A stretch of DNA of 64,000 nt, from contig NZ_AMXD01000001.1 in the NCBI RefSeq assembly GCF_000310185.1, positions 62,001 through 126,000 on the forward strand, given 5' to 3'. Source of the stretch: Thauera aminoaromatica S2. GTDB lineage: Bacteria; Pseudomonadota; Gammaproteobacteria; Burkholderiales; Rhodocyclaceae. Shown here piece by piece: positions 1 through 64,000 of this stretch. The position numbers were made by a program, and so were the translations under genes. The notes beneath the pieces are model-generated. The model searched no databases. It was not told the origin of the DNA and saw only the letters and a program-made list of their open reading frames with translations. The first letter of the stretch is position 1, and every line of letters starts with the position of its first letter.

Positions 1-1
1 G

Positions 2-2071
2 CGCAAGCTGTTCGGCGCGCAGGCCGAGGTGGTGCATGCCGTTACCGAGCTGCTGGCCGACCGCGGCGAACGCGCCGCGATCGTCAATGGCGAGATGGGC
101 TGCGGCAAGACCACGGTCGGCATCGCCACGGCGGCCGTGCTGCACGCCGAAGGCTATCGCCGCACGCTGATCCTCTCGCCGCCTCACCTGGTCTACAAAT
201 GGCGCCGGGAAATCCAGGAGACGGTGGCCGGCGCCAAGGTCTGGGTGCTCAATGGCCCGGACACGCTGGTCAAGCTCATCAAACTGCGCGAGCAATTGGG
301 CGTGCCGGTACGCGGCCAGGAGTTCTACGTTCTCGGTCGCGTGCGGATGCGCATGGGTTTCCACTGGAAGCCCGTCTTCAACGTGCGGCGCACGCGGCAC
401 GGCGAAGTGGGCGCATGCCCGGACTGCGGCCAGGTCATCACCAATCTCGACGGCGAGCCGATCAACCCGGTCGAACTCGAAGCCGAGGACTACCGCCGCC
501 GGTGCAGCCATTGCGCCGCACCGCTGTGGACGCTGATGCGACCGCGGAGCCTGTCCGCCAGCGACCAGTCCACGGCCGTCTTCAAAGCCTTGCAGCGCAT
601 CCCGACCATCGGAGAGGTCACGGCGCATAAGCTGATGAAGAAGTTCGGCGACGGCTTCCTGGCCTCAATGCTGGGCGACAACATCCACGAGTTCATCAAC
701 CTCATGGATGCCAACGGTGAGCTGGTGTTCTCGGATCGTCAGGCGCACCGCATGGAGCGGGCGATGGCGAACATGGAGTTCGGCTTCGGCGAGGGCGGGT
801 ATCAGCCCAGCGAATTCATCAAAAGGTACTTGCCGCAAGGCACGTTCGACCTGCTCATCGCCGACGAGGCGCATGAGTACAAGAACGGCGGTAGCGCCCA
901 AGGCCAGGCCATGGGCGTGCTCGCAGCGAAGGCGCGCAAGGCCTTGCTGCTCACTGGCACGCTGATGGGCGGCTACGGCGACGACCTGTTCCACCTGCTG
1001 TTCCGAGCCCTGCCTGGGCGAATGATCGAAGACGGCTACCGCCCGACCAAGAGCGGCAGCATGACCTCGGCCGCGATGGCGTTCATGAGGGATCACGGCA
1101 TCCTCAAGGACATCTATTCCGAGAGCACGGGCACGGCGCACAAGACGGCCAAGGGCAGCAAGGTCTCGGTGCGCACGGTCAAGGCGCCGGGCTTCGGCCC
1201 GAAGGGCGTGCTGCGTTGCGTCCTGCCGTTCACGGTATTCCTCAAGTTGAAGGACATCGGCGGCAACGTGCTGCCGTCCTACGACGAGGAGTTCCGCGAG
1301 GTGGCGATGGACACGGCGCAAGCCGCGGCTTATCGCGATCTGTCGTTTCGTCTGACCTCGGCGCTGAAACAGGCGCTGGCCAAGCGCGACACGACGCTGC
1401 TCGGTGTGGTCCTCAACGTGCTGCTGGCCTGGCCGGATTGCTGCTTCCGGTCGGAGACGGTGGTGCACCCGCGCACACGCCAGACCTTGGCCTTCGTTCC
1501 GGCTCAGTTCAACGAGCTGGAGGTGATGCCCAAGGAGCGCGAGCTGATCGAGATCTGCAAGCAGGAGAAGGCTGCGGGTCGCAAGACGCTGGTCTATTCG
1601 GTCTACACCGGCACGCGCGACACCACGTCGCGCTTGAAGGTGCTGCTGGAGCAGGAAGGCTTCAAGGTGGCGGTGCTGCGCGCAAGCGTGGATGCCTCCC
1701 GCCGCGAGGACTGGATCGCCGAGCAGTTGGACCGCGGCATCGACGTGCTGATCACGAACCCCGAGCTGGTGAAAACCGGCCTGGACCTGTTGGAGTTTCC
1801 GACGATCGTGTTCATGCAGTCGGGCTACAACGTCTACAGCCTGCAGCAGGCGGCCCGGCGCTCATGGCGCATCGGCCAGAAGCTGCCGGTTCGCGTGATC
1901 TACCTCGGCTACGCGGCTTCCTCGCAGATGACCTGCCTGGGGCTGATGGCGCGAAAGATCATGGTCTCGCAGAGCACGTCGGGAGACGTGCCCGAGTCGG
2001 GATTGGACGTGCTGAACCAGGACGGTGATTCCGTCGAGGTGGCACTGGCCCGGCAACTCGTCGCGGCCTGA
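2..2071 (+). CDS. SNF2-type DEAD/DEAH helicase-like ATPase (5' end missing)
   Basis: The reading frame is already open at the first bases, with no convincing start before the ATPase motifs, so the true start is upstream of the window. Visible motifs, numbered from position 29, are Walker A GEMGCGKTT at about residues 21-29, motif II DEAH at about 279-282, and a C-terminal SNF2-type motif VI (ARRSWRIGQ). Between motifs I and II lies an insertion with two CxxC pairs, probably a zinc ribbon, followed by a stretch resembling helix-hairpin-helix (IPTIGEVTAHKLMKKFG). It is a superfamily 2 translocase; its role in the ICE is unknown. A strong terminator-like hairpin follows the stop. Confidence 0.85.
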   Translation, partial: RKLFGAQAEVVHAVTELLADRGERAAIVNGEMGCGKTTVGIATAAVLHAEGYRRTLILSPPHLVYKWRREIQETVAGAKVWVLNGPDTLVKLIKLREQLGVPVRGQEFYVLGRVRMRMGFHWKPVFNVRRTRHGEVGACPDCGQVITNLDGEPINPVELEAEDYRRRCSHCAAPLWTLMRPRSLSASDQSTAVFKALQRIPTIGEVTAHKLMKKFGDGFLASMLGDNIHEFINLMDANGELVFSDRQAHRMERAMANMEFGFGEGGYQPSEFIKRYLPQGTFDLLIADEAHEYKNGGSAQGQAMGVLAAKARKALLLTGTLMGGYGDDLFHLLFRALPGRMIEDGYRPTKSGSMTSAAMAFMRDHGILKDIYSESTGTAHKTAKGSKVSVRTVKAPGFGPKGVLRCVLPFTVFLKLKDIGGNVLPSYDEEFREVAMDTAQAAAYRDLSFRLTSALKQALAKRDTTLLGVVLNVLLAWPDCCFRSETVVHPRTRQTLAFVPAQFNELEVMPKERELIEICKQEKAAGRKTLVYSVYTGTRDTTSRLKVLLEQEGFKVAVLRASVDASRREDWIAEQLDRGIDVLITNPELVKTGLDLLEFPTIVFMQSGYNVYSLQQAARRSWRIGQKLPVRVIYLGYAASSQMTCLGLMARKIMVSQSTSGDVPESGLDVLNQDGDSVEVALARQLVAA

Positions 2072-2084
2072 TCCACCCACCCAC

Positions 2085-2118
2085 GCCGGCTGCCCTTCGG
2101 GGCGCCGGCTTCTTTTTT
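2085..2118 (+). terminator. Rho-independent terminator after the helicase gene
   Basis: A GC-rich inverted repeat (GCCGGC ... GCCGGC with a TTC loop and additional G-C pairing inside) is followed directly by a T-rich run (TTCTTTTTT). It starts 14 bp after the helicase stop codon and separates that gene from the PilL-N-led transfer operon. Confidence 0.75.
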
Positions 2119-2230
2119 CCGTGCATCGATGGCGCGCGATGAAGTCGGGCGCCTGCCAGTTCCCTTTGTTTGCTGCCCGAACGCTTCGCGGCGGCGATGG
2201 TGAGGGCTCCGTGTTCCAGGGAATTGCCCC

Positions 2231-2842
2231 ATGCAACCACTCACCTGCGTCGCTCACCGCTTGGCTGTGCCTGCCTTGCTGGCCGGCTGCGTGCTCATCA
2301 CCGGCTGCGCCGCCACGGGCACGACGAGCCCTCCCACTGTCCATGACTCGCTCCCCGAGCCTGCGGTGTTGGTCAGAACCATCGCCCCGGAGCCCGAGCC
2401 GGGCCTGATCCCGGTGGCCCGCTACGGGCGCTACACGCTGGTCGAGATGGTGCCGGAACCGGCACAGCGCGACCTGCTGCGACAGGTGATCGAGATTTCG
2501 ATTCCGCCGATCTTGGACGCGAGCGTCGGCGATGCCCTTCGGCACGTGCTGCTGCGCACCGGCTACCGGCTCTGCGACGCGACGGAGGCGACCGCGCTGT
2601 ACGCGTTGCCGCTGCCGGCGGCGCACCTGCGGCTCGGGCCGCTGCCGCTGCGCGATGCCTTGCTGGCACTCGCCGGCCCGGCCTGGGAGTTGTCCGTCGA
2701 TGACGCTTCGCGCGCGGTGTGCTTCACGCGCGTGACGACTGCGCGTGCGCCGAGCGCAAGCCCGATTCCCGCGGCTCCGGCACCGAGCGCGCCGGCCGCC
2801 GAACCCGCCGATTCCCACGTGCCCCAGGAGGCCCAGCCATGA
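2231..2842 (+). CDS. pilL: PilL N-terminal-domain lipoprotein, ICE type (TIGR03748)
   Basis: A 203-residue protein with an N-terminal hydrophobic signal ending in a lipobox (LITGC, Cys26), so it is probably an outer-membrane lipoprotein. The central region (YGRYTLVEMVPEPAQRDLL through LPLRDALLALAGPAWEL) is the PilL_N domain found at the head of ICE transfer operons of this class. It resembles the STN/secretin N-terminal fold used in type IV pilus-like systems. The C-terminus is Ala/Pro-rich and low in complexity. Its stop overlaps the next start (ATGA), implying translational coupling. The exact role in mating is not established. Confidence 0.85.
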   Translation: MQPLTCVAHRLAVPALLAGCVLITGCAATGTTSPPTVHDSLPEPAVLVRTIAPEPEPGLIPVARYGRYTLVEMVPEPAQRDLLRQVIEISIPPILDASVGDALRHVLLRTGYRLCDATEATALYALPLPAAHLRLGPLPLRDALLALAGPAWELSVDDASRAVCFTRVTTARAPSASPIPAAPAPSAPAAEPADSHVPQEAQP

Positions 2843-3483
2843 CCATCCCGCAGCTTCCCGACGAGAACGCCGGCCGCGCGCGCTGGTTGAAGATCACAGC
2901 GGCCGCATGGCTGCTGCTCGTGAGCATCCTGGCCGTGGTCAACAGCGTGGGCCTGTCGCGCCTGAGCGAGCAAAGCCAGGCCAGCGCCCAGGATGCCCAC
3001 GTGCAGGCGCTCAACACGCGCGTCGCCGAACTCGAACAGCAGGCGGCGGCCTCGAAGAACCAGCCCAAGCCCGTCACCCAACCCGACTTCGAGGCCGCCC
3101 GCAAGTTGCTGGACGAACGCCTGGCACAGGTGGAGCACACCCAGGGCGCAGACGCCCATGCCGGCGACTTGCAGGCGCTGCAGGCGCGCATGGGCGACCT
3201 CGAAGCTCGCATGAAGCGAACCGCCGCGCCTGCCGCGGCACCCCGGCGCACCGCCGAGCCGGCCAAGCCCAAGGTGCCCGAACCGCCGTTCAACGTCGTG
3301 GGCGTGGAGCTGCGCGGCGGCGAGCGCTTCCTGTCGGTGGCGGCACCCAAGGCGTCGTCGGTGCTGGACGTGTGGCTGCTGCGCGAAGGCGATGCCGTGG
3401 GCGCGTGGCATCTGCTGGCGATCGAGGCGCGCGCCGCCGTGTTCCGCGTGGATGGACAGACCCAGCGCCTCGCGCTGCCGTAG
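2839..3483 (+). CDS. ICE inner-membrane coiled-coil protein
   Basis: A 214-residue protein whose ATG overlaps the pilL stop and is preceded by CAGGAGG. One transmembrane segment lies at about residues 18-36 (AAAWLLLVSILAVVN), followed by a long heptad-like coiled-coil region (about 40-130, rich in Leu, Gln and Glu). A Pro/Ala linker then leads to a small C-terminal beta-rich domain (FNVVGVELRGGERFLSVAAP). This layout suits a bitopic scaffold with a periplasmic head. It is conserved in position in ICE operons of this class, but I cannot assign a family name with confidence. Confidence 0.75.
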   Translation: MTIPQLPDENAGRARWLKITAAAWLLLVSILAVVNSVGLSRLSEQSQASAQDAHVQALNTRVAELEQQAAASKNQPKPVTQPDFEAARKLLDERLAQVEHTQGADAHAGDLQALQARMGDLEARMKRTAAPAAAPRRTAEPAKPKVPEPPFNVVGVELRGGERFLSVAAPKASSVLDVWLLREGDAVGAWHLLAIEARAAVFRVDGQTQRLALP

Positions 3484-3492
3484 GAGCCGGCC

Positions 3493-4224
3493 ATGAAGCA
3501 CGCCGCGATCTGCTTCGCCGCCATCCTCGCCGCTGTCGCAGGAACGGCAGGCACGGCCTCGGCACAGTCGGCGCCGGTCGCGTCCTCGCGCACGGTGCCC
3601 GCCCAGATTCAGAACAGCAGCGACGCCGCGCTGGACGAACGGCTGGCGCGCGATTGGGGCCTGCGCTCCGATGAGTGGGCGCGCTACCGCCAACTGATGC
3701 AGGGGCCGCTGGGCATCTATTCCCCGAACCTCGATCCGCTCACGGCGCTGGGCATCGAGGCGCGCAGCGACGAGGAACGCAACCGCTATGCGGAGCTGCA
3801 GGTGCAGGCGGAATCGAAGCGCGTGGGCAAGACGCTGGCCTACCAGCGGGCCTACGACGCGGCGTGGAAGCGGCTCTATCCGGGACAGCAGCGCGTGAAC
3901 ATGCCGGGTGCGAAGGCGCCGGGCGCCGGCAACCGGGGCTCGGGCCGGCTGGCGGTTTTCGTGAAGGCCGAGTGCCCGTCGTGCGAGCAGCGCGTGCGCC
4001 AGCTGCAGGTGGCCGGCACCGCCTTCGACCTCTACATGGTCGGCAGCCGCCAGGAGGACGCCCGCATCCGCCAGTGGGCGACGCAGGCCGGCATCGACGC
4101 CGGCCGCGTGCGCTCCCGCACCATCACGCTCAACCATGACGCCGGGCGCTGGCTGTCGCTCGGCCTGCCCGGCGATCTGCCCGCCGTGGTGCGCGAGGTC
4201 AACGGCCAATGGCAGCGGCAGTAA
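3493..4224 (+). CDS. ICE conjugation protein, TIGR03759 (PFL_4693) family
   Basis: A 243-residue exported protein with a signal peptide ending near AGTASAQS (residue about 25). The middle part (LGIYSPNLDPLTALGIEARS) is characteristic of the PFL_4693 family. The C-terminal half carries a CPSC motif in a thioredoxin-like context (LAVFVKAECPSCEQRV), suggesting a periplasmic redox or disulfide role. Such activity is inferred, not shown. It overlaps the following transglycosylase gene by 16 bp. The gene order PilL-N, TIGR03759, SLT, TIGR03765, TraD matches the canonical ICE operon. Confidence 0.85.
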   Translation: MKHAAICFAAILAAVAGTAGTASAQSAPVASSRTVPAQIQNSSDAALDERLARDWGLRSDEWARYRQLMQGPLGIYSPNLDPLTALGIEARSDEERNRYAELQVQAESKRVGKTLAYQRAYDAAWKRLYPGQQRVNMPGAKAPGAGNRGSGRLAVFVKAECPSCEQRVRQLQVAGTAFDLYMVGSRQEDARIRQWATQAGIDAGRVRSRTITLNHDAGRWLSLGLPGDLPAVVREVNGQWQRQ

Positions 4225-4793
4225 CCCGCCGTGCAGGCTGCGCGGCCTTGGTCCTCGGCCTCAGCGCCCATGCCGCCATCGTCTTCGGCCAGGAGGTGCC
4301 ACCACCCGCCTACCAGCTCGCCGCCCAGCAGGCGGGCGTGCCGTCGCCGGTGCTGTATGCGGTGGCGCTGCAGGAGAGCGGCGCCCGGCTGCGCGGCCGG
4401 CTGATCCCGTGGCCGTGGACGCTCAACGTCGCCGGCCGCGCCGAACGCTATGCCACGCGGGCCGAGGCCTGCGCCGGCATCCGCCGGGCGCTCGCCCGCA
4501 CGCCGGTCAACCGCATCGACGCCGGCCTCGGCCAGGTCAACCTCGGCTACCACGCGCACCGCTACGCGCATCCCTGCGAGCTGCTCGACCCATACCGCAA
4601 CCTCGCCATCGCCGCGGAAATCCTGCAGGAGCAGCACACGCCGGGCGAGGACTGGCTGGTCGCCATCGGCCGCTACCACCGCCCCGCGGGCGGGGCGCCC
4701 GCCGCCCGTTACCGCCGCAGCGTCCACCAGCACCTGACCCGCGTGCTCGGGCCGGGAGCCTCACTTCCCTCTGCCCGGAGTCCCATGCCATGA
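4209..4793 (+). CDS. Lytic transglycosylase (SLT domain), ICE type
   Basis: A 194-residue exported protein with a hydrophobic N-terminus and an SLT/lysozyme-like domain. The probable catalytic Glu is in VALQESGARL, and the supporting motif GLGQVNLGYH follows. Enzymes of this kind cleave the glycan strands of peptidoglycan to make room for the conjugation apparatus. The C-terminal stretch AIGRYHRPAGG matches the end of SLT domains. It starts inside the end of the TIGR03759 gene and overlaps the next start by 4 bp, so it is part of the transfer operon. Confidence 0.88.
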   Translation: MAAAVTRRAGCAALVLGLSAHAAIVFGQEVPPPAYQLAAQQAGVPSPVLYAVALQESGARLRGRLIPWPWTLNVAGRAERYATRAEACAGIRRALARTPVNRIDAGLGQVNLGYHAHRYAHPCELLDPYRNLAIAAEILQEQHTPGEDWLVAIGRYHRPAGGAPAARYRRSVHQHLTRVLGPGASLPSARSPMP

Positions 4794-5344
4794 ACCGCAT
4801 CCTCGTCGCCGCGACTGCGGCGCTGCTGGCCACCACCGCAGACGCGCAGGACCGCGGCCCCGTTACCAAGAACAGTTCCCCGCCGCTGATCGTGGTCGAG
4901 GACAAAGGCGGCACCTCGGCGCTGCCGTACTACCGGGCCTTGAATCCGCAGGATGCGCAGCCCGGTCAGCCAGCCACGCCGCAAACCAAGCCGCGCATTG
5001 GCGGCCCGGCCGAAGCCGAGGCGGCCATGCTGCCGGTGCGCTCGATGCGGCTGACACCCGGCGACGAGCCGCGCCGCGTGATCCGCGCGCCGGGCCTGAC
5101 GCCGCTGTTCCTGATCGGCGACGACGACCGCTCACGAGCCTGGCTCCAACGACGGGGCAAGGACTTGCAGGCGCTACGCGCCGTGGGCTTGGTGGTCAAC
5201 GTGGCGACGCCCGAAGCCCTGGCCGCGCTGCGTCGCCTCGCACCGGGCTTGATGCTGTCGCCGGCCTCGGGCGACGAGCTGGCGCAGCGCTTGGGGCTCA
5301 AGCACTACCCGGTGCTGATCACCGCCACCGGCATCGAGCCCTGA
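4790..5344 (+). CDS. ICE conjugation protein, TIGR03765 (PFL_4695) family
   Basis: A 184-residue protein with a cleavable signal peptide (cut near ATTADAQD). The N-terminal part contains the family-typical PPLIVVEDKGGTSALPYY, and the C-terminal part (LGLKHYPVLITATGIEP) matches the PFL_4695 family end. The ATG overlaps the transglycosylase stop, giving ATGA coupling. It is a periplasmic component of unknown biochemical role, always found just before traD in these elements. Confidence 0.85.
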   Translation: MNRILVAATAALLATTADAQDRGPVTKNSSPPLIVVEDKGGTSALPYYRALNPQDAQPGQPATPQTKPRIGGPAEAEAAMLPVRSMRLTPGDEPRRVIRAPGLTPLFLIGDDDRSRAWLQRRGKDLQALRAVGLVVNVATPEALAALRRLAPGLMLSPASGDELAQRLGLKHYPVLITATGIEP

Positions 5345-5364
5345 CGTGACGTGAAGCACCCGCC

Positions 5365-7524
5365 ATGCCCCAGTCCCAAGCCGTCGAAGTCTTGCTGCGG
5401 CCAGCGGTGGAGCTATACACCGTCGCGGTCTGTGCGGGCGCCGCGTTTCTGTGCCTGGTGGCCCCGTGGTCGCTCGCGCTGAGTCCCTTGCTGGGCCTGG
5501 GCAGCGCGCTCGCTTTCCTCACCTTCGGCGCGCTGCGCTTTCGCGACGCCTGGGCCATCCTGCGCTACCGGCGCAACATCCGGCGCCTGCCGCGCTACGT
5601 GATGACCAGCCGCGACGTGCCGGTCAGCCAGCAGCGGCTGTTCGTCGGCCGGGGCTTCCACTGGGACCAGCGTCACACGCACCGACTGATGCAGACGTAT
5701 CGGTCGGAGTTCCGTCGCTACGTGGAGCCGACGGCAATCTATCGGATGGCACGGCGCATGGAAGAGCGCCTGGAGTTCGCGCCGTACCCGTTGTCCAAGA
5801 TGGCGAAGGCCCTGGCCTGGGACAGCCCGCTGAACCCGGCGCGGCCGCTGCCGCCGGTGGGCGGCCTGCCGCGGCTGCACGGCATCGAGCCGCACGAGGT
5901 CGACGTCACCCTGCCGTTGGCCGAGCGCGTCGGCCACAGCTTGGTGTTAGGCACCACGCGCGTCGGCAAGACCCGCCTGGCCGAGCTGTTCATCACGCAG
6001 GACATCCGGCGCAAGGTCAATGGACAGCACGAGGTCGTGATCGTCTTCGATCCCAAGGGCGATGCGGATCTGTTGAAGCGCATGTACGTGGAGGCCAAGC
6101 GCGCCGGACGCGAAGGCGAGTTCTACGTTTTCCACCTGGGCTGGCCGGACATCAGCGCCCGCTACAACGCGGTGGGCCGCTTCGGACGCATCTCGGAAGT
6201 TGCCACGCGCATCGCCGGCCAGCTTTCCGGTGAAGGCAACAGCGCGGCGTTCCGCGAGTTCGCCTGGCGCTTCGTCAACATCATCGCGCGGGCGTTGGTC
6301 GAGCTGGGGCAGCGGCCCGACTACCTGCTGATCCAGCGCCATGTCATCAACATCGATGCGCTGTTCATCGAGTACGCCCAGCACTACTTCGCCCGGAACG
6401 AGCCCAAGGCCTGGGAGGTCATCGTCCAGCTCGAAGCCAAGCTGAACGACAAGAACATCCCGCGCAACATGATCGGCCGCGAGAAGCGCGTCGTCGCGCT
6501 GGAGCAGTACCTGTCGCAGGTGCGCATCTACGACCCTGTGCTCGACGGCCTGCGCAGCGCGGTGCGCTACGACAGGACGTACTTCGACAAGATCGTCGCA
6601 TCGCTCCTACCGCTGCTGGAGAAGCTGACCACCGGCAAGATCGCGCAGTTGCTGGCGCCGAACTATTCGGACCTCGCCGACCCACGCCCGATCTTCGACT
6701 GGATGCAGATCATCAGGAAGCGGGCCGTGGTCTATGTCGGCCTCGATGCACTGTCGGACGCGGAAGTCGCGGCGGCGGTCGGCAATTCGATGTTCTCCGA
6801 CCTCGTATCCGTCGCGGGTCACATCTACAAGTTCGGCATCGACGACGGCCTGCCGGGTGCCGCGACGGGCATCAAGGTGCCCATCAACGTCCATGCCGAC
6901 GAGTTCAACGAACTCATGGGCGACGAGTTCATACCCATGGTCAACAAGGGCGGCGGCGCGGGCGTCCAGGTCACGGCCTACACGCAGACCCTCTCGGACA
7001 TCGAGGCACGCATCGGCAACCGCGCGAAGGCGGGCCAGGTGGTGGGCAACTTCAACAACCTGTTCATGCTGCGCGTGCGCGAGACCGCCACGGCCGAACT
7101 GCTGACGCGGCAACTGCCCAAGGTCGAGGTCTACACGACGACGGTGATGAGCGGCGCCACCGACAGCTCGGACCCGACCGGCAACACCGCCTTCACCTCC
7201 AACACGCAGGACCGCATCAGCAGCAACAGCGTGCCGCTGATTGAACCGGCGCACGTGGTCGGGCTGCCCAAGGGCCAGTGCTTTGCACTGATCGAGGGCG
7301 GGCACCTCTGGAAGGTGCGCATGCCCTTGCCGGCGCCCGACCCCGACGAGGCCATGCCCAAGGATTTGCAGGAGCTGGCCGGCTACATGCGCCAGCACTA
7401 CGTCGAGGCCGGCGATTGGTGGGACAACAATGGGCTTCCCGGACTGCAGGACCAAGCACTGCCCGACGACTTGCTCGCCGACTTCAAGCAGATGGCCAGC
7501 GCGGATGAAGGGGCCACGGCATGA
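5365..7524 (+). CDS. traD: Conjugative coupling protein TraD, PFGI-1 class (TIGR03743)
   Basis: A 719-residue type IV coupling protein. Two N-terminal membrane segments (about residues 20-60) precede a VirD4/TraD ATPase domain. Walker A is GTTRVGKT (about residues 196-203), Walker B-type FDPKGD follows at about 228, and a conserved HADEFNELMGDEF stretch corresponds to the later nucleotide-binding motif. The protein links the relaxase-DNA complex to the secretion channel and powers DNA export at the inner membrane. Its stop overlaps the next start by 4 bp. Length and motif order are normal for the class, and it appears intact. Confidence 0.93.
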   Translation: MPQSQAVEVLLRPAVELYTVAVCAGAAFLCLVAPWSLALSPLLGLGSALAFLTFGALRFRDAWAILRYRRNIRRLPRYVMTSRDVPVSQQRLFVGRGFHWDQRHTHRLMQTYRSEFRRYVEPTAIYRMARRMEERLEFAPYPLSKMAKALAWDSPLNPARPLPPVGGLPRLHGIEPHEVDVTLPLAERVGHSLVLGTTRVGKTRLAELFITQDIRRKVNGQHEVVIVFDPKGDADLLKRMYVEAKRAGREGEFYVFHLGWPDISARYNAVGRFGRISEVATRIAGQLSGEGNSAAFREFAWRFVNIIARALVELGQRPDYLLIQRHVINIDALFIEYAQHYFARNEPKAWEVIVQLEAKLNDKNIPRNMIGREKRVVALEQYLSQVRIYDPVLDGLRSAVRYDRTYFDKIVASLLPLLEKLTTGKIAQLLAPNYSDLADPRPIFDWMQIIRKRAVVYVGLDALSDAEVAAAVGNSMFSDLVSVAGHIYKFGIDDGLPGAATGIKVPINVHADEFNELMGDEFIPMVNKGGGAGVQVTAYTQTLSDIEARIGNRAKAGQVVGNFNNLFMLRVRETATAELLTRQLPKVEVYTTTVMSGATDSSDPTGNTAFTSNTQDRISSNSVPLIEPAHVVGLPKGQCFALIEGGHLWKVRMPLPAPDPDEAMPKDLQELAGYMRQHYVEAGDWWDNNGLPGLQDQALPDDLLADFKQMASADEGATA

Positions 7525-8270
7525 GCGACCCCGCCGTCGCCGTCCAGCGCCAGCAGGTTCGCCAGCAGGGCCTGATCGCAGGCCTCATCACGCTGCCGTT
7601 CCGGCTGTTCGGGGTGTTGGCCGGTTCGCTGGTGCTGTGCATCGCGATCGAGTGCATCGGCATGCACTTCTTCTGGCCCGAGCAGGGCTGGCGCCATGCG
7701 CAGGGCATGCTGAACTACGAGCTGTCGCAGGTCTCGGAGCATTTCACGCAAAGCGTGCTGGTGCAGGAGCCGGGGCGCAGCGCCCTCCAGCTCGTCGAGT
7801 GGGCCTACCAAGGACTGTTCGTGAAAACGGGCCTGCTGGACTGGATACGCGACGCGGCGGCGCAATCGCGTGCCGGCGCGCGCAGCCAGGCGCAGGACTT
7901 CCGCTACTACATCGGTCAGCTCTACGTGCATGTCGAGAGCTACCTGATCGCCTCGGCGTACACAGTGCTGGTGTTCCTCGTGCGGCTGCTGGTGCTGGTC
8001 CTGACCTTGCCGCTGTTCCTGATGGCGGCCTTCACCGGCCTGGTGGACGGGCTCGTGCGCCGCGACGTGCGCGGCTTCGGCGCCGGCCGCGAATCGGGCT
8101 TCGTCTACCACCGGGCGAGAGCCAGCCTGATGCCGCTGGCGGTGCTGCCCTGGGTCACTTACCTCGCGCTGCCGGTCAGCGTGCATCCGCTGCTGATCCT
8201 GCTGCCCAGCGCGGCGCTGCTCGGCGTCGCGGTGTGCATCGCGTCGGCGACGTTCAAGAAGTATCTGTGA
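7521..8270 (+). CDS. ICE membrane protein, TIGR03747 (PFL_4697) family
   Basis: A 249-residue integral membrane protein. An N-terminal hydrophobic segment (LITLPFRLFGVLAGSLVL) and two to three more in the C-terminal half (VFLVRLLVLVLTLPLFLMAAF; LPWVTYLALPVSVHPLLILL) flank the conserved block GLVDGLVRRDVRGFGAGRES. It is coupled to traD through ATGA. Here it ends the first transfer block: the conserved operon is interrupted by the CBASS cargo and resumes with RAQPRD at 16225. Confidence 0.88.
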   Translation: MSDPAVAVQRQQVRQQGLIAGLITLPFRLFGVLAGSLVLCIAIECIGMHFFWPEQGWRHAQGMLNYELSQVSEHFTQSVLVQEPGRSALQLVEWAYQGLFVKTGLLDWIRDAAAQSRAGARSQAQDFRYYIGQLYVHVESYLIASAYTVLVFLVRLLVLVLTLPLFLMAAFTGLVDGLVRRDVRGFGAGRESGFVYHRARASLMPLAVLPWVTYLALPVSVHPLLILLPSAALLGVAVCIASATFKKYL

Positions 8271-8405
8271 AAGCGGTTCAAGATAATCTCCGTCTCACTC
8301 TTCATGGCGACTCATCGACACCAAACATCCTTTGACCTTTGACACTGCATCCACCCTACATCTTCGAGGCCATGTGGCCACTCAGACACACGAACGCAAA
8401 TGGCC

Positions 8406-9275
8406 TCAGCGGCGCCTGCTGCGTCCCGGCCACGGTAGCTGCCCAGTGAGTTCAGCCAAGCCACCGTCGTCCTCGACGCGTACACCGAAGCGGTTCACTT
8501 CGACCTCAGGTAAATCGTCGCTGTCGAACCAGAGCAGCGAGGTCGTGGTGTCAGTACGTGCGTAGTGCCTGGAGAGTTCCCAGAGATCGAGGCCCTTTTC
8601 CCAGTTGTCGAACCAGATGTCTTGTGCAACCTCATCTGTGTCGGCAGCACTGCTGCCTGAAGAACGGAGACGGTGAGCCACAGAGCCGACAGGAATGGCA
8701 GACCTGGGAGATATCCAAGCCCCAGCCTGTCGCAAACTGGTGGAGCGTGCCGCGTAGCGCACTGCACCGCGCTCCATGGTGACGAAGGCGCAAGGGATGT
8801 CGCTGAGGGAGGCGAACCGCGACGCAGCGGCGGGAAATGATGTGCTGAAAAGCGCCGCCATGCCCTGGATCAGCTCCAGCGAAGGTTCTTCCTTGGGCAC
8901 AAGCGATAGCCATTGCTGATACGGCATCAGCAACTCGGCGGCGAAAGTGTCGCATGCGATTTCGTTCGGATGCCGCTTCGCATAGGACCAGGACGGCACC
9001 TCTTCGTGGCTCGATTCCAGCGCAAGGACGATATGCGCAATTTCGTGGCAGATGGTGAAGCGTTGGCGTTCTTCTGTCTCCAGCGAATTCACCGTGATCA
9101 CGTGCTTGCCATTCGGCTTGGTGATCGTGTAGCCGGACTCCCCCTCACTAAGCTCCTCTTTCTTGACTTTGGCGTTGGCCGCGACCACATAGGGCGTCAG
9201 GTCTTCTCGGATGCCGGACACATCAACCTTCGCAACAAAGGCCCGTGCTTTCTGTGTGACATCCGCTTCATCCAT
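8406..9275 (-). CDS. ImmA/IrrE-family metallo-endopeptidase
   Basis: A 289-residue predicted zinc peptidase. The HExxH site is HEIAH at residues 77-81, followed by the family-typical EIACDTFAAELLMP that supplies the third ligand region. ImmA-like enzymes cleave or inactivate a partner XRE repressor after a stress signal. That partner is the upstream gene on the same strand, ending 2 bp before this start. The C-terminal about 120 residues have no motif I recognise and may sense a signal. The pair lies divergent to the CBASS operon, which makes it a candidate switch for the defence genes. Confidence 0.85.
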   Translation of the reverse strand: MDEADVTQKARAFVAKVDVSGIREDLTPYVVAANAKVKKEELSEGESGYTITKPNGKHVITVNSLETEERQRFTICHEIAHIVLALESSHEEVPSWSYAKRHPNEIACDTFAAELLMPYQQWLSLVPKEEPSLELIQGMAALFSTSFPAAASRFASLSDIPCAFVTMERGAVRYAARSTSLRQAGAWISPRSAIPVGSVAHRLRSSGSSAADTDEVAQDIWFDNWEKGLDLWELSRHYARTDTTTSLLWFDSDDLPEVEVNRFGVRVEDDGGLAELTGQLPWPGRSRRR

Positions 9276-9277
9276 AT

Positions 9278-9664
9278 TCAGTCATCCTCGTCCTCGAATG
9301 CTCGCTGTATCCGGGCGATCAGTGTCGCGGGATCGGGCCTTGTATTTCCACGATGCCTCACGCCTGCTGCAGCCGAAAAGATGTCGATGCTGATGGAAGG
9401 ATCGTTCAGCACGAATTCAACAAGGCGGGGATCGGCCTCCGCATGGTCGACAAGCCACATCACCAGCGCAGCATCTCTTTCACCTGGTTTGAGAACCTTC
9501 AGCAGCTTCTCGACTAAGTCCACTGACGGATTTGTCTTTTCGCCGGACTCCAGCCGGTGGACATAGGCATGGTCCACCGAAGACAGTTGACCGATTTCGC
9601 GCAATGAGAGGGTTCTGCGCTCGCGTAGCGTCTTGAGGGCGACGCCCAGGCCTGTTTGTGACAT
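9278..9664 (-). CDS. XRE-family transcriptional regulator
   Basis: A 128-residue protein with an N-terminal helix-turn-helix (residues about 5-60, LREIGQLSSVDHAYVHRLESG). The C-terminal tail is probably for dimerisation or recognition by the partner peptidase. The ATG at 9664 is preferred because the domain begins immediately after it; an upstream in-frame extension has no family similarity. It forms a two-gene unit with the ImmA-like peptidase. The upstream intergenic region holds two 18-bp dyads (9777-9794 and 9843-9860), the likely binding sites for autoregulation and control of the divergent CBASS operon. Confidence 0.85.
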   Translation of the reverse strand: MSQTGLGVALKTLRERRTLSLREIGQLSSVDHAYVHRLESGEKTNPSVDLVEKLLKVLKPGERDAALVMWLVDHAEADPRLVEFVLNDPSISIDIFSAAAGVRHRGNTRPDPATLIARIQRAFEDEDD

Positions 9665-9775
9665 CCGTTCCGTTCCTTGTGGCTGCGGCGGACAACGGTG
9701 TGTGTCCGGTCCGAAGCAGTTGCGTTCTGCGGCACCAAGCCCACCATTTGCAGCTTGGCACCAAGTCTGATACAT

Positions 9776-9795
9776 TGTTGTCCAGCCAGACAACA
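9776..9795. promoter_or_regulatory. Operator-like palindrome 1 (XRE/CBASS intergenic)
   Basis: A 7-bp inverted repeat, TGTTGTC-N6-GACAACA. On the minus strand TTGTCT and TATCAG can be read as -35 and -10 elements of the XRE gene, with 15 bp between them. The dyad overlaps that interval, as expected for an autorepressor. Confidence 0.6.
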
Positions 9796-9842
9796 GAAGT
9801 GAGTTCTACGACTGCAGCAAGTTGATTTGGCTTGACTCGCCC

Positions 9843-9860
9843 GTTGTCTGCAAGAGCAAC
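9843..9860. promoter_or_regulatory. Operator-like palindrome 2 (upstream of DUF2188-CBASS)
   Basis: GTTGTC-N6-AGCAAC has the same 18-bp frame as the first dyad (GTTGTC-N6-GACAAC), with two changes in one arm. It lies about 80 bp before the DUF2188 start. TTGACT at 9832-9837 is a possible -35 for the rightward operon, though no good -10 was found. Confidence 0.45.
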
Positions 9861-9940
9861 GAATTTTGCTTCAACCGGTGGTCATTGGCAACCCGGCCGG
9901 CTGGCCGGGGTCTCGATGGTTCAACTTTAGGAAATTCGCC

Positions 9941-10165
9941 ATGACAGGCAAAAATCAGCATGTAGTTCCTCACCAGGACGGTTGGGCCGTCAAGGGTGCC
10001 GGCAATCAACGGGCAACCTCCGTGCACGATACGCAGCAGCAGGCCATTGACGCGGCGCGGGACATCGCACGCAACCAGCAGTCCGAACTGGTCATCCACC
10101 GTCCGGACGGTCGCATCCGTGACAAGGACAGCCACGGTAACGACTCCTTCCCGCCGAAGGGCTGA
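9941..10165 (+). CDS. DUF2188 domain protein
   Basis: A 74-residue protein preceded by TTTAGGA. It contains the DUF2188 pattern (HVVPHQDGWAVKGAGN, then IDAARDIARNQQSELVIHRPDGRIRDKDSHG). DUF2188 proteins are small soluble proteins of unknown function. This one is the first gene of the CBASS transcription unit, ending 5 bp before capV, which suggests co-regulation with the defence genes. A role in CBASS is not established. Confidence 0.85.
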   Translation: MTGKNQHVVPHQDGWAVKGAGNQRATSVHDTQQQAIDAARDIARNQQSELVIHRPDGRIRDKDSHGNDSFPPKG

Positions 10166-10170
10166 GTGCC

Positions 10171-11172
10171 ATGATGGGCGTGCCCACCTACCATGTGCTC
10201 GCCCTGTCTGGGGGCGGCTATCGCGGCTTGTACACAGCGACGGTTCTTGCCGAGCTTGAAGCCGTGCTAGGCCGCCCCATCGCTTCGCACTTCGACCTGA
10301 TCTGCGGCACCTCTGCAGGCGGGATGCTGGCCTTGGGGCTGGCCGCGGAAATCCCCGCCATTGAACTCAAAGCCTTGTTCGAACGACAGGGCTCCCGCAT
10401 CTTTGGTTGCCGAAGTCTCGCTCGGCGCCTTCTGGGCTTCTGGTTGACCGCCAAGCACGACTCCGCAGGGTTGCGGGGCGTGCTGACCGAGCGCTTTCAA
10501 GACGCCACGATCGGCAACTTGAAGCACCGCGTTCTCGTGCCAGCCGTCAACTACTCGACGGGGCGCGGCCAGTTCTTCAAAACGCCTCACCATCCCTCAT
10601 TTGAGATGGACCACCGCATGAGGATCGTGGATGTGGCGTTGGCGACCGCCGCTGCGCCCGTTTACTTTCCGCTAGCGCGCAACGATCGTGGCGTCTTTGC
10701 GGATGGAGGACTGGTCGGCAATGCGCCAGGACTGTTCGGGCTGCACGAAGTCAATACGTTCCTCGCGCCGAAACAGAATGCACTGGTCCGGGTGCTGTCC
10801 ATCGGCACGATGACGATCGGTGCAACCGTCCGTGGCGGCGCCAGCCTCGACCGCGGATTCGGCAAGTGGCGCGGAGGGCTGTTCGATCTGGTGATCTCTG
10901 CCCAGGAGTCGTCGGTGGACTACATGCTGCGCCAGTCGTTGGGTAGCAACTACTTCCAGATCGACGACAAGGCCACGCCCGATCAAAGCAAGGACGTAAA
11001 GTCGCTGGACCGGGTTTCCATCGGCGCCACGAATACGCTGAAGGACCGCGGCAATCATGCAGCGCAGCGCGCGCTTGGCGACCCTCTTTTCCAACCGTTT
11101 CGAGCGCACCAGGCCGGCGCACCCACCTTCTATCACGGCCCCAACAAGAATGTGCCGGAGGCCGAATGCTGA
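10171..11172 (+). CDS. capV: CBASS effector, patatin-like phospholipase CapV
   Basis: A 333-residue patatin-like phospholipase. Motifs are the oxyanion-hole glycines SGGGYRG (about residues 13-19), the nucleophile elbow GTSAG (Ser48) and the catalytic DGG (Asp178), giving the Ser-Asp dyad. In CBASS, cyclic dinucleotide made after phage infection activates CapV, which degrades membrane phospholipid and kills or arrests the cell. The immediate neighbour is a DncV-like synthase overlapping by 7 bp, the classic capV-dncV arrangement. All key residues are present, so the effector looks intact. Two consecutive ATGs leave the start uncertain by one codon. Confidence 0.93.
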
Positions 11173-12308
11173 ACCTGAGCCCGCTTTTCTTTACCACCGT
11201 CGATGACGAATCCTGCATGCATGACGAGCTGGATCTGTCGCCCGAGCAACGAGCCTGGATCGCCAGCGCCCGAAATGATGTCAGGAACTGCCTTCGCACC
11301 GGAATTCCGCGCGTGCTGCGCGAACGCGGGTACACGGACGACGTGCCGCAGCCACGCTTCTTCACGCAAGGATCGTGGGCGTACAAGACCTTGAACGGCC
11401 CGGCACAACGGCCCCAGCAGGCGGATGTCGATGATGGTTGCTATCTGCCGTTGAGTTTTGTCTCGCAGACGAAGCGTCCCAGCAGGGCCACAACGGTGTT
11501 CTTTGCAGCTGCTGAAGAAGCCTTGAGGCTGTTGGTCGAGGAGAAGCACTGGAAGCTTGTCACCGACAAGCCGACATGCATCCGGATTGTCATTGCGGCC
11601 TATGCCCACATCGACATTCCGTTGTACGCCATCCCCGACGAAGAATTCGTCACGCTCGCGAAAGCCTCGATGGAGCGATACGGCTATGACTCGCTGACGG
11701 AGGCGGTGAACATGGCAGAGCGGGATGCCTGGACGGCATTGCCCGCTGATAAAGTGCTCCTGGCTCACCGCGAGTGCAACTGGATGCCCTCCGACCCCAG
11801 GCCTGTGAAGGAATGGTTTTTGGGCGAGGTGGAGGCCAAGGGCGAACAGTTCCGCCGCGTGATTCGCTACTTGAAGGCGTTTCGCGATTGGCGGTGGTCG
11901 AGCGGTGGACCGGCTTCGATTCTGTTGATGGCCGCTGCGGCTCCGCTATTCGAGAAGCGGGATCGGCGCGACGACCTGGCGTTGCTGGATGTCGTCGCGG
12001 CATTGCCGGCCCGGCTGCGCGCGGGGGTGAACAACCCCGTTGATGAGTCGGAGTCGCTTACTGCACGCCTTGGTAAAGAGGGCGTCGAAGAGGCTGCGAA
12101 AGCGTTCGAAGCATTCGAAAAAGTGCTGCGCGGAGCCACCAACGCCGGCAGCCCTTCACAGGCCTGCGTCTGGATGCAAGGCGAATTCGGTCCGCGTTTT
12201 CCGAACGAGCCGGACCGGGTCAAGGTGGTATCCGTTGTCGCCACCATTGCCGCAGCGCCGGCTACGGCTGGTCCGAGCGAATTGGTCGGGCGCACGAAGG
12301 CCGGATGA
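11166..12308 (+). CDS. dncV: CD-NTase cyclic-dinucleotide synthase, DncV-like
   Basis: A 380-residue nucleotidyltransferase of the cGAS/DncV-like family. The GS motif is in [13 protein letters not shown] (residues 69-70). The metal-binding DxD is ADVDDG (Asp87, Asp89), and the third aspartate is Asp150 in [11 protein letters not shown]. These fit the DncV group (clade A), which makes 3',3'-cGAMP; the product is inferred from family. It lies between the effector and the Cap2 gene, with short overlaps on both sides. The C-terminus ends in a short flexible tail (ELVGRTKAG) that could be the segment Cap2 conjugates. Confidence 0.9.
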
Positions 12309-13623
12309 GCAGCGTCGCCGTGGTCTCCGATGTGGTCGAAGCCTTCAGGCTGCAAGGCTTCGAGTTTGTCGGCAAGACGGACGACGGCTGGTTCAAGCTG
12401 AGGGGGCCGTTGATCCCGTGCGGCGCGGACGATGGCATTCCATGTGAGGTTCAGCTCGACCCTACCTTCTTCGACCTGCCTCGCATTCGGCTGCTCGAAA
12501 TTCCGCCTGAACTGCCCAATGCAGTTCCTCATCTTGGCGCGGAGGGCGGCCTTTGCTATCTGGCCAAGGGAACTGTCGTGCTGGACATCTACGATCCTGT
12601 AGGGCAGTCCTTGGCGTGCCTGCAACGGGCGGCAGCGGTGCTCGGGCAGATCTTGAAGGGCGAGATGATCGAAGATCTCGCCGAAGAGTTCTTTGCCTAC
12701 TGGAACGGCTGGCTTTGTTTTGTGGACATGCAAGGCGAAGATCTGGGGCGACAAAACTGTATCGTTGCGCAAGCCAATGGGAATCCACTCTGGTTCATCA
12801 CCGACAACGAAGATCGAACAACAAGAAAGTTGCATTCACTCGGCTACCAGGTCACTGATAAAACGGTGCTGACATACCGGGTCAAGACCACCGCGCAACC
12901 CCGCCCACTAACCAGCCACTGGCCCCCCGAAACGGTGGGGGACGTCTTGGCTTGGCAAAGCACCCTGGACCCACGGTGTCGGCGCAAGATTCACGAACGA
13001 ATCAAGGAAGGGCAAAGCAAAAAAGCAAATGGCGTCCTGATCATCATCGAATCGCCACTGATGACCTACGGCTTTGCCGTGCTCTTTGACCACCAAGTGA
13101 GTCAAAAGACCAAGCTTGCTGATCGCAGGGATTCGAGTTTTGGGCTGAAGGTAATGCCCGTCTCAGTGATCAGGATCGATGACCGGTATCTGGCCCAGCG
13201 CAACATCCCCAAGTCGAAAACGTTGGCGGGGAAACGAATCGCACTTGTGGGTTGCGGCACGATCGGCGGATACCTCTCGGACATGCTGGTCAAGGCCGGG
13301 GCAGGATCATGCGGAGGGAAACTCACGCTGGTGGATTTTGATGGCCTCCTTCCACAGAACATCGGACGGCATCGGCTCGGCTTCCCGGACCTGTTGTCGA
13401 ACAAGGCTGAGGCGATGGCGAAGGAACTCAAGCGCTTGTCGCCAGGCGTCGAGGTTCATGCGCTCCCCGTGGACGTGAGACAGGCCCAACTGGGAAAGCT
13501 GGACCTACTCATCGATGCCACCGGCGAAGAATCCCTCGGGCATTGGCTGTGCGGCCGCTACAGGGCTCCCACGCCCATGCTTTCTGTTTGGATCGAAGGG
13601 CCGGGAACGGCTGTGCGTGCGCT
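12305..13623 (+). pseudogene. cap2: cap2 (CBASS E1/E2-like ligase), 5' part, interrupted by IS110
   Basis: The first about 439 codons of a type II CBASS Cap2. The N-terminal E2-like domain has a candidate catalytic Cys84 in EGGLCYLAKG. The E1/ThiF-like adenylation domain has the nucleotide loop VGCGTIGGYL and the following LVDFDGLLPQNIGRH. Cap2 conjugates the CD-NTase C-terminus to targets and thereby primes cyclic nucleotide synthesis. Similarity stops at AVRAL, where the IS110-family element begins; reading onward gives about 30 unrelated codons ending at 13711. The rest of the E1 domain is found beyond the element in a frame that joins precisely. Confidence 0.9.
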
Positions 13624-13884
13624 CCTGAGCATCCCATCCGCGCGTCCCGCACGCCCGGCGTTCCGGAAGAAACGACTATGGCTTACAAGGAGAACGGCAG
13701 CGCCGCGATGACCGACACGTCATTGGTGCGAGCTCGCGGCGTTAGAGGACGCTGTGGAGCGAGCCCGACTCTGAGCATGGTCCGGGAATCGTCGGCGACA
13801 GTGGTGAGCACAGCGATGTGCATCCCGTTTGAGAGATCGAGTCGAAATCGACGCTTCCCTTGGCGCTGCCGTTCTTGGACGAGG
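13624..13884 (+). ncRNA. Candidate bridge-RNA region of the IS110 element
   Basis: The long noncoding left end precedes the transposase start. In IS110-group elements this region encodes the bridge RNA, which pairs separately with donor ends and target. Here the string CTGAGCAT at the left terminus (13625-13632) recurs at 13771-13778. TTGAGAGA, present across the right junction (15245-15252), recurs at 13829-13836. These matches are what guide sequences could look like, but 8-mers can recur by chance. Transcript ends and folding were not determined. Confidence 0.5.
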
Positions 13885-15219
13885 ATGGAGCAGATGATGG
13901 CGATGCGCAAGCGGACAGACACGGTGTTCCCGAACGCGGCGGGGATCGATGTGGGTGCTTCGAGCCACTGGGTGGCGGTGCCGCCCGACGCGGCAGAGGA
14001 GTCGGTGCGCGAGTTCGGCGTCATGACGGACGATCTGCGCGCCTTGGCCGACTGGTTGCTGGCGTGCAAGGTGGAGATCGTCGCCTTGGAGTCGACCGGC
14101 GTGTACTGGATCCCGCTGTTCGAGATCCTGGAGCAGCGCGGACTGCAGGTCTGGCTGGTCGATGCGCGACAGATGAAGTACGTGCCCGGCCGCAAGAGTG
14201 ATGTGCAGGATTGTCAGTGGCTGCAGCGTTTGATGAGCTACGGGCTGCTGCGCGCAGCATGGCGACCTGCCGGAGAGGTCTGTGAGCTACGGGCGATTGC
14301 CCGGCTGCGCGAGACCTTGCTCGCCGAGCAGGCCAGTTGGGTGCAGCGCATGCAAAAAGCCTTGGTGCAGATGAATATTCAACTCACCGAGGTGCTCACC
14401 GACGTGATGGGGATGAGCGGTCAGGCGATCATCCGTGACATCGTCGCCGGCGAGCGCAACCCTGAAGTGCTGGCGCGTCACCGTCACCGGCGGGTCAAGG
14501 CCAGCACCGAGGAGGTCATCCGTGCGCTGACCGGGAACTGGCGCCAGGAGCATCTGTTCGTGCTGGGTCAGGCACTGTCGATGTACGACGACATCGCCCG
14601 TCACCTGCGCGAATGCGACGCCCAGATGCAGGTGCTGCTCGGGCAGCGGGCGCAGTGCGCGATCAACGTTGGCGCGGTGCCTCGAGCCGGCAGCAAGGCG
14701 CGCGCTGCCTTCGATGTCCGGCAGATGCTCGCCAATTGGGCAGGGGTCGATCTGACGCGGATCAACGGGCTCGAGGTGAGCTCGGTGATGAAGATCCTGA
14801 CCGAGATCGGACCCGACCTCTCCCGCTTTGCCAACGTGAAGCACTTCTGCTCGTGGCTGGGGCTGTGCCCAGGGACCAAGGTCAGCGGTGGCAAGGTGCT
14901 CTCGGCCGGTACCAAGCGTTCGGCCAACCGCGTGCGCCAGGCCCTGAAGATGGCCGCGATGACGCTATCGCACAGCAACTCCGCCCTCGGAGCGTTCTAT
15001 CGGCGCCTTTGCAGCCGGATGGACAAACCCAAGGCGAACACCGCAACGGCGCATAAGCTCGCGCGCATGGTGTATTTCATGCTCACCCGCGGCGAGGCCT
15101 TCGTCGACCAGGGGCAGCAGCGATACGAAGAACTGCAACGCGAGCGCAGCATCGCTGCACTCAAACGCCGAGCCACCGCGCTCGGGTTCCAGATCAACCC
15201 CATCGGGGCAGCCGCATGA
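13885..15219 (+). CDS. IS110-family transposase (DEDD recombinase)
   Basis: About 444 residues. The N-terminal RuvC-like DEDD domain begins with GIDVGASSHWV (Asp22) and includes ALESTGVYW and GRKSDVQDCQWL. The C-terminal Tnp_20 domain contains NGLEVSSVMKILTEIGP and the serine-bearing stretch GTKRSANRVRQ. This enzyme, guided by an element-encoded RNA in studied relatives, excises and inserts the element without long target duplications. The start is uncertain: ATG codons at 13885, 13894 and 13897 are all possible. The gene appears full-length and functional. Confidence 0.88.
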   Translation: MEQMMAMRKRTDTVFPNAAGIDVGASSHWVAVPPDAAEESVREFGVMTDDLRALADWLLACKVEIVALESTGVYWIPLFEILEQRGLQVWLVDARQMKYVPGRKSDVQDCQWLQRLMSYGLLRAAWRPAGEVCELRAIARLRETLLAEQASWVQRMQKALVQMNIQLTEVLTDVMGMSGQAIIRDIVAGERNPEVLARHRHRRVKASTEEVIRALTGNWRQEHLFVLGQALSMYDDIARHLRECDAQMQVLLGQRAQCAINVGAVPRAGSKARAAFDVRQMLANWAGVDLTRINGLEVSSVMKILTEIGPDLSRFANVKHFCSWLGLCPGTKVSGGKVLSAGTKRSANRVRQALKMAAMTLSHSNSALGAFYRRLCSRMDKPKANTATAHKLARMVYFMLTRGEAFVDQGQQRYEELQRERSIAALKRRATALGFQINPIGAAA

Positions 15220-15245
15220 AAACCGCCCCGGCTAGTTTTGTTTCT

Positions 15246-15555
15246 TGAGAGAACGAACGCATCGGGTGCGTGCTACCGATGCCTATGGCAGAGCCACAGA
15301 AGAGGCGAACTTCGCTCGACCATTGATGCTCTGCCTAACATCTTGGCAGGCCACGGGTGCGAGGGCTTGTATGTGCCATTTCCGGCTTCGGTGTCGGTGC
15401 AGGCAGCCAGCTTGGGTGCTGAGATGGCCCTTGATTGGGTCAAGGGCGTCCACTCTCCTGCATTGCGGACCCGGCTGATCGACCAGACCCATCATCTGGC
15501 CACGCCTGACTGCGATCCTCTGCGAGATCATGATTGCCCTCTATGCAATTCCTAG
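15246..15555 (+). pseudogene. cap2: cap2, 3' part, after the IS110 element
   Basis: The remaining about 103 codons of the Cap2 E1 domain: SGACYRCLW, the helix-rich block SVSVQAASLGAEMALDWV and the C-terminal HDCPLCNS. It carries conserved cysteines expected in the E1 catalytic and zinc-binding part. It lacks its own start or ribosome site and follows the transposase stop in the same frame. It overlaps the Cap3 start. Together with the 5' part it would encode an approximately 540-residue protein, the normal size for Cap2. Confidence 0.88.
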
Positions 15556-16019
15556 GGTCCTGGGCAACTGGCGACAAGAGCAGGTTGCTGCATTTTTCGA
15601 CCCAGACGCTGGAGACATTCAGTCAGCATATCCAGGCTAGTGATGCCGACTGCGAAGCGGGCGGACTCTTGCTTGGTTCTGTACATGGAGCCCATTTGCT
15701 CATTGAGCAGGCGACGGTTCCTACCGCGTGGGACAAGCGGTTTCGCTATCTGTTCGAGCGGATGCCGTTTGGTCATGAGGCTATTGCGTTGTCGCGATGG
15801 ACGGCGAGTCAGGGAACTGTCCGCTATTTAGGCGAATGGCATACCCACCCGGAAGACCATCCCCAGCCTTCTAGCCTTGACAGATCTGAATGGACTTTGT
15901 TGGCAGCGCAGCGTCGGGACAAGCGGCCAGTGCTCGCTGTCATCATCGGGCGTAGATCTCTGTATGCAGAGTTGGTGCCGAGATCAGGCGAAGGGTCGAT
16001 ATTCTTCCCCGTGGAGTAG
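15543..16019 (+). CDS. cap3: CBASS Cap3, JAMM-family deconjugating peptidase
   Basis: A 158-residue Mov34/MPN (JAMM) metallopeptidase. The zinc motif is complete: Glu in CEAGGLLLG, HTHP in GEWHTHPE, then Ser and Asp in PSSLDRSEW. Cap3 removes proteins attached by Cap2, limiting CD-NTase activation. The ATG at 15543, overlapping the end of cap2, is preferred over a TTG three codons earlier. It is the last gene of the CBASS operon. About 205 bp of unassigned sequence separate it from the resumed transfer genes. Confidence 0.88.
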   Translation: MQFLGSWATGDKSRLLHFSTQTLETFSQHIQASDADCEAGGLLLGSVHGAHLLIEQATVPTAWDKRFRYLFERMPFGHEAIALSRWTASQGTVRYLGEWHTHPEDHPQPSSLDRSEWTLLAAQRRDKRPVLAVIIGRRSLYAELVPRSGEGSIFFPVE

Positions 16020-16224
16020 AGCACTAGCGCAACAACCATCATCGTCTTGACTTGCACCTCCACTCAGACGGTAGTGCATTAAAGACGACGTCATCGGGGA
16101 AATTCCTTCCTCTGCAGCGGAGTTTGCCGCGGAAAGCGGTGGCTGGCCGGTTCCGATTGATTGCGGCGCCGGAAGACCGGCCGTTTGAGCATCGAGCCAT
16201 CCGCATCCCTCGGAGAACGGCTCG

Positions 16225-16632
16225 ATGGAAACCACTCGCAATCCCGCGCAGGTTCGGCGCTTCGCCGTCGAGGCACCCTGGGCCGTGCGTGTTGCCGCGC
16301 TGCTGCTTGCCGCTGCCGGATTGCAGCCCGCCATCGCCGCTGACGCCTCCGACAACGCTGCGGAGCGCGAGATGCTCGCCGCGGTAACGCGCCAGCTCGA
16401 ACTGCTGGACCGCCTCGCCGAGCACGCCGCCACCACCGCGCCGCAGGAGCGCGCCCGCTACCACTTCGACTACGCGCGGCTGCGCGCCGACCTGGAGCGC
16501 GTGCGCACCGGCGTGCGCGACTACCTCGTTCCGCAACGCGCCCAGCCGCGTGATCCCGTGCCGCTGGCCGGTGACTACACGCGCAGTAACGCGGCGCCTG
16601 CGACGTCGCCCAAGGAGGCGCCGTCGTCATGA
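16225..16632 (+). CDS. ICE conjugation protein, RAQPRD family (TIGR01690)
   Basis: A 135-residue exported protein with a signal peptide cut near QPAIAAD. It carries the family-defining motif RAQPRDP followed by VPLAGDY near the C-terminus. Its helical core (REMLAAVTRQLELLDRLAEHA) is typical. It opens the second transfer block and overlaps the next gene by 4 bp. The function is unknown beyond conserved linkage to conjugation genes. The interval before it carries no recognisable gene. Confidence 0.88.
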   Translation: METTRNPAQVRRFAVEAPWAVRVAALLLAAAGLQPAIAADASDNAAEREMLAAVTRQLELLDRLAEHAATTAPQERARYHFDYARLRADLERVRTGVRDYLVPQRAQPRDPVPLAGDYTRSNAAPATSPKEAPSS

Positions 16633-16868
16633 CGCCTTCCGCCGATCAGGTCGCCGCCTTCACGGCCAACGGCGGCTTCGCGCCCGGGGCCGTCTCCACC
16701 GTCGTGCTCGGCTTCGTCTTCGCCATCCTGCTGCTGTGGGGCGTGTGGGCGATGCGCACTGCCTATGTCGGCTGGGCCGAGCACCACCTGACCCAACGCC
16801 AGTTCCTCGGCGTCATCGTGCGCTTCGTCGCGATGTACCTGGTGCTGGGCTTTTTCCTCCTGTCCTGA
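16629..16868 (+). CDS. ICE membrane protein, TIGR03758 / DUF3262 (PFL_4701) family
   Basis: A 79-residue protein with two transmembrane helices (VVLGFVFAILLLWGVWAM and FLGVIVRFVAMYLVLGFFLL). The N-terminal FTANGGFAPGAVST is typical of DUF3262. Its size and topology resemble small pilin-like or TraA/VirB2-type subunits. It is coupled to the RAQPRD gene and followed by another two-helix protein. Confidence 0.88.
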   Translation: MTPSADQVAAFTANGGFAPGAVSTVVLGFVFAILLLWGVWAMRTAYVGWAEHHLTQRQFLGVIVRFVAMYLVLGFFLLS

Positions 16869-16889
16869 CCCCATGAAAGGTACTTCGCC

Positions 16890-17267
16890 ATGAACGCTCC
16901 CGCTACTTCTCGCCGTCCCACGTCGCGGCCCGCCGCGCGCATCGCCGCGCTGCTGATCCCGCTGGGCATCGCCGCCACGCCGCTGCCGTCGTTCGCCGAC
17001 CTTCCCACGCTGGAAGACCCGTCGCGCGGCACCGGCAGCGGCATCATGCAGACGCTGCAAAACTACGGCTACGACATCGTGCTGCTGATCGCGCTGCTCG
17101 TCGTCGCCTCGATGTTCGTCGGCGTCTGCTACCACGCCTACACGCGCTACGCCGAGATCCACACCGGCCGCGCAACGTGGGGGCAGTTCGGGTTGACCGT
17201 CGCGGTGGGCGCGATCCTGCTGGTCGTCGGCATCTGGCTGCTGACCAAGGCTACCGGCGTCCTGTAA
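16890..17267 (+). CDS. ICE membrane protein, TIGR03745 / DUF2976 (PFL_4702) family
   Basis: A 125-residue protein with a signal-like N-terminus (cut near PLPSFAD) and two hydrophobic segments (IVLLIALLVVASMFVGVCYHAY and FGLTVAVGAILLVVGIWLL). The conserved RGTGSGIMQTLQNYGYD block fits DUF2976. The small, processed, two-helix design suggests a pilus or channel subunit comparable to VirB2. That role is inferred from architecture. Confidence 0.88.
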   Translation: MNAPATSRRPTSRPAARIAALLIPLGIAATPLPSFADLPTLEDPSRGTGSGIMQTLQNYGYDIVLLIALLVVASMFVGVCYHAYTRYAEIHTGRATWGQFGLTVAVGAILLVVGIWLLTKATGVL

Positions 17268-17279
17268 GGCCCGGCAACG

Positions 17280-17708
17280 ATGGCCGGCGCCCTGGAGAGT
17301 CCGTCGCGCGACGGGCTCGTGACCTTCCTGCCGCACCGCCTCAACCGCCACCCGGTGGTCGTGCGCGGGCTCACGGCCGACGAGCTGTGGGTCTGCGCCG
17401 GGCTGTCCGGCGCGGCCGGTCTCGTGGCCGGCGTACCGCTGGCCTGGCTGACGCACAGCATCGCGATGGTGCCCACGCTGATCGTCGCCGGCATCGGTGT
17501 CGGTGTCTTCGTGGGCGGCGGCCTGCTGCGGCGGTGGAAGCGCGGCCGGCCCGACACCTGGCTGTACCGCCAGCTCCAGTGGCGCCTCGCGCTGCGCTAC
17601 CCCGCGCTGGCTGCGCATGCGGGCGGGGGCCAGCTCATCACCCGGTCGGGCTGGTGGTCCACGCGGCGCCTGCGGCCCGATCCGTCCCTGCGTCGAGGTA
17701 GACCATGA
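17280..17708 (+). CDS. Conjugative transfer region protein, TIGR03750 / DUF3487 family
   Basis: A 142-residue membrane protein with two central helices (VCAGLSGAAGLVAGVPLAWL and TLIVAGIGVGVFVGGGLLRR). The N-terminal FLPHRLNRHPVVVRGLTADEL and the RGRPDTWLYRQLQWRLALRY stretch are family marks. It resembles TraL/VirB3-like proteins in position and size and may anchor pilus subunits at the inner membrane. It overlaps the next gene by 4 bp. Confidence 0.88.
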   Translation: MAGALESPSRDGLVTFLPHRLNRHPVVVRGLTADELWVCAGLSGAAGLVAGVPLAWLTHSIAMVPTLIVAGIGVGVFVGGGLLRRWKRGRPDTWLYRQLQWRLALRYPALAAHAGGGQLITRSGWWSTRRLRPDPSLRRGRP

Positions 17709-18397
17709 GCCGATTCAAGAACGAGGTCGCGCACCTGCAGGCGCATGTGAAGACCTTGCGCCTGGCTGGCGCCGCACTGTTCGTCGTGGCGCTGCTGCTC
17801 GGCTTCGGCTGGTGGAGCGCACCCAAGAGCCTGACCATCCACGTGCCACCCGACCTGCGCTCGGGCAGCACGCGCAAGTGGTGGGACGTGCCGCCGGAGA
17901 GCGTCTACGCCTTCACCTTCTACATTTGGCAGCAGGCCCAGCGCTGGCCGACCAATGGCGAGCAGGACTACCCGCGCAACCTGCATGCACTGTCTGCGTA
18001 CTTCACGCCGAGCTGCCGTGCCTTCCTGCAGCAGGACTACGAATTCCGGCGCAGCAACGGCGAGCTACGCCAGCGCGTGCGCGGCATCTACGAGATTCCC
18101 GGCCGCGGCTACGGCGACGAGCCGGCCATGCGCGTGCGCACCGTGTCGGCCAACAACTGGATCGTCACGCTGGACGTGAGCGCCGACGAGTACCTGGGCG
18201 CCGAGCAGGTCAAGCGCGCGCTCGTGCGCTATGCACTCAAGGTTGTGCGCATGGACGTGGACCCCGAGCGCAACCCCTTCGGCCTGGCGCTGGACTGCCA
18301 TGCACGCGCGCCGGAGCGCATCGAGACCCCGCCGCCTGCGGCGCCGCCCGGCCGGGCCGCAAGCGCCGGCTCCAACTTGCAGGGAGACACCCCATGA
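17705..18397 (+). CDS. ICE conjugation protein, TIGR03746 / DUF2895 (PFL_4703) family
   Basis: A 230-residue bitopic protein with one N-terminal transmembrane helix (LAGAALFVVALLLGFGWW, about residues 20-38) and a periplasmic domain starting with the conserved LTIHVPPDLRSGSTRKWWDVP. Its topology and place in the operon correspond to TraE/VirB8-type assembly factors. The C-terminal tail is Pro/Ala-rich. Coupled start and stop with both neighbours. Confidence 0.88.
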   Translation: MSRFKNEVAHLQAHVKTLRLAGAALFVVALLLGFGWWSAPKSLTIHVPPDLRSGSTRKWWDVPPESVYAFTFYIWQQAQRWPTNGEQDYPRNLHALSAYFTPSCRAFLQQDYEFRRSNGELRQRVRGIYEIPGRGYGDEPAMRVRTVSANNWIVTLDVSADEYLGAEQVKRALVRYALKVVRMDVDPERNPFGLALDCHARAPERIETPPPAAPPGRAASAGSNLQGDTP

Positions 18398-19314
18398 AGT
18401 CCCTCGTGAAGCGTTCATCTGCGGCGGCCCTGGCTGGCCTGCTGCTGTGCCTGGCCTTCGTGCCTGCGGCCCATGCCGTCGAAATCCTGCGCTGGGAGCG
18501 CCTGCCGCTGGCGGTGCCGCTGGTGGTCGGCCAGGAGCGCGTGGTGTTCATCGAGCGCAACGTGCGCATCGGTGTGCCGCCCACGGTTGGCGAGCAGTTG
18601 CGCGTGCAGAGCGCTGGTGGCGCGATCTACCTGCGCGCGAGCGCGCCGATCCCGCCCACACGGCTGCAACTGCAGGACGTGGAGTCGGGCGCGCTGATCC
18701 TGCTGGACATCGCGGCCGAGCCGGCGAAGGCGGGCCAGCCTGCACTCGAACCCGTGCGCATCGTCGAAGGCGACGTGCCGGCGACGCGCTACGGCGAGCC
18801 GGCCAAGCCGGCGGACGACGATGCGGAGCGCACCGTACCCGCAGCGAAGCGCGCCACGCCGGTGGCGGTTGTGCTCACGCGCTATGCGGCGCAGAACCTC
18901 TACGCGCCGCTGCGCACCGTGGAGCCCGTTCCCGGCCTCGGCCGCGTCAATCTGCGCCGTGGGCTGGAGCTTTCCACCTTGCTGCCCACACTGCCGGTGC
19001 GTGCGCAGGCGCTGGCCGCTTGGCGGCTCGAAGACCAGTGGGTGACGGCGGTGAAGCTCACCAACGCCTCCGGGCGCTGGCTCGACCTCGATCCCCGCGC
19101 GCTGCAGGGCGACTTTCTCGCCGCGACCTTCCAGCACCCGAATCTGGCGCCGGCCGGCCGCGCCGCCGACACCACGGTGGTCTACCTCGTGACCCGTGGC
19201 CACGGCCTGGCCGAGTCGCTGCTGCCCAAGCTCTCACCGATCGACGCGACGGTGAACCTGCCGCCGGCCGCGGCGGCCGGCCAGGCCGAAGGAGGTGCCC
19301 GCCATGAAAAGTAA
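18394..19314 (+). CDS. ICE conjugation protein, TIGR03749 (PFL_4704) family, TraK-like
   Basis: A 306-residue exported protein with a signal peptide cut near AAHAVEI. The N-terminal domain (LPLAVPLVVGQERVVFIERNVRIGVP) resembles TraK/VirB9-type proteins, which form the outer-membrane core of type IV secretion channels. The C-terminal domain contains VYLVTRGHGLAESLLPK. It sits between the VirB8-like and VirB10-like genes, as expected for a VirB9 counterpart, and overlaps the next gene by 11 bp. Confidence 0.87.
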   Translation: MKSLVKRSSAAALAGLLLCLAFVPAAHAVEILRWERLPLAVPLVVGQERVVFIERNVRIGVPPTVGEQLRVQSAGGAIYLRASAPIPPTRLQLQDVESGALILLDIAAEPAKAGQPALEPVRIVEGDVPATRYGEPAKPADDDAERTVPAAKRATPVAVVLTRYAAQNLYAPLRTVEPVPGLGRVNLRRGLELSTLLPTLPVRAQALAAWRLEDQWVTAVKLTNASGRWLDLDPRALQGDFLAATFQHPNLAPAGRAADTTVVYLVTRGHGLAESLLPKLSPIDATVNLPPAAAAGQAEGGARHEK

Positions 19315-20773
19315 CCCCCTCCTGAAGTGGCTGCTGATCCCGATGGCGCTGGTGCTGCTGTTCGTCGGCATCAAGATGTTCTCCGGGGATCGCGGCGCCA
19401 AGCCCGTTCCGGCCGGCAGCGCCAACTCGCTCACGCCCGAAGAGATGAAGGCGCTGGGCATCGAGGGCGACACGCCGCGCGATACCGTTGCCACACTGGT
19501 GGCCCAGGTCAAGCAGTTGCGCAACGAGCTGCAGACGGCGCTCAACGACAACAAGAACCAGAAGAGCGAGAACGAGCGTATGCGCGCGCGGGAAAGCGCG
19601 ATCGACCAGCGCATCCAGTCCGCGCTGGATGGTGAACGCGGCCGCCTGCAGCAGGACCGCGAGCAGTTGGCCGGCGACCGCCAGCAGACCCAGGGCCTGC
19701 TGCAAGACCTGCAGCGGCGCCTGGATGGGCTTTCCGGCAAGGGCGGCCAGGCCGATCTGCCGGTCGGGCTCGGCCTGGAGGACGGCGACGGCAAGGGCTT
19801 CAGCGGCAGCCAGGGCGGCGCCGCGCGCAGCACCAGCGGCACGCGCTGGGTGGAACCGGACGATGCGAAGCCTTCGGCGAAGAACGGCAGCAGCGGCGGC
19901 CTGAACTTTCCGACCAGCTTCGGGCCGGCGCAGAAGACGCTTTCCGACACGGCCGACAACGTGGCCAGCACCGTCGCGGATGCAGGCAGCCGCGCCGTGG
20001 GCACGTCGTCCAAGCCGGTCTACACGGTGCCGTCGAACTCGACGCTGATGGGCTCCATCGCGATGACCGCGCTGATCGGCCGCGTGCCGATCGACGGCAC
20101 GGTCAACGACCCGTACCCCTTCAAGGTGCTGATCGGCTCGGACAACCTCACCGCCAACGGCATCGACATTCCCGACGTGGCGGGCGCGGTGGTCAGCGGC
20201 ACGGCCTCGGGCGACTGGACGCTTTCCTGCGTGCGCGGCCAGATTCGCTCGGTGACGTTCGTCTTCAACGACGGCACGGTGCGCACGATGCCGGAGGACG
20301 GCAACCGCAACCAGAGCGGCGGCGGCCAGGGCAATGGTGCAAACAGCACGACGCAAGGCGGCCTGGGCTGGATCAGCGATCCCTACGGCATCCCCTGCGT
20401 CAGCGGCGAACGGCGCAGCAACGCGCAGCAGTACCTGGGTTCGCAAGCCCTCATCACCGCGGCCGGCGCCGGCGCCGCTTCACTGATCAAGTCGGACAAC
20501 GGCAGCGTGGCCGTGGTCGCTAACAGCAACGGCTCGCTTGGCACGGTAGGCATCAGCGGCAACGAGGCGATGGGCCGCATCCTGGCCGGGGGCGTCCGCG
20601 ACATGGCCGATTGGGTCAACAAGCTTTACGGCCAAGCCTTCGCCGCCGTCTACGTGCGGCCCGGCGCCAAGGTCGCGGTGCATCTGGAGCAGCCGCTCAA
20701 CATCGACTACGACGCCAAGGGGCGCCGGGTCAATCAACGCATCGGAGGCAAGCATGCGTCGGATTTGGATTGA
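19304..20773 (+). CDS. ICE conjugation protein, TIGR03752 (PFL_4705) family, TraB/VirB10-like
   Basis: A 489-residue protein. An N-terminal transmembrane anchor (LLKWLLIPMALVLLFVGI) leads to a periplasmic coiled coil (about residues 60-140, DTVATLVAQVKQLRNELQTAL). A Gly/Ser-rich linker follows, then a C-terminal TraB/VirB10-like beta domain (YTVPSNSTLMGSIAMTALIGRVP onward). Such proteins span both membranes and gate the secretion core. AAGGAGGT precedes the chosen ATG; an in-frame start 9 bp upstream lacks a better site. It overlaps the lipoprotein gene by 20 bp. Confidence 0.88.
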   Translation: MKSNPLLKWLLIPMALVLLFVGIKMFSGDRGAKPVPAGSANSLTPEEMKALGIEGDTPRDTVATLVAQVKQLRNELQTALNDNKNQKSENERMRARESAIDQRIQSALDGERGRLQQDREQLAGDRQQTQGLLQDLQRRLDGLSGKGGQADLPVGLGLEDGDGKGFSGSQGGAARSTSGTRWVEPDDAKPSAKNGSSGGLNFPTSFGPAQKTLSDTADNVASTVADAGSRAVGTSSKPVYTVPSNSTLMGSIAMTALIGRVPIDGTVNDPYPFKVLIGSDNLTANGIDIPDVAGAVVSGTASGDWTLSCVRGQIRSVTFVFNDGTVRTMPEDGNRNQSGGGQGNGANSTTQGGLGWISDPYGIPCVSGERRSNAQQYLGSQALITAAGAGAASLIKSDNGSVAVVANSNGSLGTVGISGNEAMGRILAGGVRDMADWVNKLYGQAFAAVYVRPGAKVAVHLEQPLNIDYDAKGRRVNQRIGGKHASDLD

Positions 20774-21188
20774 ATCGGCCGCGATCCTGTGCGCGGTCCT
20801 GGTGCTGGGCGGCTGCGCCACCAGCAAGGACAAGTTGCTGCCGCACGGCGATCACACCATGCTCGACGTGTGGAATCAGGAGACGGGCGGCAGCGCCGGT
20901 GGTGGGCAAGCAGCGCGGCAACTGCTCGATGCACGCCAGGACTTGCGCCGGCCGCTGACCGAGGCCGACGTGCAGGCGGTGCCCGCCGCCGCTGCCGCCT
21001 ACACGCGCACCGCGGCCAACGAGATTTACCGCCAGTTCCGACGCCTGCCGAACCCGGACCTAGTGATGTACGTGTTCCCGCACCTGGCCGGCACCGACCC
21101 GGTGCCCGTGCCCGGCTACACCACCGTGTTCCCGCTCTACCAGCGCGTGCAGTACGCGATGCCTGGCGAGCGCCTGGAGGACTACTGA
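20754..21188 (+). CDS. ICE lipoprotein, TIGR03751 family (TraV-like)
   Basis: A 144-residue lipoprotein with the lipobox LGGC (Cys21). The conserved stretch YRQFRRLPNPDLVMYVFPHL and the end VPGYTTVFPLYQRVQYAMPGE are typical of this family. It probably sits in the outer membrane with the VirB9/VirB10-like proteins, like TraV or VirB7. Its final base is shared with the start of the ATPase gene. Confidence 0.88.
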   Translation: MRRIWIESAAILCAVLVLGGCATSKDKLLPHGDHTMLDVWNQETGGSAGGGQAARQLLDARQDLRRPLTEADVQAVPAAAAAYTRTAANEIYRQFRRLPNPDLVMYVFPHLAGTDPVPVPGYTTVFPLYQRVQYAMPGERLEDY

Positions 21189-24070
21189 TGGCTTGGTCGT
21201 TGCCCTGGGCACGCAAGGCCGTCACGCCCGCCGGCCCCGACCTGGATGCCGATGACGCCTGGTCGCAGCATGTCTCGACGCTGGCCGCGCACGGCATTCC
21301 CGAGCCCGGCAGCGCGATGGGCAGCCAGCCGCGCCCGCCGACCACCGAAGCGGACCTGCAGGCGCTCTACGGCGTGGCACCGTCCTTCGCCGACCTGTTG
21401 CCGTGGATGGAGTACCTGCCCGGCTCCAAGAGCATGTTGCTGGAAGACGGCCAGTCGGTTGCGGGCTTCTTCGAACTGGCCCCGGTCGGCACCGAAGGCC
21501 GTGAGATGGCCTGGCTGTGGCAGGCACGCGATGCACTGGAGAACGCGCTGCAGGACTCGTTCGACGAACTCGACGAGAACCCGTGGGTCGTGCAGCTCTA
21601 CGCCCAGGACGAATCGACCTGGGACACCTACCTGCGCGGGCTGGCCGACTATGTGCGGCCGCGCGCCCAGGGCAGCGCCTTCACGGACTTCTACCTGCGT
21701 TTCTTTGGGCACCACCTGCGCGCCATTGCCAAGCCCGGCGGGCTGTTCGAGGACACCACGGTGACGCGGCTGCCGTGGCGCGGCCAGGTCCGGCGCGTGC
21801 GAATGGTGGTCTACCGGCGCGCGAACGCTACGACCGCATCGCGGCGCGGCCAGTCCCCCGAGCAGGCGTTGACGACGATCTGCGACCGGCTCGTGGGCGG
21901 CCTCGCCAACGCGGGCGTGAAATCCCGCCGCATGGAGGCGGCCGACATCCACGACTGGCTGCTGCGCTGGTTCAACCCGCACCCGACGCTGCTCGGCCCC
22001 AGCGCCGACGACCGCGAGCGCTTCTATGCGCTCACGCGCTACCCCGAGGCAGTCGAAGACGGCGAGATCGAGCTGGCCAGCGGAGACTTCGCGCAGCGCC
22101 TGTTCTTCGGCCAGCCGCGCTCGGACGTGGCGAACGGCACGTGGCTGCTCGACGGCATGCCGCACCGGATCATCGTGATGGACCGGTTGCGCATGCCGCC
22201 TGCGACCGGCCACGTCACCGGCGAAACGCGCAAGGGCGGCGATGCCGTCAACGCGCTGTTCGACCAGATGCCCGAGGACACGGTGATGTGCCTGACCGTC
22301 GTCGCGACGCCGCAGGACGTGCTCGAAGGGCACCTGAACCACCTGAGCAAGAAGTCGGTCGGCGAGACGCTGGCTTCGGAGCAGACGCGCCGCGACGTGC
22401 AGGAAGCGCGCGGGCTGATCGGCAGCGCGCACAAGCTCTACCGCGGTGCGCTTGCCTTCTATCTGCGCGGACGCGACCTCGCGCAGCTCGACGCCCGCGG
22501 CCTGCAACTGGTCAACGTCATGCTCAACGCCGGCCTGCAGCCGGTGCGCGAGGAAGACGAGGTGGCGCCGCTCAACAGCTACCTGCGCTGGCTCCCGTGC
22601 GTGTTCGATCCGGCCACCGACAAGCGCCAGTGGTACACGCAACTGATGTTCGCGCAGCACGCGGCGAACCTCGCGCCGGTGTGGGGCCGCAGCCAGGGCA
22701 CCGGCAATCCGGGCATCACGTTCTTCAACCGCGGCGGCGGGCCGATCACCTTCGACCCGCTGAACCGGCTCGACCGGCAGATGAACGCTCACCTGTTCCT
22801 GTTCGGTCCCACCGGCTCGGGCAAAAGCGCCACGCTCAACAACATCCTGAACCAGGTGACGGCGATCTACCGGCCGCGGCTGTTCATCGTCGAGGCGGGC
22901 AACAGCTTCGGCCTGTTCGGCGACTTCGCGGCGCGGCTAGGCATGAAGGTGCATCGCGTTAAGCTGGCCCCCGGTGCCGGGGTGAGCCTCGCGCCGTTCG
23001 CCGACGCCCACCGGCTGGTGGAAACGCCCAGCCAGGTGCAGACGCTGGATGCCGACGCCCTGGACGAGGACCGCGACGAAGCGGCACAGGCAGCGGATGC
23101 CGACGAGCAGCGTGACGTGCTGGGGGAACTGGAAATCACCGCGCGGCTGATGATCACCGGCGGCGAGGACAAGGAAGAGGCGCGCATGACGCGCGCCGAC
23201 CGCAGCCTGATCCGCCAGTGCATCCTCGATGCGGCCCAGCGTTGCGTGGCCAACCAGCGCACCGTCCTGACGCGCGACGTGCGCGATGCGCTGCGCGAGC
23301 GCGCCCGCGATACGGCACTACCCGAGGTGCGGCGCGCGCGGCTGCTGGAAATGGCCGACGCGATGGATATGTTCTGCCAGGGCGTGGACGGCGAGATGTT
23401 CGACCGGCCCGGCACGCCCTGGCCCGAGGCCGACATCACCATCGTCGATCTGGCGACCTTCGCACGCGAGGGCTACAACGCGCAGCTTTCCATCGCCTAC
23501 ATCAGCCTTATCAACACGGTCAACAACATCGCCGAGCGCGACCAGTTCCTCGGCCGGCCGATCATCAACGTGACGGACGAGGGGCACATCATCACCAAGA
23601 ACCCGCTGCTTGCGCCCTACGTCGTCAAGATCACGAAGATGTGGCGCAAGCTCGGCGCCTGGTACTGGCTGGCGACGCAGAACATCGACGACCTGCCCAA
23701 GGCCGCCGAGCCCATGCTCAACATGATCGAGTGGTGGATCTGCCTCTCGATGCCGCCCGACGAGGTGGAGAAGATCGCGCGCTTTCGCGAGCTGAACGCG
23801 GCGCAGAAGGCGCTGATGCTGTCGGCCCGCAAGGAGGCCGGCAAGTTCAGCGAGGGCGTGATCCTTTCCAAGAGCATGGAAGTGCTATTCCGCGCGGTGC
23901 CGCCCAGCCTGTACCTGGCGCTGGCTCAGACCGAGCCGGAAGAGAAGGCCGAGCGTTTCCAGTTGATGCAGCAGTACGGCATCGGCGAACTGGACGCCGC
24001 TTTCAAGATCGCCGAGAAGATCGACCGCGCCCGCAGCATCGAGCCGCTGGTGCTCGATGCGCTGGCGTGA
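21188..24070 (+). CDS. traC: Conjugative transfer ATPase, TraC/VirB4-like (TIGR03744)
   Basis: A 960-residue VirB4-type ATPase. The N-terminal half is the CagE/TrbE/VirB4 accessory domain. Walker A is GPTGSGKS at about residue 540. Conserved later motifs are ITIVDLATFA and the DEGH box in NVTDEGHIITKNP (about residue 796), followed by a WLATQNIDD stretch. It energises pilus assembly and substrate transfer at the inner membrane. An acidic low-complexity insert (DADALDEDRDEAAQAADADE) lies between the ATPase motifs, as in relatives of this class. It appears intact. Confidence 0.92.
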   Translation: MAWSLPWARKAVTPAGPDLDADDAWSQHVSTLAAHGIPEPGSAMGSQPRPPTTEADLQALYGVAPSFADLLPWMEYLPGSKSMLLEDGQSVAGFFELAPVGTEGREMAWLWQARDALENALQDSFDELDENPWVVQLYAQDESTWDTYLRGLADYVRPRAQGSAFTDFYLRFFGHHLRAIAKPGGLFEDTTVTRLPWRGQVRRVRMVVYRRANATTASRRGQSPEQALTTICDRLVGGLANAGVKSRRMEAADIHDWLLRWFNPHPTLLGPSADDRERFYALTRYPEAVEDGEIELASGDFAQRLFFGQPRSDVANGTWLLDGMPHRIIVMDRLRMPPATGHVTGETRKGGDAVNALFDQMPEDTVMCLTVVATPQDVLEGHLNHLSKKSVGETLASEQTRRDVQEARGLIGSAHKLYRGALAFYLRGRDLAQLDARGLQLVNVMLNAGLQPVREEDEVAPLNSYLRWLPCVFDPATDKRQWYTQLMFAQHAANLAPVWGRSQGTGNPGITFFNRGGGPITFDPLNRLDRQMNAHLFLFGPTGSGKSATLNNILNQVTAIYRPRLFIVEAGNSFGLFGDFAARLGMKVHRVKLAPGAGVSLAPFADAHRLVETPSQVQTLDADALDEDRDEAAQAADADEQRDVLGELEITARLMITGGEDKEEARMTRADRSLIRQCILDAAQRCVANQRTVLTRDVRDALRERARDTALPEVRRARLLEMADAMDMFCQGVDGEMFDRPGTPWPEADITIVDLATFAREGYNAQLSIAYISLINTVNNIAERDQFLGRPIINVTDEGHIITKNPLLAPYVVKITKMWRKLGAWYWLATQNIDDLPKAAEPMLNMIEWWICLSMPPDEVEKIARFRELNAAQKALMLSARKEAGKFSEGVILSKSMEVLFRAVPPSLYLALAQTEPEEKAERFQLMQQYGIGELDAAFKIAEKIDRARSIEPLVLDALA

Positions 24071-24083
24071 CGGGGAGTCCACG

Positions 24084-24830
24084 ATGCGCATCCCTCGCTT
24101 CGCGCCGTCCCGCACCGTCCTTGTCGTCGCGCTGCTGATGGCCGCGGCCCTGACAACGGCCGCATGGCTCGGCCTGCGGCCGCAGTCGCCGCCCGCCGAA
24201 CCCGATTTTCCTTCGGCAGAAGCAACGCCTGCGCCGGCAACGGCACCAGCCGGCCCGCCCTGGCGCTATGGCCGCGCCGATGCGCGCTTCACGGTGGTCG
24301 AGTACGCCGACCTCGAATGCCCGTTCTGCCGCGCCTACTTCGCAGTGCTCAAGCGCTGGATCGACGCGCACCCGGACGTGAGCTGGCAATGGCATCACCT
24401 GCCGTTGCCGTTGCACGAGCCGGCCGCGTCTGCCGGTGCGCGCCTGGTGGAGTGCGTCGGCGAGGCCGGCGGCCAGGCCGCGTTCTGGCAGGCCGCCGAG
24501 TGGGTCTACACGCACACCCGCGGCGACGGTCAGGGCCTGCCCGAGGGCCTGCGCTATCCCGACCTCACGCCGGCCGCGCAGCAGTGCCTCGACAGCGACC
24601 GCCCCGATGCGCTGATCCGCGCACAGTCGGCGAGCGCGGCGCAGGAGGGCATCAAGGTCACGCCCACGCTGCGCCTGCAGGATCGCCAGTCCGGCAAGAC
24701 GCTGCTGCTGCACGGCCCGGTCGAAGGAGATGCCTTGCTGTCCGCGATCGACCTGCTGGCGGCCAGTGCAGCGGCCGAGCCCGCATCGAAGGAAATGCCT
24801 GCCGAGTCTCTCGGAGACATGCCCAGGTAG
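24084..24830 (+). CDS. DsbA-like thiol:disulfide oxidoreductase, ICE-associated
   Basis: A 248-residue protein with an N-terminal membrane anchor or signal (VLVVALLMAAALTTAAWLGL). The thioredoxin-fold DsbA-type domain has active site CPFC (Cys79, Cys82) in YADLECPFCRAYF and the cis-Pro loop region IKVTPTLRL. It probably forms or corrects disulfides in periplasmic transfer proteins, several of which contain paired cysteines. The start at 24084 follows the traC stop by 13 bp. The Ala/Pro-rich segment after the anchor is a linker. Confidence 0.87.
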   Translation: MRIPRFAPSRTVLVVALLMAAALTTAAWLGLRPQSPPAEPDFPSAEATPAPATAPAGPPWRYGRADARFTVVEYADLECPFCRAYFAVLKRWIDAHPDVSWQWHHLPLPLHEPAASAGARLVECVGEAGGQAAFWQAAEWVYTHTRGDGQGLPEGLRYPDLTPAAQQCLDSDRPDALIRAQSASAAQEGIKVTPTLRLQDRQSGKTLLLHGPVEGDALLSAIDLLAASAAAEPASKEMPAESLGDMPR

Positions 24831-24962
24831 CCACGATCTTCAAGGCTACGACGCGGCTTGGCCGTGCTGATCGACCCCGTTCGCTGCGCATCCCTGGACG
24901 CGAACAGCCACTGTGCATGCGGTGGCGGATGCCCGCTCTTCTGCCGCTTGTTCTTCATCGTC

Positions 24963-24986
24963 CCCGGAGGGTTTGTCCCTCCCGGG
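24963..24986. other. Hairpin upstream of the RadC-like gene
   Basis: A GC-rich inverted repeat (CCCCGGAGGG-TTTGT-CCCTCCCGGG with one bulged base). There is no T tract, so it is a poor terminator candidate. It lies about 40 bp before the RadC-like start and could influence translation or mRNA stability. The rest of 24831-25023 has no visible gene. Confidence 0.35.
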
Positions 24987-25023
24987 ACAGGCGTCCTCCG
25001 ACTTCATCCCGTGGAGGTTCGCC

Positions 25024-25518
25024 ATGTCCTATGTCGTCGCCGACTCGCGTCCCGAGTCGCTCAGCCTGATCGCCGCCCAGCACGAAGACTGGATCATCCG
25101 CCAGGCCATCGCCTTGCTGGAACAACGCATCTTCAAGGCCGGCCCGATGCTGAACAGTCCCGCCGCCGTGCGCGACTACCTGCATCTGAAGCTGGTCGCG
25201 GAGCCCAACGAGGTCTTCGCCGTCGTGTTCCTCAACTCTCAGCACCAAGTCCTCGCCTACGAGCCGATGTTCAAGGGCACGGTCGATCAAACCTCGGTGT
25301 ACCCGCGGGTGCTGGTGCAGCGCGCCCTGGCCCTCAACGCCTCGGCGGTCATCCTGGCCCACCAGCATCCATCTGGCATGACCGTGCCTTCGGCCGCCGA
25401 TCAGGCGCTGACCGACCGGCTCAAAGCCGCCCTGGCGATAGTCGATGTCCGGGTGGTGGATTACTTCATCGTCGGCAAGGGCACGCCGTACTCCTTCGCC
25501 GAATCCGGCCTGCTGTAG
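25024..25518 (+). CDS. radC: RadC-family JAB-domain protein
   Basis: A 164-residue protein equal to the C-terminal RadC/JAMM domain. The metal motif HQHPSG, with the downstream Ser and Asp (SAADQALTDRL), is complete. The block EVFAVVFLNSQHQVLAYEPMF and the ending VDYFIVGKG are typical. The N-terminal helix-hairpin-helix of full RadC is absent. RadC-like short proteins are common on ICEs and plasmids, but their function is unresolved. CGTGGAGGTTCGCC precedes the ATG. Confidence 0.9.
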   Translation: MSYVVADSRPESLSLIAAQHEDWIIRQAIALLEQRIFKAGPMLNSPAAVRDYLHLKLVAEPNEVFAVVFLNSQHQVLAYEPMFKGTVDQTSVYPRVLVQRALALNASAVILAHQHPSGMTVPSAADQALTDRLKAALAIVDVRVVDYFIVGKGTPYSFAESGLL

Positions 25519-25674
25519 CGCCGCTGACCGCCTGGTCCCCGCGGGAGCCTCGGCTGCCGCTTTTCTTTCGCCTGTCTGCCCAAAGCGGAGCGCGCGCGGT
25601 GCGCATTCCTTGTCGCGGTTGGACTGCCTTCGGCGTTCGACTAGAGCCTTGCTCTCATTCCCAGGACGCCCGCC

Positions 25675-26121
25675 ATGACGGCTCCCTTCTTGAAACCCAT
25701 CCCGCGGCTGCGGTGTACGCGCATCGCCTGCGCGGGAGGGCTGCTGCTGTGCCTGCTCGGCCAGGACGCATCCGCAGCCGACGTGCTGGTCGTGACCGAC
25801 AGCCGCCATCCCGTGCAGTCCGCATCCGGCGCGCGCGTGATCGAGCTGGATCTGCCCGAGCGCATCGAGGCCGAACTGGCCGCGGGCCTGCCTGCCGATC
25901 CGGGCCGCGCGGCCGCGCTCGTGCAGCAACGCCTGCGCGATGGCAGCCAGGCACTACAGCGCCGCATCGGCAGCGCCTACCAGGGCGTCGCCGATGCCTG
26001 GGGCTTGGGGCTGGCCAAGGTGCCTGCCGTGGTGGTCGATCGCCGCTACGTGGTCTACGGCGAGCCCGATGTCGCGCGCGCCGTGGCACGCATCGAATCA
26101 CATCGGAGGGCACAGCCATGA
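25675..26121 (+). CDS. ICE conjugation protein, TIGR03757 (PFL_4709) family
   Basis: A 148-residue exported protein with a signal peptide cut near ASAADVL. It contains ADVLVVTDSRHPV and, near the end, LAKVPAVVVDRRYVVYGEPDVARAV, a layout like the TrbC/TraF-type periplasmic proteins of F-like systems. It is coupled by ATGA overlap to the TraU-like gene. It is separated from the RadC-like gene by about 156 bp without a visible gene. Confidence 0.88.
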   Translation: MTAPFLKPIPRLRCTRIACAGGLLLCLLGQDASAADVLVVTDSRHPVQSASGARVIELDLPERIEAELAAGLPADPGRAAALVQQRLRDGSQALQRRIGSAYQGVADAWGLGLAKVPAVVVDRRYVVYGEPDVARAVARIESHRRAQP

Positions 26122-26651
26122 ACCGCCTGCTGTCGGCGTCGTCGCGCCGGGCCCGCCTTGCCATCGCTTCGGTGCTGCTCGGCGGCGCCGCTTCGAGCTT
26201 CGCGCTGAACACGGCTACCATCGTGTCCTCGGCCCTGTCGCCCGACTGCCTGGAATATCGCGTCGTCGGCATCTGCTACTGGCTGTTCTGCACCTGGACG
26301 GGCTGCACGGTGCGCACCTCGGTGAAGGTGCGCCACTACATTCCCGACGCGGTGGTGTCGAGCTACAGCAACACCGGCGAGAACCCGTGGATCGAGGTGC
26401 GCGCCATGAGCATGCCCAATCCCACGGCGCAGGCCGGCGGCGACGGGACGACGAACCACGACAACGAGAACAACCTGGCGAAGTTCAAGAACGCCGACGT
26501 GATCGGGCATCCCGGCGGTTCGGTGTTCAGCCAGTTCGCCAGCGCGTCCGGCTACGCCTGCCAGGGCGCAGGCACGGCCTTCATGCCGTACCTGCTGAGC
26601 ACCCTCGACACGCTGGCCTGGCGCTACAACGTCCCGGAGATGGTGTACCCC
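26118..26651 (+). pseudogene. TraU-like conjugation protein (TIGR03756, PFL_4710), 5' part
   Basis: The first 178 codons of a TraU-like protein. A signal peptide (SFALNTA) is followed by the cysteine-rich block SPDCLEYRVVGICYWLFCTW typical of the family. TraU proteins are periplasmic and are needed for DNA transfer in F-like systems. The coding region is cut after PEMVYP by an ISAs1-family element. Reading on into the element adds about 12 unrelated codons and a stop. The 3' part resumes exactly in frame at 27963. Confidence 0.92.
26642..26651 (+). repeat. Target site duplication, left copy (ISAs1)
   Basis: GGTGTACCCC immediately precedes the left terminal repeat; the same 10 bases follow the right terminal repeat at 27953-27962. 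Confidence 0.95.
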
Positions 26652-27952
26652 CAGGGTCTCCGCACTCGGAATGCATTTTTCCTGATCGCATAGCCACCTG
26701 AAAATCTTCGTTCACATTCAACACCTTATGCAGCCATCTTGTGGACCCTTCGAAAATCACGTCTACTCTCGCCTTTTGGGCGAAGAGCGTGAGTGCGACG
26801 CAAAGGGGTTCCCTGATGAGCTATCTGGACGAAATCGATGATCCGCGCAAGCCGAGCAACGGCACCTTGCACGACTTCCGGGAGATCCTGGTGATCCTGA
26901 TCGCCGCTGTGCTCTCGGACTGCGACACGGTCGAGGACATCACCTTCTGGGCGCGCACCAAGGAGGCGTGGCTGCGCCGCTTCCTCGTGCTCAAGAACGG
27001 CATCCCGTCCGAAGAGACGTTCCTGCGGATCCTGCGTGCGCTCGATCCGAAGCAGTTCGAGAACATGTTCCGGCGCTGGGTGGGCGGCGTGGTCGGTGCG
27101 CTCAGCGACGATGCGGGCCTCGCCGGCACGATCGCAATTGACGGCAAGACCGTGCGCGGCTCGGGCAGCGGCGGCGAGAGCGCGATCCACATGGTCAGCG
27201 CCTTCGCCACCGAGTTGGGACTGGTGCTCGGCCAGGAGAAGGTCGCCGCCAAGAGCAACGAGATCACCGCGATTCCGGAGTTGCTGGAGGCGCTCTCGAT
27301 CAAGGGGCTGCTGGTCACGATCGACGCCATGGGCTGCCAGAAAAGCATTGCCAAACAGATCGTTGCGAAGAAAGGCGACTACCTGCTGATGGTCAAGGGC
27401 AACCAGCCCAAGCTGCTCGAAGCGATCGAGACCGCCTTCATCGATCAGCACGGCGTCGAGTCGGTCGACCGCAGTTCGCTGGTCGAGCGCGGCCACGGCC
27501 GCACCGTCGGGCAGATCGCCTCGGTGCTCTCGGCCAAGGGCATCGTCGATCTGGCCGACTGGCCCAAGTGCGTGACGATCGGGCGCATCGACTCGATGCG
27601 GGTGGTCGGCGACAAGCAATCCGATCTCGAGCGGCGTTACTACATCAGTTCGCGCGCACTGAGCGCCGAGCAACTGGCCGCAGCGATACGTGCGCATTGG
27701 GGTGTGGAGAACCGGCTTCATTGGATCCTCGATGTCAGCTTCAGCGAGGACGCCAGCACGGTGGCCAAGGACAACGCGCCGCAGAACCTTTCGCTGCTGC
27801 GCAAGATCGCGCTCAACATCATCCGTGCCGACAAGACCGACACGCGCAAGAGCAGCCTTCGGCTCAAGCGCAAGGGGGCGGCGTGGGATGACGGGGTGCG
27901 GGAGCGCATGCTGGGGATCCGGGCGATATGCTAGGCGAGTGCGGAGGCCCTG
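26652..27952 (+). mobile_element. ISAs1-family insertion sequence in the TraU-like gene
   Basis: A complete 1301-bp element with 16-bp terminal inverted repeats (CAGGGTCTCCGCACTC at 26652-26667; its partner at 27937-27952 differs at one position). It is flanked by a perfect 10-bp duplication, the size typical of ISAs1. It carries a single transposase gene in the same direction as the host gene. The intact repeats and duplication show a simple, recent insertion. Confidence 0.95.
26741..27934 (+). CDS. ISAs1-family DDE transposase
   Basis: Up to 397 residues from a GTG at 26741; the ATG at 26816 (MSYLDEIDDPRK) is an alternative start that keeps the whole conserved domain. DDE residues lie in GTIAIDGKTVRGSG, LVTIDAMGCQ and the C-terminal HWGVENRLHWILDVSFSED. 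This is the H-repeat-associated transposase type. The reading frame is uninterrupted, so the element may still be mobile. Confidence 0.92.
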   Translation: MDPSKITSTLAFWAKSVSATQRGSLMSYLDEIDDPRKPSNGTLHDFREILVILIAAVLSDCDTVEDITFWARTKEAWLRRFLVLKNGIPSEETFLRILRALDPKQFENMFRRWVGGVVGALSDDAGLAGTIAIDGKTVRGSGSGGESAIHMVSAFATELGLVLGQEKVAAKSNEITAIPELLEALSIKGLLVTIDAMGCQKSIAKQIVAKKGDYLLMVKGNQPKLLEAIETAFIDQHGVESVDRSSLVERGHGRTVGQIASVLSAKGIVDLADWPKCVTIGRIDSMRVVGDKQSDLERRYYISSRALSAEQLAAAIRAHWGVENRLHWILDVSFSEDASTVAKDNAPQNLSLLRKIALNIIRADKTDTRKSSLRLKRKGAAWDDGVRERMLGIRAIC

Positions 27953-27962
27953 GGTGTACCCC
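27953..27962 (+). repeat. Target site duplication, right copy (ISAs1)
   Basis: GGTGTACCCC directly follows the right terminal repeat and is identical to the left copy. Confidence 0.95.
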
Positions 27963-28379
27963 GAGGCGGTGATCCCCGGCATGCGCGAGATCGGCGGCCG
28001 CACGACGCTCAACCTGTGGGGCAACGTCTATCCGCGCGGCGGCTTCCTGCATCAGACCGACGACTACAAGAGCGGCGCCGTCGTCGCGCAGCGCGCGGGC
28101 GATGTCGTCACGCGGCGCATGCAGCCGCACGTCTACCAGCCGCTGCTCGCGAGTTCGAGCGACGGCTATTGGCCGGCCGGCGCCCTGGTGGAGAGCGATG
28201 CCTCCACCGGCAAGTGGCAGGAGCTGACGCCGACCCTCTCCAACTCCTGCGCCGTGTTCCCCCACTCCAACACGCGCGTGCAGGCCCAGCAAGGCGACTA
28301 CGCCTGGGCGCTGTGGCGGCCCTATGCCTGCTGCCAGCGCCGCGGGCAGGTCTTCCTCGGCAGCGTCGATTTCCTCTGA
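27963..28379 (+). pseudogene. TraU-like conjugation protein (TIGR03756), 3' part
   Basis: The last 138 codons of the TraU-like gene: EAVIPGMREIGG, the WGNVYPRGGF block and the cysteine-containing end LWRPYACCQRRGQVFLGSVDFL. Removing the ISAs1 element and one duplication joins ...MVYP to EAVIPG in one frame, giving about 316 residues. As it stands this part has no start of its own and would be made only after excision. Confidence 0.92.
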
Positions 28380-28388
28380 GGTATTCCG

Positions 28389-29792
28389 ATGAAAGCGTCT
28401 CTCTCCCGTTTCGCACAGCGCGCCAGGCCCTACGCGCTCAGCATCGCGCTCGCCTGCGCCGTCACGGCCGCAGCCGGCGTCGCGTGGGCGCAGACCCGCA
28501 TCAGCCCCACCGGCGTCGGCGTGAGCGGCAGCGTCATCGGCGACGACGTGCTCTACAGCATCGGCGGCGGCCGGGCCGTGTCCATGGGCGGCGCCGGGAA
28601 CATGCAGAGCATCGGCGTGGGCATCGGCTGGAACAGCAACCTGATCTGCGGAAACATGAGCATCACGACGACGCTGCAGAACCAGTTGAACGGCCTCACC
28701 AATGGCTTTCAGCAGATCATGTCCTCGGTGATCCAGAGCGCCACCAGCGCCGTGGCGTCGCTGCCGGCCCTGATCATCCAGCGCGCCGATCCGGGCCTCT
28801 ACAACCTGCTGACCAACGGCGTGCTGCAGGCTCGGCTCGATTTCGACCGCAGCAAGTTGACGTGCAAGGCGATGGCCAACCGGATGGCGGACATGGCCGG
28901 CGGCCAGGCCGGGTGGGATCAGCTCGCCGAAGGTTTCGCGCTGCGCGATGCGGTGAGCAGCACCGATGCGGTGTCCGCCGTCGAGCAGGCCGAATCGAAC
29001 AAGGGCAACAACGGCGTGCCCTGGGTGGGCGGCGGCAACGCGGGCGGCTCGGGCCAGGGTTCCATCAAGGTGGTCGGCGACGTGACCCGTGCCGGCTACA
29101 ACCTGCTCAACAGCCGCGGCGTCAGCGACACCTCATCCATCCCGCGCGCGTCCTGCGGCAACCGGCTGACCTGCCAAACTTGGTCCTCGCCGCAGGCCGC
29201 AGCGGACTTCGCAACCCGCGTGCTCGGCGAGCGCGAGCAACGCACCTGCGAGACCTGCACCAAGACGCAGACCACGCCTGGCGTCGGCCTGACGCCGGTG
29301 ATCCAGGAAGAGTACGAGACCAAGCTGCAGGCACTGCAGGGCCTCGTGACGGGCTCGACGCCGATGACGGTGGCAAACCTCGAAGCCGCCGGCAGCAACT
29401 CGCTGCCGATCACGCGCGGCGTGATCGAGGCGCTGCGCGACGAGCCCGATCAAGACCTGCTCGGCAAGCGCCTGGCGTCCGAAGCCGCGCTGTCGAGCGT
29501 GCTGGAGAAGGCCCTGCTGTTGCAGCGCACGCTGCTGACCGGCAAGAAGGAGCCGAACGTCGCCGCCAACGAGCTGGCCGTGAAGGCGGTCGATCAGGAG
29601 AACAACGCGCTGGAGCAGGAGATCAACAACCTCAAGACCGAGCTGGAGCTGCGGCGCACGCTGGCCGGCAATTCGGCGATGGCGATCGTGCAGCGCCACG
29701 GCACCCGCGCCGCGGGCTCGCGCGGCATCTTCGAGGGCGACACGACGCGCGACCGGCTCAAGGAAGTGCAGAAGCCGCGGAGCGGGCCATGA
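28389..29792 (+). CDS. ICE conjugation protein, TIGR03755 (PFL_4711) family, TraH-like
   Basis: A 467-residue exported protein with a signal peptide cut near GVAWAQTR. A Gly-rich N-terminal part (GVSGSVIGDDVLYSIGGGRAV) precedes family motifs such as CGNMSITTTLQNQLNG and paired cysteines (CGNRLTCQTW; CETCTKTQ). The C-terminal third is helical and probably coiled-coil (ALEQEINNLKTELELRRTLAG). It corresponds in position to TraH-type periplasmic assembly proteins. It starts 9 bp after the TraU-like stop and overlaps the next gene. Confidence 0.88.
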   Translation: MKASLSRFAQRARPYALSIALACAVTAAAGVAWAQTRISPTGVGVSGSVIGDDVLYSIGGGRAVSMGGAGNMQSIGVGIGWNSNLICGNMSITTTLQNQLNGLTNGFQQIMSSVIQSATSAVASLPALIIQRADPGLYNLLTNGVLQARLDFDRSKLTCKAMANRMADMAGGQAGWDQLAEGFALRDAVSSTDAVSAVEQAESNKGNNGVPWVGGGNAGGSGQGSIKVVGDVTRAGYNLLNSRGVSDTSSIPRASCGNRLTCQTWSSPQAAADFATRVLGEREQRTCETCTKTQTTPGVGLTPVIQEEYETKLQALQGLVTGSTPMTVANLEAAGSNSLPITRGVIEALRDEPDQDLLGKRLASEAALSSVLEKALLLQRTLLTGKKEPNVAANELAVKAVDQENNALEQEINNLKTELELRRTLAGNSAMAIVQRHGTRAAGSRGIFEGDTTRDRLKEVQKPRSGP

Positions 29793-30142
29793 CCAGCCGG
29801 GCCTGGCTGCGGCCGGCACGGCTGCTCGGCCGCCGCGTCGGCATCGTGCTGCTGTGGGTGCTGCTGGTGGCGGGCATCGCGGTCGGCGTGAACGTCGTCG
29901 GCCTCCACATCGTCGGCAGCATCGACGGCTGGGAGCAGTGGCTGCGCGAGCACTCGGGCCACTTCCTCGTCTGGCGGCTGCTGCTCTACGCGGCGACGGC
30001 CTACGGCTGGTGGTGGATGCGTCGGCGCCTGCGCGAACGCGAGCCATTGGCCGAGACCCATCAGCGCCTGCTGCGCGCCGAGATCGCGGCCGTCGCCACC
30101 CTCGTGCTGCTCGAAGGCAGCCAGCTACTGCGCAATGGCTGA
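29789..30142 (+). CDS. ICE small membrane protein
   Basis: A 117-residue protein with two to three hydrophobic helices (VGIVLLWVLLVAGIAVGVNVVGL; FLVWRLLLYAATAYGWWW; IAAVATLVLLEGSQLL). It is coupled to the TIGR03755 gene by ATGA and lies just before traG. It is conserved in this slot of related ICEs, but I cannot name a characterised family. Confidence 0.8.
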   Translation: MTSRAWLRPARLLGRRVGIVLLWVLLVAGIAVGVNVVGLHIVGSIDGWEQWLREHSGHFLVWRLLLYAATAYGWWWMRRRLREREPLAETHQRLLRAEIAAVATLVLLEGSQLLRNG

Positions 30143-30157
30143 GCCCTGGAGAACGCC

Positions 30158-31675
30158 ATGACGCTCAACACAACGGACTACCTGGAGTATTACCTGACCC
30201 TGGTCGGGTGGATCGTCAGCAACGGCATCTGGAACATCCTCGTGGCCAGCGGCGTATTCGCGCTGCCCTTCGTGGTCATGGTGGTGCAGGAATGGCTGCG
30301 CGCGCGGGCCGAGGGTGCGGACGAGGGCAACAAGGGGGTGCTGTCATCGATGCGCATCGAGAACCGCGTGTGGGTGGCGATCGTCGTCATCCTGTTCGCC
30401 GGCATCCCCTTCATTCCGGTCGACCTCAGCACCATCAAGTTCGACACGACGCGCTCCGCGCAATGCCAGGTCAGCGTCCCGCAGCCCACCGACACGGGCT
30501 GGTCGAACGCCTACACCACGCTCAACAACCAGAGCGCGCTGGTGCCGGTGTGGTGGTTCTTCATGCACGCCATCTCGAAGGCGGTGACGGGCGGCGCGGT
30601 GGCGGCCATCCCCTGCGGAACGGATCTGCGTCAGATGCGCATGGACGTGGATGCCACGCGCATCGATGACCCGGTGCTGGCCCAGGAGGTCGGCGACTTC
30701 GTGCATGACTGCTACGGCCCCTCGCGCGCCAAGCTGTTCATGTCTCGGCCCACGCTCTCCGACGAGCAGATGAATGACGTGACCTGGATCGGTTCGAGCT
30801 ACTTCCTGAACAACGCGGGCTTCTACGACACCTACCACTCGAACACGCCACGCACGGCCTGGCCCTACGACGCGACGCGCGATGCGGGGCTGGCCCAGGT
30901 GGATAGCGGCGGGGGCTACCCCACGTGCCGGCAGTGGTGGTCGGACGGCGGCAGCGGCCTGCGCGCGCGCCTGCTGGCCCAGGTCGATCCCGACCTGCTG
31001 ACGCGCATCGGCCGCTGGGCGGGCTTCCTGTCGCAGAGCGAGGTGAACGACTCGGTGATCCGCGCCGTGGTCTCGCCGCGGCAGCAGAAGATGAACCAGG
31101 GCTCGGTCTACACCGACTACGGCGGCCAGATCGAGAAGACGCTGCCCAACGTCGTGACGCGCGGCGCCGGCGACCTGGGGCTGACCATGGGCTCGCTGGG
31201 CTTCTTTCCGGCGATGGACGTGGTACGCCAGGCGCTGCCGATGGTGCTGTCGCTGCTCAAGATGGCGCTGGTGATCTGCATCCCGCTGGTGCTGGTCTTC
31301 GGCACCTACGAGCTGAAGGCGCTGGTCGCGGTGAGCTGCGTGCAGTTCGCGCTGTTCTTCGTGGACTTCTGGTTCCAGCTCGCGCGCTGGCTGGACAGCA
31401 CGATCCTCGACGCGCTCTACGGCTGGGGGTTCGGCGCGAACCGGCCGCACAGCAACTTCGATCCGCTGATCGGCCTGAACAACGCCTTCGGCGACATGCT
31501 GCTGAACTTCGTCATGGCGACGATGTTCATCGTGCTGCCTACCTTCTGGGTGGCTGCGCTGGGCTGGGTAGGCGTGCGCGCGGGAACGGCAATTCAAGGG
31601 CTGGCGGCAGGAACCAGGGATGCCCAAGCTGCTGGCGGCAGGGGTGCGGGTGTCGCTATGAAAGCAGCGAAGTAA
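30158..31675 (+). CDS. traG: Conjugal transfer protein TraG, N-terminal domain type
   Basis: A 505-residue multi-spanning protein. Membrane segments lie near the N-terminus (IWNILVASGVFALPFVVMVV; VWVAIVVILFAGIPFIPVDL). A second cluster lies at about residues 350-480 (VLSLLKMALVICIPLVLVFG; ALVAVSCVQFALFFVDFWFQ; LNFVMATMFIVLPTFWVAAL). Between them is a periplasmic region with conserved cysteines. The TraG_N domain acts in mating-pair stabilisation. The long C-terminal extension of F-plasmid TraG is absent, as usual for this class. It ends the plus-strand transfer run. Confidence 0.88.
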   Translation: MTLNTTDYLEYYLTLVGWIVSNGIWNILVASGVFALPFVVMVVQEWLRARAEGADEGNKGVLSSMRIENRVWVAIVVILFAGIPFIPVDLSTIKFDTTRSAQCQVSVPQPTDTGWSNAYTTLNNQSALVPVWWFFMHAISKAVTGGAVAAIPCGTDLRQMRMDVDATRIDDPVLAQEVGDFVHDCYGPSRAKLFMSRPTLSDEQMNDVTWIGSSYFLNNAGFYDTYHSNTPRTAWPYDATRDAGLAQVDSGGGYPTCRQWWSDGGSGLRARLLAQVDPDLLTRIGRWAGFLSQSEVNDSVIRAVVSPRQQKMNQGSVYTDYGGQIEKTLPNVVTRGAGDLGLTMGSLGFFPAMDVVRQALPMVLSLLKMALVICIPLVLVFGTYELKALVAVSCVQFALFFVDFWFQLARWLDSTILDALYGWGFGANRPHSNFDPLIGLNNAFGDMLLNFVMATMFIVLPTFWVAALGWVGVRAGTAIQGLAAGTRDAQAAGGRGAGVAMKAAK

Positions 31676-31680
31676 CGCCT

Positions 31681-32052
31681 CTAGGCTTGCTCGTCTTCTG
31701 GATCGTGGGGGTCGATCCGGTAATCGTCATGGGTGTAGAGGCCGTACCCGGCAGGGCCGTATCGCCATTCCGGCTTGTGTTCCTCGTCGTAGCTCCCATC
31801 GTCGTTGCGGACTACCCAGGCGCCGACCAGCGCGAACGCAAGCAGCAGTGCCAGCCAGAACGCGGTGTAGAGCAGGACACCGATCGCAGCGAGCTTGACG
31901 GCCAGCAGCGCGGCCTTGGCAATGCCAGGCGCCCATCCCTGCGCGAGCAGCCAGCCCTGCGCCCGCCGATCCAGACGCGCGCAGCCTCTCCACGCCCGGC
32001 CCAGTGTCCGGCCGAGGCGTTCTGCGAAGGTGGTCTGTGCGGCGGTCTTCAT
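31681..32052 (-). CDS. DUF3742 membrane protein
   Basis: A 123-residue protein convergent with traG, only 5 bp between stops. The N-terminal FAERLGRTLGRAWRG, a central hydrophobic pair of helices (IAKAALLAVKLAAIGVLLYT; FWLALLLAFALVGAWVV) and the acidic C-terminus (GYGLYTHDDYRIDPHDP) fit DUF3742. It is a frequent neighbour of TraG in ICEs of this type. Its function is unknown. Confidence 0.87.
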   Translation of the reverse strand: MKTAAQTTFAERLGRTLGRAWRGCARLDRRAQGWLLAQGWAPGIAKAALLAVKLAAIGVLLYTAFWLALLLAFALVGAWVVRNDDGSYDEEHKPEWRYGPAGYGLYTHDDYRIDPHDPEDEQA

Positions 32053-32138
32053 GGTGGCTACCTCATGTTCATCCTGTCGTGTGGCTGTGATCCCTGTCCG
32101 TGTCGCGATTGAAACCTGTGCTGTTCTTCAACCGCGGT

Positions 32139-32603
32139 CTAGTCCTTGTCTGCTGCGCGCCAGTCGGCCTGGCTTGCGGCCACCAGCGCCGCCCAATCGT
32201 CCGGCGGGTTGCCGCGTCCCAACATCTTCTCGAACACCGCATAGGGGTCGGACTTGCTGCCCGACGACCGCAAGGTCTGCTCGTCGTTGACCCAGGCGAA
32301 CACGATCGCCTTGGCCTTGGAGTCGAAGCGGAAGAACAGCCGGAACCGCCTCCCGATCTTTGCGCGCCGCCAGTGCCGGTAGGCCGGCCCCAAGGTGTTG
32401 CCCTGGCGGAATTCGTCGCGCGCAGGATCGCTCGGCACGACATCCATGATCAACTGGCTCAACGCCCGGAACAGCTTGACGTTGGCGTTGCTCTCGAACC
32501 CCTGCGGGTCGTTCTGTTCGGCCCGTTCCGCGGCCGCGTGCAGCTTGCGCAACTGCTCGATCACGCCCTCGTGGAACAGGAGCGTCCAACCGTGCCGCTG
32601 CAT
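32139..32603 (-). CDS. yhaV: YhaV-family toxin (type II toxin-antitoxin)
   Basis: A 154-residue ribonuclease-type toxin of the YhaV/RelE-like fold. Typical blocks are GWTLLFHEGVIEQLRKL, the basic RHWRRAKIGRRFRLFFRF and VFAWVNDEQTLR. Family members cleave mRNA or rRNA and are neutralised by PrlF. Its ATG overlaps the prlF stop, so toxin follows antitoxin in one transcript. The pair probably stabilises the ICE. Confidence 0.92.
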   Translation of the reverse strand: MQRHGWTLLFHEGVIEQLRKLHAAAERAEQNDPQGFESNANVKLFRALSQLIMDVVPSDPARDEFRQGNTLGPAYRHWRRAKIGRRFRLFFRFDSKAKAIVFAWVNDEQTLRSSGSKSDPYAVFEKMLGRGNPPDDWAALVAASQADWRAADKD

Positions 32604-32920
32604 CAGAGCGCCACTTCGCCTTCGATGTCTTCATCGAGGTTCACCGCGTGGTGCGCGTTGGCCAGCATGGCCCGCGCCAGATCGTCCGGCAGGGACTGGA
32701 CGTGCCGCCCGGCCCGGATGTCCGCTTCCAGCAGCCCCAGGAAGGCGCCGATGGCCGGGTCTTCATGGTCGGCGTCGGCGCGGGTCACGACGACTTCGCC
32801 GCCGCGCAGGTCGAACGCCACCTTGCCGCCGGTGTCCACGCCCAGCGCTTGCCGGATGGACTTGGGCAGCGTGATCTGACCCTTGGAGGTCAGCGTCGCG
32901 ACTTCGTGGATTTCGGGCAT
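32603..32920 (-). CDS. prlF: PrlF antitoxin (SpoVT/AbrB swapped-hairpin regulator)
   Basis: A 105-residue protein with an N-terminal SpoVT/AbrB DNA-binding domain (VATLTSKGQITLPKSIRQALG) and a helical C-terminal region that would bind the toxin. CAGGAG lies 7 bases before the chosen ATG. An upstream in-frame extension crosses the promoter and is rejected. The operator palindrome just upstream supports autoregulation by the antitoxin or the complex. Confidence 0.92.
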   Translation of the reverse strand: MPEIHEVATLTSKGQITLPKSIRQALGVDTGGKVAFDLRGGEVVVTRADADHEDPAIGAFLGLLEADIRAGRHVQSLPDDLARAMLANAHHAVNLDEDIEGEVAL

Positions 32921-32947
32921 GGCGGCACTCCTGATGGCAATGCCTGG

Positions 32948-32976
32948 ATGGTAAGGAAATTTCCTTACCTTGTCAA
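32948..32976 (-). promoter_or_regulatory. prlF-yhaV promoter with perfect 20-bp palindromic operator
   Basis: On the minus strand TTGACA (32976-32971) and TACCAT (32953-32948) form -35 and -10 boxes 17 bp apart. The interval holds the perfect palindrome GGTAAGGAAATTTCCTTACC (32950-32969). This is the expected site for PrlF binding and promoter occlusion. Confidence 0.8.
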
Positions 32977-33141
32977 TCTGGGTGTGCATGGTGCTCCGTC
33001 CGGTCGATGAAACGGCTCCATCGTAGGGGCGGCACAGCCAGCCTTCCCGCATCAATCCGACTTGGGCCAAACCCGCATTGGTTGTGGTTCGGCAGGCGTC
33101 GTTGCCCTATATCCAAAGGTTTCCGTAAAGGCCAAAGGGCT

Positions 33142-33172
33142 GGGGAAGGGGCAAGGGAATGGGGCCAAGGGG
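33142..33172 (+). other. G-run tract upstream of the relaxase gene
   Basis: Five G runs (4, 4, 3, 4 and 4 bases) separated by 2-4 bases lie on the plus strand 62 bp before traI. The pattern meets the usual rule for a potential G-quadruplex. The remainder of 32977-33233 has no gene that I can support. Confidence 0.5.
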
Positions 33173-33233
33173 AAAGGCCCTACCCGAAAAGGCCAAAAGG
33201 CTCTCCCGACCGGCCCGCCGTCTGGGGTTCGCC

Positions 33234-35081
33234 ATGCTCTCGCTGTTCCAACGCAAACGGGTGCCACCTGCCGCCAGTGCGCCACCGCCCAAACCTCCCG
33301 CCGAGCCCGGCAAAGGGCTGATGCGGCCGGAGCCGGCCGCATCGCTGCTGGCGACGCCGCGCCGGCAGAAGCTGCTGGAACACATCTGGCAGCGCACCTC
33401 GCTGTCGCGCCGGCAGTTCGCCACGCTGTACCTCGCCCCGCTGGAACGCTACGCCGAGCTGGTCCAGCAATTCCCCGCGTCGGAGGCCCATCACCACGCC
33501 TATCCGGGCGGCATGCTGGACCACGGCCTGGAGATCGTCGCCTACGCGCTCAAGCTGCGGCAGTCGCATCTGCTGCCCGCCGGCGCCACGCCGGAGGCGC
33601 AAGCCGCCCAGGCCGAGGCCTGGACCGCAGGCACCGCCTATGCTGCGCTGCTGCACGACATCGGCAAGATCGCGGTCGACCTGCACGTCGAGTACGCGGA
33701 CGGCACGGTCTGGCATCCCTGGCACGGCCCGCTGCGGCGGCCGTACCGCTTCCGCTACCGCAGGGAGCGCGAATACCGGCTGCACAGCGCCGCCACCGGG
33801 CTGCTCTACGCCCGGCTGCTCGATCCGGGCATCTTCGACTGGCTCGCCGACTACCCCGACCTGTGGGCCGCGCTGCTGTACGTCCTGGCCGGCCAGTACG
33901 AGCACGCCGGCATGCTCGGCGAACTGGTCGTGCAGGCGGACCAGGCATCCGTCGCCCAGGAACTCGGCGGCGATCCGAGCAAGGCCCTGGCAGCGCCCCG
34001 GCACGCACTGCAGCGCAAGCTGCTCGATGGCCTGCGCTACCTCCTGAAGGAAGAATTCAAGCTGAACCAGCCCCAGGCCTCGGATGGCTGGCTGACCCAG
34101 GACGCGCTCTGGCTGGTGAGCAAGACCGTCTCTGACAAGCTGCGCGCGCATCTGCTGTCGCAGGGCATCGACGGCATCCCGGCCAGCAACACGGCGGTGT
34201 TCAACGTGCTGCAGGATCACGGCATCGCCTTGGCCACACCGGACGGCAAGGCGATCTGGAAGGCCACCGTCACCAGCGATGCCGGCTGGTCGCACAGCTT
34301 CACCTTCCTGAAACTGTCTCCGGCCATGGTCTGGGATGCGGCCGACCGGCCGGCGCCGTTCGCGGGTCGCGTGCAGGCCGACGAGGAACAAGGGGCGCCG
34401 ACACCGCAGGCACCGGCATCCGAAGCGCCAGGCTTGGAAAGCGCCGATACGGCGCCACCAAGCATCGCGCCGACCGTCCCTATGCCCACCGACAACGGCG
34501 TGGCTGCGCTGCTCGATCTGCTGAGTGACACGGCCCCACCCGTAGCGCCGGAGGCCCCGAGCGAACCCGAGCCTGCCTCGCCACCGGCGCCTACGGTGCT
34601 GCCGCAGATAAGCCTCGCGCCATTTCAGGATCGGCCGGAGCCATCCGGCGAGCATTTCATGGCCTGGCTGCGTCAGGGCATCCAGACGCACAAGCTCATC
34701 ATCAACGACGCCAAAGCCTTGGTGCACAGCGTCGCCGGAACGGCCTACCTGGTGAGCCCCGGCGTCTTCCAGCGCTATGCGCAGGAACATCTGCAAATCG
34801 CCGCACTGGCGAAACCGGAGAACCTGGAGGGATGGCAGTGGGTGCAGAAGCGTTTCGAGAAGCTAGGCCTGCACCGCAAGCAAGCCAGCGGGCTGAATAT
34901 CTGGACCTGCGAAGTCACGGGGCCGCGCAAATCCAGGCGACTGCACGGCTACCTGCTGAGCGCTCCCGAAGCGCTGTTCCAGGAAATGCCTCCGGACAAT
35001 CCATACCTGCGCCTCCTCACCGAGGCCGTAAAGCGCGAAAATTCAGCCGCCGGTAATAAGAACGACAACGAACAGGGGTAG
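33234..35081 (+). CDS. traI: MobH-family relaxase TraI
   Basis: A 615-residue relaxase of the MobH class. The N-terminal TraI_2 domain includes EHIWQRTSLSRRQF and the histidine cluster HHHAYPGGMLDHGLE. An HD-type metal site (LLHDIGKIAVDLHV) follows. The middle is Pro/Ala-rich. The C-terminal domain (FMAWLRQGIQTHKLIINDAKALVHSVAG) is the second relaxase-associated domain of this class. It nicks the ICE at oriT and leads the strand into the recipient. ATG at 33234 is chosen at the start of similarity. It appears intact. Confidence 0.92.
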   Translation: MLSLFQRKRVPPAASAPPPKPPAEPGKGLMRPEPAASLLATPRRQKLLEHIWQRTSLSRRQFATLYLAPLERYAELVQQFPASEAHHHAYPGGMLDHGLEIVAYALKLRQSHLLPAGATPEAQAAQAEAWTAGTAYAALLHDIGKIAVDLHVEYADGTVWHPWHGPLRRPYRFRYRREREYRLHSAATGLLYARLLDPGIFDWLADYPDLWAALLYVLAGQYEHAGMLGELVVQADQASVAQELGGDPSKALAAPRHALQRKLLDGLRYLLKEEFKLNQPQASDGWLTQDALWLVSKTVSDKLRAHLLSQGIDGIPASNTAVFNVLQDHGIALATPDGKAIWKATVTSDAGWSHSFTFLKLSPAMVWDAADRPAPFAGRVQADEEQGAPTPQAPASEAPGLESADTAPPSIAPTVPMPTDNGVAALLDLLSDTAPPVAPEAPSEPEPASPPAPTVLPQISLAPFQDRPEPSGEHFMAWLRQGIQTHKLIINDAKALVHSVAGTAYLVSPGVFQRYAQEHLQIAALAKPENLEGWQWVQKRFEKLGLHRKQASGLNIWTCEVTGPRKSRRLHGYLLSAPEALFQEMPPDNPYLRLLTEAVKRENSAAGNKNDNEQG

Positions 35082-35107
35082 ACAAGGAGCCACGGCGCGG
35101 GCCGGCT

Positions 35108-35413
35108 TCAGTCCGCTGATTTAGGCGGAGCCGTCTCTGCCAGCTTGGCTTCAGTCAGCGCCATCAAGTGGGCAGAACTGCATTTCAGCGCACGGGCGAT
35201 TTTGAGAATGAGGGGGAGCGTGGGGACATGCTCGCCACGCTCGATCTTTCCCATGTGCGAACGCTCGATTCCTGACAGATGAGCCAGCGTTTCCTGGGCG
35301 ATGCCTTGACTGGTTCTTTCTTCGCGCACGGAGGCCCCAAACGCGATGGCTGGTTCCGCTTCGTAGGTTGTTGTCCCGGTGGGCCGGCCTCTTTGAATCG
35401 AACGCTTTTGCAT
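35108..35413 (-). CDS. XRE-family regulator next to the integrase region
   Basis: A 101-residue protein with a Cro/C1-type helix-turn-helix at about residues 30-85 (IAQETLAHLSGIERSHMGKIERG). The N-terminal 25 residues are basic. The ATG at 35413 is preferred because upstream codons run through the promoter region. It is convergent with traI and divergent from the LysR-type effector protein, sharing a 104-bp control region with overlapping promoters and a palindrome. It is a likely regulator of ICE genes. Confidence 0.87.
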   Translation of the reverse strand: MQKRSIQRGRPTGTTTYEAEPAIAFGASVREERTSQGIAQETLAHLSGIERSHMGKIERGEHVPTLPLILKIARALKCSSAHLMALTEAKLAETAPPKSAD

Positions 35414-35438
35414 TGCCAAAAGCGTCGAGGATTGACAC

Positions 35439-35466
35439 GATATAAACCACGTTAAACTTAACTCAA
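35439..35466 (-). promoter_or_regulatory. Promoter and palindrome of the XRE gene
   Basis: Reading leftward, TTGAGT (35466-35461) and TATATC (35444-35439) are -35 and -10 boxes 16 bp apart. GTTAAACTTAAC (35451-35462) is a perfect 5-2-5 palindrome inside this promoter, a good operator candidate. TTGACA at 35432-35437 could serve a rightward promoter for the divergent gene. Confidence 0.6.
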
Positions 35467-35517
35467 TAGAAGCGACTTCATCGGTCGCCGCGAGTTCACT
35501 GCCTGGAGGAACTGGAC

Positions 35518-36144
35518 GTGAAATCGAGCGATGCCTCCACTGAAATCCGGGTGGCTGTGCTCGGCGAGTGGGTGCCTTCACCGCTTGCCGACTTGCTGGC
35601 GTTGCAGCGCGCCGAAGAGCCAGAGACCGCCACCGCCTTGATCGGATGCAGTTCCACAGCGCAGGCGCAGGAACTGCCGCACGATAACTTTGACTTGGCC
35701 CTGTCCACAGCCGCCTGGGAGTGGCCAGGCTGGGTGTGCGAGCCGTTGTGGCATGACACGCTGGCAGTCGCCGTCGCCAAGCGCTCGCACCTGCTGTCCT
35801 ACCGTGAAGTGCCTCGCCAAGAGCTGCTCAAGCAGCCGTTGATCTGCGCGCAGTCAACGGCCGACGAGCCGTGGCGCGCGGTGGCGCATGGCCTGGTCGA
35901 GGATGCACCGCAGGGCCATGAGCAGACCGTCAGCACCTTCGACATGGCGATGACGCTCGTCTCCGCGGGCTACGGCATTGCCGTCGCACCCGCCGCGAGA
36001 CTGACCTGCTACCTGCGTCGCGGCATCGCCGCGCGGCCATTGGCTGGCGCACCCATCATCGTGATGGCCTACCTGCTTCGCCCGTCCTCGTCCTTGACCG
36101 AGCCCCAGGAAAGATTCGCCCGCCGCGCGCGCTCCGTGTCCTGA
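35518..36144 (+). CDS. LysR-type substrate-binding-domain protein without HTH
   Basis: A 208-residue protein matching only the effector-binding half of LysR regulators (FDLALSTAAWEWPGWVCEPLWHD; LAVAVAKRSHLL; DMAMTLVSAGYGIAVAPAAR). No N-terminal helix-turn-helix is present, and the upstream sequence holds a promoter region rather than a lost HTH. It may sense a small molecule or act by forming mixed oligomers. It ends about 30 bp from the convergent integrase stop. Confidence 0.8.
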   Translation: MKSSDASTEIRVAVLGEWVPSPLADLLALQRAEEPETATALIGCSSTAQAQELPHDNFDLALSTAAWEWPGWVCEPLWHDTLAVAVAKRSHLLSYREVPRQELLKQPLICAQSTADEPWRAVAHGLVEDAPQGHEQTVSTFDMAMTLVSAGYGIAVAPAARLTCYLRRGIAARPLAGAPIIVMAYLLRPSSSLTEPQERFARRARSVS

Positions 36145-36176
36145 GACAGGGGCGCGCACTGCTGGGCGCTGGCGCG

Positions 36177-38033
36177 CTACGCAAACGCCACCTGCTGCGG
36201 GGACCACTCGCTTTCCTTCACCGTCGTGCTCACCGCCATGATGATCTTGTCGAGATTTGTGGCACTGACGCTTTCCAGAGCCGAGCCGCCGCGCAGCTTC
36301 GCGCGCGGCTGCAGGAGCGCGTTGTAGATCTGCCAAGGGTCGGCGCCCCTGGTCAGCTTGAGGACCGCCTGGATCAGCGCGTGCTTGACCGGATCGAGAT
36401 GCCAATCCGGCACGCGCTGACCACGGTTGCCCAGGTTCAGCGCCAGCAGGTTGCCGGCCTTGATCTCGTAGCTGATCCACCGGCGGGACTTGCCCGCCAT
36501 CTTCGCGTACTCGGCGACTGGCAGGTTGTGTGGTGCCTCGAAGACATCGACCAGTTCCATCCGCTGGCGCTGTATGTCGGACAGCGGTTCCTCCATGACG
36601 GAACGCGGCAACGGCACTGCGGGCAGCCGATGCGTCTCGGCTGACACCAGTGGCATCGCGTCTCCCGGCCTGGTCACGATCAGGAGCGGCGCCGACGCGG
36701 CCGCTGGTTTGGGTGGCGCACTCGCGGCTTCCTCATCCGAGAGGACGGGCACGCCCTCCAAATGAATGGTGAGCGGCATGCTCGCTGCCTCGACCATGTT
36801 CTGCTCGAAGAGATCGAGCCGGTCGGCCCAATCCTGCATCATCCGCCGCCGCTGCTCGACGTACTCGGCGTGGTTGTAGGTGGCACTGACCTTGTTGGGA
36901 TCGACGTGCGAGAGTTGCGCGTCCACCCACACCTTCGGGTAGCCGATCTCGTTGAGCGCGGTGGACATCGTGCCCCGGATGCCGTGCCCGGTCAGCAGGT
37001 CGCGATAGCCCATGCGCTTGAGCGCGCCGTTGAGCGTGTTCTCGCTCATGCGCTTCTTCAACTCGCTGTCGTGGCGGAACAGATAGTGCTGGGCCGGTTT
37101 GAGCTGTTCGAGCAGGTGCCGGACGATCTCGATGGCCTGCACCGACAGCGGCACGATGTAGGGTGGAATGTCCTTGGGCAACTGGCGCTTCCTGCGCATG
37201 TCCACCTGGAGCTGCTTCACGACCTCGGGCGGGATGATCCAGAGGCCCCGATCGAGGTCGAACTGATCCGGCGTCGCCAGGCGCAGCTCGCCCGTGCGCA
37301 CGCCGGTGAATAGCAGCAGCCGCAGACCGAGCTGGGTCTGCAGCCGGCCACGATACTTGCGCAGGCGCTGCAACAGCTTCGGCAACTCGGCCATGCGCAG
37401 GAACGGGTTGTGGTTCACCGGGGGCAGCGGCAGCGCCACCACGTCGAGGTCGGAAGCCGGGTTCTGCTCCAGGCCCGGCACGACCACCAGCGCGTAGCGG
37501 AACATCTGGTTGAACCACGTCCTGACTTTCTCGGCGACGGAGAGCGCCTTGCGCCGCTCGATCCTGGCGATCACTTCCAGCAGGTCAGGGCGTTTGATGT
37601 CGTAGATCGAGCGCTTGCCCAGCAAGGGCAGCACATCCTTGGCGAAGACGCGAGGGAGGATCGAGAGGGTGGTCTGCCGGCCCTTCTTGAGGCCGCGTTC
37701 GCGGTGGGCAAGCCACTTCTTGTAGATCGCCTCGAAGGTGTTTTCACCGGCGAGTTTGACCGCGGCGCGCTTTTGCTTGCGGTGAAGGCGCGGGTTGATG
37801 TCCTTGGCCACCAAGGCGCGCGCCTCGTCACGCAGGGCGCGTGCCTCACGAAGGGACACCTCGGGATAGGTGCCCAGCGACATGCGCTTGGGCTCCTTCA
37901 TCCAGTAGTAACGGAAGTGCCAGCTCTTGCTGCCCGTGGCCGTCACGGCCAGGGAGAGACCATCGATGTCTGGAAGTGTGTAGGCCTTGCCGGTGGCTTT
38001 GGCTTGGCGGACCACCAAGTCTGAGAGTGCCAT
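36177..38033 (-). CDS. int: ICE tyrosine integrase with long C-terminal extension
   Basis: A 618-residue integrase. The N-terminal arm-binding domain (DUF4102 type, LPDIDGLSLAVTATGSKSWHF) and core-binding domain precede the catalytic domain. The latter has Arg in LLFTGVRTGELRL, HGIRGTMS, the HVDP box and tyrosine in ATYNHAEY (about residues 383-392). Beyond it are about 220 more residues, including a candidate HTH (about 502-540) and a stretch similar to the Xre/MbcA/ParS toxin-binding domain (about 541-602). CAGGAG precedes the ATG. It recombines the ICE at the adjacent tRNA-Gly end. Confidence 0.92.
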   Translation of the reverse strand: MALSDLVVRQAKATGKAYTLPDIDGLSLAVTATGSKSWHFRYYWMKEPKRMSLGTYPEVSLREARALRDEARALVAKDINPRLHRKQKRAAVKLAGENTFEAIYKKWLAHRERGLKKGRQTTLSILPRVFAKDVLPLLGKRSIYDIKRPDLLEVIARIERRKALSVAEKVRTWFNQMFRYALVVVPGLEQNPASDLDVVALPLPPVNHNPFLRMAELPKLLQRLRKYRGRLQTQLGLRLLLFTGVRTGELRLATPDQFDLDRGLWIIPPEVVKQLQVDMRRKRQLPKDIPPYIVPLSVQAIEIVRHLLEQLKPAQHYLFRHDSELKKRMSENTLNGALKRMGYRDLLTGHGIRGTMSTALNEIGYPKVWVDAQLSHVDPNKVSATYNHAEYVEQRRRMMQDWADRLDLFEQNMVEAASMPLTIHLEGVPVLSDEEAASAPPKPAAASAPLLIVTRPGDAMPLVSAETHRLPAVPLPRSVMEEPLSDIQRQRMELVDVFEAPHNLPVAEYAKMAGKSRRWISYEIKAGNLLALNLGNRGQRVPDWHLDPVKHALIQAVLKLTRGADPWQIYNALLQPRAKLRGGSALESVSATNLDKIIMAVSTTVKESEWSPQQVAFA

Positions 38034-38271
38034 GCTCTAGCTCCTGAACATGAGTCAGGAACCAGATGCTTAACCCATCGACCTCAGCGCCCTAGCAACA
38101 ATCCGGAAGCCGTCGTGCCCGCAAAAATGGACACAAAAATGGACATAAACGTCGTGGCTTCAGGTGGATTTCCGTGGAGCCCACTGGAACATCGAGGTGT
38201 CGAAAACTCAACCAGAATCAACGACTTACGATGCCTCTTGGACTTCCTCAGAATTCCCTGGAACGATGCAG

Positions 38272-38290
38272 TGGAGCGGGTGAAGGGAAT
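38272..38290. other. Presumed ICE attachment core (attB-type tRNA 3' end)
   Basis: The 3' end of tRNA-Gly, including the CCA and the acceptor/T-arm bases, is the usual crossover segment for integrases of this class. The second copy must lie at the other ICE end outside the window, so the exact core length cannot be measured here. Confidence 0.6.
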
Positions 38291-38346
38291 CGAACCCTCG
38301 TCATGAGCTTGGGAAGCTCAGGTAATAGCCATTATACGACACCCGC
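38272..38346 (-). tRNA. tRNA-Gly (anticodon CCC)
   Basis: The 75-nt sequence folds as a full cloverleaf. Acceptor stem GCGGGTG pairs with CACCCGC. The anticodon stem TGAGC/GCTCA encloses loop TTCCCAA with anticodon CCC. The T arm carries GGTTCGATTCC, and a 3' CCA is encoded. It reads leftward, so its 3' end faces the ICE and remains intact after integration. No other tRNA gene was found in the window. Confidence 0.95.
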
Positions 38347-38385
38347 ATTTCGGGCCGATCTGGCGCCGACCGCGAAGAAGGCCGG

Positions 38386-38414
38386 ATTGTACTGCCACGG
38401 CCGGTGCGCTTCAA
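38386..38414 (-). promoter_or_regulatory. tRNA-Gly promoter
   Basis: On the minus strand TTGAAG (38414-38409) and TACAAT (38391-38386) are separated by 17 bp. The -10 box lies about 40 bp before the mature tRNA 5' end. Confidence 0.6.
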
Positions 38415-38428
38415 CCGCGGCGGTGTTT

Positions 38429-40159
38429 TCAGGCGGTGAGCCGTTCCACCGCCTCGCGGATGCGTGCCGGCTCGTCCATCTTGAGGATGCGCTGCACCCT
38501 GGGGGCGAGCTCGCCGAGGTCGGCGCGCAGCACCTGCTGCTTGATCTCGAGGATGCTGCCCGGGTGCATCGAGAAGTTGCGCAGGCCCATGCCGAGCAGC
38601 AGCTCGGTGTACAGCGGGTCGCCCGCCATCTCGCCGCACACCGACACCGGCAGGCCGAAGCGCGCGCCGCTGGAGATGGTGCCGGCGATGAGCTTGAGCA
38701 CGGCGGGGTGGAGCGGGTCGTAGAGGTGCGCGACGGCCTCGTCCGAGCGGTCGATCGCCAGGGTGTACTGGATGAGGTCGTTGGTGCCGATCGACAGGAA
38801 GGCCAGCCGCCGGATGAACATGCCGAGCGACAGCGCCGCGGCGGGCACCTCGATCATGCCGCCGATGCGGATGCCCTCGTCGAACTTGATCTTTTCGGCG
38901 CGCAGCTCGGCCTTGGCCTTCTCGAGCAGGGTCAGGCACTGGTCGACCTCCTGGGCGTGGGCGAGCATCGGCACCATGATCTGCAGGCGGCCGTGGGCCG
39001 AGGCGCGCAGCAGCGCGCGCAGCTGCGTCTTGAACATCTTGGGCTCGGCCAGCGAGTAGCGCACCGCGCGCAGGCCGAGCGCCGGGTTGGGTTCCTCGCG
39101 CGCCTGGGCACCGTTGAGCGCCTTGTCGGCGCCGACGTCGAAAGTGCGGATGGTGACCGGCTTGCCGGGCAGGGCCTTGACCACGGCGCGGTAGGCCTCG
39201 TACTGCTCTTCCTCGTCGGGCAGGGTGTCGCGGCCGATGAAGAGGAACTCGGTGCGGTACAGGCCGATGCCGTCGGCGTTGGCGCTCTTGACCGCGGGCA
39301 GGTCCTTGGGGCCCTCGATGTTGGCGAGCAGGTTGACCTCCTCGCCGTCGAGCGTGGCGGCGCGGGTGTCGCGCAGGCGGTTGAGCTTGGAACGCTCGAT
39401 CTCGAGCTCGCTGCGGCGCAGGCGGTATTCCTCGACGATCTGCTCGTCGGGGGCGACGATGATCACGCCGCGGGTGCCGTCGACGATGATGAGCTCGTCG
39501 TCCTCAAGCAGGTCGCGCACGTGGTGCAGGCCGACCACCGCGGGGATCTTGAGGCTGCGCGCGACGATCGCGGTGTGGCTGGTGGGGCCGCCGACGTCGG
39601 TGACGAAGCCGGCGATGTTGTGGTCGCGGAAGCCGATGGTGTCGGCGGGCGACAGATCGTGGGCGACGACGATGCTGCCCAGCCCGTCGCGCCGACGCGG
39701 CGGCAGGTGGCCGGGGTGGCCGAGCAGCACCTTGACCAGGCGCTCGACGACCTGGACGACATCGGCCTGGCGTTCGCGCAGGTAGGGGTCCTCGATCTGG
39801 CGGAACTGCTCGACCAGGTGCTCCATCTGCTGCACCAGCGCCCACTCGGCGTTGCAGCGGCGCTCGGTGACGAGCTGGCGGGCGGCGTCGACCAGCATCG
39901 GGTCGGCGAGCATCATCAGCTGCAGATCGACGAAGGCGCCGACCTCGCTGTGCGCCTGGCCGGAGGTGGTGATCGCCTTGAGACCGATCAGCTCGCCCTG
40001 GACGGTGGCGAGGGCCTCGTCGAGACGGGCGAGTTCATCGTCGAGGTAGCGCGGCGCGACGTGGTAGTGATTGACCTCGAGCAGCGCGTGAGAGACGAGG
40101 TGGACATGGCCGATCGCGATGCCCTGCGAGACCGCCAGGCCGTGCAGCGTGAATGACAT
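38429..40159 (-). CDS. ptsI: PTS Enzyme I (phosphoenolpyruvate-protein phosphotransferase)
   Basis: A 576-residue Enzyme I of normal length. The phospho-accepting His195 is in GGPTSHTAIVAR. The PEP-binding barrel shows LLANIEGPKDL, GLYRTEFLF, and the catalytic cysteine motif SVCGEMAGDP near the end. It transfers phosphate from PEP to HPr in the cytosol. It lies just downstream of ptsH (1-bp gap). No sugar-specific EIIBC gene is present nearby, which suits the regulatory PTS of betaproteobacteria. Confidence 0.95.
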   Translation of the reverse strand: MSFTLHGLAVSQGIAIGHVHLVSHALLEVNHYHVAPRYLDDELARLDEALATVQGELIGLKAITTSGQAHSEVGAFVDLQLMMLADPMLVDAARQLVTERRCNAEWALVQQMEHLVEQFRQIEDPYLRERQADVVQVVERLVKVLLGHPGHLPPRRRDGLGSIVVAHDLSPADTIGFRDHNIAGFVTDVGGPTSHTAIVARSLKIPAVVGLHHVRDLLEDDELIIVDGTRGVIIVAPDEQIVEEYRLRRSELEIERSKLNRLRDTRAATLDGEEVNLLANIEGPKDLPAVKSANADGIGLYRTEFLFIGRDTLPDEEEQYEAYRAVVKALPGKPVTIRTFDVGADKALNGAQAREEPNPALGLRAVRYSLAEPKMFKTQLRALLRASAHGRLQIMVPMLAHAQEVDQCLTLLEKAKAELRAEKIKFDEGIRIGGMIEVPAAALSLGMFIRRLAFLSIGTNDLIQYTLAIDRSDEAVAHLYDPLHPAVLKLIAGTISSGARFGLPVSVCGEMAGDPLYTELLLGMGLRNFSMHPGSILEIKQQVLRADLGELAPRVQRILKMDEPARIREAVERLTA

Positions 40160-40160
40160 C

Positions 40161-40430
40161 TCATTCCCCTTCGCCGAAGCGGTCGGCGACCAGCTCCTGG
40201 ATGGCCTGCAGTGCCGCGTCGGCGCCCTCGCCCTGGGTGTCGATGGTGATCGTGCTGCCGCGCGCGGCCGCCAGCATCATCACCCCCATGATGCTCTTCG
40301 CGTTCACCCGGCGGCCGTTGCGCTCGAGCCAGACCTCGCACGGAAAGCTGCTGGCAAGCTGGGTGAGCTTGGCCGAGGCGCGCGCGTGCAGACCGAGCTT
40401 GTTGATGATGGGGGCGTCTCCTCGCGGCAT
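40161..40430 (-). CDS. ptsH: Phosphocarrier protein HPr
   Basis: An 89-residue HPr. His15 is in KLGLHARASAKL and the regulatory Ser46 is in NAKSIMGVMML, both at the canonical positions. It carries phosphate from Enzyme I to EIIA proteins. The chosen ATG at 40430 gives the correct HPr length. It sits between the EIIA(Man) gene and ptsI in one minus-strand operon. Confidence 0.95.
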   Translation of the reverse strand: MPRGDAPIINKLGLHARASAKLTQLASSFPCEVWLERNGRRVNAKSIMGVMMLAAARGSTITIDTQGEGADAALQAIQELVADRFGEGE

Positions 40431-40483
40431 CTTCGCGGTTCTCCGTGGTGCGTTCGTTCGTATGTTCTTGTTGGCGGGTGTGA

Positions 40484-40873
40484 TCAGCCGGGCTGCACGC
40501 GCGTCACGCCGTCGCCCGCGCCGCTGACGGCGCGCCGGATCAGGGTGTCGAGGTTGCCGTCGCGATGGGTCAGCACGCGCAGCAGCATCGGCAGGCTGAC
40601 TCCGGCGACGAGCTCGATGCGCCCGGGCTCGATCAGGCGCGTGGCGACGTTGCACGGGGTGGCGCCGTAGAGGTCGGCGAGCAGCAGCACGCCTTCGCCG
40701 TCATCGACCGTGGCGATCATCCGGCGCGCGAGGGGCAGCGCGTCGGCGGGATCCTCGCCCGCCGACAGGCCGAGCTGGCCGAGCAGCGGCGGGCGCTTGT
40801 CGAGGACGTGGCACACGCACTGGATCAGCGCTTCGCCGAGGGTGCCGTGGGTGACGAGAAAGAGGCCGATCAT
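40484..40873 (-). CDS. PTS EIIA component, mannose family
   Basis: A 129-residue EIIA(Man)-type protein. The phosphorylation site is His9 in GLFLVTHGTLGE. The family stretches VLLLADLYGATPCN and VAGVSLPMLLRVL are present. Without EIIB/C partners it probably works as a phosphorylation-dependent regulator. It is first in the EIIA-ptsH-ptsI operon. Confidence 0.92.
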   Translation of the reverse strand: MIGLFLVTHGTLGEALIQCVCHVLDKRPPLLGQLGLSAGEDPADALPLARRMIATVDDGEGVLLLADLYGATPCNVATRLIEPGRIELVAGVSLPMLLRVLTHRDGNLDTLIRRAVSGAGDGVTRVQPG

Positions 40874-41085
40874 GGGGTTCTCCGCAGCCTTCGATTCTAG
40901 CCGACTCGCCGCCCGCCGTGCCGCTGCGGGCGGATCGAGTGCGCGGGCGAGGCGAAATCCCATCTGTCATGATCTGTTTGTACAAAAATATGTAGAAAGC
41001 TGCAAGACTCCGCCCCTCGTCGCCGCGGCGAAGGCTCGGCCGTGCGCGTGAATTCCACGAATTCCCATAATGACAAGGAGCTGCA

Positions 41086-41271
41086 ATGACGGATGGCAGC
41101 GATCCGATGGCTCCCTCGGGGGCGGTCAATCCGATCGACACCGACTACAAGGTCGGCCAGGACAACATCGTCCTCAACGTCGGGCCCTTCGGCCTCGACA
41201 TCCACAACCGCGTGTTCGCGGTGTCCGGCCTGCTGGTGGTCGCCTTCGTGATGCTCACCCTGGTGCTGAAC
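41086..41271 (+). pseudogene. BCCT-family transporter, N-terminal remnant
   Basis: About 62 codons resembling the start of betaine/choline/carnitine transporters: DYKVGQDNIVLN, then FGLDIHNRVFAVSGLLVVAF as the first membrane helix. The similarity ends after VMLTLVLN and the frame continues into unrelated sequence antisense to the Fic gene end. The remaining about 450 residues expected for a BCCT protein are missing. GACAAGGAGCTGCA before the ATG is a good ribosome site, so the 5' end of a once-real gene is preserved. Confidence 0.65.
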
Positions 41272-41366
41272 CGCCTGCCGTGCGTCCACGCTGGACCCGG
41301 GCGCTCCTCCATCGTGCGGAATTGCGCTCGACTCGCCAGGACCGCCGCGAACCTGCAGATGCGGGA

Positions 41367-42548
41367 TCAGGGCGCCTTGACGTTCTTCGGACGGATGCAG
41401 CCCGGCCACAGGCGGTTGTCCGTGTCGAGGAAGACGAGTTCGAGCTCGCGCAGCTTCTTGAGGTCGCGGCTGCGGGTCTTGTCGTTGAGCTTGAGGTAGA
41501 GGCTGGCGTACCACGGGGCGTGACGTACCGCGTCCAGCCCCTGCGCCTGCCCCTGCGCCAACAGTTGCGAGACGATGGTGTACTGGCGCGGGTTGAGGGT
41601 CTTGTTGTCGAGCAGCTCGCGGCAACGGCTCTGGAAGAGCAGGACGCCGACGAGGCGATTGACCCGGTCGTGCAAGGCGTCGATCGTCGCCAGCATGCCT
41701 TCCTGGTGAAAAAGCACGAAGTCCGTGTTCGGGTGGGGCCGGTGCTTGTCCGCCCCTTTACGGCAGGTGTTGAAGAGCGTGAAGTAGGCGTCGATGTGCT
41801 CGAGGTAGTAGCGCGCCAGCGCGAAAGGGGCGTATTCGTAGCCGGCGGCCTGCAGCAAGGTCGCTTCGACGACGCGCCCGACACGGCCGTTGCCATCCCA
41901 GAAGGGGTGGATGAGTTCGTAGTAGTAATGCACCAGCGGCGCGCGGACGAGCGGGTGGATGCCTGCATCCACCAACTGGCCGTGCCAGGTGATCAGTGCT
42001 TCGAGCAGGCGCCAGATGTCGCCCCCGTATTGTGGCGGCTTGTAGCGTCCGCCGTGCTGCGGACTGCCGACCTGGGTGGTGCGTCCCTTGGGGGTGTCGC
42101 GGAGAAGGCCGGGGCGGTTGTCGGCGTGCGGCAGATCGTGGGTGATCAGGCCGTGCACCTCGGTCATGAAGTCGATCGACAGCTTCCAGCCCGGATCGAG
42201 CGCAGCCTGTCTTGCGCGTTCGTAGGCGGCCTTGATGTTGAGCACCCGCCGCTGCTCGATCTCCTGCACCTGCGCGGGATCGAGGTCGATGGCGGAGCGT
42301 GTTTCATCCTCGGTGAGCGTGCCGCCTTCGATCGTGTTGGTCCCGTAGATGCTGCTGGCGATCACCTCGCGCTCGAGTTGATTCGCCACCTGCGCGAGCG
42401 GCGAGGCGACGAAGCGCCGATGGGCATCCTCGACGCGCTGCATCGGAAGCTGCAGGCGGCCAGTGTCGACGCCCACCTGAAAGAGGAAGGGGCCAAAGCG
42501 GTCGGTTTCGACGCGCAGCGCGAGCTCGGGAATCTCGGAGGCGATCAT
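41367..42548 (-). CDS. Fic-family protein (class II, N-terminal inhibitory motif)
   Basis: A 393-residue Fic protein. The catalytic motif HPFWDGNGRVGR (residues 214-225) is complete. The N-terminal inhibitory helix motif (S/T)xxxE(G/N) is TNTIEG (residues 70-75), placing it in class II. A winged-helix-like C-terminal region follows. Such enzymes usually transfer AMP from ATP to target proteins; the target here is unknown. The region upstream of its start is AT-rich (42580-42600), unlike neighbouring DNA, suggesting acquisition. Confidence 0.92.
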   Translation of the reverse strand: MIASEIPELALRVETDRFGPFLFQVGVDTGRLQLPMQRVEDAHRRFVASPLAQVANQLEREVIASSIYGTNTIEGGTLTEDETRSAIDLDPAQVQEIEQRRVLNIKAAYERARQAALDPGWKLSIDFMTEVHGLITHDLPHADNRPGLLRDTPKGRTTQVGSPQHGGRYKPPQYGGDIWRLLEALITWHGQLVDAGIHPLVRAPLVHYYYELIHPFWDGNGRVGRVVEATLLQAAGYEYAPFALARYYLEHIDAYFTLFNTCRKGADKHRPHPNTDFVLFHQEGMLATIDALHDRVNRLVGVLLFQSRCRELLDNKTLNPRQYTIVSQLLAQGQAQGLDAVRHAPWYASLYLKLNDKTRSRDLKKLRELELVFLDTDNRLWPGCIRPKNVKAP

Positions 42549-42680
42549 GTCTGCCGGAATGTCCGCTCAAAAAAACAGAATTTTATTATATTTTCAATGA
42601 GATGGCGCGCGTTATCGGCGATCCGTGTCCGTCCGGATGTCCAGCGCTCGAGGCCTGATGGACCCGGCTCGGCAAAAGCG

Positions 42681-42727
42681 AAGGGGCGAACCGGCCGCCG
42701 CATCGCGCGGCAGCGGGTTCGCCCCTT
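42681..42727 (-). terminator. Terminator after the ABC-F gene
   Basis: A perfect 12-bp inverted repeat (AAGGGGCGAACC / GGTTCGCCCCTT) with GC-rich loop lies just beyond the ABC-F stop on the minus strand. A short T run (CGCTTTTGCC) follows in the direction of transcription. Confidence 0.65.
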
Positions 42728-42757
42728 GTCGTGCAACTGCGGCCGGAGCCGCCCGGA

Positions 42758-44383
42758 TCAGTCCAGGCCCTGGGACTGGAGATACTCTTCGTACGTCCCG
42801 CGGTAATCCACGATCTGGTGATCCAGCTTGATCTCGATGATGCGCGTAGCCAGCGAGCTCACGAACTCGCGGTCGTGGGAGACGAACACCAGCGTGCCGT
42901 TGAACTTGTCCAGGCCGGTGTTGAGCGACTCGATCGATTCCATGTCGAGGTGGTTGGTGGGCTCGTCCATCAGCAGCACGTTGGGGCGCGACAGCATCAG
43001 CTTGCCGAACAGCATGCGGCCCTGCTCGCCGCCGGAGATCACCTTCACCGACTTCTTCACCTCGTCGCCCGAGAACAGCAGGCGGCCGAGCGTGCCGCGC
43101 AGCAGGGTCTCGTTGTCCTCGCCGGTGGCGGCGGCGGTGATGCGGGAGTAGGGCGCGATCCAGTCGGTGAGGCTGACGTCCTCGGCGAAGTCGGCCGAGT
43201 GGTCCTGCGCGTAGTAGCCCGGCTTGGCCTTCTCCGCCCACTTGATGGCGCCCTTCTGCGGCGCAAGCTCCCCAACCAGCAGCTTGAGCAGGGTGGTCTT
43301 GCCGACCCCGTTCTCGCCGATGATCGCGACCTTCTCGCCGGCCTCGATGGCGATCGAGAAACGGTTGATCAGCGGCTTGTCCATGCCCGGATAGGCGAAC
43401 GAGATGTTGTCCACCTCGCAGGCGAGGCGGTGCAGCTTGTCCTTGTCGTCGTAGTCGAAGCGGATCCACGGGTACTGGCGGGAAGACGGCTTGACGTCCT
43501 CGGGCTTGAGCTTGTCGATGAGCTTGAGGCGGCTGGTGGCCTGCTTGGCCTTGGACTTGTTGGCCGAGAAGCGGCGTACGAAGGCTTGCAGTTCCTGGAT
43601 CTTGTCCTTGGCGCGCGCGTTGGCCGACGACTGGCGCTCGCGCGCCATGGTCGACGCTTCCATGTAGTCGTCGTAGTTGCCCGGGTAGATCGTGATCGTG
43701 CCGTAGTCCAGGTCGGCCATGTGGGTACAGACCTGGTTCAGGAAGTGGCGGTCGTGCGAGATGATGACCATCGTGCAGTCGCGGTTGTTGAGCACGTCCT
43801 CGAGCCAGCGGATGGTGTTGATGTCGAGGTTGTTGGTCGGCTCGTCGAGCAGCAGGATGTCGGGGTTGGCGAACAGCGCCTGGGTCAGCAGCACGCGCAG
43901 CTTCCAGCCGGGGGCGACCTCGCTCATCGGGCCGTTGTGCAGCTCGGTGGGGATGCCCACGCCGAGCAGCAGCTCGCCGGCGCGCGCCTCGGCGGTGTAG
44001 CCGTCGTACTCGCCGACCTTGCCCTCGAGTTCGGCGGCGTGCATGTAGTCGTCCTCGGTGGCGTCCGGGTTGGCGTAGATCGCGTCGCGTTCCTTGATCG
44101 CCGCCCACAGCTCCTCGTGGCCCATCATCACCACGTCGAGCACGCGCATGTCTTCGTAGGCGAACTGGTCCTGGCGCAGGTAGGCCATGCGCTCGTGCGG
44201 ATCCTTGGAGACGTTGCCGGCGCTGGGGTCGAGGATGCCGCACAGGATCTTCATGAACGTCGACTTGCCGGCACCGTTGGCCCCGATGAGGCCGTAGCGG
44301 TTGCCGTCGCCGAACTTGACGGAGACGTTCTCGAACAGGGGCTTGGCCCCGAACTGCTGGGTGATGTTGGCTGCGACGAGCAC
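42758..44383 (-). CDS. ybiT: ABC-F family ATPase, YbiT type
   Basis: A 541-residue soluble protein with two ABC ATPase domains and no membrane segments. Walker A sites are GANGAGKST (about residue 33) and GENGVGKTT (about 355). Signature and Walker B regions include [14 protein letters not shown] and [14 protein letters not shown]. The charged linker ([18 protein letters not shown]) is the ribosome-binding segment of ABC-F proteins. Sequence order follows E. coli YbiT closely. It acts on the ribosomal E site to rescue or tune translation. The start is GTG with CAGGA upstream. Confidence 0.93.
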
Positions 44384-44603
44384 GGAAGCGTCCTGATTTT
44401 CAGATAAAACAAAGCCTTGGATTATAGCGCAGCGACGCTGCGGCGTGCGCTGCGAGTCGGAGCCGATGCGCGGAGCTGTGCCCGCGTGTCGGAATCGTCC
44501 GACGCCGGTTTAGGACCGGGCCGATGGGGCGGAGCGGGGGTGGCGCCTAAAGTGAAGACGTGATCCGGGGCTGCACCGCCCGGCGCCCTCAAAGGAGAAC
44601 ATC

Positions 44604-44768
44604 ATGCTGCACTACGCCGTCGTCTTCTTCGTCATCGCCCTCATCGCCGCCGTGTTCGGTTTCGGCGGCATCGCCGCGGGTGCCGCCGAGATCGCCAAGG
44701 TGCTCTTCGTCGTGTTCCTGGTGATGGCGGTCGCCAGCTTCGTCATCAACCTCGTCAAGGGACGGTGA
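44604..44768 (+). CDS. DUF1328 small membrane protein (YtjA-like)
   Basis: A 54-residue protein with two hydrophobic helices ([39 protein letters not shown]) separated by the AAGAAEIAK turn typical of DUF1328. AAAGGAG precedes the ATG. Members are stress-associated inner-membrane proteins of unknown function. It lies 90 bp before an orphan response regulator. Confidence 0.92.
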
Positions 44769-44857
44769 GTCCATGGCCCGCGTCGTTGGTGGGGCCGGCC
44801 TCGCCGGCCCGCTTCGGCTATGCTCGCGCCCCTACACCGCATTCCGGACCTCCGCCC

Positions 44858-45493
44858 ATGCTGCGCATCGCCATCGTCGACGACCACCAGATCGTGCGTG
44901 CCGGCTTTCGCGAGCTGCTGGCCGACGAGCTCGGCCTCGAGATCGTGTTCGAGGCCGCCTCGGGTGAGGCGGCGCTCGAGTCCCTTCGCGAACAGCCGGT
45001 CGACGTGCTGCTGCTCGATCTGTCGCTGCCCGGGCAGAGCGGCGTCGACGTGCTGCGCGCGGTGCGCCAGCGTTACGAGGGCATGCGCGTGCTGATGCTG
45101 TCGGGTTTCCCGGAAGAACGCTACGCGCTGGCGATGATCCGCAACGGCGCCGACGGCTACCTGTGCAAGGACTGCTCGCGCGAGGCGCTGCTGCAGGCCA
45201 TCCGCACCGTGGCGCAGGGCCGGCGCTACGTGTCGGCGCGCACCGCCGAACTGCTCGCCGACGAGCTCGGCGGCGGGGGCGGCGGCGCGCCGCACGAGAA
45301 GCTGTCCGACCGCGAGCTGCAGGTCTTCCTGCGCCTGGCGCGCGGCGAGTCGGTGTCGGACATTGCCGCCGTGCTCAACCTGAGCGTGAAGACCATCAGC
45401 ACCTACCGCACCCGCCTGCTCGAGAAGCTCGGCGTGGCCAGCAATGCCGAGCTGGCGACCTACGCGCTGCGCCACGGGTTGATCCTGGACTGA
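44858..45493 (+). CDS. NarL/FixJ-family response regulator (UhpA-like)
   Basis: A 211-residue regulator. The N-terminal receiver domain has acidic pocket DD (residues 8-9), phospho-acceptor Asp54 in LLLDLSLPG and conserved Lys in LCKDCS. The C-terminal LuxR-type HTH is LSDRELQVFLRLARGESV through VKTISTYRTRLLEKLGV. The ATG at 44858 starts exactly at the receiver; upstream in-frame codons are not conserved. No cognate kinase gene is adjacent. An IS21-family element begins 27 bp after the stop. Confidence 0.92.
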   Translation: MLRIAIVDDHQIVRAGFRELLADELGLEIVFEAASGEAALESLREQPVDVLLLDLSLPGQSGVDVLRAVRQRYEGMRVLMLSGFPEERYALAMIRNGADGYLCKDCSREALLQAIRTVAQGRRYVSARTAELLADELGGGGGGAPHEKLSDRELQVFLRLARGESVSDIAAVLNLSVKTISTYRTRLLEKLGVASNAELATYALRHGLILD

Positions 45494-45626
45494 GGAGCTC
45501 GTGTCGATGAGCGCGCCACTGTTGACGCGCACTGAAAACTACCCAGATTTCGCGGGGTCTGCGCGCTGAAAAGTACCCAGGTGATTAACCTCCGCCGCTT
45601 CCGTCGAGGAGCGGGGAACCGAGGAG

Positions 45627-47128
45627 ATGATCACCATGAATCTGCTGGGGAAGGTCAGAAGGCTGTACTACCGGGAGGGGCTCACGCTCTCGGAGATCGA
45701 GCGTCGCACGGGGCTGACGCGCAAGACGATCCGCAAGTGGCTGAAGGCGCCTGAAGGGGTTGACCCGAAGTACCAGCGCAGGGTCGGCGACACCAAGATC
45801 GCGCCGTACGCGGCGCAGCTGGTCAAGATGTTGGAGACCGATGCGCGGCGACCGCAACGGGACCGGCGCACGGCGCTGAAGTTGTTTGGGCAGTTGCAGG
45901 TGCAGGGGTTCGACGGCGATTACAGCCGCGTCACCGAGTTCATCCGGCGCTGGAAGGCCGAAGGCGGTGCATCGGTCGCGAAGGCCTTCGTTCCGCTGCA
46001 GTTCGAGCCGGGAGAGGGGCGCACCAGTTCGACTGGAGCGAGGAGCATCTGGTCATCGGTGGGGTGTGGCGCAAGGTGCTCGTGGCGCACCTGAAGCTGT
46101 GCTACAGCCGTGCCTTTGTCGTGCAGGCGTATCCGACGCAGAGCCACGAGATGCTGTTCGATGCGCACGCGCGGGCGTTTGCCGCGCTCGGCGGCGTAGC
46201 CCGGCGCGGGATCTACGACAACATGAAGACCGCCGTCGACCGGGTGAAGAAAGGCAAGGCGCGGGTGGTCAATACACGCTTTGCGGCGATGGCCTCGCAC
46301 TACCTGTTCGAGCCGGACTTCTGCAACGTCGCCAGCGGTTGGGAGAAAGGCGTCGTCGAGAAGAACGTGCAGGACAGCCGACGGCGGATCTGGCAGGAGG
46401 CGGCCGAGACGCGCTTTGGTTCCTTCACCGAGCTGAACCTGTGGTTGCTGGCGAAGTGTCGCAGCCTGTGGCATGAGCTCAAGCATCCGGAGTACGACCT
46501 CAGCCTGGCGGAAATGCTCGAGCAGGAGCAGCCCAGCCTGATGCCGATGATCACGCCCTTCGACGGCTACGTGGAGACGCTCGGCAAGGTGTCGAGCACC
46601 TGCCTGGTCACGTTCGAGCGCTGCCGCTATTCGGCGCCGTGCGAGTTGGTGGGGCAGATGGTCGGCATCCGGGTGTATCCCGAGCAGATCGAGCTCGTCG
46701 CGCACGACACCGTCGTGGCCCGTCACGTGCGCAGCTTCACGCGCAACGAAGCGCGCTACGACTGGCAGCACTATCTGCCGCTGATCGAGCGCAAGCCCGG
46801 TGCGCTCAGGAACGGCGCACCCTTCGCCGACATGCCCGCGCCACTGCAGACGCTGCGCGCACTGCTGCTCAAGCGCGAAGGCGGAGATCGGGTCATGGCG
46901 AAGGTGCTCGCCGCCGTGCCTCAGCATGGCCTGGGGGCGGTCATCGTGGCGGTGGAGTTGGCGCTCGAAGCGGGCCGCCCCAGCCCCGAGCACATCGAGA
47001 ACGTGCTCAATCGCCTGAAGTCGGCCCCTGCCACGCCGACCGTCGACACGGTACTGACCCTGAGCGAAACACCGGTGGCGGACCCGCAGCGTTACGACCG
47101 GCTGCGTGCGGAGGTGAGCCATGCGTGA
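45627..47128 (+). pseudogene. istA: IS21 transposase istA, frameshifted
   Basis: The N-terminal part has the HTH region (LTLSEIERRTGLTRKTIRKWL) and runs to VPLQFEPGEG. The catalytic part resumes one frame over at QFDWSEEH and includes GIYDNMKTAVD and KGVVEKNVQDSRRR of the DDE core. Between GGAGAG and CAGTTCGAC (about 46012-46032) eight bases stand where nine are needed, consistent with loss of one base in a G run. This inactivates istA, or is a sequencing error. Its end overlaps istB by 8 bp. Confidence 0.88.
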
Positions 47129-47918
47129 TGTGCTTGCCGAACTGAAAGCCCTGCGCCTGTACGGGATGGCCGACGCCTGGGCGGAGCTGGTGTCCACGAG
47201 TGATCTCGGGTGTCAGAGTTCGGGTTGGCTGCTCGAGCACCTGCTCGAGGCCGAGCATACCGACCGTCACCTGCGCTCGATCCGCTATCAACTGCAGGCG
47301 GCCCGCTTCCCGGTGCATCGGGATCTGGCCGGGTTCGACTTCGAGCAGTCGAAGGTGGAGCGGGCGTTGATTCAGGAACTCGCCACACTCGACTTCACCG
47401 CGCAGGCTCACAACGTCGTCTTCATCGGTGGCACCGGCACAGGCAAGTCGCATTTGGCCACGGCCCTGGGGGTGTCGGGGATCACCCAGCACGGCAAGCG
47501 GGTGCGGTTTTACTCGACCGTTGATCTGGTCAATCTGCTCGAGCAGGAGAAGGCGGCCGGCAAAGCCGGCAAGCTCGCCTTCTCGCTGCTGCGCATGGAC
47601 CTGGTGATTCTCGATGAGCTGGGTTACCTGCCGTTCAGCCAGAGCGGCGGAGCGCTGCTGTTCCATCTGCTCTCGAAGCTGTACGAGCACACCAGCGTGA
47701 TGATCACGACCAACCTGAGCTTCGGTGAATGGGCCAGCGTGTTCGGCGACGCAAAGATGACCACGGCACTGCTCGACCGGCTCACCCATCACTGCCATAT
47801 CGTCGAGACCGGGAACGAGTCCTATCGCTTCCGTCAGAGCTCGGCCAGCGCGCGGTCGCGGATCAAGGACCGCGAGCAGCGCAAGCGCGGCCCCCTCACC
47901 GAGGACGAGCCGTTCTGA
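47121..47918 (+). CDS. istB: IS21 helper ATPase IstB
   Basis: A 265-residue AAA+ ATPase related to DnaC. Walker A is [10 protein letters not shown] (about residues 103-112) and Walker B is [12 protein letters not shown]. The ending with [17 protein letters not shown] is typical of IstB. It assists IstA in target selection. The gene is intact and begins inside the istA end. Confidence 0.93.
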
Positions 47919-47929
47919 TCCCGGCGCCC

Positions 47930-47978
47930 GCGCAGAGAAGCCCGCTTCGGGCTACGCCCTTCGCGGGCTTCTCTGCGC
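47930..47978. repeat. Perfect 16-bp inverted repeat inside IS21
   Basis: GCGCAGAGAAGCCCGC is repeated in inverted form at 47963-47978 with a 17-base loop, just after istB. There is no T tract. It may still act as a transcript end or a barrier to read-through. Confidence 0.7.
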
Positions 47979-48034
47979 ACACTCACGAACGGTAACTCGA
48001 CTAAACTGAAAAGCAGTTGCTGCATGACGGGCAA

Positions 48035-48307
48035 CTAAAGTGCCTGGGTAAAATTCAACGCGCACCGCTGGGTAGTTTTAGACGCGCGCCGACAATCCGG
48101 TACTTCTTCTGCCTCCACCGGCAATGGCTGCAGATCGGGAAGCGCCTTCTTCAATCGTTCGACGGTTTCACGCGTACGCGTGGACAGGGCCGCGCACGCT
48201 TCAGGGCTCTCGTCGGCCGCCCAGCGCGCATCGGTTGTCAGGTCCGAGCCCTGCTGCAGAAGGCGGGGGTGGACAAGCAGGACGTCGAAATTGTAGCTAT
48301 GCTGCAT
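48035..48307 (-). pseudogene. Hypothetical protein truncated by IS21
   Basis: From an ATG at 48307, 71 codons read MQHSYNFDVLLVHPRLLQQG through EAEEVPD up to the IS21 boundary at 48094. The frame then continues about 20 codons into the IS end. The amino-acid composition and the helical RTRETVERLKKALPDLQ look like real coding sequence. I do not recognise a family. The missing 3' part was not found on the other side of the element. Confidence 0.45.
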
Positions 48308-48340
48308 GCGTTGCCCGCCGATCAAGAGCTGCCCTGAATT

Positions 48341-49027
48341 ATGCCGAAGAAATCAAAGCCGACAAGGTACAAGCAACTTGTGATGGGCATGTTGCTGTCG
48401 CTCCTGGCTACCAGCCCCAGTCTGGCAAATGACCGTGCTGCCGGCCGGACTTTGCGTCCGACAGCGGTGGCCATTCACATCCACGAAGAGATCGCCGACC
48501 AACGCTTCGTTCCGAAACTGGTAGCGCGCCTGCAGGACACCCTTGCACCACCGATCGTGACGATCCCGACCAAGATGGATCTCGAACCTTTCCGGCCAAC
48601 GCTCGGGCTCATGGATGCGCGTCCGCTACTCGATGCCTTGATCGGCGGCATCGACTGGCGACGGGACGGGACCGTCGTGCGCTTCGTCGTGATCGCCGAC
48701 GACATGCAACTGAAACCGGCGCGTTTCAACTTTGCCGCCAGTGCGGGAGACACGAGTACGCCGTTTCACCTTTCGATCGTTTCGCTTGCGAGGCTGCAGC
48801 AGCTCGCCGACGGTGGGCGCGTGGATCGCGACCCCGACCGCACCGCCCAACGCGTGTTCAAGCTGATCGCCAAGAACACCGCCCGGCTCATGGGATACGC
48901 GTCGAGCGATGCCTGCCTTTTCGCCTTTCCTCGCAGCCTCTCCGAGCTCGATGCCACGCCGGAGAACTTCTGCGAGCCGGACCTCTCGGCGCTTGTCGTG
49001 GCGGGCATCGCTCGATCGCCGCAGTAG
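48341..49027 (+). CDS. Secreted archaemetzincin-like protein lacking the zinc site
   Basis: A 228-residue protein with a signal peptide (LVMGMLLSLLATSPSLAND). The rest follows the layout of archaemetzincin peptidases. LLDALIGGI is followed by VRFVVIADDMQLKPARFNFAAS, similar to the DLYVPGLNFVFG region, then SIVSLARL. Near the end, ACLFAFPRSLSELDATPENFC resembles the CVM-F-NSL-E-D-FC segment. The HExxHxxGxxHC site is replaced by KNTARLMGY (residues 178-186), so it should not be a peptidase. The assignment rests on my reading of the motif order. It may bind a partner or be a relic. Confidence 0.6.
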   Translation: MPKKSKPTRYKQLVMGMLLSLLATSPSLANDRAAGRTLRPTAVAIHIHEEIADQRFVPKLVARLQDTLAPPIVTIPTKMDLEPFRPTLGLMDARPLLDALIGGIDWRRDGTVVRFVVIADDMQLKPARFNFAASAGDTSTPFHLSIVSLARLQQLADGGRVDRDPDRTAQRVFKLIAKNTARLMGYASSDACLFAFPRSLSELDATPENFCEPDLSALVVAGIARSPQ

Positions 49028-49045
49028 TCGACGGCGGCGACAGCA

Positions 49046-49477
49046 ATGGAGCGAGCCTCACAACACGATGATCCGGATCTCAAGGCACGATCCGACGCGC
49101 TCCGGCGTGCGGCGGGTTATCGGGTCGATGGTCGTCTAGACCCCATCGTCAGAAGAAGGTCAGTCACGAGGAAGGTTTTGACTTTTCTTGTGATCGCGCT
49201 CGTATTCGGATTCGCTATCGACTTTGCGAACCGGCTCGATCCGCATGCCGCCGCCGCAATTCTCTGGTTGGAAAGCAATTCATCCGTGAAGGAGCAGGTG
49301 GGGGAGATCGGGGGGGCACGCATCGTCAAGGTCCGTTACTTCGGCGCTCAAGCGGGACGCCGAGGAGTGGATCGTGAATACTTCTTCGTGGTGCGAGGTT
49401 CCAAAGGGCACGCGCAGATCGTGGTGCGTGCCGAAAGGGATGAGCAGGGTCTCTACATCTATCAAGTACGGGAGTGA
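49046..49477 (+). CDS. Membrane protein with Coa1-like domain
   Basis: A 143-residue protein with one transmembrane helix (VLTFLVIALVFGFAIDFA, about residues 44-61) after a charged cytoplasmic start. The outer part (LWLESNSSVKEQVGEIGG, then EYFFVVRGSKGHAQIVVRAER) resembles the cytochrome oxidase assembly factor Coa1 domain. The similarity is moderate. It starts 18 bp after the archaemetzincin-like gene and may be co-transcribed. Confidence 0.6.
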   Translation: MERASQHDDPDLKARSDALRRAAGYRVDGRLDPIVRRRSVTRKVLTFLVIALVFGFAIDFANRLDPHAAAAILWLESNSSVKEQVGEIGGARIVKVRYFGAQAGRRGVDREYFFVVRGSKGHAQIVVRAERDEQGLYIYQVRE

Positions 49478-49500
49478 GGAAGCAGGCCAACACCGCAGAA

Positions 49501-50913
49501 TCAGTCGAGCGTCCGGCAAGGACCTTCGGCGAGCGCACCGGCCAGCCGCTGGAAGCCCTCGATGAGGGCATCGTCTCCCGGACCGCTCACGCTCGCGCGT
49601 ATGCACTGCGGGACACCGATGCGGCCCACCGCGAAGGATTCTGCGGCCTTGACGACGACACCGTGCGTCTCGAGCTCGGCCGCCAGTTCGCTGGCTCGCC
49701 ACGGCTCGGGCAAGGTAATCCAGTAGTGGTAGCAGCCCTCGTCGGTGCGTGCCTCCAGCCCCGTGAGCGTCGGCTCGACCAGCGCCTTGCGGCGGCTGAT
49801 TTCGGCACGTTGATGGGTGCAGAGCCTTGCCGCGGTGCCGTCGAGGATCCAGCCGGCGCCGATCTCCGCCGTCAGGGGCGTCGCCATCCAGCAGGTCGTG
49901 CGCACCGCACTGGCGATCCGGCCGACGAGATGATCCGGCGCTGCAATGAACCCGACGCGCAACCCCGCCGACACTGCCTTCGTCAGGCTGCCGATGGTCA
50001 CCGTGCGGGAGGGCGCGAATTGCGCCAGGCTCGGCAGGTGTGGCGCTACCAGCACGCCGTGCGCATCGTCCTCGATGATCAGCACGTTGTGCCGCAGACA
50101 GATATCCGCGATCGCCTGCCGGCGCGCCAGGTCCATGGTTCCGGTGGTCGGATTGTGGAGGGTCGGCGTGCAGTAGAGCGCATGCACCCGCTGCCGCGAA
50201 CACGCCTCTTCCAGCGCCTCGGGCAGCAAGCCCTGCGCGTCCATCGCCAGGCCGTCCAGGCGAACACCGAGCCCTCGCGCGGCGGCCACGAGCCCGGGGT
50301 AGGTCAGGTGCTCGGAGACGATCAGCTCGTCCTTGCGCAGCGTCGCCATCATCGTGCATAGCAACGCGTGCTGGGCGCCGTTGCTGACCACGATATGGTC
50401 CGCAACCGCGTCGCGCCCGCTGAGCCCTATCCATTGCGCCCCGGCCTCGCGATGCCGCCCCAGACCGGTGTCGGGGAGATAGCTGCCGAGCTGCGTCAGC
50501 ACTCGCCGGTCGCCGCCAAGGCGCAGCAACGCCTCGCCCAGAAGCGCCGACTCTTCCCCCGGGATGTGCATGTTGCGTGACAGGTCGATGAGGCCGGGCT
50601 TGCCGTCCGGCGCATTGTCGAATTCGTTCTTGTGCGTCCGCTCGCCAGGGGGCAAGACGTAGGTGCCGTCCCCGACGCGGGAGGTCACAAGGCCCTGTCG
50701 TTCGATCTCGGCATAGGCGCGACCGACCGTCCCCACCGTGACCGACAGGGCATCCGCAAGCACGCGCAGCGGCGGCAGCTTGGCGTCTGCTCGAAGGCGG
50801 CCGTCAAGAACGGCCTGCGCAAGCGCTTCGCCGATCACGCGGTAGCGCGGTCGCCCGTCGGGGACCGCCGAGCGCGCAATTGTCACCGCGTCAATATACT
50901 TGTTGACCCTCAT
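49501..50913 (-). CDS. MocR-type GntR regulator with PLP aminotransferase domain
   Basis: A 470-residue regulator. The N-terminal GntR winged helix (LPPLRVLADALSVTVGTVGRAY through GLVTSRVGDGTYVLPP) is joined to a class I aminotransferase fold. The predicted PLP lysine is in TVTIGSLTKAVSAGLRVG. Such proteins sense amino acids, vitamin B6 or related compounds. The start at 50913 is used because residues upstream show no similarity; an ATG at 50940 is possible. It is divergent from a DMT transporter gene, its likely target. Confidence 0.9.
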   Translation of the reverse strand: MRVNKYIDAVTIARSAVPDGRPRYRVIGEALAQAVLDGRLRADAKLPPLRVLADALSVTVGTVGRAYAEIERQGLVTSRVGDGTYVLPPGERTHKNEFDNAPDGKPGLIDLSRNMHIPGEESALLGEALLRLGGDRRVLTQLGSYLPDTGLGRHREAGAQWIGLSGRDAVADHIVVSNGAQHALLCTMMATLRKDELIVSEHLTYPGLVAAARGLGVRLDGLAMDAQGLLPEALEEACSRQRVHALYCTPTLHNPTTGTMDLARRQAIADICLRHNVLIIEDDAHGVLVAPHLPSLAQFAPSRTVTIGSLTKAVSAGLRVGFIAAPDHLVGRIASAVRTTCWMATPLTAEIGAGWILDGTAARLCTHQRAEISRRKALVEPTLTGLEARTDEGCYHYWITLPEPWRASELAAELETHGVVVKAAESFAVGRIGVPQCIRASVSGPGDDALIEGFQRLAGALAEGPCRTLD

Positions 50914-51010
50914 ATGTAAGGAAAATACGCTTTCGATCATGAATTCATGGTCGATTGTACTCGTATTGTTGGGGTGCATTCGGCAGCGATCGAACGGAGA
51001 CGGACACCTC

Positions 51011-51955
51011 ATGCCATCGAGCACCCGAATACCTGCAGCCGAAACCGGCCAGACTGCGCGCTCATCCGCGGTCGTCGTGGCCATCCTCTTCGCCATCGTC
51101 TGCCTCACCTGGGGGACGACCTGGCTCGGGATCAAGCTGGCCGTGGACACCGTGCCGCCTCTGCTGGCTGCGGGCCTGCGCTTCGTCATCGCGTTTCCGC
51201 TCTTGTACTTGATCGCGCGTGCGCAGCGTGCGCCGTTGCTGTTTCCCGAAGGGCAAGGCGGACTTTTCGTGCTGATCGTGATCCTTTACTTCGCGCTGCC
51301 GTACCTGCTGATCAATGCCGGCGAGCAGTACGTGAGTTCCGGGCTCGCCGCGCTTTTGTTCAGCACGATGCCGGTCTTCACCGTGATCTTCTCCGTCTTG
51401 ATCCTGCGCGAACCGATCTGGGCGACGCAACTCGTCGGAATCGTCGGGGGCTTCTTCTCACTGGGCATGATCCTGCACGAGCAGGGCGTCGGCTTCGCCT
51501 ACCGCAGCCTGTTCGGGGCCGCTGCCATCCTGCTGGCGGCACTGCTGCATGCGTATTGCTACGTCACCACCAAGAAGCGGGGCGCAGCGATCGGAATCGT
51601 CACCTTCAACACGCTGCCGATCGGGATTGCCGGCATCGCGCTCACCCTCGTCGGCGTCATCGTGGAGCGGCCGGATGTGTCGCAGTTCTCCGCGACCTCG
51701 CTGGGCGCTCTCGTCTATCTCGGCACGGTCGCGTCGGTCGGCGGCTTCCTGGCCTATTTCCACCTGCTCAAGCAACTGAGCCCGGTGGTGCTGTCGTTCG
51801 TGTTCCTGATCTTCCCGGTGATCGCGGTGATCCTGTCCGGCTGGCTGGAGCACCGGGGCGTGTCGCCGGCGTTCGCCGGATACTGCGTCGTGCTGATCGC
51901 GGCGTTCGCGCTGACGAAGCTGCAGATCGGTCGGCTATCCAGAGCGCGCGTATGA
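51011..51955 (+). CDS. EamA/DMT-family transporter
   Basis: A 314-residue membrane protein with about ten hydrophobic helices and two EamA repeats. The first begins VVVAILFAIVCLTWGTTWLGIKLA, and the second includes LGALVYLGTVASVGGFLAYFHLL and VFLIFPVIAVILSGWLE. It probably exports amino acids or metabolites across the inner membrane. The ATG at 51011 starts the conserved region; 37 in-frame upstream codons overlap the shared promoter region and are not counted. Divergent from the MocR regulator. Confidence 0.9.
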   Translation: MPSSTRIPAAETGQTARSSAVVVAILFAIVCLTWGTTWLGIKLAVDTVPPLLAAGLRFVIAFPLLYLIARAQRAPLLFPEGQGGLFVLIVILYFALPYLLINAGEQYVSSGLAALLFSTMPVFTVIFSVLILREPIWATQLVGIVGGFFSLGMILHEQGVGFAYRSLFGAAAILLAALLHAYCYVTTKKRGAAIGIVTFNTLPIGIAGIALTLVGVIVERPDVSQFSATSLGALVYLGTVASVGGFLAYFHLLKQLSPVVLSFVFLIFPVIAVILSGWLEHRGVSPAFAGYCVVLIAAFALTKLQIGRLSRARV

Positions 51956-52044
51956 CCCGACTTCACGAGTAGTCCGGTGCCCCGGTGGGCAAAGTGTCTG
52001 GCCGGAAGTCGCCGTCTGAAGGGCGTGGAGCCTAGCCGTTCGAT

Positions 52045-52542
52045 TTAGGCGACGTTTGGCGCGATACGGCAACCTTTGAGCAAGAGCGACCCCCAGTAGA
52101 GCCAACCCAGGAAGAACATGGGAAAGAAAACGAGACCCTCCCATGCACTGCGAGTCATATAGCCAGGTAACAGTGCCGCGTTTGGTGGAGACTGCGGGTC
52201 ATAGTAGACGCGCACGGAACTGCCGGGCGGGTAGCTGTCTGCTACGCGGCTTGCAACCTCGGATCGAAAACACTGTTCGACATCTGGCACCCGTGCGCTC
52301 GACTCGAATGCCTTGTCGCGCACCACGTATGTGTAGTGTATGACGGGTACGGAACAATACGTCCTTCCGCGGGTTTCGTGCTTGACGATGGTGCCCGTGA
52401 CGTGTGGCCAATGCCTTGAGTCCAGCGTATCTCGGGCGCCTTGGATCGACTCCGCACCGTAGTACAGGACTGGAGCGCCGAGCAGCAGCCACACGGCAAG
52501 CAGCAATGAACGGGGTGGCGTTCTCGGCAAACCGGCGGACAT
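52045..52542 (-). CDS. DUF3592 membrane protein
   Basis: A 165-residue protein with an N-terminal helix (LLLAVWLLLGAPVLYYGA) and a C-terminal helix (GLVFFPMFFLGWLYWGSLLL). Between them is the DUF3592 beta domain (WPHVTGTIVKHETRG; PPGSSVRVYYDPQSPPNAAL). Its ATG shares a base with the stop of the racemase gene (TGATG), so the two are translationally coupled. The function is unknown. Confidence 0.88.
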   Translation of the reverse strand: MSAGLPRTPPRSLLLAVWLLLGAPVLYYGAESIQGARDTLDSRHWPHVTGTIVKHETRGRTYCSVPVIHYTYVVRDKAFESSARVPDVEQCFRSEVASRVADSYPPGSSVRVYYDPQSPPNAALLPGYMTRSAWEGLVFFPMFFLGWLYWGSLLLKGCRIAPNVA

Positions 52543-53267
52543 CACATGTGCGCCCGAGGCGTAGCTGAATCGACAGCCGCCAGCGCCAACTCTGCCGCGG
52601 CGGCGGCATGAATCGCCGTGGTGTCGAACAACGGAACGCTCGCGTCCTGCTCGCCCACCAGCATAGAAATCTCGGTGCAGCCCAGGATGATGCCCTGCGC
52701 GCCGCGCTCGACCAGGCGCTGCATCACGTCGCGATAGGCCTGGCGCGAACGCTCCTCGATGCGCCCCAGACAGAGCTCCTCGTAGATCACCCGGTGCACG
52801 AGTTCGCGGTCGTCGGCCTCGGGTGTCAGCACGTCGATGCCGTGCCGCTCGACCAGGCGGCCACGGTAGAAATCCTGCTCCATCGTGAAGCGTGTGCCGA
52901 GCAAACCGATGCGCGACAAGCCGGCCTTGCGTATGGCGGCCGCGGTCGGGTCGGCAATGTGCAGCAGCGGGATCTTCACGGCCGACTCGATGGCAGGCGC
53001 CACCTTATGCATGGTGTTGGTAGACAGCACGACGAAATCCGCGCCGGCACGCTCGAGCGCCCGTGCAGCGTCGGCGAGCACGGCGCCGGCCGACTCCCAA
53101 TCGCCACAATGCTGCAGGCGCTCGATTTCGGCGAAATCGACGCTGTAGAGCACGACCTTCGCCGAATGCAGCCCGCCGAGTCGGGCCTTCACGGCTTCAT
53201 TGAGCTGACGATAGTAGGGAACAGTGGATTCCCAGCTCATGCCGCCGAGGAGACCGATGGTTTTCAT
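52542..53267 (-). CDS. ygeA: Broad-specificity amino-acid racemase (YgeA type)
   Basis: A 241-residue aspartate/glutamate-racemase-family enzyme. It follows E. coli YgeA closely, including IGLLGGMSWESTVPYYR and LLHIADPTAAAI. The catalytic pair is Thr83 (in STNTMHK) and Cys197 (in GCTEI), the same residues and numbers as the Thr/Cys pair of YgeA rather than two cysteines. It would interconvert L- and D-amino acids without PLP, in the cytosol. Coupled to the DUF3592 gene. Confidence 0.93.
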   Translation of the reverse strand: MKTIGLLGGMSWESTVPYYRQLNEAVKARLGGLHSAKVVLYSVDFAEIERLQHCGDWESAGAVLADAARALERAGADFVVLSTNTMHKVAPAIESAVKIPLLHIADPTAAAIRKAGLSRIGLLGTRFTMEQDFYRGRLVERHGIDVLTPEADDRELVHRVIYEELCLGRIEERSRQAYRDVMQRLVERGAQGIILGCTEISMLVGEQDASVPLFDTTAIHAAAAAELALAAVDSATPRAHM

Positions 53268-53614
53268 GAACGTCGCGCGATAAGAATGAGGTTAGACCAT
53301 GCCACGGGAATTGCTGCGTTCCCAACACGGACGGCGTCCTGACTAACTGGCTGATCACAACTCTTCGGTCCGCCGGGCAAGCAGGTCGCGCAAGGCAAGT
53401 TCCGGCCGCTGCGAATGCTCGCCGAGGCTTAGCGTACGCTTTTCTCTGTTTCGTGAGCTGGCCCCTATGACGGCCCTGTCACAGGATACAACGGCCCGAT
53501 GTGTCCTGTGTCTCGCGCGGCGCCCGAAATCTGGAACGGGGCGACCACTGGTGGACTTGGCCGGGCCCGTCTCATCCGAAACGAGAGTACGTGAGGCTGC
53601 CAGGCCCCTATCCT
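53268..53614. other. Intergenic region, nothing recognised
   Basis: 347 bp between the start of ygeA and the end of the protease/TPR gene. A rightward reading frame begins at 53467, but it runs into the antisense of the TPR gene and shows no protein family, so it is not called. No clear terminator or RNA was seen. Confidence 0.6.
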
Positions 53615-56014
53615 CTAGGGGCTCGGCAAGGCGGTGGCGCCCGGCAAGCCCGCGGCCACCGCCTGCGCTCGAATGTTGCTGGCCGTTTTCGGGTCCTTTG
53701 TACGCAGCCGAGCGAACGCCAATGCAGCTCGCTGTGAGTCACCCGTCATTAGATTGGCTAGGGTTGCAATGCCCAGCGCAACAGGCAGTTCAGGCTGCCG
53801 AGCAAGGATGGTCTCGGCATACGCGCGCGCCTTCGCCGCATCACGGATGCCAAGGTAGGCCTGGGCGAGATAAAGCTGGGCGTCGAGCGCCTGCGGCGCG
53901 AGCGCTAGTGCCTTTTCCAGCGCGGGAATGGCACGGCCAACATCGCGGTTGCGCAGATGAGCATGGCCGAGGTTGATCCAGGCATTGGCGAGCTTTGGAT
54001 CGTACAGCACGGCCTGCTCGAGGATCGACACGGCGGCGGCCGGCTGGCCACGCAACAGAAGGATGTAGGCCTTACTGCTGAGCGCATTGGCGTTGCGCGG
54101 GTCGCTTGCAAGGGCCCGATCGAGGTAAGCCAGGGACTTGTCGAGGTCGCCGTTGCGGCCGTGGAAACCTGCTAGGTTAGCGAGCATGCGCGAGTGTCGG
54201 GGATCCATGCGTTCGGCACGTTCGAAGGCTTCCAGCGCCTCGCTGCGGTCGCCGAGTCTCCCGAGGAGATCGCCGAGGTCTGCCAGATCCTCGACTCCAG
54301 CTTTTCCCAGCGCATCGACGCGTCGATAGGCCGTAGCCGCAGCGCGCAGATCCTGTGCCGTGATGCTGTGGATCGCCAGCGTGCGCCAGGCGCGCGGCTC
54401 GTCCGGCGCAAGCTCGGTCAGATGGCGGGCATCAGCCACTGCGCCCGCTGCGTTGCCACGCCGGGCACGCAGCGCTGCGCGCTCGAGGCGCGCTTCGAAG
54501 AGTGTCGGATCAAGCTCGAGCGCACGCTCTAACACCGTCGCGAGCTCGTCGTCACGCAGTGTTCGCGCCAGGGTCATGCCAAGCTTTTCCCACCCTTCCG
54601 CAAAACCAGGGTCGGCGGCCACCGCCTTGCGGAAAGCGTCCTCGGCGGCGGCGTACCGCTGACGGTTGTAGTCGGTGATGCCGAGTGCGAGCCAAGTGGG
54701 CGCATCGGTCCTCGCGTCGCCACGTCCAGTGGCGAGTGCACGATGGGCCTCATCGGCGCGCCCCGCCTCGGCCAGGAGTCGGGCCAGTGCGTTGCGCGCC
54801 TCCTCGCTGTTCTGGTTAAGGTCGAGCGCGGTTTGGAAGGCGCGTTGCGCCGCGTCGGAGTCGCCGAGCGCACGGCGGATGCTGCCGAGCAGATTCCAAT
54901 AGCCGTAAGAGAAAGGGTCGAAGGCGAGTGCGCGTTCGATGTTGGACAAAGCGGCTCGAGCATCGTCAGCCTTGAGCAGCCAGTGCGCACGCGCCGCGGC
55001 TACGCTCGCATCGCCGGGCTGGAGGGCCTCTGCGCGCGCCAGTGCCTGCTCGGCCTCGGCATGACGCCCGGTTTCATAAAGGGTAATGGCGAGGACGCGC
55101 CAGCTCTCCGCGGAGTGCTCATCGAGGCGGAGCGCCTCACGCAGTGCGGGCTCGGCGTCCTTCGGTCGTCCAAGACGGACTGTCGCGCGCGCGAGCTCCT
55201 GGTGTGCGCGTGCGGAGGTCGGCTGTGCAGAGATCCAACGGCGTGCATGGCTTTCGAGCTCCACCCACCGCGCCGCAGCGCCCAGGGCGACGGCATCGGC
55301 AATCCATTGCGGTTCCGCAGCGGGGACGTCGGACGGCGGCGGCGGAGCTACGCTGCGATCGGCGAGTTCGTTGATCCAGTCCGCCGGCAGCGCCAGGTTG
55401 AGGTTCTGGCCGGCACTGAACACACTGGTGGTCAAGCCCACCAGTCGGCCCTCGGCATCGAACAGCCCGCCGCCGCTGGAGCCCGGAGACTGTGCGGCGC
55501 TGCTGAGGATCAGCCGTTCGCCATCCACGGTCGGGAAGTGTGAGACCAGGCCGCTCGTCACCGCCAGGCCGAAGCCCAGGGGATTACCGACTGCATGCAC
55601 GCGCTCACCCGGTAAGACGGTCGCCAGCGAGCGGATGCGCACCGACGGCGCCTGCAGTCCGTCGACCGCGAGCACGCACAGGTCACGGCTGCGATCGGCT
55701 TTGACCCAGCGTGCCGATAGCTCAGCGGCACCATGTTGTACCTTCAGCCGGTCCGCATCGCGGACGACATGGCAATTGGTCGCCACGTGCCCACGGCTGA
55801 CCACCACGCCACTGCCTTGACCGCTAGCGGTCCCGCCATCGACTTCTGCGATGACCGTCACCACCGACGGTGCGACTCGGGTGAACACCGGCTGGGCGTC
55901 GTCGGCCGCAGCCGCCGGGGCAGCGGAACAGACCGCGAGGAGGAGCAACAGCGCTGGGGCCGGAACGTGACTCGGAATGCAGGCACAGCGTGTGGAAACG
56001 AGACGGAGTTTCAT
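53615..56014 (-). CDS. Trypsin-like serine protease fused to TPR repeats (active triad)
   Basis: A 799-residue exported protein. A signal peptide (ALLLLLAVCSAAPAAAAD) leads to a trypsin/HtrA-like domain (about 45-225) with the full triad: His82 (TNCHVV), Asp111 (RSRDLCVL) and Ser180 (SPGSSGGGL). About 500 residues of tetratricopeptide repeats follow, with typical A..A..ALALDP.....W..LG.....G spacing. No PDZ domain is seen. The repeats probably bind substrates or partners in the periplasm. The start at 56014 overlaps the upstream paralogue stop (ATGA). Confidence 0.9.
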   Translation of the reverse strand: MKLRLVSTRCACIPSHVPAPALLLLLAVCSAAPAAAADDAQPVFTRVAPSVVTVIAEVDGGTASGQGSGVVVSRGHVATNCHVVRDADRLKVQHGAAELSARWVKADRSRDLCVLAVDGLQAPSVRIRSLATVLPGERVHAVGNPLGFGLAVTSGLVSHFPTVDGERLILSSAAQSPGSSGGGLFDAEGRLVGLTTSVFSAGQNLNLALPADWINELADRSVAPPPPSDVPAAEPQWIADAVALGAAARWVELESHARRWISAQPTSARAHQELARATVRLGRPKDAEPALREALRLDEHSAESWRVLAITLYETGRHAEAEQALARAEALQPGDASVAAARAHWLLKADDARAALSNIERALAFDPFSYGYWNLLGSIRRALGDSDAAQRAFQTALDLNQNSEEARNALARLLAEAGRADEAHRALATGRGDARTDAPTWLALGITDYNRQRYAAAEDAFRKAVAADPGFAEGWEKLGMTLARTLRDDELATVLERALELDPTLFEARLERAALRARRGNAAGAVADARHLTELAPDEPRAWRTLAIHSITAQDLRAAATAYRRVDALGKAGVEDLADLGDLLGRLGDRSEALEAFERAERMDPRHSRMLANLAGFHGRNGDLDKSLAYLDRALASDPRNANALSSKAYILLLRGQPAAAVSILEQAVLYDPKLANAWINLGHAHLRNRDVGRAIPALEKALALAPQALDAQLYLAQAYLGIRDAAKARAYAETILARQPELPVALGIATLANLMTGDSQRAALAFARLRTKDPKTASNIRAQAVAAGLPGATALPSP

Positions 56015-57825
56015 TGCGGGCGGGCCTCGTCGGGGTGGATGGTGGCGAGATAGGCGCGCTCGGCCATGGCGGCATCCAGGCTGCGTAGGTTGCCGTGTGC
56101 GCGGACGAGGTCGGCACGGCGGCCCGCTGCGCGGTACAGGATCATCAACGCATTCCACACCCGTGGCTGGCCTGGATCGAGTGCAAGCGAGCGCTCGAGC
56201 GCCTCAATTCCCTCGGGTGCCCTGGCTGCGAGCACTTGCGCATAGCCGAGCTGGCGCCAGATCCGCGGTTCGTTCGGATAAGCAACGGACAGATCGCGGT
56301 TAATCCGGATCGCTTCATCGAGATGGCCTCCATCCTTCAGTGCGACCGCCAGCCAGTAGCGATGGTCGGGATCGTCCGGAGCGATCCGTACCGCCTCGCG
56401 CATTGCAGCGATAGCCTCGGGGAAGCGTTCCAGCACGAAGAGCGCTTTGCCGAGCTCGGTCCACGCACGGGCCGGCTCGGACGGCCCCTTCGCCAGGCTG
56501 GCACGGAACAGCTCGCTCGCCGCCTGTGGCCGACCCAGCAGCGCAGCGGTTGCGCCGCGCCAGAACAAGCCGTCGGCGCTGTCGGCAAGCTCTGACGGGA
56601 AGCGGGCGAGCAGCTTGTGGGCACGCGTACCATCCTGCGCGAACAGGAGCGCTTCCACCAGGCGCCAGCGCAGTTCTGGCCGTGAGGGGTAGAGGCGAAC
56701 CAACCTGCTCCATCCTTCCGCGGCTACTCGATGGTCGCCGCGCTGGCCGGCAAGCGAGATCAAACCCAGATGGGCGGACATTTCCCACGGATCGAGCGCA
56801 AGCGCCTTGCGGTAGGCCGTTTCTGCCTCGCTGACGCCACCACTACCATGGTGTGCCTGGCCGAGCAGCGACCACGCTGCGGCGCTTTCGGGACGGGTTC
56901 CGACGAGCGCGGCGGCTGCTTCCCGCGCCTCGGCGAAGCGCTGCTGACGAAGCAGGGCTCCGGCTACACCAAGCTCAGCCACCGTCATGCTACCCGCCCG
57001 AAGTACCGCATGGCGCCAAGCAGCCTCCTCGCCGACGAAGTCACCTTGCATGCTGGCTGCAACCGCTCGCCAAGTCCAGCCGTCAGCATCCTCCGGGTAA
57101 AGCCGCGTCCATTCCATAGCCAGGCGGACGAGCGCTTCGCCGTCCCCTACACGCGCCAGCCGCGGCGCACGGTCGCGCAACGACTGGAGCGCCGTATCAG
57201 TGTCGTGGCGCGCTTCAATCATGCTTGCCCAGGCCGCCGGCATAGCGAAATTCACGTTCTGGCCTTCGCGCTGGCGATAGTCGATGACGCCAATCAACCG
57301 GCCCTGTTCGTCGAGCAGCGCCCCACCTTCAGAACCAGGAGAGACCGGCGCGGAGAACTGCAGCAACTCGCCGCGCTCGCCGCCACCGAGTCCCGAGATC
57401 ACGCCTTCAGTCAAACCAACGCCGAAGCCGAGCGCATCGGAGAGCGCGTAAATCCGTGATCCGACGCGGGGCTGTGCGCCCGCTGGCGCTACAGCCAAAG
57501 TCCGCGCATTCGCAGACGCGCTCAGCAGGCAAAGGTTACGCCCGCGATCCCGCGCAATCACGCGGGCGTCGACCGTCCGCCCACCTGCTTCGGCCAGGCG
57601 GATCGCATCGCTGCCGTCGAGCGGGCTACACAAGGTCACGAAGCGCTCCGTGGCGACCGCAATCGCGCTGACGGTGCCGATGGGCGCGCCTTCGGCATCG
57701 AACGTCCGTACCGTCAGCACGCCGTCGCGGACGGCCGTGAACAGCACGCTGGGAGCTAGAGAGCTCGCATGACTAGAGACAGCCACTCCGAGCGCCAGAG
57801 CAGCCAGCAAGACAATGCGCAACAT
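56011..57825 (-). CDS. Trypsin-like/TPR fusion with replaced catalytic residues
   Basis: A 604-residue paralogue of the next gene, with signal peptide (IVLLAALALGVAVSSHAS), trypsin-like domain and TPR array. Aligned with its partner, all three triad positions differ: Ser67 for His (VTLCSPL), Asn97 for Asp (DRGRNLCLL) and Glu166 for Ser (SPGSEGGALL). The fold landmarks, such as LGFGVGLTEGVISG, are kept. It is thus a predicted pseudoprotease. CAGGAG precedes the ATG at 57825. It is first in the coupled two-gene unit, so the dead copy is made before the active one. Confidence 0.88.
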   Translation of the reverse strand: MLRIVLLAALALGVAVSSHASSLAPSVLFTAVRDGVLTVRTFDAEGAPIGTVSAIAVATERFVTLCSPLDGSDAIRLAEAGGRTVDARVIARDRGRNLCLLSASANARTLAVAPAGAQPRVGSRIYALSDALGFGVGLTEGVISGLGGGERGELLQFSAPVSPGSEGGALLDEQGRLIGVIDYRQREGQNVNFAMPAAWASMIEARHDTDTALQSLRDRAPRLARVGDGEALVRLAMEWTRLYPEDADGWTWRAVAASMQGDFVGEEAAWRHAVLRAGSMTVAELGVAGALLRQQRFAEAREAAAALVGTRPESAAAWSLLGQAHHGSGGVSEAETAYRKALALDPWEMSAHLGLISLAGQRGDHRVAAEGWSRLVRLYPSRPELRWRLVEALLFAQDGTRAHKLLARFPSELADSADGLFWRGATAALLGRPQAASELFRASLAKGPSEPARAWTELGKALFVLERFPEAIAAMREAVRIAPDDPDHRYWLAVALKDGGHLDEAIRINRDLSVAYPNEPRIWRQLGYAQVLAARAPEGIEALERSLALDPGQPRVWNALMILYRAAGRRADLVRAHGNLRSLDAAMAERAYLATIHPDEARPQ

Positions 57826-58309
57826 ATGGGAGCTCCTGAAATTGCGGCCCGGCTCTCGAACGCGATGTGACGAAAAAGCGTGGGCACCGATCCGTAGATA
57901 ATGACAAGTGCAGGTGACGGAATATCGCACGATAATGAAGAAGACATGAAGCGGGACACGTCCCGGGAGATTGCCAGCTGCCGACCAGGATCGGACTGGT
58001 GAGCAGACCGTTTAGGGGATAGGTGCGTCGTGATCAGGCAAATTGAACCCTTTTGTCTAACGGCTGGATGCCACCCCCAGCAACGGCGCGGTTTCGAGCC
58101 CGTCCTTCTTGCCGTACTTTGGACAAAACGAACATGGGGGAGCTGACCGTCTGGCAGCAACCCAAGTGGAGCGGTCGTTCGAGCGGCAACTCTACCTGCG
58201 GACAGGACGGCAGGTCATGGCCGATAGTACGCTGTGGGCATCTTCCCCGATAGCCGCCGCACGCCACGGGCTCAAGAATCAGACTCCGATCAACAGCAAG
58301 GAGTTTGTC
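57826..58309. other. Intergenic region with attC-like repeat
   Basis: 484 bp between divergent genes: the pseudoprotease (left) and the stand-alone recombinase (right). No protein-coding region could be supported. It contains the inverted repeat described at 58051-58128. GCAAGGAG just before 58310 is the ribosome site of the recombinase. Confidence 0.6.
58051..58128 (+). repeat. attC-like imperfect inverted repeat 1
   Basis: TTTTGTCTAAC (58051-58061) and the inverted TTTGGACAAAA (58118-58128) match in 9 of 11 positions. They contain GTCTAAC, a perfect RYYYAAC core, and TTTGGAC, one base from the GTTRRRY core of integron attC sites. The span between cores is within the attC size range, but internal pairing is weak. 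Confidence 0.4.
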
Positions 58310-58930
58310 ATGGAAACCCGAGAACATCCGCATCGGGAAGCCTGGAACAAGGGGAAGCTGGTGGGCCAGAAGGCACCGCTCAAACCCAAGGACATCTGGG
58401 CCATCCGTATTCATCTGCAGAACGCGCACGAAGTCCGTGACCTCGCCATGTTCAACCTCGCGATCGATAGCAAGCTCCGAGGGTGTGACCTCGTCAGCCT
58501 GCGGGTGCGCGACGTGACCCATGGAAACCAGGTGCTCTCACGCGCCATGGTCGTGCAACGGAAAACGCAGCGGCCTGTGCAGTTCGAACTGACCGAGCCC
58601 ACGCGTACGGCTGTGGCTGCCTGGATCGCGAAGGCCGGCCTGAGGGCGGAGGACTTCCTCTTTCCGAGCCGCCTGCACGACTCACCGCATGTCTCTACCC
58701 GTCAGTACGCGAGGATCGTCGAGCACTGGGTGGTGGCCGCCGGCCTCGATCCGTCCGCCTACGGTACGCACTCGATGCGACGCACGAAGGCGACATTGAT
58801 CTACAAGCGCACGAAGAACCTGCGGGCGGTGCAACTCCTGCTGGGTCACTCCAAGCTCGAGTCGACGGTGCGGTACTTGGGCATCGAGGTCGATGATGCC
58901 TTGGAGATCTCCGAGCAGATTGAGATCTGA
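58310..58930 (+). CDS. Stand-alone tyrosine recombinase
   Basis: A 206-residue protein made almost only of a tyrosine-recombinase catalytic domain: Arg in SKLRGCDLVSLRV, HSMRRTKATLI and LLGHSKLESTVRYLGIE, with the tyrosine in the last. The length is similar to FimB/FimE-type switches. The ATG at 58310 has AAGGAG; longer upstream reading is not conserved. No phage or ICE genes adjoin it. Two attC-like inverted repeats flank it at about 180 bp and 200 bp. Its substrate is unknown. Confidence 0.87.
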   Translation: METREHPHREAWNKGKLVGQKAPLKPKDIWAIRIHLQNAHEVRDLAMFNLAIDSKLRGCDLVSLRVRDVTHGNQVLSRAMVVQRKTQRPVQFELTEPTRTAVAAWIAKAGLRAEDFLFPSRLHDSPHVSTRQYARIVEHWVVAAGLDPSAYGTHSMRRTKATLIYKRTKNLRAVQLLLGHSKLESTVRYLGIEVDDALEISEQIEI

Positions 58931-59479
58931 GCCCGGCGCGGCTGCCCGCCAAGCGCCATTTGCCGGCGGGCGGCTGCTTACGGTGATGATGCTGAGGGGG
59001 TACTATCGGCCAACTGCTGTCGGTCGTGGTTACATTTCGATTTTAAGAGGCGGGGCCAGCCCCAATCCGCTTGAGTGGCCGGTTTAGGGCGGCGAACTTT
59101 GACCCCTGCACTGGCTCGACCTGTTCAGCTTTGTTCGACGCCTGCCCCTGCCTCGCGGCGATGAAGGTCCGACCCAGGTCGGTGGGCAGGCGTTGGACAA
59201 AGCCCGGGGGAGGAAACCGCGAAACGAGGCGAGGCCGTTCAGTCGGGGCGTGGCGCTATGGGCATTTGAGCGCCGCCCAATCGTGCAGGTACGCGATGTG
59301 CGTGGTGCTGCGCCAGGCGCCGCGTGTTGCGTGAAGGCGTTGCCCGCCCTCGGTTGCGCGGGCGAGGTCCGCGCGGCGCGGCTTGTGATGTGAATGCCAG
59401 TGGCGGGCGCAGCGGGTCTTGACCAGGCCCGTCCGAACGGGTGCTGGCGGAAGGCTGCGGGCGTGGAAGCGATGCCCGA
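58931..59479. other. Region between recombinase and IS91-type transposase
   Basis: 549 bp with no supported protein gene. It contains a hairpin (GCCCGCC...GGCGGGC, about 58948-58976) shortly after the recombinase stop, the attC-like repeat at 59129-59202, and probably one undefined end of the IS91-type element. Several open frames here are antisense extensions of the transposase region. Confidence 0.55.
59129..59202 (+). repeat. attC-like inverted repeat 2
   Basis: CTTTGTTCGACGCCTGCCC (59129-59147) and its inverted partner GGGCAGGCGTTGGACAAAG (59184-59202) match in 17 of 19 positions, with a 36-bp loop. The right arm carries GTTGGAC (GTTRRRY), and the left carries GTTCGAC, one base from RYYYAAC. 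Size and layout resemble an integron attC site, though it could also be an IS terminus. Confidence 0.5.
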
Positions 59480-60688
59480 TCATGAGGTCACCCCACGGAG
59501 TGGTGGCGCGCGGATCGTCGCACCCCGAGCAAAGGTTTCGATCACGCGCATCACCGATCCACAGCAGCGACACACGAAGCCGGTGGTGGGCGTGGTCGAC
59601 AGCGCGGTGGCTTCCGGCGCCGAGGCGATGGTGCATGGCTCGTCTGGAGGCGTTGCGCCAAGCAGTTCCCGCGCACGTGCCAGGTGCTGCCGCCGTCCCG
59701 CGTTGGCGAGCAGTCCGTAGTGCCGGATGCGGTGGAAGCCGCACGGCAGCACGTGCAGCAGGAAACGGCGCATGAACTCCCCGGCGGTGAGCGTCATCGT
59801 CTTGTGGCGGGTGCGCCCCTCGGCGCGATAGTCCTTCCAGCGGAAGGAGACGCTGCCGGCGTCGAGCGACACCAGGCGACGGTTCGAGATCGCCACCCGA
59901 TGGGTGTAGCGCGACAGGTAGGCGAGCACCGCCTCGGGGCCGGCGAAGGGCCGCTTGGCATAGACGACCCATTCGCTCGTGCGCAGCGGCGCGAGCCAGC
60001 GCAGGAACGCGGCCAGTTGTGCCAGCGGGGCGAACTCGCCGAAGAAGCGCAGCACGCCGGCGTGATGCGCCTTCGCCAGCTCTTCCAGGAAACGCCGCCG
60101 GAACAGCCGTGAGAGCACGCGGACCGGCAGGAAGAAGCCACGCCGGCAGGCAATCCAGCGCTGCCCGTCGGCCGACAGGCCGCCCCCGGGGACGATGCCG
60201 TGCACGTGCGGGTGGTGCGTCATCGCCGAACCCCACGTGTGCAGCACGAGCGTGGCGCCGATCGTCGCGCCGAGGTGCTTCGGGTCGGCAGCGATGGTGA
60301 GCAGCGTCTCGGCGGCGACCTCGAACAGCAGCCGATAGACGAGCGCCTTGTTCGTGTAGGCGAACGCGCTGATCGGCGCCGGCAGCGTGAAGACCACGTG
60401 GTAATACTCGACCGGCAGCAGGTCCGCCTGCCGGGCCTCGAGCCAACGCTGGGCAGCCCGCGCCTGACACTTCGGGCAGTGCCGGTTGCGGCACGAGTTG
60501 TAGCTGATGTCGATCTGCTCGCAGGCCTCACAGCGCAGCACATGCCCACCCAGCGCCGCAGTGCGGCACTGTTCGATGGCCGACATGACCTTCAACTGCC
60601 CGAGGCTCAAGTGATCGTGCTGGGCGAGACGCCACGCCGGCCCGAAGGCGCGGAAGATGTCCGCGACCTCCAGTGCGGAGCGGACCAC
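59480..60688 (-). CDS. IS91-family transposase (HUH Y1-type)
   Basis: A 402-residue transposase. The N-terminal zinc-binding region has paired cysteines (LRCEACEQ; NSCRNRHCPKCQ). The HUH motif lies in HHPHVHGIVPGGG, and the catalytic tyrosine region is AYLSRYTHRVAISNRRL. It nicks and transfers single-stranded DNA by a rolling-circle-like mechanism. The start is GTG at 60688, consistent with the family N-terminus (FRAFGPAWRLAQ). The gene is intact. Confidence 0.93.
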   Translation of the reverse strand: MVRSALEVADIFRAFGPAWRLAQHDHLSLGQLKVMSAIEQCRTAALGGHVLRCEACEQIDISYNSCRNRHCPKCQARAAQRWLEARQADLLPVEYYHVVFTLPAPISAFAYTNKALVYRLLFEVAAETLLTIAADPKHLGATIGATLVLHTWGSAMTHHPHVHGIVPGGGLSADGQRWIACRRGFFLPVRVLSRLFRRRFLEELAKAHHAGVLRFFGEFAPLAQLAAFLRWLAPLRTSEWVVYAKRPFAGPEAVLAYLSRYTHRVAISNRRLVSLDAGSVSFRWKDYRAEGRTRHKTMTLTAGEFMRRFLLHVLPCGFHRIRHYGLLANAGRRQHLARARELLGATPPDEPCTIASAPEATALSTTPTTGFVCRCCGSVMRVIETFARGATIRAPPLRGVTS

Positions 60689-60695
60689 GATGCGC

Positions 60696-61571
60696 CTACG
60701 CCGACTGCAAGGTCTCCAGCGGACTGACGACTTCGCGCAGCAGGTCGGTGGCGACCTGGGTGTAGATCACCGTGGTGTCGAGTTTCTTGTGGCCGAGCAG
60801 CGCCTGGATGATGCGGATGTCGACCTTCTGCTCGAGCAGGTGGGTCGCGAAGCAGTGGCGAAGCGTGTGCATCGACACCCGCTTGTCGATGCCGGCCGCC
60901 AGGGCGGCGGCCTGAACAGCGCGATTGAGTTGGCGCGGGCTCAGTGACTCGATCGGGTTGAGGCCCGGGAACAACCAGCCGCCATCGAGCATTTTGCCCT
61001 GCGCCCGGGCGACCCGCCACCACACGCGCAACCGCTCCAGCAGCAGGGGCGAGAGCATCGCGTAGCGATCCTTGCGGCCTTTGCCTTGCTCGACCCGCAG
61101 GGTCATGCGCCCGCTGTCGACGTCGCTGACCTTGAGCGAGACCACTTCGCTCGCTCGCAGTCCGGTCGCGTAGGCGAGCGACAGCGCCGTCTGGTGCTTG
61201 AGATTGTTGCAGGCGGCGATCAGGCGCGCGACCTCCTCGCGGCTGAGCACCACCGGCAAGCGCTGCGGCAGCCGGACCGGCTGCATTCGTGCCATCAACT
61301 CGCCGCGTTGAAGCGTGATATCGAAGAAGAACTTCAGCCCGCTGATGGCGGCGTTGAGCGACATCGGCGAGGTGCCGGTATCGACCAGGTGCAACTGGTA
61401 GTTGCGCAGGTCCTCCACCGTGGCGCTATCGGGCGCGCGCCCCAGATAGCGCGTGAACCGGCACACCGCACGGATGTACGCACTCTGCGTCTTGGGGGTG
61501 AGCTTGCGCATCCGCATGTCGTCGAGCATGCGCTGGCGCAAGGGGCTGACGGGACGAGTCGGGGTGTCCAT
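60696..61571 (-). CDS. Tyrosine recombinase accompanying the IS91-type transposase
   Basis: A 291-residue XerC/D-like recombinase. The N-terminal SAM-like domain (LRQRMLDDMRMRKLTPKTQSAY) is followed by the catalytic domain: Arg in YATGLRASEVVSLKV, HTLRHCFATHLLE, and LLGHKKLDTTVIYTQVA with the tyrosine. It lies 7 bp before the transposase gene on the same strand. It may resolve transposition intermediates, but its role has not been shown. Confidence 0.92.
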   Translation of the reverse strand: MDTPTRPVSPLRQRMLDDMRMRKLTPKTQSAYIRAVCRFTRYLGRAPDSATVEDLRNYQLHLVDTGTSPMSLNAAISGLKFFFDITLQRGELMARMQPVRLPQRLPVVLSREEVARLIAACNNLKHQTALSLAYATGLRASEVVSLKVSDVDSGRMTLRVEQGKGRKDRYAMLSPLLLERLRVWWRVARAQGKMLDGGWLFPGLNPIESLSPRQLNRAVQAAALAAGIDKRVSMHTLRHCFATHLLEQKVDIRIIQALLGHKKLDTTVIYTQVATDLLREVVSPLETLQSA

Positions 61572-61857
61572 GGCTTGCTCCTGTCGAAAATGAGGCCGAT
61601 TGCCTCATCTCCCACCATGGCAAGCCCGCTGCCGATGGAAACCACGAACTTCGATGCTCGTCACGAGCGGTCCAGCACACCCCTACCGCGCGAGCGGTTT
61701 AGTCCTCCGGCCATTTGCTGCCACACATGGTAGTAGCAGAGTCGTCATTCGAGCGACCGGTGAGATCCGAAACCAGCCCTAGAGCGAGCTGAGGCCAGCG
61801 TGGTTCGTAAGTCGGCCGGCACTGCGCTCATAAAGTCGATACTCACCAGCTCTGCCG

Positions 61858-62301
61858 TCAGTGTCGGGCAAAAACCCTCGCGCTTCCGTCAAGCCCGACC
61901 AGAAGCGTCTCATAGGGTTGCGGGGTCGAGGTCTCCATGCCGGGCGACCCCTGCGGCATGCCCGGCGTAGCCAGTCCGATGGCCTTTGGGGACTCGGAGA
62001 GAAGCCGTCGGATGTCGTCCGCAGGGACGTGCCCCTCGACGGAGTAGGAACCGACCTTGGCCGTGTGACACGAGCCGTATTGGTCCGGCATGCCCAGTGC
62101 CTCGCGGGCTGCGGGGACATTGTCGACGTCTTTCGTCACGACATCGAAGCCGTTCTTTCTCAGGTGCTCGACCCATTTCCCGCAGCACCCGCAGTAAGCG
62201 CTCTTGTAGACCTCTACACGTACGGGCCCCTGCGCAAACCCTGCGCCGCTCATGATCATCAGGCTTGCCACGAGCCCGCCGAGCAAAGTTTTCGTCTTCA
62301 T
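61858..62301 (-). CDS. DUF411 metal-binding protein
   Basis: A 147-residue exported protein with signal peptide (LLGGLVASLMIMSGAGFAQG). The DUF411 core has paired cysteines YCGCCGKWVEHL and a further metal-site region QYGSCHTAKVGSYSVEGHVP. DUF411 proteins are often linked to copper resistance. The ATG at 62301 coincides with the signal peptide start. It lies downstream of a heavy-metal-type sensor kinase and response regulator on the same strand, so it may be under their control. Confidence 0.9.
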   Translation of the reverse strand: MKTKTLLGGLVASLMIMSGAGFAQGPVRVEVYKSAYCGCCGKWVEHLRKNGFDVVTKDVDNVPAAREALGMPDQYGSCHTAKVGSYSVEGHVPADDIRRLLSESPKAIGLATPGMPQGSPGMETSTPQPYETLLVGLDGSARVFARH

Positions 62302-62417
62302 GTTCGTCTTCCGGTTGATGGCGTCGAGGCATAGTTTGGCGTTTCGAGCCCAACGGGAAGCTGACCTCAAAATTACATTTCCGTCAGACAGCCGGGACTC
62401 CGGTCGACTTTGCAGCA

Positions 62418-63821
62418 TCAGGAAGGCGATGAGGCTTCATTGCGAGGCAAGGTGATCGTGAAGCAGGTGACACCTTCAGCGGAGCGCGCAGTGATGTGAC
62501 CCCCGTGGGCCTGCACGATGGAACGCGTGATCGCAAGTCCGAGCCCTGCGCCTTCACCGCGAGACTCGCGCTGGGCGCTACCGCGATGGAAGCGTTCGAA
62601 AATCCGTTCGATCTGATCGGCGGGTATCGGGTCGCCGACATTGCAAACGGCGAGACGGACGCCGGCTGCGTCCGCGTCGACCCTGATCGTGATCTGTCCA
62701 TTTTTCGGTGTGTGACGAAGCGCATTCGAAATCAGGTTCGACAAGGCGCGCCGCAGCATCAGGCGATCACCCTGAACGCTCGCTTGGCCTTGGCGCACGA
62801 TGCGGACTTGGCCCTCTTCGGCCAAGGCTTCGTAGAAATCGATCAGCGCATCCGCCTCGCGGGCCAGGTCGATCGCCTCGCCCGCGTGCGCGAGGGTGTT
62901 CTCCTCGGCCTTGGCGAGGAACAGCATGTCGCTGACCATGCGTGCGATGCGCTCGTATTCCTCGAGGTTCGACGCCAGAATGTCCTGATATTCGTCGAGC
63001 GTGCGTGGCCGCGACAGCGCGACCTGGGTCTGGGTCATCAGGTTCGAGATCGGCGTACGCAGTTCGTGGGCAATGTCCGCCGAATAGTCACCGAGGCGCT
63101 GGAAAGCGGCTTCGAGCCGAGCGAGCATGCCATTGAAGGCTTCGACGTGGTCGCGCACTTCCAGCGGCGCATCATCGATGGCGAGACGCTCGCCGAGTTG
63201 CCGTGCCGACAGCCTACGGGCGGTTTCGGTGACCCGGCGCAGAGGGGCGAGGCCCCGGTGCGCCGCAAACCAGCCCAATAGCGCCGCCGCCAATGCCGCC
63301 ACGACGACGCCCGCCCAGGTGGCGTTGTGCACCGACGCGAGGAAATGGACGTGATGCGACAGATCGAGTGCGACCAGCGCCTCGATCGTTTGCTCCTTCG
63401 ACCCAAGGCTCGGTAGCGTGATTCTGGCCTCAAGCCCTCGATGGGGGCGCTCGTCGACCGTCCAGTCAGCCAGCCCACCCGAAATGCGCTCGCCTGCCCG
63501 CTGAGCAGCGGTGAAATGCTCGGGATGGATGATGTACAGGACGCGCCCCTCGACGTCGCGTAGCAGGACACCCACGCTCTCGTGTCCAACGAAGGAACGT
63601 TCGAGCGCCTCAACGCGTTCCGGTCGGCCCCCAGTCGCAGCAACATCTTGCAGCGTGTTGCGGATGAGCGAGACCTTTCCCTGCAACTCGTGCATGTCCA
63701 GTTCCTGGAAATGCGCGTCCAACATGCGCCCAAAGAGTACCGCCACCAGCACGAGCAGGCCCGCAGCGAGGACGGCAAATAGTGTTGCCAGTCTCGCCGT
63801 CAGCGAGTGAATGCGGATCAT
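62418..63821 (-). CDS. Heavy-metal-type sensor histidine kinase (CusS/CopS-like)
   Basis: A 467-residue membrane kinase. Two transmembrane helices (LATLFAVLAAGLLVLVAVLF; WAGVVVAALAAALLGWFAAH) enclose a periplasmic sensor of about 145 residues. A HAMP domain follows. The phospho-accepting His is in DIAHELRTPISNL, and the ATP site shows NLISNALRHTP and GEGAGLGLAITRSIV. It phosphorylates the adjacent OmpR-type regulator, probably in response to copper or silver. It starts 2 bp after the regulator stop. Confidence 0.93.
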   Translation of the reverse strand: MIRIHSLTARLATLFAVLAAGLLVLVAVLFGRMLDAHFQELDMHELQGKVSLIRNTLQDVAATGGRPERVEALERSFVGHESVGVLLRDVEGRVLYIIHPEHFTAAQRAGERISGGLADWTVDERPHRGLEARITLPSLGSKEQTIEALVALDLSHHVHFLASVHNATWAGVVVAALAAALLGWFAAHRGLAPLRRVTETARRLSARQLGERLAIDDAPLEVRDHVEAFNGMLARLEAAFQRLGDYSADIAHELRTPISNLMTQTQVALSRPRTLDEYQDILASNLEEYERIARMVSDMLFLAKAEENTLAHAGEAIDLAREADALIDFYEALAEEGQVRIVRQGQASVQGDRLMLRRALSNLISNALRHTPKNGQITIRVDADAAGVRLAVCNVGDPIPADQIERIFERFHRGSAQRESRGEGAGLGLAITRSIVQAHGGHITARSAEGVTCFTITLPRNEASSPS

Positions 63822-63823
63822 CG

Positions 63824-64000
63824 TCAGATCGGCTCCATCGCCTCAAGCACGTAGCCCATACCCCGCACGGTGTGGATCAGCTTCGGCTCAAAGGGGTCGT
63901 CGACCTTTACGCGCAACCTGCGTACGGCAACTTCGATCACGTTCGTGTCGCTGTCGAAGTTCATGTCCCACACCTGCGAAGCGATGAGTGAGCGGGGCAA
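63824..64000 (-). CDS. OmpR-type response regulator (CusR/CopR-like), C-terminal end only
   Basis: The last 58 codons of a response regulator; the rest lies beyond the window. Visible is the winged-helix end: [20 protein letters not shown], then [20 protein letters not shown]. It pairs with the downstream sensor kinase. This would be the first gene of the regulator-kinase unit. Confidence 0.92.

Follow-up and report, generated by a model that had tools for sequence, protein, structure and literature searches.

In a 64,000-nt stretch of the Thauera aminoaromatica S2 genome (hereafter the window), two overlapping genes encode a predicted active S1 protease and, directly upstream, a paralog that lost its catalytic triad in one ancient event and has been maintained under purifying selection. 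We refer to the upstream product as UP and to the downstream product as DN (Table 1). The long persistence of UP beside DN in related bacteria suggests that the inactive copy assists or regulates the active one. The reading that we favor, at a probability of roughly 0.6, is that UP serves active DN as a dedicated pseudoprotease partner and sets the activity or substrate choice of DN, so that the two form one functional unit. Because the arrangement and the triad loss recur in 27 pairs, the observation in the window is not due to chance.

Table 1. Features of the UP/DN gene pair, in window coordinates.
Feature	Position	Strand	Basis
UP (604 aa + stop): S1 (Trypsin_2) pseudoprotease, signal-peptide-like start, C-terminal TPR superhelix	56011..57825	-	sequence, Pfam, model
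DN (799 aa + stop): S1 protease, triad intact, signal-peptide-like start, long TPR superhelix	53615..56014	-	sequence, Pfam, model
ATGA overlap of UP stop and DN start, 4 nt	56011..56014	-	sequence; exactly 4 nt in 27/27 pairs
Shine-Dalgarno AGGAG of UP	57833..57837	-	sequence
UP codon Ser67, at catalytic His place	57625..57627	-	alignment
UP codon Asn97, at catalytic Asp place	57535..57537	-	alignment
UP codon Glu166, at catalytic Ser place	57328..57330	-	alignment
DN codon, catalytic His82	55769..55771	-	alignment
DN codon, catalytic Asp111	55682..55684	-	alignment
DN codon, catalytic Ser180	55475..55477	-	alignment

UP and DN have a common domain order: a signal-peptide-like hydrophobic stretch at the start, a Trypsin_2 domain after it and a TPR array last. 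Using Pfam profiles, we found that Trypsin_2 (PF13365) scores 67.0 bits in UP and 92.6 bits in DN, both above the curated cut-off of 27.6, and that both proteins match TPR models; the PDZ model matched neither, so the C-terminal PDZ domain that defines HtrA/Deg proteases is missing from the profile matches of both. The two sequences are approximately 26-28% identical over most of their length, which bears out the preliminary description of the window, where they had been presented as paralogs of a shared plan with an ATGA overlap and no PDZ domain. Their nearest named relative is in Parazoarcus communis SWub3, at 77% identity for UP and 78% for DN. Translation of UP is preceded by a good Shine-Dalgarno sequence 7 nt 5' of its ATG, and DN has only a weak one, which lies within the 3' end of UP. 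AlphaFold models, which were built from four sequences, are confident in the TPR parts, where UP has approximately 21 helices and DN 33, a count that corresponds to roughly 10 repeats in UP and 16 in DN. The protease domain of UP was modeled poorly, with a pLDDT of approximately 43-77 that is too low for active-site geometry, and the models are silent on contact between the two proteins. Fold searches with whole models returned lists filled by TPR matches and are hence uninformative about the protease domain, for which Deg proteases are the top sequence matches in the PDB.

The residues assigned in the preliminary description were all correct by alignment: His82, Asp111 and Ser180 are invariant among DN sequences, Ser67, Asn97 and Glu166 of UP occupy the same columns, and UP retains the fold landmarks G-S-x-G-G and L-C. 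Across 28 scored loci, DN has the His in 28/28 and both Asp and Ser in the 27/27 that are readable, and 60 of the 62 solo relatives retain the whole triad. UP lacks both His at position 57 and Ser at position 195 (chymotrypsin numbering, as for 102 below) in all 27 pairs, and an upstream copy with a normal triad was not found in any of them. The proposed pairing of a pseudoprotease with an active protease is thereby upheld wherever DN can be read. By its triad, DN is predicted to be an active S1 protease, and the same measure sets UP apart.

The idea that Ser/Asn/Glu would be fixed in homologs did not hold. Position 57 is E in 11 UP sequences, D in 9, S in 2, G in 2, and R, N and A in one each; position 102 is N in 19, A in 3, and Q, R, D, E and G in one each; and position 195 is E in 20, Q in 3, and G, D, A and T in one each. 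The commonest set is [E/D]/N/E, from which the window itself departs with its Ser at 57. UP homologs consistently lack a working triad, whichever letters stand in its place. The recurrent acidic residues at 57 (E or D in 20/27) and 195 (E in 20/27) invite the explanation that the altered site performs new chemistry, such as the binding of a metal or ligand, and MamO, a pseudoprotease of magnetosomes, has gained metal binding, although at another site (PMC4794232). However, the tree places 11 letter changes at position 57, 6 at 102 and 6 at 195 within the UP clade, and such drift would not be expected of a strict new active site. With Ser at 57 in the window and Arg and Gly among the replaced positions in Parazoarcus as further counterexamples, we consider new chemistry highly unlikely.

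To place the pair among genomes, we ran searches with the UP and DN alignments at three taxonomic levels: family (398 genomes), order (399) and class (369). These searches recovered 27 UP/DN pairs, all within one order and spread over four families; the count excludes one duplicate record (L135 = L008) and includes three pairs whose DN runs off a contig end (L012, L127 and L128). The class-wide search of 369 genomes yielded no full pair outside the order and only shorter single-gene relatives. As the preliminary description had anticipated, the two genes co-occur: DN was present in 22/22 genomes of the family sample that encode a full-length UP. The DN matches in that sample without a full UP were a genome with UP cut by a contig end (G773), one with a shorter solo relative (G697) and one with a decayed locus (G731). 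Within every pair, the overlap reads ATGA (26 pairs) or GTGA (one pair).

The distribution of the pair is patchy: in the genus of the window, two genomes carry it and at least 20 of those sampled do not. Close by on the upstream side of the pair in the window lie an integrase-family gene (58109-58930, +), an IS91-type transposase gene (59480-60688, -) and a second integrase-family gene (60696-61571, -), and these mobile genes may bear on the patchiness. UP had no match on plasmids at 1e-20, and in PADLOC UP was unmatched and DN matched weakly, through generic protease and TPR domains only. Gene clustering detected no neighboring genes common to the three closest pairs (the window, SWub3 and G581), which indicates that the pair stayed together while its surroundings changed. 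Across all pairs there is no conserved third gene, with common neighbors restricted to small groups of pairs. A subtilase-family gene (Peptidase_S8) immediately precedes the pair on the same strand at only three loci, which fall into two distant branches of the tree (L118 3391-5814, +; L126 10589-12766, -; L127 5435-7729, +).

In the tree, UP forms one clade (100/99) and DN another (99/97), with near-mirror branching. Pairwise distances within UP and DN correlate at r = 0.87, a value that none of 5000 permutations reached; two linked genes inherited together could show such a correlation as well. Mapping the label 'inactive' onto the tree required three changes in all, with the inactive sequences consisting of the 27 UP proteins in their one clade and two J-domain proteins elsewhere, which shows that the triad was lost from UP in a single ancient event. 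Pairwise dN/dS of the protease domain spans 0.13-0.27 for UP versus 0.07-0.37 for DN, which shows that the UP domain is under purifying selection much like that of DN. With its fold family kept, its triad lost and its gene under purifying selection, UP is an S1 pseudoprotease. Some positions, such as Q156 and R206, are invariant in UP and not in DN; because Deg proteases carry Q at the same place in alignments, Q156 may be an ancestral Deg feature that DN has lost. The oxyanion glycine at position 193 (G164 of UP) is Gly in 26/27 UP sequences.

These results also bear on whether UP is simply a decaying duplicate, for which the missing triad and one decayed locus would speak. That locus, in G731, retains a single 539-aa ORF that fuses the TPR parts of UP and DN, with both protease domains gone (L140 4458-6077, -). 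It is the only such case: decay of the upstream copy, which would have undone the preliminary description had it been frequent, is rare. Given dN/dS well below 1, open frames in 27/27 pairs, the one ancient loss and the exact overlap, the chance that UP is decaying is close to negligible, and both the tree and the dN/dS values rule out decay as a general account of UP.

Cysteines adjoin the places of the triad His and Asp in both proteins (Cys66/Cys99 in UP and Cys81/Cys113 in DN). They are present in all UP, all readable DN and 45/62 solo relatives, and the 17/62 solo relatives that lack them equal in number the Deg-type clade of the tree. A disulfide between the two is possible.

Under the partnership reading that we favor, both proteins would be exported through Sec-type signal peptides. 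UP would be made just before DN, and the translation of DN is probably coupled through the ATGA overlap, which would serve balanced amounts of the two. UP would then pair with DN, most likely through the protease domains, and this pairing would set the activity or substrate choice of DN. The two TPR superhelices would take over the job that PDZ domains do in HtrA, namely binding substrate or partner proteins. A more elaborate version, which we regard as doubtful, holds that UP and DN form an exported protease that is obligately heteromeric: the unequal TPR superhelices would choose the substrate, and the pseudo-active site, with its recurrent [E/D]/N/E set, would be a regulatory pocket for a ligand or peptide, which would make the pair a PDZ-free alternative to the HtrA plan.

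The direction of any control by UP is suggested by analogy. In magnetosomes, proteolysis that depends on the protease MamE requires MamO, and active and inactive copies have been paired repeatedly in magnetotactic bacteria, a pattern interpreted there as an indication that such pairs are selected for (PMC4794232). Because of this analogy, activation of DN by UP seems likelier than inhibition. UP could instead be an inhibitor or holding partner that silences bound DN while in transit, or until it is displaced by a substrate, which would suit a protein that comes first in the pair and is retained together with DN; inactive homologs can restrain proteases, as iRhom2 is reported to do with ADAM17. 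Yet the TPR array of UP is long and conserved beyond what an inhibitor would need, and the closest bacterial precedent activates (PMC4794232), which leaves inhibition unlikely. UP might also be a scaffold or substrate receptor in the same pathway that never touches the protease domain of DN. TPR superhelices are generic binding modules, and the subtilase genes directly before three pairs hint that other proteases may be the partners. Still, UP maintains a full protease fold with invariant positions of its own, which suggests that the fold itself makes a contact, and we judge the scaffold quite improbable.

Several known systems resemble the pair in part. Like UP and DN, MamE and MamO are active and inactive Trypsin_2 proteases within one gene cluster (PMC4794232). 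MamO differs in its C-terminal TauE-like membrane domain, its altered L1 loop and its lack of Gly193, whereas UP ends in TPRs and keeps that glycine; the comparison with MamO is loose for this last reason. MamE carries PDZ and magnetochrome domains, whereas UP and DN are TPR proteins without PDZ, and the 4-nt gene overlap is a further difference from MamE/MamO. The HtrA/Deg proteases DegP, DegQ and DegS have a protease domain of the same family, but UP and DN carry a long TPR array in place of PDZ and the two conserved cysteines beside the triad His and Asp. CspA and CspC of Clostridioides difficile, which belong to the subtilisin (S8) family and work with their active relative CspB, are likewise bacterial pseudoproteases of regulatory function, but they act in spore germination and have no TPR. 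O-GlcNAc transferase and MamA resemble UP and DN in the TPR fold alone; both lack a protease domain, and we claim no kinship beyond the repeat.

A full-text search, with most subscription journals outside its reach, found no report of TPR-fused trypsin-like pairs. The pairing of live and dead S1 proteases is already known from magnetosomes, and what is new here is the presence of TPRs where PDZ would be, which amounts to a Deg-like protease with TPR substituted for PDZ. With the comparison limited to the two proteins, UP/DN is an independent live/dead S1 pair outside the magnetosome setting: the loss is single and ancient, the layout is a compact two-gene one, and 27 pairs exemplify it. How a dead protease serves its live sister thus becomes a testable question in ordinary betaproteobacteria.

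A separate case of an active S1 copy beside a degenerating one is provided by the f22 family, which occurs as adjacent pairs of proteins that combine a J-domain-like region, a hydrophobic stretch and an S1 protease (L059 2-2037, +; L066 1540-3600, -; L061 1504-3522, -). In 2/3 genomes, one copy has a damaged triad, through Ser to Asn in L059 and Asp to Asn in L066. Elsewhere in the window, positions 24784-24932 (+) match the radC RNA motif (RF01754) at 111 bits.
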